Of a stretch of DNA of 33,429 bases, positions 1-33,429 are shown one piece after another. Source of the DNA: Gemmatimonadota bacterium (lineage in GTDB: Bacteria > Gemmatimonadota > Gemmatimonadetes > Gemmatimonadales > GWC2-71-9); contig SHZU01000015.1 in assembly GCA_009692115.1 (NCBI GenBank), forward strand, positions 1-33,429, read 5' to 3'. The position numbers and the translations under genes are program-made. The notes beneath the pieces were generated by a model. It did not search any database and was not told where the DNA came from. It saw nothing but the letters and a program-made list of their open reading frames with translations. Each line of letters starts with the position of its first letter. Position 1 is the first letter of the stretch.

Positions 1-202
1 TCAGATCGATGCCGGCGGAAAACGAATGGCCCTCACCCGAGACGACGACGACCCGAACCTCCGGATCGTCCTCGAGGGCCACCCCGACGGCCTTGAGCTC
101 CCGCCACATCTCGAGCGACTGGGCATTCCGTTTGTCTGGCCGGTTGAGCCGGAGCCGGACGACGTGACCCTGCCGCTCGAGCAGGAGGGTCTGGTAGCTC
201 AC
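1..202 (-). CDS. Enoyl-CoA hydratase/isomerase (crotonase) family, N-terminal part only
   Basis: The gene reads off the left edge, so only the first 67 codons are present. The start is GTG at 202-200. It overlaps the TGA of the upstream amidohydrolase (201-199) in a GTGA junction, which points to translational coupling. The translation opens VSYQTLLLERQGHVVRLRLN, followed by RPDKRNAQS and then VVVVSGEGHSFSAGIDL. The blocks LNRPDKRNA and FSAGIDL are hallmarks of the crotonase fold: the first CoA-binding strand-turn and the start of the oxyanion-hole segment. Members hydrate or isomerise acyl-CoA thioesters in the cytoplasm. Substrate and exact reaction cannot be told from this fragment. The family call is firm because both N-terminal signature blocks are present at the usual spacing. 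Confidence 0.85.
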   Translation of the reverse strand, partial: MSYQTLLLERQGHVVRLRLNRPDKRNAQSLEMWRELKAVGVALEDDPEVRVVVVSGEGHSFSAGIDL

Positions 203-1605
203 CGGGCCCCGATCTGCCCCCGCACCGCCGCGATCATCTTGACGGGGTCGAACCCGAGGCCCTCGCGGAAGACGAGTTCGACGTTCTTGATGTCGGCGAT
301 CCGGGTCGCGGGATTGCCGGTCACCAACACCAGATCGGCCACCTTGCCGACGGCCACCGAGCCGGTCTGGTCGAAAATACCTAACGCCTTGGCGCCGTTC
401 GAGGAACCGATTTGAATGGCCTCGAGCGGGGTAAAGCCGGCCTCGACCAAGAGCTCGAGGTTCCGCTGGTTGCCGTAGCCGAACAAGGCCCCGCCGTTGC
501 CGGTCGGGTCGACGCCGGAGCCGAGCAGTCCGCCGGCCCGCGCAAATGCCAACTCGTATTTCATACCGGTCTTGAAGATCTCGAGCGGAATCCCGCCGTT
601 GCTCTCGGCAATCCGGGCCCGGGAGGTCAGGTACTCGGTCCGGGCGTCGGGCGACATGGCGTCGAGGACCCGTTGTTCGAGCGGCGGGCGGTTGGCCACG
701 AACAGTTCATACACCACCAACGTCGAGGTCAGGGCCACGTTCCGGCCGATCATGTCCTTGAAGGTGGCCATGACTTCGGGCCCGTTCACATCGAGGCCGA
801 CATAGCTCTGCATCATGTTCGGCGAGCACTGGTCGGGGGTGCGGGTCTTGTCGTAGTCGGAGTTGGCGAAAAGCCCGTGTTCAAGCGCGTCCATGCCGAG
901 TGCCACGGCTTCGCGATAGGGCACGGAGCAGAGGTGGCCCGTGAACTTGATCCCGCGCTTGTGGCCCTCGTCGATGGCCGCTTTCATAGCGGCCCGGCTG
1001 ACGCCAGTATAGAACTTGAGCCAGGACACGCCTTCTTGGGCCCAATAGGCCACGACACGGCGAGCTTCGTCCTCGTCCTTGAGCCCGACCATCGTGCTGC
1101 CGAGTCCGTTCCCTGGGCCGGTCAGATAGGGCCCGGTGATGAACAACCGGGGACCGGGAAACTGGCCGCCCTCAATGGCGCGCCGGAGATTGAGCTCGGC
1201 GTACGGGTTATTGGCGCCGGTGGTCCGGATCGTGGTGACCCCGCTGGCCAGGTACAGCAGTGGCGCCGAGAAGCTCGACTGGACCGCCCGGCCTGAGGTG
1301 GTGTAGTAGCTGTGGTCGTGGAGGCCGACCATCCCGGGCAGCAGCGACTTGCCGGTGCCGTCGATGATCCGGGCCCCGGCCGGTGCGGCGCCGGTCCCGA
1401 TCGAGGCAATCTTGCCCCCTGAAATCACCACCGTCCGGCCTTCGACCGGCGCGCCACCGACGCCGTCGATGACCCGGACGTTGGTAATCGCGACGATGGG
1501 GGCATCGACGGCCACGAATTGGGCCACCTGGGGCGACCGCTGGGCGGCGGCCATGGCGGTCGAGGACAAGGCAACGGCGGCGAGTGCAAACAGGGTTTTC
1601 GGCAT
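199..1605 (-). CDS. Exported amidohydrolase (imidazolonepropionase/prolidase-like)
   Basis: 468 aa with an N-terminal Sec signal (hydrophobic FALAAVALSSTAMAAA, cleavage near residue 21), so it acts in the periplasm or outside. The metal-dependent hydrolase pattern is complete: HxH at H96/H98 in GLHDHSYY, the carboxylatable lysine region WLKFYTG (K197), H224 in FTGHLCS, H243 in LEHGL and D366 in GSGVDPTG. The C-terminal block KVADLVLVTGNP is the usual return to the small beta domain. The family hydrolyses C-N bonds in cyclic imides, amides or X-Pro-type peptides; substrate is unknown here. The ATG at 1605 is preceded by AAAGGAG at good spacing, which fixes the start. It is the first gene of a coupled pair with the crotonase and is divergent from the DUF454 gene. 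H96/H98 are followed by Y rather than the commoner hydrophobic/glycine context, but nothing essential seems missing. Confidence 0.9.
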   Translation of the reverse strand: MPKTLFALAAVALSSTAMAAAQRSPQVAQFVAVDAPIVAITNVRVIDGVGGAPVEGRTVVISGGKIASIGTGAAPAGARIIDGTGKSLLPGMVGLHDHSYYTTSGRAVQSSFSAPLLYLASGVTTIRTTGANNPYAELNLRRAIEGGQFPGPRLFITGPYLTGPGNGLGSTMVGLKDEDEARRVVAYWAQEGVSWLKFYTGVSRAAMKAAIDEGHKRGIKFTGHLCSVPYREAVALGMDALEHGLFANSDYDKTRTPDQCSPNMMQSYVGLDVNGPEVMATFKDMIGRNVALTSTLVVYELFVANRPPLEQRVLDAMSPDARTEYLTSRARIAESNGGIPLEIFKTGMKYELAFARAGGLLGSGVDPTGNGGALFGYGNQRNLELLVEAGFTPLEAIQIGSSNGAKALGIFDQTGSVAVGKVADLVLVTGNPATRIADIKNVELVFREGLGFDPVKMIAAVRGQIGAR

Positions 1606-1678
1606 GAGGCAAGGCTCCTTTGGGGCCCGGGGGCGAACGATTATACTGGACCGACGGAACAGCTAACGAGGATCGAAC

Positions 1679-2070
1679 GTGGCGGACGAGCAATTGGCAC
1701 TGGCATCATCCCGAGGGGCCCGATGGGCCTACCTTGCCGCCGGCCACTCGTTCCTGGCCCTCGGGATTGTCGGTGCCTTCGTGCCGCTCCTGCCCACCAC
1801 GGTATTTCTGATTCTGGCCGCATCGTGCTACGCCCGGGCTTCCACCCGGTTCTACCACCGCCTGATGTCCCACCCAACCTTCGGTCCGATCGTCCGGGAC
1901 TGGCGCGAGCACCGGAGCATGACCGTCCGCGCGAAACGCCTTGCCCTCGCGATGATCGGGGTCACGTTTGCCCTGACCCTTTGGATCATCCCGCTGGTCT
2001 GGGTCCGGGTCCTTCACATCCTGATCGGGGCCGCGCTCGTCTTCTTCATCCTCCGGATCAAAACCCGGCC

Positions 2071-2074
<4 letters not shown>
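1679..2074 (+). CDS. DUF454 (YbaN-like) inner-membrane protein
   Basis: 131 aa, starting at GTG 1679 behind a GAGG-type ribosome site (AACGAGGATCGAAC). The sequence shows the DUF454 pattern. A first hydrophobic helix (about 17-38) runs into the conserved FVPLLPTTVFLILAA block, then CYARASTRFYHRLMSHPTFGPIVRDWREH, then two more hydrophobic helices (about 88-126). The family consists of small inner-membrane proteins of unknown biochemical role. Its length matches relatives. A lone TATACT at 1642-1647 is a possible -10 box with no convincing -35. The stop codon TAG (2072-2074) interlocks with the TAG of hslU on the other strand (2073-2071), so the two genes converge with no spacer at all. Confidence 0.85.
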
Positions 2075-3542
<1,468 letters not shown>

Positions 3543-3543
<1 letters not shown>

Positions 3544-4079
3544 CAGGCCGGCAATTCGAGGATCGAGAGCTTCTTGTTGGTGAAGACACAAATATCGGCC
3601 GCGATCTCGAGTGATCGCTGGACGATGGCCTTGGACGTCAGGGTTGGATCGGGCATCAACGCCCGGGCCGCGGCCAACGCATAGTTGCCACCCGACCCGA
3701 CGGCCAGCACGCCATCGTCCGGCTCGAACAACTCGCCCGACCCGCTCACCAGATAGCTCCGGTCAATATCGGCCACGACCAGCATCGCTTCGAGCCGCCG
3801 GAGGACCCGGTCGCTCCGCCAATCCTTGGCCAATTCCACCGACGCCCGGCCCAGGTTGCCGGGGTAGCGATCGAGCTTTTCCTCGAATTTTTCGAGCAAG
3901 GTGACGGCGTCGGCCACCGAGCCGGCAAATCCGGCCAGGACCCGGCCGCCCTTGAGAGCCCGGATCTTGTTGGCGGTGGCCTTCATGACCGTGTCGCCCA
4001 TGGTGACTTGGCCGTCGCCGCCTAACGCCACGCGCCCGTCTTTGCGGACGCAGAGAATGGTAGTGCCGTGAAACGCCAT
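3543..4079 (-). CDS. hslV: HslV, proteolytic subunit of HslUV
   Basis: 178 aa N-terminal-threonine peptidase that forms the double-ring core of the HslUV protease. The open MAFHG is a five-residue propeptide, and the mature enzyme would begin [18 protein letters not shown] with Thr6 as nucleophile. The conserved [13 protein letters not shown], the lysine region ANKIR and the [10 protein letters not shown] loop are all present. Length fits the family. The 1-base TGATG overlap with hslU implies coupled translation and balanced subunit synthesis. The gap to xerC upstream is 9 bases. The codon pair GCG TTA GGC within VALGG carries one of the dispersed CGTTAGGC octamers (4020-4027). Confidence 0.97.
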
Positions 4080-4088
4080 AACCGACTC

Positions 4089-5006
4089 CTAGCCCGCCCG
4101 AGGGTGGGCTTGTTTGTAAACGTCCTTGAGCCGCTGGACGCTGGTGTGGGTGTAGATCTGGGTGGTCGAGAGCGAGGCATGACCCAGCAGCTCCTGCACC
4201 GCCCGGAGATCGGCCCCGGCGTCCATCAGATGGGTCGCAAAGGTATGCCGAAGCGAGTGAACGCGCTGGCCCTCGATTCCCGCCCCCCGGTAGAGCCCAT
4301 GGATCCGGCGCTGGACGCTCCGGGGCGACAACCGCCGGCCCTTGGGCGACACGAACAACGGTCGCTTTTCGCCCGACTTGGCCCGGACCACGACCTCCCG
4401 GGCCTCGAGATAGGTCCGGAGGGCCTGCTCGGCCTTCCGGCCCACCGGGACGATTCGCTCTTTGCGGCCTTTGCCCCGGACCCGGATCTGGTTCGAGAGC
4501 AGGTCGAGGTCGGCCACGTCGGCGCCGGCCAACTCCGAGAGCCGAAGCCCGCTCGAATAGAATAACTCGATCATGGCGCCGTCGCGCACCGGGATGAACT
4601 CGCCGGTGGTCGCGGCCTTGGCGACACTGGCGAACAGGGCCTCGGTCTCTTCCTTCCGGAGGTGGGTCGGGAGGCGCTTTTCGATCTTCGGCACCCGGGC
4701 GGCCCGGGCCACGCCGTTGGTGATCCCGTGGTTCACTTGGAGGAACCGATAAAACGACCGGAGGGCCGAGAGGGCCCGGGCCGCCGAGCGCCGGGTCAAC
4801 TTCCGGCGGTCGAACTCGCCGAGAAAGCCCCGGAGGCCGAGCCGGTCGAGCGAGGTCCAGGTCCAGCCACCGCCGTAGTACTCGTCGGCAAAGGCGATGA
4901 AGGCCGTGAGGTCGCGCCGGTACGCCTTGACCGTGTGGGGCGACTGGTCGCGCTCCTTGGTCAGGTGCTCCAGATATTCCTCGAGGAACGCCGCGGGTGC
5001 GGTCAC
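4089..5006 (-). CDS. xerC: XerC-type tyrosine recombinase
   Basis: 305 aa site-specific recombinase that normally resolves chromosome dimers at dif with XerD. The N-terminal core-binding domain runs to about residue 100 (SPHTVKAYRRDLTAF; ARALSALRSFYRFL). The catalytic domain has every expected residue: R155 in SSGLRLSEL, K179 in RGKGRKER, H250 and R253 in VHSLRHTFATH, H276 in LLGHASLSTT, and the nucleophile Y285 in QIYTHTS. The start is GTG 5006, overlapping the trmFO stop by GTGA. XerC rather than XerD is inferred from the neighbours, since trmFO-xerC-hslV-hslU is a recurrent bacterial gene order; the motifs alone do not separate the two. Confidence 0.93.
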   Translation of the reverse strand: MTAPAAFLEEYLEHLTKERDQSPHTVKAYRRDLTAFIAFADEYYGGGWTWTSLDRLGLRGFLGEFDRRKLTRRSAARALSALRSFYRFLQVNHGITNGVARAARVPKIEKRLPTHLRKEETEALFASVAKAATTGEFIPVRDGAMIELFYSSGLRLSELAGADVADLDLLSNQIRVRGKGRKERIVPVGRKAEQALRTYLEAREVVVRAKSGEKRPLFVSPKGRRLSPRSVQRRIHGLYRGAGIEGQRVHSLRHTFATHLMDAGADLRAVQELLGHASLSTTQIYTHTSVQRLKDVYKQAHPRAG

Positions 5007-6328
5007 AGCGAGGCCCGCCAGGTCGCGAAATCGCGCTCGGCGCGTTCCACCAATTTGGCCCGGCGTTCGTGCTTGGGCGTCCCATCCGGCAGCGGCTCGA
5101 CCAAGCCGAAGTTGGCGTTCATCGGCTGGAAGTGCTTCGGATCCGCCTCGGCGAGGTACCGGTACAAGGCGCCGAGCATCGTGGTCGGCGGGGGTATCAC
5201 CGGGGGCCGCCCGGTCAGGGCCCGGTGGAGGTTGATCCCGGCCAGGATGCCGGTGCCTAACGATTCGGTGTAACCCTCGACCCCGGTCAGCTGGCCGGCA
5301 AAGAACGTGGTGCCCCGGGTGAGCCCCGGCCCCAGCGCCGCGGGGCTATTGATATAGGAGTTCCGGTGAATGCTCCCGAACCGGAAGAACTCGGCGGCGG
5401 CCAGGCCCGGGATCATCCGGAACACCCGCTGCTGTTCGGGGATCCGGAGCCGGGTCTGGAACCCGACCAAGTTCCACATCTGCGCCGCCTTGTCTTCCCG
5501 GCGGAGCTGGACGACGGCGTGGGGAATCCGGCCGGTCCGGGGATCGGGGAGCCCGACCGGCTTCATCGGACCGAACCGGAGGGTTTCGACCCCGCGCCGG
5601 GCCATTTCCTCGACCGGGAGGCAGCCTTCGAAGTAGGGGACTTTGTCGAACTCGTGGGCCGTGAACTGGTCGGCCTCGCCTAACGCCTTCAGGAAAGCCT
5701 CGTACTCCGGCTTGGTCATCGGCGCGTTGAGATAGTCGTCGCCGTCACCCTTGCCGTAGCGGGACATGGCATAGAGGATCGATTGGTCGAGGCTCTCGGC
5801 CGAGACGATCGGGGCAATCGCGTCATAGAACGCCAGTGACTCTTGGCCGAGCTCGGCGGCAATGGCGACGGCCAACTTCTCGGAGGTGAGCGGCCCGGTG
5901 GCGACGATGCCGGGCCGGGGCAGCTCCGTCGCCTCCTCGGCCACGACCCGGATGTTGGGATGGCTCCGGATCTGGTCGTCGATGGTTTGGGAAAAGACCT
6001 CCCGATCCACCACCAGCGCGCTTCCCCCCGGCACCCGAGCCTGATCGGCCGCGGTGAGGAGGATGCTCCCGAGCGAGCGAAGCTCCGCCTTGAGCAACCC
6101 GTGCGCGTTGGCCGTCTCCACCGACTTAAACGAGTTGCTACAGACCAATTCCGCGAGCCGTCCAGTCTGATGCGCCGCCGTCGGAACCGCAGGCCGCATC
6201 TCGAGCAGTGTCACCTCCACCCCCCGCTCCGCCAGCGCCCACGCCGCCTCCGCCCCCGCCAACCCACCCCCCACCACCGTGGCCGAGTGCCGAGTGCCGA
6301 GCGCCGAGTGCCGAGGACCGGGTGTCAT
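5003..6328 (-). CDS. trmFO: TrmFO, folate/FAD-dependent tRNA (uracil-54) methyltransferase
   Basis: 441 aa. The enzyme uses methylenetetrahydrofolate and reduced FAD to make ribothymidine at tRNA position 54. The FAD-binding motif VVGGGLAGAEAAWALAERG is at about 18-36. Both conserved cysteines are visible: C63 in ELVCSNSFKS and C236 in YFEGCLPVEEM. Other family blocks are ADQARVPGGSALVVDRE and LNAPMTKPEYEAF. The first 16 residues (MTPGPRHSALGTRHSA) are odd: they are encoded by a 7-bp tandem repeat, and relatives begin only a few residues before the FAD motif. ATG 6328 is favoured because a TACCTT box lies 7 nt upstream with no Shine-Dalgarno, as for leaderless mRNA. A GTG just before VGGG is the alternative start. 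It is first in the operon and overlaps xerC by 4 bases. Confidence 0.95.
   Translation of the reverse strand: MTPGPRHSALGTRHSATVVGGGLAGAEAAWALAERGVEVTLLEMRPAVPTAAHQTGRLAELVCSNSFKSVETANAHGLLKAELRSLGSILLTAADQARVPGGSALVVDREVFSQTIDDQIRSHPNIRVVAEEATELPRPGIVATGPLTSEKLAVAIAAELGQESLAFYDAIAPIVSAESLDQSILYAMSRYGKGDGDDYLNAPMTKPEYEAFLKALGEADQFTAHEFDKVPYFEGCLPVEEMARRGVETLRFGPMKPVGLPDPRTGRIPHAVVQLRREDKAAQMWNLVGFQTRLRIPEQQRVFRMIPGLAAAEFFRFGSIHRNSYINSPAALGPGLTRGTTFFAGQLTGVEGYTESLGTGILAGINLHRALTGRPPVIPPPTTMLGALYRYLAEADPKHFQPMNANFGLVEPLPDGTPKHERRAKLVERAERDFATWRASL
6282..6316. repeat. 7-bp tandem repeat (GCCGAGT)x5 inside the trmFO 5' end
   Basis: Five head-to-tail units: GCCGAGT, GCCGAGT, GCCGAGC, GCCGAGT, GCCGAGG. 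It lies within the first codons of trmFO. Seven is not a multiple of three, so each added unit shifts the frame. The same unit recurs, inverted relative to this copy, at 8122-8155. Confidence 0.9.
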
Positions 6329-6335
6329 GACGTAT

Positions 6336-6341
6336 AAGGTA
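6336..6341 (-). promoter_or_regulatory. Candidate -10 box for leaderless trmFO mRNA
   Basis: On the minus strand TACCTT is followed by exactly 7 nt and then the trmFO ATG (6328-6326). No purine-rich ribosome site precedes the ATG. The context GGGATTACCTT is shared with the aroC start (9865-9870). A -10 of TANNNT form this close to the start codon is the known layout of leaderless promoters. No clear -35 is seen. Confidence 0.5.
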
Positions 6342-6456
6342 ATCCCGGGCCTCGATCCCTCATCCTCGCGGGCATCCGGTTGGCCGGGTCGAGGGACCTG
6401 CGGCGGAATGGTTCAATTGGTGGATTTGTGGTTACGTCGCGTCGAACTGGAAGCCT

Positions 6457-6462
6457 TACCTT
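6457..6462 (+). promoter_or_regulatory. Candidate -10 box upstream of the toxin-antitoxin operon
   Basis: TACCTT followed by 7 nt and an ATG at 6470 that is in frame with the antitoxin gene. A transcript beginning here would either start translation at 6470, reading through the operator palindrome, or serve as leader to the ATG at 6533. No Shine-Dalgarno is seen before 6470. Confidence 0.4.
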
Positions 6463-6502
6463 AGGCGCCATGACATACCAAACGGCGGTTCCGGAGATTG
6501 AC

Positions 6503-6526
6503 AAGGTAGCTTCTAGAAGCTACCTT
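6503..6526. promoter_or_regulatory. 24-bp perfect palindrome, likely antitoxin operator
   Basis: The left arm AAGGTAGCTTCT (6503-6514) is followed directly by its exact reverse complement (6515-6526). Its right end is itself TACCTT (6521-6526), 6 nt before the antitoxin ATG at 6533. A dimer bound to the palindrome would therefore cover a -10 box of the leaderless type. Phd/YefM antitoxins autoregulate by binding palindromes in their own promoters, which fits this placement. The palindrome itself is certain; the operator role is inferred. Confidence 0.75.
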
Positions 6527-6532
6527 AGAGTC

Positions 6533-6823
6533 ATGCTAGCGGTTGGCCTGAAGACCCTGAAGAACAAACTGGCGGAATACGTCCGCCTCGTTGCGGCCGG
6601 CGAAGTGGTCCTGGTTACCGACCGGGAGCGGGTCGTCGCCGAACTCATCCCGCCCCGGGCTGGAAGGAGCGACATGGCACCCGACGCATTGTTGGCTGAC
6701 GCGGTCCGAAAGGGCTGGGTCACGGCACCCCTGATCGTCGGCCCGGCTCCGGCGGCCGGGCCTCCGGTGGCGCCCCTGGCCACGATTCTGTCCGAGCTTG
6801 ACTTAGACCGCGGCAACCGGTGA
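6533..6823 (+). CDS. Phd/YefM-type antitoxin
   Basis: 96 aa from ATG 6533. Residues 2-40 (LAVGLKTLKNKLAEYVRLVAAGE, then VVLVTDRERVVAELIPP) match the Phd/YefM DNA-binding and dimerisation fold: a short strand, an amphipathic helix, and the VxVTxxGRxVAxLxP hairpin, with DRER in place of the usual glycine. The C-terminal half, rich in proline and alanine and ending ILSELDLDRGNR, would be the flexible toxin-wrapping tail. Start 6533 is preferred because it lies 6 nt after TACCTT and directly after the operator. An in-frame ATG at 6470 would add 21 residues encoded by the palindrome and is less likely. The stop overlaps the toxin start by GTGA, the usual antitoxin-first arrangement. The products are expected to form a cytoplasmic complex. 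Confidence 0.88.
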   Translation: MLAVGLKTLKNKLAEYVRLVAAGEVVLVTDRERVVAELIPPRAGRSDMAPDALLADAVRKGWVTAPLIVGPAPAAGPPVAPLATILSELDLDRGNR

Positions 6824-7209
6824 TCTACCTCGACACCTCGGTGGCGCTGGCCCATCTCATGGCAGAGGATCGGCGGCCGCCGGAGTCGATCTGGAACGAA
6901 CCGCTCATCAGCAGCCGGTTACTCGAATACGAGGTCTGGAACCGACTCCACAGCCGGGGGCTCGGATCGTCCCATCGGGCGGCCGCCGAGGTGTTACTCG
7001 GGCGGCTGGCGTTCGTGGAGTTCCTTCGGCCGGTTTTGACTCGGGCTACCGAGGCCTTCCCCGCTCCGGTCCGCACCCTCGACGGACTCCACTTGGCCTC
7101 GATGGACTTCCTGGTCCGACAGGGCCAGCGAATCCGTTTGGCGAGCTACGACCAACGCTTGAATACGGCGGCCTTGAAGGCCGGCATCGAACTACATCCC
7201 CTTCAGTAA
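6820..7209 (+). CDS. PIN-domain toxin (VapC-like ribonuclease)
   Basis: 129 aa starting with GTG 6820 (VIYLDTSVALAHL). The PIN acidic active site is present: D5 in YLDTS, E36 in LLEYE, D88 in TLDGLHLA and D111 in SYDQRL. These residues coordinate Mg2+ or Mn2+ for RNA cleavage, and VapC-type toxins usually cut tRNA or rRNA. Length is typical. The start overlaps the antitoxin stop by 4 bases, so translation is coupled. Nothing visible in the gene suggests inactivation. The RNA target cannot be deduced from the sequence. Confidence 0.92.
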   Translation: MIYLDTSVALAHLMAEDRRPPESIWNEPLISSRLLEYEVWNRLHSRGLGSSHRAAAEVLLGRLAFVEFLRPVLTRATEAFPAPVRTLDGLHLASMDFLVRQGQRIRLASYDQRLNTAALKAGIELHPLQ

Positions 7210-7249
7210 ACGTCCGGGCGGGGCATGCGACGTGCAGGCCGACCACGAC

Positions 7250-8116
7250 ATGAAAGCCTACGTCCTAGCGACATTTGCATCGGTGACCGTGGCGGGCCTG
7301 GCGGCATGTGGCAGCATCAACCTGGTGGGGCCAGCCGCCGCAACCTGCTCGGCGACGCCGTATTTCACGGTCAGTCCGGTGGCCCTGTCGGATATCGAGA
7401 GGATCGTCGTGGTGGGCGGATTGGGTGCTCCGGGCCATACCTTGCCCACTGCTCACGCCGGATTCTACCTCGCGACCGAAGGGGCGGCCGTTCGCGCGCC
7501 CGGTCCAATCCAAATCATTGGGCTGCGGCGGGCCAGGCCTTGGGGACCAGTGGCCTGTCGAAGGCGTTGGGGCTGATGGGACTCGACTTCGGACTCCTCG
7601 ACACCAGGGTCACCAACGGGTACGTGGCCGACTGGCGCCATCCAGATCCGTCCCGCAATGCCGTCTGCGCCTGGGACAAATTTGAAGCGTCAGTTCAGGC
7701 CCAGTTGTTCAGCAAGCTGTCCGACCCGAGTCGCCCGGGCACCGTGGCCGCCGGTGAACCGCGGTGCGGCACCATGAAGGTTGATGTTGCCGGGACGCTC
7801 AAAGGTGTCTGGGCGTTGCCAACGGAAACCTCGCCGGTCGCGGGCAACGAAACGGCGTATATCACCCTGGCGAATTATCCCTATCGCGCGGGGGCCTGGA
7901 ACCGGCCGAGTGAATCGTCCGTTCGACCAAGTAACCAATGACGGGCAGATTTACTGTTACGGTCCCGACCTGCTGCGGCTGGAGGTGAGCTGGCTGATCA
8001 CGATGACGGGGCCAAGCGCACTCAATATCAGAAGGGTGGAGAATCGGGTGTCGACCACGTGCACCGACCCGTCGAGTACCTGGTCGATGGTGGGCGCGGT
8101 CAGCATGGTTCGGTAG
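7250..8116 (+). pseudogene. Decayed surface lipoprotein gene (two frame changes, internal loss)
   Basis: ATG 7250 begins MKAYVLATF and a lipobox ending GLAAC (Cys20), followed by a domain with GAPGHTLPTAHAGFYLA, which resembles the M23-like, non-catalytic region of secreted proteins. This frame closes at 7576. Homologous-looking coding continues in another frame from about 7530 (AAGQALGTSGLSKALGLMGLDFG through WALPTETSPVAGNETAYITLANYPYR, about 7895). It then returns to the first frame (GRVNRPFDQVTNDGQIYCYGPDLLRLEV to the stop at 8116). The jumps near 7510-7540 and 7895-7910 look like deletions, because the joins also shorten the protein. Either the gene is broken or the assembly has indels there. 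Function is unknown; it was probably an outer-membrane or surface lipoprotein. Confidence 0.65.
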
Positions 8117-8121
8117 ACTGG

Positions 8122-8155
8122 CTCGGCACTCGGGACTCGGCACTCGGCACTCGGC
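8122..8155. repeat. 7-bp tandem repeat (ACTCGGC)x5, second copy
   Basis: Five units read on the plus strand as (A)CTCGGC, ACTCGGG, ACTCGGC, ACTCGGC, ACTCGGC, the reverse complement of the GCCGAGT array at 6282-6316. It begins one base after the aroK stop codon (8159-8157) and fills the gap to the decayed lipoprotein gene. Confidence 0.9.
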
Positions 8156-8156
8156 G

Positions 8157-8678
8157 TTACGGCCAATCGGCTTGGGTGCGGGCGAGTTCGAGGACGGCGG
8201 CAGCGGCGGCTTGGGCGGTTTGTTGGGAGACGTCCACCGTCGCATGGGCCTTCCGGTACCAGGGGGCCCGCTCCGTCGCGAGGGTCTCAAGCCGGCGGAC
8301 TGGGTCGGCGGCCAGGAGCGGACGGAGGCGGGCCTCGGCCCCCAGTCGGGCAGCCGCCACGGCGGGGTCGACGGCGAGATGGATCACCCAGGCCCGATCC
8401 GCCACCTCGTCCAAGTTCCCCGGTTGGACCGCCCAGCCACCGCCTGGGGTAACTACATGGGGCGGCAGGCCTAACGATTGGAGCACGGCCAAGTGCTCCC
8501 GGGCCCGGAAGGTGGCTTCGCCCTCCTCCCCAAACAATTCGGCAATCGTCATCCCGGTGGCTCGTTCGATGATCGGGTCGATATCGGTACAATGGGTATC
8601 AAGCTGGTCGGCCACCAGGTGGCCGATGGTCGTTTTGCCGACGCCGGGCAAGCCGATCAGGATAAGATGTCGGGGCAT
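8157..8678 (-). CDS. aroK: Shikimate kinase
   Basis: 173 aa. It phosphorylates shikimate at the 3-hydroxyl with ATP, a late step towards chorismate and aromatic amino acids. The P-loop GLPGVGKTT is at 9-17. The shikimate-binding acidic pair is D32/D34 (TDID), the binding arginine is R58 in FRAREHLAVL, the GGG loop is at 79-81 (VTPGGGWAV), the lid arginine is in RLRPLL (R119), and the final binding block is RAPWYRKA (138-144). Length is normal. The ATG (8678-8676) shares its A with the aroC stop (TAATG), so the two shikimate-pathway genes are translationally coupled. Confidence 0.95.
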   Translation of the reverse strand: MPRHLILIGLPGVGKTTIGHLVADQLDTHCTDIDPIIERATGMTIAELFGEEGEATFRAREHLAVLQSLGLPPHVVTPGGGWAVQPGNLDEVADRAWVIHLAVDPAVAAARLGAEARLRPLLAADPVRRLETLATERAPWYRKAHATVDVSQQTAQAAAAAVLELARTQADWP

Positions 8679-9859
8679 TAGGCGCCGAGGGTGGTGGCGC
8701 GGTGGCGGATGGCTTCGCGATAGCCGTCGAGATTCCGGGTGAATTCGGAGATCGAGTCGCCCCCGAATTTCTCGAGCATGGCGTCGGCGAGCACGATGGC
8801 CACCAGCGCTTCGGCGATGACGCCCATAGCCGGCACCGCGGTCACATCGGACCGTTCGCTTTGGGCTTGGGCGGCCTGTCCGGTCTTCAAGTCGACCGTG
8901 GCGAGCGGAGTCATCAGGGTGGCGATCGGCTTCATGGCGACCCGAACGACGAGTGGCTCGCCCGTGGTCATCCCCCCTTCGAGGCCCCCGGCGTTGTTGC
9001 TCCGGCGCGCAAATCCGGATTTAGCACTCGGATCGATCGGATCGTGGACCGCCGACCCAGGGCGGCGGGCGGCCTCGAAGCCGAGTCCGATTTCCACGCC
9101 TTTGACCGCCGGAATCGACATCAGCATCCCGGCCAGGCGGCCGTCGAGTTTTCGGTCCCAAGAGACATGACTGCCGAGTCCGAGTGGGAGACCGTCGGCG
9201 ACGACGTCGATCTCGCCGCCTAACGTGTCGCCGTCCTGCTTGGCTTGGTCGATCCGGGCGATGATGGCGGCCTCGGAGGCGGGGTCGAGGACCCGGACCG
9301 GCGAGGCATCGGACGTCGCGTTGAGCGGGCGTGGCAGCGGATTCGGGGCGGTGACCCGGATTCCGCCGAGCGACACGACGTGGCTTCCGATGGCAATGGC
9401 GCAGGCGTCGAGGAGCCGTTTGGCGACGGCCCCGGCCGCGACCCGGGCGGCGGTTTCGCGGGCGCTGGCCCGTTCCAGGATGTCGCGAGCGTCTTGGCGG
9501 TCGTATTTGAGGACGCCGACCAAGTCGGCGTGGCCGGGCCTTGGCCGGGTGACTTGGCGGCGGCGAGGTTGGTCGGTGGCTTCGGGGGCCATGATGTCGG
9601 CCCAGTTGGCCCAATCCCGGTTCTCGATCAGCATGGCGATCGGGGAGCCGAGGGTGGTGCCGGCGCGGACGCCCGAGAGGAATTGGATTTGGTCGTGTTC
9701 GATCTTCATCCGGGCGCCGCGGCCGTAGCCCTGCATCCGGCGGGCGAGCTCGAGGTTGACCCAGGGTGCGTCGAGGGGGAGGCCGGCGGGGACGCCTTCG
9801 ACGAGGGCGACGAGGGCTTTGCCGTGCGATTCCCCAGCGGTGGTGAAGCGGAAGTGCAT
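8678..9859 (-). CDS. aroC: Chorismate synthase
   Basis: 393 aa. It converts 5-enolpyruvylshikimate-3-phosphate to chorismate using reduced FMN. Start ATG 9859 gives MHFRFTTAGESHGKALVAL, the canonical N-terminus with the conserved GESHG. Further family blocks are RRMQGYGRGARMKIE (41-54), SGVRAGTTLGSPIAM, RASARETAARVAAGA and GLEGGMTTGEPLVVRVAMKPI. An upstream start at 9922 exists, but it would add 21 non-conserved residues and ignores the TACCTT box 5 nt before ATG 9859. There is no clear Shine-Dalgarno, in keeping with a leaderless start. It is first in an operon with aroK. The protein is slightly longer than E. coli AroC (361 aa), as in many Gram-positive-type chorismate synthases. Confidence 0.96.
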   Translation of the reverse strand: MHFRFTTAGESHGKALVALVEGVPAGLPLDAPWVNLELARRMQGYGRGARMKIEHDQIQFLSGVRAGTTLGSPIAMLIENRDWANWADIMAPEATDQPRRRQVTRPRPGHADLVGVLKYDRQDARDILERASARETAARVAAGAVAKRLLDACAIAIGSHVVSLGGIRVTAPNPLPRPLNATSDASPVRVLDPASEAAIIARIDQAKQDGDTLGGEIDVVADGLPLGLGSHVSWDRKLDGRLAGMLMSIPAVKGVEIGLGFEAARRPGSAVHDPIDPSAKSGFARRSNNAGGLEGGMTTGEPLVVRVAMKPIATLMTPLATVDLKTGQAAQAQSERSDVTAVPAMGVIAEALVAIVLADAMLEKFGGDSISEFTRNLDGYREAIRHRATTLGA

Positions 9860-9864
9860 GGGGG

Positions 9865-9870
9865 AAGGTA
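9865..9870 (-). promoter_or_regulatory. Candidate -10 box for leaderless aroC mRNA
   Basis: Minus-strand TACCTT, then CCCCC, then the aroC ATG. The extended context GGGATTACCTT is identical to that before trmFO. No ribosome-binding sequence fits between box and start. Confidence 0.5.
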
Positions 9871-9979
9871 ATCCCGCGCCAGGCGGAACCGGACCCCGCG
9901 GACCGCTACCGGGGCCGCTCATGGCGCCGACTTACTAGATTTGAATAGGTGCGAAGCAACGCCTGAGGGGGGGGCGCCA

Positions 9980-10440
9980 ATGAACCCGCTTGAGCATTGG
10001 GCCGGCGCAATCCGCCCGATCTGGAACACCCATCGCACGATCATTCTCCGAGCCTCCGTTGCGCTCCTCAGCCTCTACGCCGCCCTCAAGCTCGGTACTG
10101 AGTTCTGGCGACTGCTCTTTGACATGAGCCCGACCGGCGCAATTGACTTGCGCATCCTCAACCACCAAACCCGGGCGTGGTTCGAGGGGCATTTGGTGTA
10201 CACCGGATCAACCCTCACGCCCCATCCTCCCGCCACCTTCGTCATCCTCTATCCATTCCTCGGTTGGCTGGAGTTTGCTCAGGCGCGATGGGTGTGGGCG
10301 GCCACGACGGTGGTGATGCTTGGCGCGTTGACCGTTGTGCTAGTCCGGGCCAGTGGTGCTACCACACGGCTCGAGCGGGGGCTGGTGGCGGTGATGCTCC
10401 TGTCCATGAACGCGACGGGGGTGGACGTCGTGCCCGCGGC
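9980..10440 (+). pseudogene. GT87-like membrane glycosyltransferase, truncated
   Basis: ATG 9980 lies behind a G-rich ribosome site (GAGGGGGGGG). The translation MNPLEHWAGAIRPIWNTHR continues with a first hydrophobic helix (about 23-36), then DLRILNHQTRAWFEGHLVYTG and HPPATFVILYPFLGWLEFA, then two further membrane helices. This is the start of a GT87/DUF2029-type polyprenol-sugar-dependent mannosyl/glycosyltransferase (dxRvyxxxaxAxleGxxvY ... yPPlxxlllaPl). Family members have about 400 residues and ten or more helices. Here recognisable sequence ends near residue 150-155, around 10440. The frame then runs on as arginine/serine-rich nonsense, overlapping the SDR gene to 10747. The break coincides with the left edge of the lower-GC cassette, so insertion or deletion there probably removed the rest. 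Confidence 0.6.
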
Positions 10441-10488
10441 GGCGTACGTTGGAGTCGCAACCAGACTCCCACGCCTGAGGCAACAACC

Positions 10489-11244
10489 TTGGATTTCACG
10501 AACCAGCGTGTCCTGGTCACGGGGAGCAGCCGTGGTATCGGCCTTGCCATTGCCAAGGCATTTCTCGACGCGGGTGCTCGGGTCGCAATCAACGGCACCT
10601 CGAAACAGTCTGTGGCTGCGGCCATGGCAAGCCTGGCCGCTCCGGAACACACCGTCGCGGCGCCTGGAAACATCGGCACCGTTGCCGGTTGCGAGTCGGT
10701 GGTCGAGACGGCGATCACGGCGTTCGGGGGCCTCGACGTTTTGGTGAACAACGCTGGGGTCGGCGCGGGCCGGCCGATTGCGGCGTGTGACGAGGCGATG
10801 TGGGACGCGCACGCCGATGTCAATCTCAAGGGGTTGTTCTTCTGCTGTCGCGCCGCGATCCCCGCCTTGCGCCAGGCCAATGGGAATATCGTCAATATTG
10901 CGTCGGACGCCGGTTTGATGGGGGTGCCGGGCATTACCGTTTACTGCGGCACCAAGGGCGGCGTGGTGAACATGTCGCGGGCGATGGCATTGGAAATCGC
11001 CCCGGACGTGCGGGTCAATTGCGTCTGCCCGGGTTACGTCGACACCGACATGATTCGCAAGAGCAACAAGGCCAAGGCCGACCCCGCCGCGGCCTGGCAG
11101 AAGATGGTCGACTATGCCCCGCTCAAACGGATCGGGTCTCCTGAAGAGATCGCCCACGCGGTCCTCTACTTGGCGTCATCCCAAGCGCGGTTCATTACGG
11201 GCATCGCTCTCGCCATTGACGGCGGCACGACCGCCGGCCGTTAG
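10489..11244 (+). CDS. SDR-family NAD(P)-dependent oxidoreductase (FabG-like)
   Basis: 251 aa classical short-chain dehydrogenase. I take TTG 10489 as start: it gives (M)DFTNQRVLVTGSSRGIGLAI, with the cofactor motif TGSSRGIG (11-18) at the normal distance from the N-terminus, and a GAGG ribosome site lies 8 nt upstream. No ATG is available nearby. The catalytic set is S139 (NIASD), Y152 and K156 (YCGTK); NNAG is at 87-90 and the tail GIALAIDGGTTAGR is typical. It probably oxidises a hydroxyl or reduces a carbonyl on a small metabolite; the substrate is not readable. It is 45 bp ahead of the ornithine-cyclodeaminase-family gene on the same strand, likely in one transcript. Base composition is lower in GC than the flanking genes, consistent with horizontal transfer. 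Confidence 0.88.
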   Translation: MDFTNQRVLVTGSSRGIGLAIAKAFLDAGARVAINGTSKQSVAAAMASLAAPEHTVAAPGNIGTVAGCESVVETAITAFGGLDVLVNNAGVGAGRPIAACDEAMWDAHADVNLKGLFFCCRAAIPALRQANGNIVNIASDAGLMGVPGITVYCGTKGGVVNMSRAMALEIAPDVRVNCVCPGYVDTDMIRKSNKAKADPAAAWQKMVDYAPLKRIGSPEEIAHAVLYLASSQARFITGIALAIDGGTTAGR

Positions 11245-11289
11245 CAACGCCGTTGCGCACACCCATTAGATGAGAAGAGGCCTGCTGCG

Positions 11290-12276
11290 ATGACTATGGT
11301 ATTCGGACTGGAAGCGATCAAGCGGTTGATCACGACCCCACCACTGATCCAGGCGATCGAAGACGGCTTCGTTCTCTACTCCGACGGCAAGGTCGTCGTG
11401 CCACCGGTTGGCTTTTTGCATTTTGATCAGCCCCCAGGCGATGTGCATATCAAATATGGCTACGTGCGAGGCGACGACATTTATGTCTTGAAAATGGCGT
11501 CTGGCTTCTATGACAACGCGAAGCTGGGTGTGCCGGTGACCGACGGCGTCATTCTGGTTTTCAGCCAGCAGACCGGGCACTTGAAGATGTTGCTCCATGA
11601 TGAATGTTGGCTCACCGACATGCGCACCGCGGCGGCCGGTGCGGTTGCCGCCCGCTATCTGGCCCCCAAAAATGTCCGTCACATCGGCATCGTCGGCACC
11701 GGGGTGCAAGCGCGGATGCAACTCACGCTGTTGAGGACTGTGGTCGACTGTCGCAGCTGTTTTGTTTGGGGTCGAGACACAGCCAAAGTCCAGGCGATGA
11801 TCGAGGACCTCAACGCCGACGCCTCGATTCAGGACTGGGGTCTTAAGATCAAAGCGGCGTCTGATATCGGGGAACTGGCGTCAGAGTGCCGGCTCATCGT
11901 GACCACGACGTCGGCCAGGGAGGCGCTGATTCGGGCGGACCAGGTCCAGGCGGGTACCCATATCACGGCCATGGGTTCGGATGACCACGGCAAGCAGGAA
12001 TTGGAGGCCGCGCTGCTCGGGAAGGCGGATCGGGTGGTGGCAGACAGCATTGCCCAATGCGTCGATCACGGGGAGTGCTTTCATGCCGTGAAGCACGGCA
12101 GCATCCGAGCCGACTCAATTCTCGAATTGGGCAACGTCATCAAGAACCCGGCCCTGGGTCGAACCAACGACGAGCAGATTACAGTGGCAGACCTGACGGG
12201 TATTGCGATCCAGGATATTCAAATTGCCAAGATGGTTACCAGCGCTTACAGCAAGGGAGACTCACGTGGCGGTTGA
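11290..12276 (+). CDS. Ornithine cyclodeaminase/mu-crystallin family imine reductase or dehydrogenase
   Basis: 328 aa. The family binds NAD(P) and converts amino acids and cyclic or linear imines; members include ornithine cyclodeaminase, alanine dehydrogenase, EutC of ectoine use and iminosuccinate reductase BhcD. Visible: substrate lysine K68 (YVLKMASGFYDNAKLGVP), R112 in LTDMRTAAAGAVAA, the dinucleotide fold HIGIVGTGVQARMQ (131-144), and the GSDDHGKQEL block (229-238) with D231 as the probable proton donor. The N-terminus lacks a signal peptide, so the enzyme is cytoplasmic. It lies between an SDR gene and a PLP-dependent lyase whose start overlaps its end by 11 bp. Within 11401-11520 only 60 of 120 bases are G or C, against 83 of 120 in aroC at 9481-9600. 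The precise substrate is unknown. Confidence 0.88.
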   Translation: MTMVFGLEAIKRLITTPPLIQAIEDGFVLYSDGKVVVPPVGFLHFDQPPGDVHIKYGYVRGDDIYVLKMASGFYDNAKLGVPVTDGVILVFSQQTGHLKMLLHDECWLTDMRTAAAGAVAARYLAPKNVRHIGIVGTGVQARMQLTLLRTVVDCRSCFVWGRDTAKVQAMIEDLNADASIQDWGLKIKAASDIGELASECRLIVTTTSAREALIRADQVQAGTHITAMGSDDHGKQELEAALLGKADRVVADSIAQCVDHGECFHAVKHGSIRADSILELGNVIKNPALGRTNDEQITVADLTGIAIQDIQIAKMVTSAYSKGDSRGG

Positions 12277-13243
12277 ACAGCGGGACCAGCTGGACGTACC
12301 GACACTGGTACAACAGGCGTACGAGAGGACCAAGGCCTATCTCTCGCCCACACCGCTCGAGTTTTCTGGTTACCTGAGCGACCAGATCGAAGCTGAGGTG
12401 TGGCTCAAGTTGGATTTGGTGCAGAAGACCGGCTCCTTCAAATATCGCGGGGCGATCAACAAGATTCTGTCACTCACGGAAGCGGAACTCGACCAGGGGG
12501 TCGTGTCGACCTCGACCGGCAACTACGCGCTCGCGGTCGCCGAGGCGATGCGCCAGCGGGGCCGCCGGGCCACGATCTACGTTGCCCGCGACATGGACGA
12601 GTCGCGCCTGAATATCCTAAGGTCCGCTGGCCTCGACTTGGTCATTTTTGGCGACCTTGCATGGGATGCTGAGGAAGAGGCCCGCCGGGTGGGCGAGGAG
12701 GAGGGCAAGATTTATGTGTCGCCCTACAACGATCCGCTGGTGGTGGGCGGTCAGGGTACCTGCGGCTACGAGATCTCGCAGCAACTTCCGGATCTGGACG
12801 CGGCCTTCTTTGCCTGCGGTTCGGGTGGGTTGCTGACCGGTTCGGCGGGTTGGCTCAAGTCCTACAACCCCAAGATCGAAGCCTATGGCGTGTCACCGGC
12901 GAACTCGCCAGTAATGCACGAGTCCATGCGAGCCAACAGGATCGTCAGGACCGAGATGTACCCGACCCTGGCGGACACCTGTGCAGGAAGTGTGGATCCA
13001 GATAGTATCACCCTGGAACTCTGCCAACGACACGTGGCTGAGATCGTACTGCTGTCTGAAAAGGAAATTGAAGCGTCGATCCGCCTGTTGTTCGAACACC
13101 ATCGACTGGTGTCCGAAGGATCCGGCGCGTTGGGTGTCGGGGGTCTGCTCAAGCGGAAAGAGCGCTTCAAGGGGAAGAAAGTCGTCGCGGTGGTCTGTGG
13201 GCGGAACATCGACCTCGACGTGTTCAAGCGAATTGTCGCCTAA
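12266..13243 (+). CDS. PLP-dependent threonine/hydroxyaspartate dehydratase-like lyase
   Basis: 325 aa fold-type-II PLP enzyme. GTG 12266 is chosen because AAGGGAG stands just upstream, and it gives VAVEQRDQLDVPTL. Key features: the PLP lysine K59 in KTGSFKYRGA, the STSTGNYALAVAEA loop that holds the substrate carboxylate, and the phosphate-binding ACGSGGLLTG. The family dehydrates beta-hydroxy amino acids (serine, threonine, threo-3-hydroxyaspartate) through an enamine/imine. The EutB and BhcB branches work beside an ornithine-cyclodeaminase-family partner, exactly the neighbour seen here. There is no ACT regulatory domain, so it is not the biosynthetic allosteric IlvA type. The stop TAA interlocks with the stop of the convergent permease in the shared CTAA. 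Confidence 0.88.
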   Translation: MAVEQRDQLDVPTLVQQAYERTKAYLSPTPLEFSGYLSDQIEAEVWLKLDLVQKTGSFKYRGAINKILSLTEAELDQGVVSTSTGNYALAVAEAMRQRGRRATIYVARDMDESRLNILRSAGLDLVIFGDLAWDAEEEARRVGEEEGKIYVSPYNDPLVVGGQGTCGYEISQQLPDLDAAFFACGSGGLLTGSAGWLKSYNPKIEAYGVSPANSPVMHESMRANRIVRTEMYPTLADTCAGSVDPDSITLELCQRHVAEIVLLSEKEIEASIRLLFEHHRLVSEGSGALGVGGLLKRKERFKGKKVVAVVCGRNIDLDVFKRIVA

Positions 13244-14664
13244 CGATCTTTGATTAAATTCCCGGTCCTCTGGCCACGCCAATACAACGTCAGCCCGATG
13301 CCGATCAGGAACACGCAGCCGCCCGCCACCTTGACCAAGAACATCCGGGGATTGGGGTCGCTGGCGGGTGGCACCATCGAGAAGGTGATGCCCATCAAGG
13401 TCGTGGCAAACCCGACGGCGCCCGCCACCCGGCAGCCGAGCTTGCCAAGCCGTGACGAGGACGCGCTGGGATCCGACCGCGCGGCTCGTTCCCGCAAGAC
13501 CGGATAGGCCGCGAAGATGTACAGCAAGGGCAGCAGCGAGAGGATAATGGTCATGTCGACCAGCACGACGAAGGCGTCGCGCACGGTTGCGCCTGACATC
13601 GCCGCCGCGAAGACCAGGGTAGCGGCAGAACTCTGGGTCAGCAGGGCGACGTAGGGCGAGCCGTGGCGGGGATGCAGTCGCGCGAGTGCCTTGGGCAGGT
13701 AGCGATCCACCCCCACCACGAATGGCAGGCGAGCGGTACCGGCCAGAAAGGCGCCGAAACTTCCGACGCTCGCCAGCGCCAGGAATCCCGCCGTCAGCGG
13801 CCCGAAGAACGGCAGACCGATCCGCTCGCCGATGGCGGCAAGAGCTTGCGGAATCCCGGCGATCACGTCGATGGTGGCGGTCGGCAACGCCACCAGCAGC
13901 GAAGCCGTGCCGGCCATGTAGATAATCGTGACGATGACCCCGGCGATCACCGCGGCCCGGCGCAGTTGCCGCGCCGGATCGCGGATCTCGCCACCCATGA
14001 TCGGGCCGAGTTCGAGCCCCTGCAACGCGCCGGCGACAATCGCGAATGCCGCATAGGTCGACCGGGCGCCGAAATCAGGCATCAGACTGGCCGCCGTGAA
14101 GGGCGTCGCCGGGCCAAACCGATACCAGGCTACGGCACCCGCGCCGATCACTAAGGTGGCCACCGTCCACGCCGCCATTCCGCCAAGGTTCGGGAGCCAC
14201 TTGCCCCGCTTGAGGCCGAGGATATTCAAGGCCGTGGCCGCCCACAACACGGTCAGACAGTAGACGCTGTTGTACCCGACGCTGGTCGAATAGGGCAGCC
14301 AGCGTTCGCCGCCGACCCGGAGGAACACCCCGGCGCTGAACAACAGGGCGGACGGGAAGAACACCACGTTGACCACCCAGTACGACCACCCGGCGACGAA
14401 GCCGTGGACGTCGCCAAAGCCGGCCTTGGCCCAGAGGTAGAGTCCGCCTTCGCCGGGGACGCGGGCACTCAGGTCGAGGACCGCGAAGGCCAGGGGGATG
14501 AAGAAGAACACCAAGCCCATGGCCCACAGCACCAAACTCGAGGGGCCGATTTGCGCCGCCGTCGACAACCAGCGCAGACTGACGATGGCGGCGATGTTGA
14601 GCAACACCAGATCCCCGGTGCCCAAGACCCGGTGCAGTTGGCTAGCGGCTTCGGGTTTGCTCAC
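13240..14664 (-). CDS. APC-superfamily amino-acid permease
   Basis: 474 aa, about 12 predicted hydrophobic segments, inner membrane. GTG 14664 starts VSKPEAASQLHRVLGTGDLVLLNIAAIVSLRWLS, and the first helix then aligns with family N-termini. The longer frame to 15030 would add 122 polar residues overlapping the divergent gene and is rejected. Family blocks: PGEGGLYLWAKAGFGDVHGFVAGW (helix 2 into helix 3 region), QGLELGPIMGGEIRDPARQLRRAA (helix 6 region with the EIRDP acidic loop), and LPFVVGVDRYLPKALARLHPRHGSPYVAL. It likely imports an amino acid or exchanges it against a product. It converges on the SDR/imine-reductase/lyase genes and probably supplies their substrate. The stop TAG lies inside a CGTTAGGC octamer. 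Confidence 0.88.
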   Translation of the reverse strand: MSKPEAASQLHRVLGTGDLVLLNIAAIVSLRWLSTAAQIGPSSLVLWAMGLVFFFIPLAFAVLDLSARVPGEGGLYLWAKAGFGDVHGFVAGWSYWVVNVVFFPSALLFSAGVFLRVGGERWLPYSTSVGYNSVYCLTVLWAATALNILGLKRGKWLPNLGGMAAWTVATLVIGAGAVAWYRFGPATPFTAASLMPDFGARSTYAAFAIVAGALQGLELGPIMGGEIRDPARQLRRAAVIAGVIVTIIYMAGTASLLVALPTATIDVIAGIPQALAAIGERIGLPFFGPLTAGFLALASVGSFGAFLAGTARLPFVVGVDRYLPKALARLHPRHGSPYVALLTQSSAATLVFAAAMSGATVRDAFVVLVDMTIILSLLPLLYIFAAYPVLRERAARSDPSASSSRLGKLGCRVAGAVGFATTLMGITFSMVPPASDPNPRMFLVKVAGGCVFLIGIGLTLYWRGQRTGNLIKDR

Positions 14665-14800
14665 GCTGGTTCCATCGAAGAGTGGGCTAACAGACAGTGC
14701 AGGGGCCGGACCTACCCGCCGGATCGAATCGGAGTCTACCGAACAAGGAGGATCTTGGATACCCCGGTCGCGGCCCCTCGACCGCTCGCGCGTCGGGCGG

Positions 14801-14806
14801 TAGGTT
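14801..14806 (+). promoter_or_regulatory. Candidate -10 box for leaderless mRNA of the 14813 gene
   Basis: TAGGTT, then GGCTGG (6 nt), then ATG 14813. There is no convincing Shine-Dalgarno at that ATG. The layout is the same as at trmFO, aroC and the antitoxin. Confidence 0.4.
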
Positions 14807-14812
14807 GGCTGG

Positions 14813-17800
14813 ATGACGGAAGCTCCAGTTCCTCGACCTGGAAGTCGGATCGACTTCAGGATGCTCTCGATCGGGAGCGTCGTCGCCTCCGTCTTGGTTG
14901 GATGCCGCGGCGACTCCAGTGCTATGGCCACGGGCGGCGGTGTGGACGCCGGCTTTCTCTCGGCCCTTGAGTGGCGTTTCGTGGGGCCGTACCGGGGAGG
15001 GCGCGTCCCTGCGGTGGCGGGCGATTCCAAGAACCCTTTGGTTTTCTACTTCGGGGCGGCTCACGGCGGCGTGTGGAAGACGACCGATGCCGGCGGGCAT
15101 TGGCGAAACCTGTCGGACGGCTTCTTCAGGTTTCCTGCCGTGGGTGCCTTGGACGTGTCGCTCTCGGATCCCCAGGTGATCTTTGCGGGCACCGGTGAGG
15201 GGCTTCAGCGGCAGTTCATTTCGCCCGGCGACGGGGTCTACAAATCCACCGACGGAGGAGACACCTGGGCCAATGTGGGCCTTCGAGAAACCCGGCACAT
15301 CGCCAGGATCCTGATTCATCCGACCAATCCCGATGTCGTGTACGTGGCGGCCATGGGGGACATGTTCGGCCCCAACCCGGAGCGGGGCGTTTATCGAACC
15401 ATGAACGGAGGGAAGACCTGGGAACGGATCCTCAATCGGGGCGAGACCGCCGGCGCGGTGGATCTGTCGATCGATCAGAGGAACCCGAAGGTGATCATCG
15501 CCGCTCTGAACCACCATGTGACGTACCCGTGGGACGAGGAGAGTGGCGGACCCAGCACGGGCCTCTTCAAGACCACGGATGGCGGGGATAGCTGGACGGA
15601 CATCACCCGCAATCCCGGGATGCCCAAGGGGTTGGTCGGGAAGATCGGCCTCTCGATCTCACCGGCGCGGTCGAGCCGGGTGTATGCGTTCATCGAGGCC
15701 GACCAGGGTGACGGCGGGATCTACCGGTCTGACGACGGCGGCTCCACCTGGCAGATGACCCATCACGACCCCGGCAAGATGGAGATCCCCAACTCCTACA
15801 ACCACATCACCGCCGACCCCCGGGATCCCGACGTCGTCTACATCCAGCCGATCAGTGGTCTCCTCAAGTCCACGGACGCGGGCCGGACGTTCGAAGATCA
15901 ACCGACGGAGAACTGGGACCATCATGCGTTGTGGATCGACCCCAACGACCCTCGCCGAATGATCGACGGAGGAGACGGCGGTGCGGCGGTGACGTTGAAC
16001 GGAGGTGAGTCCTGGTCGAGCCTCAATAACCAACCCACCGCCGACCTGCTCAGTCTGGCCGTGGACGACCAAGCCCCCTATTGGGTCTACGGCGCTCAGA
16101 ACGACAACAGTCACATTGCGATTCCTAGCCGCACCGACGATGAGTCGATCGGGTCGGAGCACTACCTGGTCATTCCGGCCGGCGAGGGCGGGCAGACCGC
16201 GGTGAAACCCGACGGCAGCGTCGTCTATGCGAATGACCGGACCAGGACGGTGCGTTTCAGCCGGAAAACCGGCCAGGCTCCGAGCATCAGCGTCTGGCCC
16301 GAAGTCGAGTTCGGAACCGCGCTCAAGGACGTGAAGTACCGTTTCTATTACTCGTTCCCGGTGCTGCTCTCGCCGCACGATCCCGGCGTGCTCTACACCG
16401 CCGCCCAGTACGTCTTTCGATCCACTGACGAAGGCCAGTCCTGGAAGCGGATCAGCGCCGACCTGACGCGAAACCGTCAGGACGTGATGGGCGCGCCGTC
16501 CGGAGGGCCGATCAGCTCCAATGCGTCGTCGCTCTTCCATGTGAGCGTCATCCGGACCCTTGCCGAGTCTCGTCTCCAAAGGGGCGAGCTCTGGGTGGGC
16601 ACCGACGACAGCAACGTTCAGCTCTCGCAAGATGGGGGCGGCAATTGGCGGAACGTCTCTCCCCCGGATCTCCCGGAATGGACCACGATCACGGCCATAG
16701 AGGTTTCCCGCCACCAGCCGGGGACGGTCTATCTGTCCGGAGAACGGCACCGGGTGAGCGATCGGACGCCGTATTTCTACAAGACTACCGACTACGGCAA
16801 CACCTGGCAGCGAATCACCAACGGGATTCGGGACCACGACTACTCGTGGGTCATCCGGGAGGACCCGGTCCGTCCGGGTCTCCTCTACGCGGGAACGGAA
16901 ACCGGCGTGTACGTGTCCTTCAACGCTGGGAGCTCCTGGCAGTCCATGCAGCGCAACCTGCCGCCGGTGATGGTGATGCAGATGGTCGTGAAGGACAACG
17001 ATTTGGTGCTGGCCACCCATGGGCGGGGCTTCTGGATTATGGACAACATCTCGGCCCTCCGCGGCATCACCCCCGAAGTTGCCTCGGCCCCGGTGCATTT
17101 GTTCAATGTCGTCCCCGCGCTTCGTCGGCTTCAGGGAGGGACCGGGACGGGACCCTCGGGCAGAGCGAGGAACCCGCCGAGCGGCGTGATGATCGAGTAC
17201 TACCTGGCCGAGAAGCCCGCCGGTGACTTGGTGCTGACCCTCATGGACGCGGGCGGCACGATCATCCGGCAGTCCAGCCCCCCAGCCACGGCAGGCATGA
17301 ACCGTTTCCTTTGGAACCTGCGATACCCGGGTACCGAGCTGCCCCCGGCCGCCGGGGCATTGAACGATTTCCAGAGCGTCGATCACTCGCCGCCCTTACC
17401 ACCGGTGGCGCCTCCGGGACGGTACCTCGTCCGACTCTCGGTGGGCGGACAGACCCAGGAGCAGGCCTTCGAGATTCGGAAGGATCCGAGAGTCGAGGCC
17501 GGCGACGCCGATTTCAGAGCCCAGTTCGATCTCATGGTCAAGATCCGGGATCGGGTCCCTGTAGTGGCCGATGTCGTGATGCGAATCAGAGCGATCCGAG
17601 CGCAGGTCGAAGGACGTCGGGCCGCCGGGGCGGAGAGCGTTCTGGAGCAATTGAAGGACATCGAGGGTACGCTGATGATCTGGATGGGGTCCGAGTCCCA
17701 CCCCATGATGTGGGGCCCCCCGGGGTTGATGGAGAAGTTCAGCACGCTCTCGCGGGCCGTCGGCGCCGCCGATGCCAGGCCCACCGCTTCGATGTACGCC

Positions 17801-17893
17801 CTCTTCGAGGACCTCTCGGCACGGTTGGAGGTCCAACGGAACCGGTTGAACACGCTCGTGAAGGACGCGGTTGAGCCTTTGCTGTCCCACTGA
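14813..17893 (+). CDS. Secreted lipoprotein with BNR/sortilin-like (VPS10-type) beta-propellers
   Basis: 1026 aa. The N-terminus has arginines, a hydrophobic stretch and a lipobox LVGC (Cys31), so it is probably lipid-anchored outside the inner membrane. The body carries about ten Asp-box repeats (S/T-x-D-x-G-x-T/S-W), for example TTDAGGHW, STDGGDTW, TTDGGDSW, SDDGGSTW, STDEGQSW and TTDYGNTW. These are typical of VPS10/sortilin and BNR propellers, two of which would form the ring. The last 250 residues are a separate region with a beta-sandwich-like part (YYLAEKPAGDLVLTLMDAGG) and a helical tail. Annotations often call this family glycosyl hydrolase, but I see no sialidase-type catalytic set, and a binding or peptide-processing role is as likely. 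It has a paralogue at 26828-30031 and sits 16 bp before a CocE-type hydrolase gene. Confidence 0.85.
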   Translation: MTEAPVPRPGSRIDFRMLSIGSVVASVLVGCRGDSSAMATGGGVDAGFLSALEWRFVGPYRGGRVPAVAGDSKNPLVFYFGAAHGGVWKTTDAGGHWRNLSDGFFRFPAVGALDVSLSDPQVIFAGTGEGLQRQFISPGDGVYKSTDGGDTWANVGLRETRHIARILIHPTNPDVVYVAAMGDMFGPNPERGVYRTMNGGKTWERILNRGETAGAVDLSIDQRNPKVIIAALNHHVTYPWDEESGGPSTGLFKTTDGGDSWTDITRNPGMPKGLVGKIGLSISPARSSRVYAFIEADQGDGGIYRSDDGGSTWQMTHHDPGKMEIPNSYNHITADPRDPDVVYIQPISGLLKSTDAGRTFEDQPTENWDHHALWIDPNDPRRMIDGGDGGAAVTLNGGESWSSLNNQPTADLLSLAVDDQAPYWVYGAQNDNSHIAIPSRTDDESIGSEHYLVIPAGEGGQTAVKPDGSVVYANDRTRTVRFSRKTGQAPSISVWPEVEFGTALKDVKYRFYYSFPVLLSPHDPGVLYTAAQYVFRSTDEGQSWKRISADLTRNRQDVMGAPSGGPISSNASSLFHVSVIRTLAESRLQRGELWVGTDDSNVQLSQDGGGNWRNVSPPDLPEWTTITAIEVSRHQPGTVYLSGERHRVSDRTPYFYKTTDYGNTWQRITNGIRDHDYSWVIREDPVRPGLLYAGTETGVYVSFNAGSSWQSMQRNLPPVMVMQMVVKDNDLVLATHGRGFWIMDNISALRGITPEVASAPVHLFNVVPALRRLQGGTGTGPSGRARNPPSGVMIEYYLAEKPAGDLVLTLMDAGGTIIRQSSPPATAGMNRFLWNLRYPGTELPPAAGALNDFQSVDHSPPLPPVAPPGRYLVRLSVGGQTQEQAFEIRKDPRVEAGDADFRAQFDLMVKIRDRVPVVADVVMRIRAIRAQVEGRRAAGAESVLEQLKDIEGTLMIWMGSESHPMMWGPPGLMEKFSTLSRAVGAADARPTASMYALFEDLSARLEVQRNRLNTLVKDAVEPLLSH

Positions 17894-17909
17894 AGGAACT
17901 GGAGCCCTC

Positions 17910-19814
17910 ATGTCACCGATCCGCCGATCCCGTCGACTTCCTTGGGCCGCTGCCGTGGCGTTCGCCGCGGGGGTACCGGGGGCCTTGCCGGCTCAGACCC
18001 CGGCCAACCCGGTGGCGACCTACTTCGCGACCCAGGTGGACCGGGAGGAAATGCTCCGGATCCCGATGCGCGACGGAAAGCGGCTCAACGGATCGGTCTT
18101 CTTTCCGAAGGATCGGCCCCGGCAGAACCTGCCCACGATTCTGACCTTCTATCCCTATCTCATCAACCCCGCCTCGGCAGAAAACCAGCGATTCCTGGAG
18201 AACGGCTACGCGCTGGCGTACGTCAACGTCCGAGGGCGGTACTTCTCCGAGGGCGTCTACACCTACTTGGGCGGGTCGGGCCCCGACTCGTACGACACGA
18301 TCGACTGGCTCTCGAAGCAGCCGTGGTCCAACGGCCGGGTCGGGGCGTTAGGCTGCTCGTCGAGCGCTGAGGAACAGCACCGGATGAATGCGATGCACCA
18401 TCCGGCCTTCGCGGCCGCGGTGCCGCGCGGGTCGGGGGCCGGCATCGGCCGGATCGGGCCCTACAACGAAATGGGCAACCACTATCGGGGCGGGGTGTTC
18501 CAGAACTTCTGGCTCTCCTGGTACCATGGGGCCGGGTACAAGTACAAACCGTCGTTTCCGCCGGAGCTCAGCCGGGAAGACATGCTCCGGATTGCCCGGT
18601 CGTGGAACCTCGAGCCCGAAACGATCCCCCGGGTCAGCTTCGACAGCGTCATCAATACCCTGCCGTTGAGCGCCATCCCCGGCCGAATCGGCTCGGCGCC
18701 GAGCGATCTCGACGCCTTCATGACCTGGCCGCTCAGCGATCCGCGCTGGAGCACCATCGAGTTCGGGTCCGAGGGCGACCGGAACGGAGCGCCGGCGCTC
18801 TATATCAACTCCTGGTATGACGTGTCGACCGGGCCGAATCTGGCGATGTTCGAGTATCAGACCCGCCACGCCGCGACCGAGGTGGCGCGGAACAACACCT
18901 TCATGATCATTGCCCCGACGACCCACTGCCAGATGGGGCGGGTCGAGAGCGAACATACCGTGATCGGCGAACGGGACATGGGCGATGCCCGGTTCGACTA
19001 CACCGGTTTCCTGGTCCGTTGGTACGACCGCTGGCTCAAGGGCATCGACAACGGGATCGAGAAGGAGCCCCGGGTCCGGGCGTTCGACATGGGCGCCAAG
19101 GCATGGCGGACCTTCGATACCTGGCCCCCGCGAGAGGCCACCCGGCAGACCTATTTCCTCACCAGCGACGGCGGGGCCAACACCGCGGCCGGCAACGGGC
19201 GCCTGACGTTGACCCGCCCGAAGGCCACCGGCCTGGACCGATACACCTACGACCCGCGCCACCCCACACCGAGCCTCGGCGGGCAGGTCTGCTGCTTCAA
19301 CGCCGCCGTGCCGGGGTCGTTCGACCAATCTCCGGTGCAGGCCCGGCCCGACGTGCTGGTCTACACTTCCCCGCCCCTCGCGGTACCGGTCAACGTGACC
19401 GGGCCCGTGACGGTGACGCTCTACCTGTCGTCCGACGTCAAAGACACCGACCTCATGGTCAAGCTGGTCGACGTCGACCCCGACGGGCGGGCGTACAATC
19501 TCGACGAGCAGGCGCTCCGGGTCCGGTGGCGGCAGGGCTACGACGCCCCGGTGTTCATGGAGGCGGGCCAGGTCTACAAGGTGGAAATCCCGCCGCTGGT
19601 GACCAGCAACACCTTCCAAGCCGGGCATCGGATCCGGGTGGCGATCGCGAGCAGCGCGTTCCCGGTCTACGAGCGGAACCTCAACACCGGCGGGTCCAAC
19701 TACAACGAGAAAGATCCGGTGGTGGCGCATAACGTCATCCATCACGGCCCGGCTCATCCGTCGGCTGTGTTGCTCTCGGTGGTCCCGGTGACCAATGCAG
19801 TGGGGAAACGGTAG
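17910..19814 (+). CDS. Exported CocE/NonD family hydrolase (X-Pro dipeptidyl-peptidase S15 type)
   Basis: 634 aa. ATG 17910 follows a GGAG site at proper spacing; the longer frame from 17871 overlaps the upstream gene. The N-terminus (MSPIRRSRRLPWAAAVAFAA, then GVPGALPAQ) is a Sec signal with a twin arginine but no full TAT motif. The alpha/beta-hydrolase domain has the nucleophile region VGALGCSSSAEEQ (S150 most likely), acid D304 in INSWYDVSTG and H339 in PTTHCQMGR. The C-terminal third (VPVNVTGPVTVTLYLSSDVKDTDLMVKLVDVDPDGRAYNL) is the jelly-roll domain of the PF08530 type. Relatives cleave X-Pro peptides, acyl esters or beta-lactam side chains in the periplasm. It is likely co-transcribed with the preceding propeller gene, suggesting joint processing of peptides. 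Confidence 0.9.
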   Translation: MSPIRRSRRLPWAAAVAFAAGVPGALPAQTPANPVATYFATQVDREEMLRIPMRDGKRLNGSVFFPKDRPRQNLPTILTFYPYLINPASAENQRFLENGYALAYVNVRGRYFSEGVYTYLGGSGPDSYDTIDWLSKQPWSNGRVGALGCSSSAEEQHRMNAMHHPAFAAAVPRGSGAGIGRIGPYNEMGNHYRGGVFQNFWLSWYHGAGYKYKPSFPPELSREDMLRIARSWNLEPETIPRVSFDSVINTLPLSAIPGRIGSAPSDLDAFMTWPLSDPRWSTIEFGSEGDRNGAPALYINSWYDVSTGPNLAMFEYQTRHAATEVARNNTFMIIAPTTHCQMGRVESEHTVIGERDMGDARFDYTGFLVRWYDRWLKGIDNGIEKEPRVRAFDMGAKAWRTFDTWPPREATRQTYFLTSDGGANTAAGNGRLTLTRPKATGLDRYTYDPRHPTPSLGGQVCCFNAAVPGSFDQSPVQARPDVLVYTSPPLAVPVNVTGPVTVTLYLSSDVKDTDLMVKLVDVDPDGRAYNLDEQALRVRWRQGYDAPVFMEAGQVYKVEIPPLVTSNTFQAGHRIRVAIASSAFPVYERNLNTGGSNYNEKDPVVAHNVIHHGPAHPSAVLLSVVPVTNAVGKR

Positions 19815-19829
19815 CCTGTGCCTCCTGGA

Positions 19830-20960
19830 TTACCTCCGCGCTTTCCAGGCGGTTAGCAGCTTGGCCTCGGCCTCCATCTGCTGGGCCATCGACGCCGTCT
19901 CCGCCGCCAGCGGGGGTGGCTGCCGGAGTCCCGACCGCATCCCATTTCGCCGCTCCTCGGGCAGAGCGTTCCACCACTCGAGCGTCTCGCGGGCGGTCTC
20001 CTCGAACGGCCGGTAGGTTAGCCCCGCCGCCACCGACCGCGCGTTGCTGACCGTATGGACTTGCGCGTAGGCGCCGGTAGGCCCATTCCAGATCGGGAAC
20101 TGCGCTTTCTGCTGCTCGAGCCACGCCGCGTCCACCCAGGTGAATGTCGCGGTGGAGGCGGTCACCGCCTTGAGCCGGTCGAGCACCTCGCTCATCGGCA
20201 ACGGTTGGGCCGGCCCGACCGCGTTGAAGGTGCCCGTGGTGCGTTGCTCGATCAGGTGGACGACGAACCGGGCCAGGTCGCGGGCGTCGATGATCTCCAT
20301 CGGGTAGGCGGGCTCTCCGGGCGCGAGTACCTCACCGCCGGCCGCGATCCGGACCGGCCAATAGGTCCAGCGGTCAGTGTTGTCTCCCGGGCCCACGATG
20401 TAGCCAGGCCTAACGATGATGGCGCCGGTCGGGAACGCCTCCTGGACCGCCTTCTCGCAGAGAACCTTGAGCGGCCCGTAGGTTTCCCCGGTGATTTCCT
20501 CGACGGTCGGGTCGGTGAGGGTGCCACCCGGGGCCTCCTCGGTGACGCCCGGCACGTCGAGCTTCGCGTAGGCCGAGACCGAAGAGATGAACAGGTACTG
20601 GGTGGCGGCGCCTTTGAGGAGGTTGGCCGAGTCGCGGACGTGTCGGGGGACGTAGCCGGAGGTGTCGATCACCGCGTCCCACTGATGACCCTTCAGCGCG
20701 TCGAGCTTGCCATCCCGGTCGCCGAGCAGGGTCTCGAGATCGGGAAACAGGTCGTCGTTGCTCTTGCCCCGATTGAACAGGGTGATGGTGTGGCCCCGTT
20801 CGCGGGCCCGGCGGACCATGTGGGGTCCGATGAATCCGGTACCGCCGAGGACCAGGATCCGGAGCGGTTTCTCACCCTTGGCGCAACCCTGGAGGCCGAT
20901 CGCCAGGGCGCCCGCCGCGGCGGCACCGGTCTTGATGAAATCACGTCGGGTGTGGCGCAT
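19830..20960 (-). CDS. TAT-signal NAD-dependent epimerase/reductase
   Basis: 376 aa. ATG 20960 is placed after GGAG and begins MRHTRRDFIKTGAAAAGALA, a clear twin-arginine signal (TRRDFIK), followed by IGLQGC, which may be a weak lipobox. The extended-SDR Rossmann motif is LVLGGTGFIGPHMVRRA (36-52). Further features are VIDTSGYVPRHVRDSANLL, the FISSVSAY stretch, and the substrate-domain block ARDLARFVVHLIE. In place of the classical YxxxK there is TYGPLKVLCEKAV, where Y and K are four apart (YGPLK), so the catalytic pair is kept. It may act on nucleotide sugars or related carbonyls. Export in folded form with its cofactor would explain the TAT signal. It converges on the 17910 gene with a 15-bp gap. 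Confidence 0.88.
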   Translation of the reverse strand: MRHTRRDFIKTGAAAAGALAIGLQGCAKGEKPLRILVLGGTGFIGPHMVRRARERGHTITLFNRGKSNDDLFPDLETLLGDRDGKLDALKGHQWDAVIDTSGYVPRHVRDSANLLKGAATQYLFISSVSAYAKLDVPGVTEEAPGGTLTDPTVEEITGETYGPLKVLCEKAVQEAFPTGAIIVRPGYIVGPGDNTDRWTYWPVRIAAGGEVLAPGEPAYPMEIIDARDLARFVVHLIEQRTTGTFNAVGPAQPLPMSEVLDRLKAVTASTATFTWVDAAWLEQQKAQFPIWNGPTGAYAQVHTVSNARSVAAGLTYRPFEETARETLEWWNALPEERRNGMRSGLRQPPPLAAETASMAQQMEAEAKLLTAWKARR

Positions 20961-21026
20961 GGTGAAGACTCCGTCAGGGTGGAGGTGATTGCTCTGGGAT
21001 CCGGATTCCGTTTGGGAACCCCTACG

Positions 21027-21041
21027 AAGGTACGGTAATAT
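21027..21041. promoter_or_regulatory. Divergent promoter region between the epimerase and dienelactone hydrolase genes
   Basis: On the minus strand TACCTT (21032-21027) lies about 65 nt before the epimerase ATG, which has its own ribosome site. On the plus strand TAATAT (21036-21041) lies about 40 nt before ATG 21082. Neither has a strong -35, so these are candidate -10 boxes only. Confidence 0.35.
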
Positions 21042-21081
21042 TATGGAGTCCGCAGGGTCCCGCAACAATGGGGGATTGTCC

Positions 21082-21910
21082 ATGGAACGCGCAACCGCCC
21101 ACGACTTCGATCAGGAGTTGCTGATCCTGTTCGACGCCTATGTTCACGGTGGCATCGACCGGCGGACCTTCCTCGACCGGGCCGCGAAGTTCGCGGTCGG
21201 CGGCGTCACGGCGGTCATGCTGCTCGAACAATTGAGCCCGAAGTTCGCGGCGGCCCAGGTGGTGAAGCCGGCCGACTCCCGGATCGAGCCGGAGTATTCT
21301 GGAGTACGACTCGCCCACGGGGTCCGGGAAAATGCGAGGGTACTTCGTCCGCCCCGCCGGCGCGGCTGGCCGGCGGCCGGGTGTCCTGGTGATTCACGAG
21401 AACCGCGGGCTCAACCCGCATATCGAGGACATTGGCCGGCGCCTGGCTCTCGACGGCTTCGTGGCGTTCGCGTGCGACGCCCTGTTTCCCCTGGGCGGGT
21501 ACTCGGGTGACGAGGACAAGGCCCGGGAGGCCTTCCGCCAACTCGACCGAGCCAAGACCCGGGAAGATTTCGTCGCGGCAGCCGAGTTCCTGAAGGCCCG
21601 CCCGGAGTGCACGGGCCGGATCGGCGCGGTGGGCTTCTGCTATGGCGGCGGCATGGTGAACTACCTCGCCACTCGGCTCGGAACCGACCTCTTGGCCGGG
21701 GTCCCGTTCTACGGCTCTTCCCCGAACTTGGAGGACGTGCCGAAGATCCGGGCGCCCCTGATGGTGCAATCGGCGGAGGCGGATCCCCGGATCAACGAGA
21801 GCTGGCACGGGTTCAACAACGACACCACACCGCGATTCGACGCGGCGGCGGCGAAGCTGGCGTGGGAGCGAACGATCGCGTTCTTCAACCGGTACTTGGC
21901 GGCACCGTGA
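21082..21910 (+). pseudogene. TAT-exported dienelactone hydrolase, frameshifted and shortened
   Basis: ATG 21082 opens MERATAHDFDQELLILFDAYV, then a twin-arginine export signal (DRRTFLDRAAKFAVGG). The frame breaks near 21298. Removing one T from TATTCTGG restores IEPEYLEYDSPTGSGKMRGYFVRPAG and joins the second frame, which runs to 21910. The hydrolase part has the expected nucleophile Cys in VGFCYGGGM, Asp in SAEADPRI and His in HGFNNDTTPR. The stretch between the Asp and His is very short: RINESW runs straight into HGFNND, where relatives have roughly 20-25 more residues, so an in-frame deletion is likely too. The family opens lactone rings of dienelactones or hydrolyses related esters. It is probably inactive as sequenced, unless the single-base change is an assembly error. 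Confidence 0.75.
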
Positions 21911-22107
21911 CCGGCCCGGTGAAACCGACCGCAATGGTGTTCGTCGTCGCGAGCTACCTCCTCAGCTGGGTCTTTTGGATTCCGGCCGTTTTCGTGTATC
22001 GCGCGGACCTCCGGATCCCCGCCCTGGCCGCCAATTGGGTCGTGGCGGGGGTGATCATCGTCGTCTTCGGACCGCTCCACCTGAGTCGACGGGCCTCGGT
22101 GACGTGA
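21907..22107 (+). CDS. Small two-helix membrane protein
   Basis: 66 aa from GTG 21907, overlapping the hydrolase stop by GTGA. After VTGPVKPTA come one hydrophobic helix (MVFVVASYLLSWVFWIPAVFV) and, after a short polar turn, a second (ALAANWVVAGVIIVVFG), then a basic end HLSRRAS. I do not recognise the family. The opening resembles the first helices of CPBP-type membrane proteases, so it could be a remnant of one. The tight overlap and clean membrane pattern favour a real coding sequence. It converges on the TerC gene with a 12-bp gap. Confidence 0.45.
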   Translation: MTGPVKPTAMVFVVASYLLSWVFWIPAVFVYRADLRIPALAANWVVAGVIIVVFGPLHLSRRASVT

Positions 22108-22119
22108 AGCGGCCTGGCG

Positions 22120-23037
22120 TCACTGGACGGTCGGTCGTCGCGTGATGGACAAGATGATCGACCCGGCCAGGATCCCGACGATGACCGCGAGCGAAATCCC
22201 GATCGGCAGGTGATACCAGTGGCCCGCGATCATCTTGAGTCCGACAAACCCGAGGATCAACCCGACCCCCGGCTTGAGATAGACGAACTTGTCGAGCGCG
22301 TCGGCCAGGACGAAGAACAGCGCCCGGAGCCCCAGGATCGCGAACATGTTTGAGGTGTAGACGATGAAGGGATCCCGAGTGATCGCGAAGACCGCCGGAA
22401 TGCTGTCGATCGCGAACACCAGATCGGTCCACTCGACGACGAACACGACCAGGAGCAGCGGCGTCGCCTGCCACCCGGCCCTGGATTTGACGAAGAACGA
22501 AGTGCCCTCGTACGCGCCGGACATCGGCACCAGCCGGCGGAACAGCCGGACCAGCGGGTTCTTCTCCGGCTCGATCCGTTGGTCGGAGGTCTGGAACATC
22601 TTGACCGCGGTGAGGACGAGGATCACCCCCATCACGACGAACAGCCACTCGAACCGCCCCAGGATCACCGTGCCGGCCACGACCATGATCGCCCGCAGGA
22701 CCGCGGCGCCGAAGATGCCCCAGTTGAGGACCTTCGGACGCGCTTTGGCCGGAACCGCGAAGTACTGAAAGATCAAGATGAACACGAACAGATTGTCGAC
22801 CGAGAGAGACAACTCGACCAGATACCCGGCGTAATACTCGAGCGCCGTGGTCGGGCCGCGGGCCCACCACACAAACCCGCCGAAGCTGAGCGCCGTGGCG
22901 ATCACCACGGCGCTCCATCGGGTTGCTTCCTGGATCGAAAGGGCGGCGGCGCGGCGCTTGAAGAGGACGACGTCGGCCGCGATCAGGAGGGCCGACACCA
23001 ACGCGAAGACGATCCAGCCAATGCTGTCGGTCGACAT
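22120..23037 (-). CDS. TerC/Alx family membrane protein
   Basis: 305 aa with 8-9 hydrophobic helices, inner membrane. ATG 23037 gives MSTDSIGWIVFALVSALLI; the TTG at 23070 lies in the T-run of the terminator and is rejected. Conserved acidic-helix motifs are LVELSLSVDNLFVFILIF and VEWTDLVFAIDSIPAVFAIT, the two halves of the TerC core, with paired Asp/Glu thought to handle metal ions. The loop GAYEGTSFFVKSRAGWQATPLLLVV and the end LDKFVYLKPGVGLILGFVGLKM also fit. Relatives such as Alx and YkoY export manganese or help load metals onto exported enzymes. A strong promoter and an intrinsic terminator lie just upstream, so expression is probably controlled by early termination. Confidence 0.9.
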   Translation of the reverse strand: MSTDSIGWIVFALVSALLIAADVVLFKRRAAALSIQEATRWSAVVIATALSFGGFVWWARGPTTALEYYAGYLVELSLSVDNLFVFILIFQYFAVPAKARPKVLNWGIFGAAVLRAIMVVAGTVILGRFEWLFVVMGVILVLTAVKMFQTSDQRIEPEKNPLVRLFRRLVPMSGAYEGTSFFVKSRAGWQATPLLLVVFVVEWTDLVFAIDSIPAVFAITRDPFIVYTSNMFAILGLRALFFVLADALDKFVYLKPGVGLILGFVGLKMIAGHWYHLPIGISLAVIVGILAGSIILSITRRPTVQ

Positions 23038-23068
23038 CAGGTACCGGCCATCCGAAAAGGTGTGCCAC

Positions 23069-23103
23069 AAAAAAGCGAGACCTCGTCACCCGACGGTCTC
23101 GCT
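23069..23103 (-). terminator. Intrinsic terminator in the terC leader (attenuator candidate)
   Basis: Read on the minus strand: stem AGCGAGACC (23103-23095), 12-nt loop, stem GGTCTCGCT (23082-23074), and the T-run continues to 23069. The nine pairs are perfect. It faces terC, starts about 35 nt after the predicted transcript start and ends about 30 nt before the terC ATG, and no other gene lies between promoter and hairpin. It would therefore cut terC transcription unless prevented. Confidence 0.8.
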
Positions 23104-23144
23104 GGACAGGCTGATCCGGCCGGGCCGACTCAACTATGGGGACC

Positions 23145-23173
23145 ATTTTAGTCGGACTTGTCCAGTGCGTCAA
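23145..23173 (-). promoter_or_regulatory. Sigma70-type promoter of terC
   Basis: Minus strand TTGACG (23173-23168), 17-bp spacer, TAAAAT (23150-23145). One mismatch to consensus in each box and ideal spacing make this the clearest sigma70 promoter in the window. Predicted start of transcription is near 23138. An inverted repeat CCGACT/AGTCGG (23125-23130 with 23150-23155) overlaps the -10 box and could be a repressor site. Confidence 0.75.
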
Positions 23174-23281
23174 CGCCGGGGGCCAGCGACAGCGACCAGG
23201 ATTCTGGCCGTCCGAGCGACGACACGGCCTCGCGGACCCCCTCGCGTTATCTTGGGTCGAACCTATCCGGGAGCCCCCTTC

Positions 23282-26200
23282 ATGATCCGCCGCTTCCTTC
23301 CGTCGGCGCTGGCCGCCGTCGGATTCGTCACGCCGGTTGCCGCCCAAGACAAGCCCGCCGACAAACCGGCTGACAAGACCTGGGACGTGACCCTGGCCCG
23401 GGGAAAGACCCGCGAGATCGACTTCACCACCTCCGAGGGCACCTGGATGACGGTGGATGCGAGTCTCGACGGGTCCTGGATCGTCTTCGATCTGCTCGGC
23501 CACGTCTACCGGATGCCGGCCACGGGTGGAGAGGCCACCGTCCTCACCCAGAACACCGGCGTCGCGGTCAATTACCAGCCTCGGCTCTCGCCGGACGGTT
23601 CGTTGATTGCCTTCATCAGCGACCGGAAGGGCCAGAACAATCTCTGGGTCATGAACGCCGACGGCTCGAACCCGCGGGCGATCTACACCGACCCCGCGGC
23701 CCAGGCAGCGCAACCCGCGTGGTCGCCGGACGGGCAGTACCTCTACGTCCAGCGGCCCGGATCACAGAGCAGCCCCGGCGGGATCTGGATGTACCACAAG
23801 GACGGCGGCGCGGGCGTCGAAATCCTCTCGGCCAAAGCCCAATCGGGCGCCTCGTGGCCGGCGCCGTCGGCCGACGGACGCTTCCTCTATTTCCAAGTCT
23901 TCACCGGCGCCGGGATGGGCGAGTATCCCGGGCGCGCCGACTTCCTTTCCGGCGCGGCCCAGGTCCGGCGGCTCGACCTTCGGACCGGCGAGATCGCCGC
24001 GATCTCGTCCGGCGAGCAGAACCAGCAAGTCCAATCCTCGAGCGGTGGGATGGCGGCGCCCGAGGTCTCGCCGGACGGGAAGTGGCTGGCCTTTGCCCGC
24101 CGGATTCCCGATGGAACGATCTCGTGGAAGGGCCACACGTTTGGTCCCCGGACCGCGCTCTGGCTCCGGAACCTCGCCAACGGCCAGGAGCGACTGCTCG
24201 TCGATCCGATCGAACTCGACATGGTGGAGACCTTCAAGGTCACCCGCCCGCTCCCGGGATACTCGTGGTCCCGCGACGGGAAGACCATCACCATCGCCCA
24301 GGGCGGCAAGTTAATCCGCGTGGATGTCGCGAGCGGCGGCGTCACCCCGATTCCCTTTACCGCCAAGGTTCACCGAACCATCTCCGAGCAGGCCAATACC
24401 CAAGGCCGGCTCACCGACGACCCGTTCACCGTCAAGTTCGCCCGGTGGCAGACCGCGGCGCCTGACGGCAAGACGCTGGCGTTCCAGGCGTTAGGCAGAC
24501 TCTGGACCATGGCGCTCCCGAACGGCACGCCTAAGCGGGTGACCGCCGAGGGCTTCGGGCCGTTCGAGTACGCTCCGGCGTGGTCGCCGGACGGGCAATG
24601 GATCGCCTTTACCAGCTGGGACGATGCGGTGGGCGGCCACCTCTGGAAGATCCGGGCGGCGGGGGGCGCCCCCGAGCAGCTCACCCGGGCGGCCGGCGAG
24701 TACGTCCACCCGGCGTGGAGCCCCGACGGCCGGGAGATCGTCGTGGCGCAGGGCGCCGGCGAAACCGGCCACGGCCGGGGACTCCTCTGGAACCCCTGGT
24801 TCGATCTGGTGCGGGTTCCGGCGGCCGGCGGCGACGCGACCCCGGTCGTCCGGGTTACGCTTACACCCGACGGCTCCGGCGGCGCGGCGTTCAACGCCAT
24901 CCGCTCGCAGATCGTCCGGCCGACGTGGCTGCCTAACGGTCGGATCTACTATCCCCACACCGGCACCGGCGAGACCACTCTCTACTCGATCCGCCCCGAC
25001 GGCCTCGACCGCCGAGCCCACCTCACCTTTCCCTACGCCGATGAGGCCTCGCCGTCGCCGGACGCCCGGTGGGTGACGTTTCAGGAATCGGACAACGTCT
25101 ACGTCACCCCACTCCCCTCGGGAACCGGCGGCACCCCGGTCAAGATCGACCACAACCGCTCGAATCTGCCCGTCACCAAGCTCAGCACCACCGGTGGCCT
25201 GTTTCCGCGCTGGCGGGACGCGGGCACGGTCGAATTCGGGAGCGGGAACCGGTACTACGCCTGGCATCAGGCCACCCAGAAGACCGACACCGTCGCCATC
25301 GTCCTCGCTGCGAAGCGCGACGTCCCGCCGGGCACCGTGGCGTTTACCGGCGCGCGGATCGTGACCCTCGCCGGCCGCAAGGTGGTCAACGGAACCCTGG
25401 TGGTGACCGGGAGCCGGATTACCTGCGTCGGCTCGTGCCCGATTCCGAAGGGCGCCCGGGTGATCAGCGCGAGCGGCAAGACCATCATTCCCGGCTTCAT
25501 CGACGTTCACTCGCACAACTACCGCGAGCACCGGGGCATCATCCCGCAACACAACTACGAAGGCGCGGTATTCCTGGCGTACGGCATCACCAGCACGATG
25601 GACCCCTCGATGTGGTCGCAGAACCTGTTCCCCACCGGCGAGATGGTGGACGCCGGCGTGATCGTCGGTCCCCGGGTCTTCACCACCGGCGATCCGCTCT
25701 ACGCCGGCGACGGACTCCGCCAGGAAGACTTCACTAGCTACGAGGCCGCCGAGGCCGGGATTCGGAAACTCCAGAACTGGGGCGCCGTGTCCCTCAAGCA
25801 GTACATGCAGCCCCGCCGCGAGCAGCGGCAGTGGGTGTCGGACATCGCCCGGAAGGTGGGGATCCAGGTCACCTCCGAAAATGACGACCTCGAATACACG
25901 CTCGGCTTGATCATGGACGGGCAGACCGGCTTCGAGCATCCGCTGAGCTACCTCCCGCTCTACGGCGACGCCACCACCTTTCTCGGCAAAGCGCGGGCAA
26001 CCTACTCCCCGACCTTCATGGTGGGCGGCGCCGGGCCCTGGAACGAGGAGTATTGGTACTCGCAGAGTGAGACGTGGAAGGACCCGAAACTCCGCCGCTG
26101 GATGCCCTGGCGGCAACAGATTCCCCAGTCCCGCCGCCGGATGCTCCGGCCGGCAACCGATTACAGCTACCCGTTCATTGCCCAGTCGCTCAAGGATCTG

Positions 26201-26581
26201 ATCGCGGCCGGCGGCTATGGCGCGATCGGGGCTCACGGCCAGCATAACGGTCCCGGCTCCCACTGGGAGGTCTGGATGGCGGCGTCCGCGCTCGGTCCGA
26301 TGGGCGCGCTCGAGATCGCGAGCCCGCACGCGGCCCGGTTCATCGGCCGGGAGCAGGATCTCGGCACCCTCGAGCCCGGCAAGCTCGCCGACTTCATGGT
26401 GCTGAACAGCAATCCGCTCGAGAACATCCGGAACACCCTGGACATCCAGTATGTGACCAAGGGCGGTGTGGTGTACTTGAGCGACACGCTGGATGAAGTG
26501 TGGCCGCAGCAACGGAAGTACGGAAATTACTTCTGGGTCAATCCGGACGCGCTCAAGGCCGACGACCGGCCGCTCCACTGA
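23282..26581 (+). CDS. Exported TolB-like propeller fused to an amidohydrolase
   Basis: 1099 aa from ATG 23282, preceded by GGGAG; a TATCTT at 23248-23253 could be the -10 box. MIRRFLPSALAAVGFVTPVAAQ is a Sec signal. Residues about 50-640 carry PD40/WD40-like repeats with SPDG turns (RLSPDGSLIAFISDRKGQNNLWVMN; AWSPDGQYLYV; EVSPDGKWLAFARR; AWSPDGQWIAFTSW; AWSPDGREIVV). Residues about 690-1070 form an amidohydrolase: HxH at H743/H745 (DVHSHN), lysine K839 (SLKQYM), H886 (GFEHPLSY), a further His in GAHGQHNGPG, and the closing LEPGKLADFMVLNSNPLENI. The usual late Asp of the metal site is not obvious; GAHGQHNGPG stands where it is expected, so metal binding may differ. It likely hydrolyses an amide or peptide in the periplasm, with the propeller presenting substrate. 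Confidence 0.9.
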   Translation: MIRRFLPSALAAVGFVTPVAAQDKPADKPADKTWDVTLARGKTREIDFTTSEGTWMTVDASLDGSWIVFDLLGHVYRMPATGGEATVLTQNTGVAVNYQPRLSPDGSLIAFISDRKGQNNLWVMNADGSNPRAIYTDPAAQAAQPAWSPDGQYLYVQRPGSQSSPGGIWMYHKDGGAGVEILSAKAQSGASWPAPSADGRFLYFQVFTGAGMGEYPGRADFLSGAAQVRRLDLRTGEIAAISSGEQNQQVQSSSGGMAAPEVSPDGKWLAFARRIPDGTISWKGHTFGPRTALWLRNLANGQERLLVDPIELDMVETFKVTRPLPGYSWSRDGKTITIAQGGKLIRVDVASGGVTPIPFTAKVHRTISEQANTQGRLTDDPFTVKFARWQTAAPDGKTLAFQALGRLWTMALPNGTPKRVTAEGFGPFEYAPAWSPDGQWIAFTSWDDAVGGHLWKIRAAGGAPEQLTRAAGEYVHPAWSPDGREIVVAQGAGETGHGRGLLWNPWFDLVRVPAAGGDATPVVRVTLTPDGSGGAAFNAIRSQIVRPTWLPNGRIYYPHTGTGETTLYSIRPDGLDRRAHLTFPYADEASPSPDARWVTFQESDNVYVTPLPSGTGGTPVKIDHNRSNLPVTKLSTTGGLFPRWRDAGTVEFGSGNRYYAWHQATQKTDTVAIVLAAKRDVPPGTVAFTGARIVTLAGRKVVNGTLVVTGSRITCVGSCPIPKGARVISASGKTIIPGFIDVHSHNYREHRGIIPQHNYEGAVFLAYGITSTMDPSMWSQNLFPTGEMVDAGVIVGPRVFTTGDPLYAGDGLRQEDFTSYEAAEAGIRKLQNWGAVSLKQYMQPRREQRQWVSDIARKVGIQVTSENDDLEYTLGLIMDGQTGFEHPLSYLPLYGDATTFLGKARATYSPTFMVGGAGPWNEEYWYSQSETWKDPKLRRWMPWRQQIPQSRRRMLRPATDYSYPFIAQSLKDLIAAGGYGAIGAHGQHNGPGSHWEVWMAASALGPMGALEIASPHAARFIGREQDLGTLEPGKLADFMVLNSNPLENIRNTLDIQYVTKGGVVYLSDTLDEVWPQQRKYGNYFWVNPDALKADDRPLH

Positions 26582-26608
26582 CGGCGGCATTCGCTCGACA
26601 CCTGCCAC

Positions 26609-26643
26609 GGGGATGGGTCTCATGAGACATGCTATCCATCCCC
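26609..26643. terminator. Hairpin between two convergent genes
   Basis: GGGGATGG (26609-26616) and CCATCCCC (26636-26643) are perfect 8-bp arms. The loop holds a second perfect palindrome GTCTCATGAGAC (26617-26628). It lies 28 bp after the stop of the propeller-amidohydrolase gene. There is no T-run, so it is either a weak or protein-assisted terminator or an mRNA 3'-end stabiliser. The rest of the gap (26644-26827) shows no gene I can support. Confidence 0.5.
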
Positions 26644-26827
26644 AGCCGAACCCGGTCCCGGCACCGGACGCCGGGTGGGTCGGCTGAGGCGGGCGGTCCC
26701 GGCGTCGGGATCCGTGGGCACGCGACCACCCCGAGCCTGGGCCTAGGGGCGGGGCTGACCCGCCGTCGGGGGGGGCCGCTCCGTTCGGGACGAGTGCGCG
26801 ATGGCCGCGGCGAAGGCGATGGGGTTT

Positions 26828-29800
26828 CTAGGCTACATTGCCGCTGCACCCTCCGACCTTGGCACATTTTCGGTCGAGCGGCACCAGCTTGAGCTTGAGC
26901 AACTGGGTGTTGACCGCGTTCAGGTCCTTGGCCCAGACCTCCTCGAGACGGTCGGTATACCCTTTCAACTCGGTACTCAAGATCTTGAAGATCTCCGGCA
27001 TGTTGGTCGTCGGGCGCCCGTCGCCCCGCTCGGCCATCGACATCAGATTCGCGAGCCGGTTGTTGACCTTGATCGGAAAATTGAGCGGATCTTGGCCGCT
27101 TCGGTTCCGAACCTGGTAGATCTGTTCCTCCACCACCGAGGCGTTGGCCGTAAGCGTGGCACCGAGGGCCTTGAGCGTTGGGTCATCGGACTTCTTGAGC
27201 CGGGCCTCGAGCTGGGCTTTGATCCGGCGAATCGCAACCACCGCATCGTTGGCCTCGGTCACCTTGTCACGAACCCGTTTCGAGAACGCGTACTGGGCCC
27301 GGAGGTCCGCGTCGGTCACGTCGGTGATCCGGGGATTTCTAGTCACGACGATGGGCGCCGACACGGTTCGGTCATCAGCCGTTAGACGGGCCAGGTATCG
27401 GCCGGGCGGCACCGCCGGGCCACTAGTCCCCGCACCCCAGAGAATCATGCCCGGAAAGGTGGTGGCACCTTGAGTCCGAAGGTCCCAACTGAGGGATCGT
27501 AAACCGGCCTCATTGGGAAGGGTCGGGCCGGATCGCGACGCCGGGAATCCGCTCGACCCCGCGCCTCCGGCGGCGGCCAAAGAGTCACGAACGGCCTTCG
27601 GCGTGGTATCAGGCTCGAAGGTCCGTAACACGGCGCCGGCGGAATCGAGGATCTCGAGCTTGGCGGTTTTCGGGGTCTGCTTGAGCCACCAGCTGAGCGT
27701 CACATTAGACGCCGATCGAACCGCGACCGGTGGCTTGAAGAAGGTTGCTTCGGCGGCCGCATAGTTCGCCGTCACGGCCCGGAGCGGGGCCACATTGTCG
27801 AGGACCCAAAATCCCCGCCCGTGCGTGGCGATCACCAGTTCATTGCCCTCCACGACGAGATCAGCCACCGGCACATCGGGTAAGTTGCCGTTGAGGGACT
27901 GCCACGTCGCTCCGTCATCGTACGTGACATACACCCCGTGCTGGGTCGCGGCGTAGAGCAACCCTCGGCGGGTGGGGTCTTCCCGGACCGCGTGGACGTA
28001 GGCATCGACTCGAATGCCGGCGACGATCTTCGTCCAGGTCTTGCCATAGTCCTCGGTCTTGAAGATGTAGGGCGCCAGGTCGTTCAAGAGTGGCCGGCGG
28101 ACGGAGACATAGGCCGCCCCGGAATTGAACGCCGAGGCATCGATCTGGCTCACCCGGCCGAAGTCGGGCATTCCAGGCGGAGTGACGTTGGTCCAGGTCT
28201 TTCCACCATCGCGGGTCAGGTGCACGAGACCGTCGTCGGAGCCGGTCCAAATCACCTTGAGATCGCGTTTCCCGGGTGCGATGGAAAAGATCGTCGCATA
28301 CACTTCCGGCCCATTCATGTCACCGGTAATAGGGCCACCGGACTTTTCCAGTGTTTCCGGCGCGTGGCGCGTTAGGTCGCCGCTCAGCGCCGCCCAGGTC
28401 TTGCCGCCGTCGGCCGTGGCCCACAACCGCTGCGACGACACGTACAGGGTCTTCCGGTCCACCGGCGAGAAGATGATCGGGAAGGTCCATTGCCAACGTT
28501 CCTTGATGTCCTTCGCGGGTTCACCGGAGTAAAACCAGGGATACGGGTTCACCTCTCGGGACGTACCCAATCGCCGATTGTACTTGTCGACATAGGCGCC
28601 GTTGTTGGTACCGGAGTAGAACAGGTCGGGATCTCGCGGATCAGGCGCGATGTAGCCGGGTTCGCCTCCGCCGGCCTCGTACGCCACCGCCATCCCGCCC
28701 GCCGTGATGTCTTTGGTCGAGTCAGCTCCGAGATCTCGACGCCCTCCGCCGAAGGCACCGAGGTTCCAGTCGAACGGAACGCATAACGTACTGTTGTCCT
28801 GCTGCGAACCACAGACGTGGTATGGCAGATGCTTGGTGGTGATGGCATGGTAGAACTGTTCAGTGGGAAAGTCCTGGGCGGTCCACGTCTTCCCAATGTT
28901 CGTCGACACCGCGCCGCCGCCGTCGTTGGCCACGACGAGGTGAGACGGCTGATCGGGATCGATCCAGAGATCGTGGAAATCGCCGTGGGTGCCGTCGCCG
29001 ATGCTTTTGGTGGTCTTGCCGCCATCGGTGGACCGGAACAAGGAGGTGTTTTGGAGGTAGACCACATCGACGTTCCGCGGATCGGCGAAAACATGGGTGT
29101 AGTAGAAGGCCCGCTGCCGAATCGCCCGATTGTCGTTGATCTTGGCCCAGGTGGCGCCGGCATCCTCGCTCCGGAACAACCCGCCACTGTCATGCTCGAC
29201 GAGAGCATAGACCCGGCGCGAATCGGCTCCCGACACCGCCACGCCGATCCGGCCGACCAACCCAACCGCCGGCAAACCAGCGTTCCGGGTGACTTCCGTC
29301 CACGTCTCGCCACCGTCGATGCTCTTGAACAGGCCACTCCCCGGGCCCCCGCTCGACATTTGATACTCTTTCCGGTAGGCCTGCCACAGGGACGCGTAGA
29401 TGATGTTCGGGTCGTTCCGGTCGATCGTGACGTCGATCGCGGCGGTCTGATCGTCCCGAAACAAGACTCGGCGCCAGGACTTCCCGCCGTCGGTGGACTT
29501 GTACACCCCGCGCTCCGGGCTCGCCACGCTGTACTTACCGAACGCCGCGACGTACACGATATCGGGATTGGTCGGGTGGATCCGGATCTTCGCAATGCCG
29601 TGCGACTCCCGGAAACCGAGATGCGCCCAGGTCTTGCCGGCGTCGGTGCTCTTGTAGACCCCGTCACCCGGCATGATGTTGCCGCGAATGCAGGTCTCGC
29701 CCATGCCAATGAAGACGATGTCGGGATTCGATTCACTGACCGCGACCGCGCCGACTGAGGCGCTGGTCAGCTGGCCGTCCGTGACTGGAGCCCAACTGTC

Positions 29801-30031
29801 TCCGCCATCAACGGTTTTCCATAGCCCCCCGCCAACGGCCCCGAAGTAGGCCTCGGCGGGGCGGCCGCGGACCCCAGTGGCCGCAATTGAACGGCCGCCC
29901 CGGTCAGGGCCGATGTTCCGCCATCGATAGCCGGCCAAGAAGGTCGAGTCGAGGGTCACTGGTTGGGCCGCCAGCGGGACGACCGTGCCCAGCAGGACGG
30001 ATAGCACGAGGAGGAGTCGCGAATTGGTCAT
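26828..30031 (-). CDS. Secreted BNR/sortilin-like (VPS10-type) propeller protein, paralogue
   Basis: 1067 aa from ATG 30031 (MTNSRLLLVLSVLLGTVVPL, then AAQP), giving a short Sec signal with cleavage after the AAQ region. GTG 30088 is an alternative start but would push the signal inwards. It parallels the 14813 protein along its whole length: GPDRGGRS near the start, GDGVYKSTDAGKTWAHLGFRES, HPTNPDIVYVAAFG, SPERGVYKSTDGGKSW, GLFKSIDGGETW, then VATHGRGFW-type sequence (IATHGRGFWVLDNVAPLR). At least nine Asp boxes are visible. The C-terminal part (ALEARL-type helices, NNRLANLMSMAERGDGRPT) matches the paralogue's helical tail. No lipobox is present, so this copy would be soluble and secreted while the other is lipid-anchored. 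Ligand or activity is unknown. Confidence 0.86.
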   Translation of the reverse strand: MTNSRLLLVLSVLLGTVVPLAAQPVTLDSTFLAGYRWRNIGPDRGGRSIAATGVRGRPAEAYFGAVGGGLWKTVDGGDSWAPVTDGQLTSASVGAVAVSESNPDIVFIGMGETCIRGNIMPGDGVYKSTDAGKTWAHLGFRESHGIAKIRIHPTNPDIVYVAAFGKYSVASPERGVYKSTDGGKSWRRVLFRDDQTAAIDVTIDRNDPNIIYASLWQAYRKEYQMSSGGPGSGLFKSIDGGETWTEVTRNAGLPAVGLVGRIGVAVSGADSRRVYALVEHDSGGLFRSEDAGATWAKINDNRAIRQRAFYYTHVFADPRNVDVVYLQNTSLFRSTDGGKTTKSIGDGTHGDFHDLWIDPDQPSHLVVANDGGGAVSTNIGKTWTAQDFPTEQFYHAITTKHLPYHVCGSQQDNSTLCVPFDWNLGAFGGGRRDLGADSTKDITAGGMAVAYEAGGGEPGYIAPDPRDPDLFYSGTNNGAYVDKYNRRLGTSREVNPYPWFYSGEPAKDIKERWQWTFPIIFSPVDRKTLYVSSQRLWATADGGKTWAALSGDLTRHAPETLEKSGGPITGDMNGPEVYATIFSIAPGKRDLKVIWTGSDDGLVHLTRDGGKTWTNVTPPGMPDFGRVSQIDASAFNSGAAYVSVRRPLLNDLAPYIFKTEDYGKTWTKIVAGIRVDAYVHAVREDPTRRGLLYAATQHGVYVTYDDGATWQSLNGNLPDVPVADLVVEGNELVIATHGRGFWVLDNVAPLRAVTANYAAAEATFFKPPVAVRSASNVTLSWWLKQTPKTAKLEILDSAGAVLRTFEPDTTPKAVRDSLAAAGGAGSSGFPASRSGPTLPNEAGLRSLSWDLRTQGATTFPGMILWGAGTSGPAVPPGRYLARLTADDRTVSAPIVVTRNPRITDVTDADLRAQYAFSKRVRDKVTEANDAVVAIRRIKAQLEARLKKSDDPTLKALGATLTANASVVEEQIYQVRNRSGQDPLNFPIKVNNRLANLMSMAERGDGRPTTNMPEIFKILSTELKGYTDRLEEVWAKDLNAVNTQLLKLKLVPLDRKCAKVGGCSGNVA

Positions 30032-30144
30032 GATCGGATTGGATTGAGGAGACGGCAGGCCTTCGGGGACCACCCGGAACCTAGCCACTGAGATCGGGAC
30101 CCGCTACCAGGAGTTCACCTCGCGGTAGCTCCAAGACTGAACTC

Positions 30145-30267
30145 GCATCGTGCTTGGATGCCCATCAAGCCGGGGTCCAGTCGATCGAGCACCTCACTCA
30201 GATGGACGACAACGCGTTCGATCTGATGGCGGCCAAGGGCGTCGCCATCGTTCCCGGGCCTTCGTGA
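30145..30267 (+). pseudogene. Amidohydrolase fragment in a decayed intergenic stretch
   Basis: One frame reads ASCLDAHQAGVQSIEHLTQM, then DDNAFDLMAAKGVAIVPGPS, then TGA. HQAGVQSIEHLTQMDD and LMAAKGVAIVPG are the helix and strand around the third metal-binding His of imidazolonepropionase-like amidohydrolases. There is no start codon or catalytic HxH. Downstream, 30268-30520 holds further coding-like pieces in shifting frames, such as RGVAVIPPDDYLAAWEE, then DPEHIYYRFIPRSRGR before a stop at 30506-30508. I cannot assign these. From 30521 to 30660 I see nothing definite. The whole 30.1-30.66 kb stretch looks like gene remains. Confidence 0.45.
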
Positions 30268-30679
30268 TGGGGCCGAAGACCGGTGACAGCACCACGCGCG
30301 TTGTGCTCGACTTCCGCCAGACCCAGCTCCTCCATCAGCGGCGGAACGGACATCCCGAAGCGACCGCGCAGACCCTTCTGCCGGCCGGGTACTCCCATCG
30401 GGGCGTGGCGGTCATTCCGCCGGACGACTACCTCGCCGCCTGGGAAGAGGGACGAAGGACCCCGAGCACATCTACTATCGCTTCATCCCGCGTTCCAGGG
30501 GACGTTAGGCCCGGCTCGGCGCTGCGGGGCGACGATGTGGTGATTGGGCCCGACCCGGATTACTCCTGCCCCTCCGATCGACCTGATCTATCCCGTCGGC
30601 GGCCGGCCGCCATTCGAGGGCCGTCGGGCGGCCCGAGGCCATCACTCGACAGCCGCCACTCGGACGGGTATCATCAACC

Positions 30680-31636
30680 ATGCAATCCCCCCAGAGATCC
30701 ATTCACCGTCCTGTCTTTCTGCGCACCGCAGCGGTCACGTTCGGCCTGCTTCTCGCCGCCAGCTTGCTCCCGGCGGAGGCCGCGCGCCAGCAACCGTCCA
30801 CCACTTACGCGAAGGCCCCGCTGCTTCCCGACCTGACCGGCAAGGTGGTTCTGGTCACCGGCTCGACCGACGGTCTCGGCCGTGACGTGGCGCGCCGGAT
30901 TGCCGCCGCTGGCGCCCACGTGCTGGTTACCGGACGCAGCGTCGCCCGCGGGGACTCGCTCGTCGCCGAAATCGCCAAGAGCGGCAAGGGGAGCGCCAGG
31001 TTCTATCGCGCCGACCTCGCCTCCCTCGCCGAGGTCCGGCGCCTCGCCGACGCCGTGATCCACGACACCAAACGCCTCGACATCCTCATCAACAACGCCG
31101 GGGTCGGATTCATCTTCGATACCACCAGGAAGTTCAGCGCCGAAGGCTACGAGATGCACTTCGCGGTGAACTACCTGGCCCACTATCTCTTGACGAAGCG
31201 GCTGCTCCCGCTGATCGCCGCGAGCGCCCCAGCCCGGATCATCAACGTCTCGTCGGGGTCACAGGAGCCGATCAACTTCGCCGATGTGATGATGACGAAG
31301 GGCTACGTCGGGGGGCGCGGATATGCCCAGAGCAAGCTCGCCCAGGTGATGATGACGATCGACATGGCGCCCGCGCTCGAGAAACAGGGCATCCTGACCT
31401 ACTCGCTCCACCCGGCCACCACGATGGGCACCACGATGGCGCTTGCCCTCAAGGTCACCCCGCGTTCGACCATCGCGGAAGGGGTCGAGTCGGTGATCTA
31501 TGCCATGACCACCGCCGAACCGACGGGAACTTTCTTCAATCAGCTCAAGCCGTGGAAGGCACAGGCGCAGGCCTACGACGCCGAGGCCCGGGAGAAACTT
31601 CGGGCGCTGAGCGAGCAGCTGATCGGCAAGAAGTAG
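30680..31636 (+). CDS. SDR oxidoreductase with N-terminal signal-like segment
   Basis: 318 aa. Residues 11-36 (PVFLRTAAVTFGLLLAASLL, then PAEAARQ) look like a Sec signal with an AEA cleavage site, unusual for an NAD(P) enzyme. The classical SDR domain follows: TGSTDGLG (60-67), NNAG (138-141), a serine in INVSSGS (191-192) and Y215/K219 in YAQSKLAQ. The sequence is closest in style to retinol-dehydrogenase or WWOX-like SDRs (HFAVNYLAHYLLTKRLLPLI). TATCAT 5 nt before ATG 30680, with no ribosome site, suggests leaderless expression. A shorter cytoplasmic form could only begin much later, as no good start lies between residues 37 and 54. Substrate unknown. Confidence 0.82.
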   Translation: MQSPQRSIHRPVFLRTAAVTFGLLLAASLLPAEAARQQPSTTYAKAPLLPDLTGKVVLVTGSTDGLGRDVARRIAAAGAHVLVTGRSVARGDSLVAEIAKSGKGSARFYRADLASLAEVRRLADAVIHDTKRLDILINNAGVGFIFDTTRKFSAEGYEMHFAVNYLAHYLLTKRLLPLIAASAPARIINVSSGSQEPINFADVMMTKGYVGGRGYAQSKLAQVMMTIDMAPALEKQGILTYSLHPATTMGTTMALALKVTPRSTIAEGVESVIYAMTTAEPTGTFFNQLKPWKAQAQAYDAEAREKLRALSEQLIGKK

Positions 31637-31834
31637 GATGCGAACCTGATCGTGACGCAGGTCGTCGATGGCACCAAAGGCATTCACGCCATGATGCCGA
31701 AAACGATCTTCAAACGATAAGGGGCAGCGCGAGCCCTCGGCGCGAATGCGGGGATCATCGCCCCGGTGTCTGGTGTGTTGCTCGCCGCAATCGGCGGCGG
31801 CCTGATGCTCCGGCAGCGGCGTTCCCAGCAATGA
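31637..31834 (+). pseudogene. In-frame coding remnants after the SDR, ending in a membrane anchor
   Basis: Reading on in the SDR frame past its TAG gives DANLIVTQVVDGTKGIHAMM, then PKTIFKR and a TAA (31718-31720), then GAARALGANAGIIAPVSGVL, LAAIGGGLMLRQRRSQQ and TGA. The last piece is a hydrophobic helix plus a basic tail, like the C-terminal anchor of a membrane or surface protein. No start codon or ribosome site supports an independent gene. It is probably the tail of a lost gene. The remainder to 31879 contains nothing I recognise. Confidence 0.3.
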
Positions 31835-31879
31835 TCTGATCGCATTCGAAGCCGGGGCAGGAACCGCTGCTATGGTGGC

Positions 31880-33226
31880 CTAACGTCTCGTGAGCACGTA
31901 CCCGAAACCCGCCAGCACTTGCATCCGGCCACTCTCATCGGGCTCGGCGAACCGGATTCGCTCGAGGTAGGTGCCCGGCTTGCCCTTGAACTCGTCGTTC
32001 CCGATGAACTCCAGCTCGAGCAGCGGCCGCTCGGCGGTGACCGTGTTCTCGTACACCAGCGTCTTGATGGTGACCGCCGCGGCCAGCCCACCCTCGCGGG
32101 CAACCACCCGGAACCGGAGCATCACGCTCTCATACACCCCGAGGTACGGTGCCGGATCGACCGCCGGCAGAGCCGGCGGCTCCGGCCGCTGCTGGGACCG
32201 GCCGGTCCAGACCTCGAGCAGCGGTTCGATGAGCGACGGGCCGAGGGCCATGTGCTTGTCGCAATTGGTGAGCAAGGCAACGACCCGGCCCGTGGCCTGG
32301 TGGGCATAGAGGACCGAGCTCACGCCAGGACCGCCGCCGCCGTGATGGACCAGGCCGCCGGGCAACAGCATCCAGCCCAGGCCCCAGTGGTAATCGGCCG
32401 GCAGAATCATCGCCTTGGTCGGCCGCATCATCCGCTCGGCCGACTCGCGGGACAGGATCCGGCCGCCGCCCGGACCAACGCCGCCGTTCACCATGGCGCG
32501 CCCAAAGGTCACCAGGTCGGCCGCGGACATCATCAGGGTCGCGCCGGCCGGCGCCATGCTGAGCGGGACGAACGGCCGGGTCGCCTGGACCATGGTTCCT
32601 GTCGCGGGGTCGGCAAGGTCACCGACGCTCACGCGAAACCGGGGAAGGTCGGTGAGGTCCGCGAGTGCGTGACGCATTTCGAGCGGCTCGAAGATCCGTT
32701 CCTTGACCAGCGTATACCAACTCTTGCCCCGGATCTTCTGCGCCAGGCAGCCCGCCACCACGACCGCCATGTTGCAATAGGACGGCCCCCCGCCGGGCGG
32801 ATGTAGCTGGTCCAAGTCGGCGCATCGGGCCAGTGCGTCGACCAGGCGCTCCTGGTCGGGGCCGAAGTCCGGCAGAAAAACCCCATCGATGCCGCTGGTG
32901 TGATTGAGCAGCATCCCGCAGGTGATCCGGGCGCGCGCGGCCTCGTCCCGAATCCGAAACTCGGGAAGGTGCTCGATCACCGGATCGTCCAATGAGATCA
33001 ACCCGTCGTCCACTAGCTGCATCACCAGAACCGCGTTGAAGATCTTGGTGATCGAGCCGATGTGCATCACCGTGTCGGCGGTGACGGGGTCGCCGGTGAC
33101 GCTGTTGCGGACGCCCGCCACCGCGGTGGCCAGGGCCGCGCCGTCCCATATCGCCATCGATGCGCCGGTGATACCGGCGGCGGCCCGGGCCGCCTCGAGA
33201 ATTGGATCGGTGATCGGCATGGTCAT
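31880..33226 (-). CDS. Beta-lactamase-fold serine hydrolase (class C/esterase type)
   Basis: 448 aa. ATG 33226 overlaps the stop of the upstream amidohydrolase (ATGA). The penicillin-binding-fold motifs are all present: SxxK at S58-K61 in HIGSITKIF, YxN at Y150-N152 in PSYCNMA, and the HGG-type third motif at H295-G297 in LVHHGGGGPG. The last 100 residues (PYLGVYESVMLRFRVVAREG) are the lipocalin-like C-terminal domain often found in such esterases and D-amino-acid peptidases. No signal peptide is evident (MTMPITDPILEAARAAAG), so it may be cytoplasmic. Relatives act as esterases, D-aminopeptidases or beta-lactamase-like enzymes. The amidohydrolase neighbour suggests amide or peptide breakdown rather than antibiotic resistance. 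The stop TAG lies in a CGTTAGGC octamer. Confidence 0.88.
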   Translation of the reverse strand: MTMPITDPILEAARAAAGITGASMAIWDGAALATAVAGVRNSVTGDPVTADTVMHIGSITKIFNAVLVMQLVDDGLISLDDPVIEHLPEFRIRDEAARARITCGMLLNHTSGIDGVFLPDFGPDQERLVDALARCADLDQLHPPGGGPSYCNMAVVVAGCLAQKIRGKSWYTLVKERIFEPLEMRHALADLTDLPRFRVSVGDLADPATGTMVQATRPFVPLSMAPAGATLMMSAADLVTFGRAMVNGGVGPGGGRILSRESAERMMRPTKAMILPADYHWGLGWMLLPGGLVHHGGGGPGVSSVLYAHQATGRVVALLTNCDKHMALGPSLIEPLLEVWTGRSQQRPEPPALPAVDPAPYLGVYESVMLRFRVVAREGGLAAAVTIKTLVYENTVTAERPLLELEFIGNDEFKGKPGTYLERIRFAEPDESGRMQVLAGFGYVLTRR

Positions 33227-33429
33227 CGCGGGCCGACGAGCCGACCGCCCTTGATCACTTGGACGATATCTCGGAGGTGACGGATGTCCCGCGTGGGATC
33301 GCTGCCAAGGACGACCAGATCAGCGAGCTTGCCTGCCTCGACCGTCCCGAGCGTGCTCTCCAAGCCGAGCACCCTCGCGCCGTTCCGCGTCGCGGCCGTG
33401 AGCGCCTCGAGCGGAGTGAGACCCACGTC
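33223..33429 (-). CDS. Amidohydrolase, C-terminal part only
   Basis: The gene enters from the right edge, so about the last 68 codons are visible. The translation VGLTPLEALTAATRNGARVL continues GLESTLGTVEAGKLADLVVL and DPTRDIRHLRDIVQVIKGGR. TPLEALTAATRNGARVLG and GTVEAGKLADLVVLGSDP are the standard C-terminal blocks of imidazolonepropionase/prolidase-like amidohydrolases. The metal-binding part lies outside the window. The stop TGA overlaps the start of the beta-lactamase-fold gene by 4 bases, so the two are one operon. Confidence 0.88.
   Translation of the reverse strand, partial: DVGLTPLEALTAATRNGARVLGLESTLGTVEAGKLADLVVLGSDPTRDIRHLRDIVQVIKGGRLVGPR

Follow-up and report, generated by a model that had tools for sequence, protein, structure and literature searches.

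The window, as we call the whole 33,429-nucleotide stretch of DNA analyzed here, carries two overlapping genes that encode an enzyme of the ornithine cyclodeaminase (OCD)/mu-crystallin family and a fold-type II PLP lyase. Together, the two enzymes make up a putative coupled dehydratase/imine-reductase pair of a different lineage from EutB/EutC and BhcB/BhcD, a reading to which we assign a probability of roughly 0.55. In the best reading, with the chemistry predicted from the enzyme families, the pair is a third lineage that would turn an amino acid with a beta-hydroxy group, or with a comparable beta substituent, into a saturated amino acid. The window lies on contig 15 of a 3.12-Mb MAG that is 97% complete and that L012, the nearest relative by the cassette, and a search of the same phylum place in Gemmatimonadota.

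The ORF coordinates and the 11-bp overlap of the OCD and lyase genes given in an earlier note on this DNA were exact (Table 1), and Pfam confirmed all four of the families named there, with E-values of 4.9e-59 for the SDR (adh_short_C2), 1.1e-56 for the OCD (OCD_Mu_crystall), 2.7e-69 for the lyase (PALP), and 1.1e-38 for the permease (AA_permease_2). The 11-bp overlap likely couples the translation of the OCD and lyase genes, and AAGGGAG lies about 9 bases 5' of the lyase GTG start. At its other end, the lyase gene overlaps the permease gene tail-to-tail by 4 bp. The GC content of the OCD and lyase genes was 58-60%, against a window mean of 65.5%. The SDR gene has the same TTG start in three related loci (L013, L017, and L024), the nucleotide homology to L013 begins exactly at this codon (10489) with its borders at gene ends, and the dN/dS values of the SDR, OCD, and lyase genes (0.05-0.11) indicated purifying selection. 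The cassette is therefore real and not a product of chance.

Table 1. Features of the cassette and its neighbors in the window
Feature	Position	Strand	Basis
GT87-like membrane glycosyltransferase gene, 5' remnant, directly upstream of the cassette	9941..10450	+	Weak GT87 match
SDR oxidoreductase, classical, optional cassette gene 1	10489..11244	+	TTG start; Pfam PF13561/PF00106
OCD/mu-crystallin-family enzyme, predicted NAD(P)H-dependent imino-acid reductase	11290..12276	+	ATG start; Pfam PF02423; NF005296; tree
Overlap (11 bp) between the OCD and lyase genes (3' and 5' ends, respectively)	12266..12276	+	Sequence
PLP lyase, fold-type II, threonine dehydratase type	12266..13243	+	GTG start; Pfam PF00291; NF005292; clade
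APC-family amino-acid permease, convergent neighbor	13240..14664	-	GTG at 14664, stop at 13240-13242; Pfam PF13520

In the tree, the clade that holds the lyase has 10 members (100/100) and lies away from EutB, BhcB, and TdcB. It was nested in a 42-member NF005292-like branch that contained no EutB, BhcB, TdcB, or serine racemases. The match to PF00291 (234 bits, above the cut-off), the Schiff-base motif TGSFKYRGA, and the glycine-rich phosphate loop GSGGL place the protein among the fold-type II PLP lyases. The clade signature is STGNYALA and TLADTCAG. While the asparagine loop is mostly STGNH or SSGNH in the other lyases compared, it reads STGN[Y/F]ALA in this clade, and TLADTCAG stands in place of TLSDGTAG. 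The two altered motifs suggest that the substrate pocket differs from that of the other lyases compared. The structural model of the lyase (pLDDT 93.5) was nearest in fold to TdcB (2gn0, Z 47.0) and serine racemase (Z 45.4).

The OCD belonged to a 35-member clade (100/99) with the signature PPVG...HIKYG, apart from EutC, BhcD, archaeal AlaDH, and pyrroline-2-carboxylate reductase (P2CR). Residues K55, K68, R112, and D231 were invariant in the clade. The K68, R112, and D231 core, also present in the EutC and BhcD rows, and the match to PF02423 (192.6 bits against a cut-off of 24, residues 7-320) assign the enzyme to the OCD superfamily. Position 40 of the window OCD is occupied by Val (Lys in AlaDH, Arg in P2CR) and position 55 by Lys (Met in both AlaDH and P2CR). 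Since EutC (Ile/Lys) and BhcD (Val/Lys) share this pattern of a hydrophobic residue at 40 and Lys at 55, the OCD is like the two members of its family with a known or proposed role after a PLP lyase, and unlike the other reductases compared. The structural model (pLDDT 92) gave Z scores of 40.9 to both BhcD (6rqa) and P2CR (6t3e) and 40.8 to AlaDH (1omo), so that several solved folds, BhcD among them, are tied as the nearest, and such near-equal scores of a predicted structure do not discriminate the function of the enzyme. Residues 160-162, which follow the second Rossmann strand, read WGR, a sequence that would suit NADPH.

The top-scoring NCBIfam models were NF005292 (PRK06815 threonine/serine dehydratase) for the lyase, with 337 bits, and NF005296 (PRK06823) for the OCD, with 392 bits, yet both scores were below the equivalog cut-offs (371 and 438, respectively). 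NF005296 has no assigned function beyond its family name. An OCD of Sinorhizobium meliloti pSymA, 53% identical to the window OCD, passes this model. In that locus (L053, 8001-11449), an amino-acid ABC transporter is followed by the OCD, with threonine synthase and an inositol-monophosphatase-family gene 3' of it.

Using the OCD as the query, we found 41 loci in the genome scan. The lyase (57-88% identity) was located immediately downstream of the OCD or within about 1 kb of it in nine of them (L012, L013, L014, L015, L017, L027, L039, L040, and L044) as in the window, giving ten loci from Gemmatimonadota, Pseudomonadota, Bacteroidota-labelled, and Planctomycetota MAGs, four phyla by the labels in the MAG titles. 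In L023, only a 3' remnant of the lyase was left beside the OCD. The OCD adjoined the lyase in all lyase-clade loci found except that of genome G337. The two proteins also diverged together (Mantel r 0.96, p 5e-5, for eight core pairs; r 0.92 for 14 pairs with Eut and Bhc left out). Since the pairs have a common history, this is a sign of co-inheritance and not of independent events. The earlier note would have taken a lack of co-occurrence in other genomes as a refutation, and the lyase and the OCD did co-occur there. The pair shows the adjacency and co-inheritance expected of a coupled dehydratase/imine reductase. Wider OCD and lyase pairs from the same two branches were present in eight more loci (L047, L054, L055, L057, L083, L111, L123, and L124), and a related OCD and lyase shared one cluster in L059. 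Amino-acid ABC transporters accompanied the distant sets in L057 and L059.

The segment from 10489 to 13227 aligned without interruption and collinearly to L013, from a gammaproteobacterial MAG, with 72.5% nucleotide identity over 2753 nt. A close SDR (78-81% identical) was directly 5' of the OCD in L013, L017, and L024, and a different SDR sat between the OCD and the lyase in L015. In L012, which is closest to the window (84% and 88% identity), other genes surround the pair and the SDR is missing. Because the pair recurred while the SDR was present in some loci only, we consider the OCD and the lyase to be the core and the SDR optional. A GntR/FCD regulator preceded the cassette in L013, L016, and L017. 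In the Woeseiaceae-like bin of L017, the lyase gene (9121-9729) lacked about 200 bp internally, through gene decay or faulty assembly.

Directly upstream of the cassette, the GT87-like fragment (22.5 bits, under the cut-off of 25) stops where the cassette starts, a pattern suggestive of cassette insertion. With this truncated gene, the homology to L013 that starts at the SDR TTG, and the different surroundings of the pair in L012, the cassette looks as though it moves between lineages and phyla as a block. The lyase clade itself is rare in the genomes searched. It was present in only 3 of 395 Gemmatimonadota genomes, with a clear identity gap from 76% to 43%, and about 1,280 further genomes sampled (from Planctomycetota, Bacteroidota, and the order and phylum to which the Woeseiaceae-like bins belong) held no lyase-clade loci beyond the known ones. 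The searches of about 1,700 genomes of the four phyla added only G337 and G109, the latter sharing its 3.9-Mb genome type with L012.

It could be proposed that the cassette is a divergent module for hydroxyectoine/ectoine utilization. EutB/EutC is also a fold-type II PLP lyase with an OCD-family reductase in an overlapping gene pair (L058), and no other named pair comes closer by NCBIfam score (262 bits for EutB, 268 for EutC). Some OCDs have homoserine dehydrogenase and M20-type genes nearby, which is reminiscent of the eut clusters of Bacillota (PMC13188858). However, these scores were far under the cut-offs: the EutB models TIGR02991 and NF005680 gave the window lyase 233 and 262 of 413 bits, and the EutC model TIGR02992 gave the OCD 268 of 472 bits, which leaves both proteins outside the EutB and EutC families. 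Unlike EutB/EutC, the window enzymes belong to separate clades, their gene order is reversed, the EutA/D/E partners are lacking, and the lyase loop is STGN[Y/F] and not STGNH. No close ectoine hydrolase (DoeA) or deacetylase (DoeB) was found in the 97% complete genome, the best relatives being remote (26% and 24% identity; 62.5 of 613 and 77.5 of 403 bits). We therefore disfavor a Eut function as highly improbable. The EutB/EutC chemistry, dehydration followed by reduction with NADH, is itself a proposal that is biochemically untested according to a review (PMC5924519).

A variant of the beta-hydroxyaspartate cycle (BhcB/BhcD), or a 3-hydroxyaspartate dehydratase pair, would use enzyme families and an OCD active-site signature identical in kind. 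In that system, the imine formed by the dehydratase is reduced to an amino acid by an OCD-family reductase, as is predicted here from the families. Two BhcC-family proteins are encoded elsewhere in the genome (40% and 34% identity, the best on another contig), but they reach only 316 and 197 of 690 bits. The window proteins are 31-33% identical to BhcB and BhcD and belong to other clades, with the lyase grouped apart from both BhcB and serine racemase. The models NF045641 (BhcB, 196 of 550 bits) and NF045643 (BhcD, 184 of 500 bits) exclude them from these families. Neither bhcA nor bhcC was found in the window, and there is no bhcABCD gene order. This alternative is hardly credible. The earlier note had taken the window pair for a possible variant outside EutB/C and BhcB/D. 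The trees, with the lyase apart from TdcB, EutB, and BhcB and the OCD apart from EutC, BhcD, and AlaDH, and scores far under all four cut-offs bore this out, and the absence of close Eut and Bhc companions reported there held for ectoine hydrolase, ectoine deacetylase, and BhcC in the whole genome. The window pair may all the same act in the manner of those two systems.

On the other hand, the OCD may be a stand-alone imino-acid reductase or amino-acid dehydrogenase (DauB- or AlaDH-like), and the lyase an ordinary Ser/Thr-type dehydratase of the same catabolic operon, with no hand-over of an intermediate. Many close OCDs (60-76%) had no adjoining lyase, including those of Woeseiaceae in L016, L018, L019, and L024, some Woeseiaceae having the OCD alone, and a lyase of this clade was not found in the searched genomes of the OCD-only loci. 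Other OCDs of the clade adjoined FAD oxidoreductases (L020-L022), a VioD/GntC-like PLP enzyme without the lyase (L029, L038, and L049), or, in the wider clade, threonine synthase (thrC; L053). YheO-PAS/HTH regulators, a type associated with the Dau system, were found at four OCD clusters (L054, L057, L059, and L112, the last without a lyase), which is a further likeness to DauB besides the predicted NAD(P)H-dependent reduction of an imino acid to an L-amino acid. The partner of DauB is an FAD D-amino-acid dehydrogenase and not a PLP lyase. L-Arginine dehydrogenase belongs to the OCD superfamily (PMC4113996). Against separate functions stand the 11-bp overlap, the co-divergence (r 0.96), and the repeated pairing across deep branches, so that we consider the stand-alone explanation unlikely and retain the coupled pair. 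The OCD may nevertheless be a general imino-acid reductase serving several partners. In the alignment, no residue separated the lyase-paired from the unpaired OCDs.

Several neighborhoods were noted alongside. The VioD/GntC-like enzyme (PRK07324), of fold type I, recurred beside OCDs of the branch in eight loci (L029, L038, L049, L056, L057, L112, L123, and L124) with or without the lyase, L057, L123, and L124 having the OCD/lyase pair as well. In G337 (L114), a lyase of this clade had no OCD in the surrounding 19 kb, which speaks against an obligate pair. Here the lyase was surrounded by two SDRs, an MppQ-like aminotransferase, an MttB-family methyltransferase, and an amidohydrolase/beta-lactamase-fold fusion resembling D-aminoacylases. 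The genome of the window carries a second pair of an OCD and a fold-type II lyase (L010; G000:C10:148832-150799, minus strand), in which an OCD of the PRK08618/Pyr2C-reductase type is followed by a diaminopropionate ammonia-lyase (PRK08206, 310 bits, over the cut-off). Because L023 and L024 carry homoserine dehydrogenase close to the OCD, a link to canavanine gamma-lyase was considered, and it was rejected; one canavanine paper (PMC10018355) makes no mention of an OCD.

The earlier note had also suggested a four-gene module in which the permease would import the substrate. No homologous permease was found beside any related cassette, with only remote APC proteins (41-43 bits) in L023 and L118, and the close SDR occurred in three other loci. 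The four-gene module was therefore rejected, and since the permease does not accompany the relatives, its import role found no support.

In the proposed pathway, which leaves the permease outside, the lyase, with PLP on K59, would remove a beta leaving group, the hydroxyl or another, from the amino acid to yield an enamine/imino acid, as its family and fold suggest. The OCD, with its EutC/BhcD-like active site, would then use NAD(P)H to reduce this intermediate to a saturated L-amino acid before it is hydrolyzed to the oxo acid and ammonia. The SDR, in those members that have it, might adjust a hydroxyl/keto group on the precursor or the product, which is speculative. The role of the cassette is probably catabolic, although this direction too is speculative. 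In its fullest form, which we hold tentatively at somewhat less than even odds, the account describes a third, previously undescribed route of dehydratase and imine reductase that strips the beta-hydroxyl from a substrate amino acid that is neither hydroxyectoine nor hydroxyaspartate, encoded by an interphylum cassette whose reductase clade has been recruited to other PLP enzymes.

If this is correct, the combination of a PLP lyase with an OCD-family imine reductase would be a recurrent catalytic module and not two isolated cases. It would achieve net removal of the beta-hydroxyl from an amino acid with the nitrogen kept, by a route open to testing, and would give a function to the unnamed enzymes of NF005292 and NF005296.
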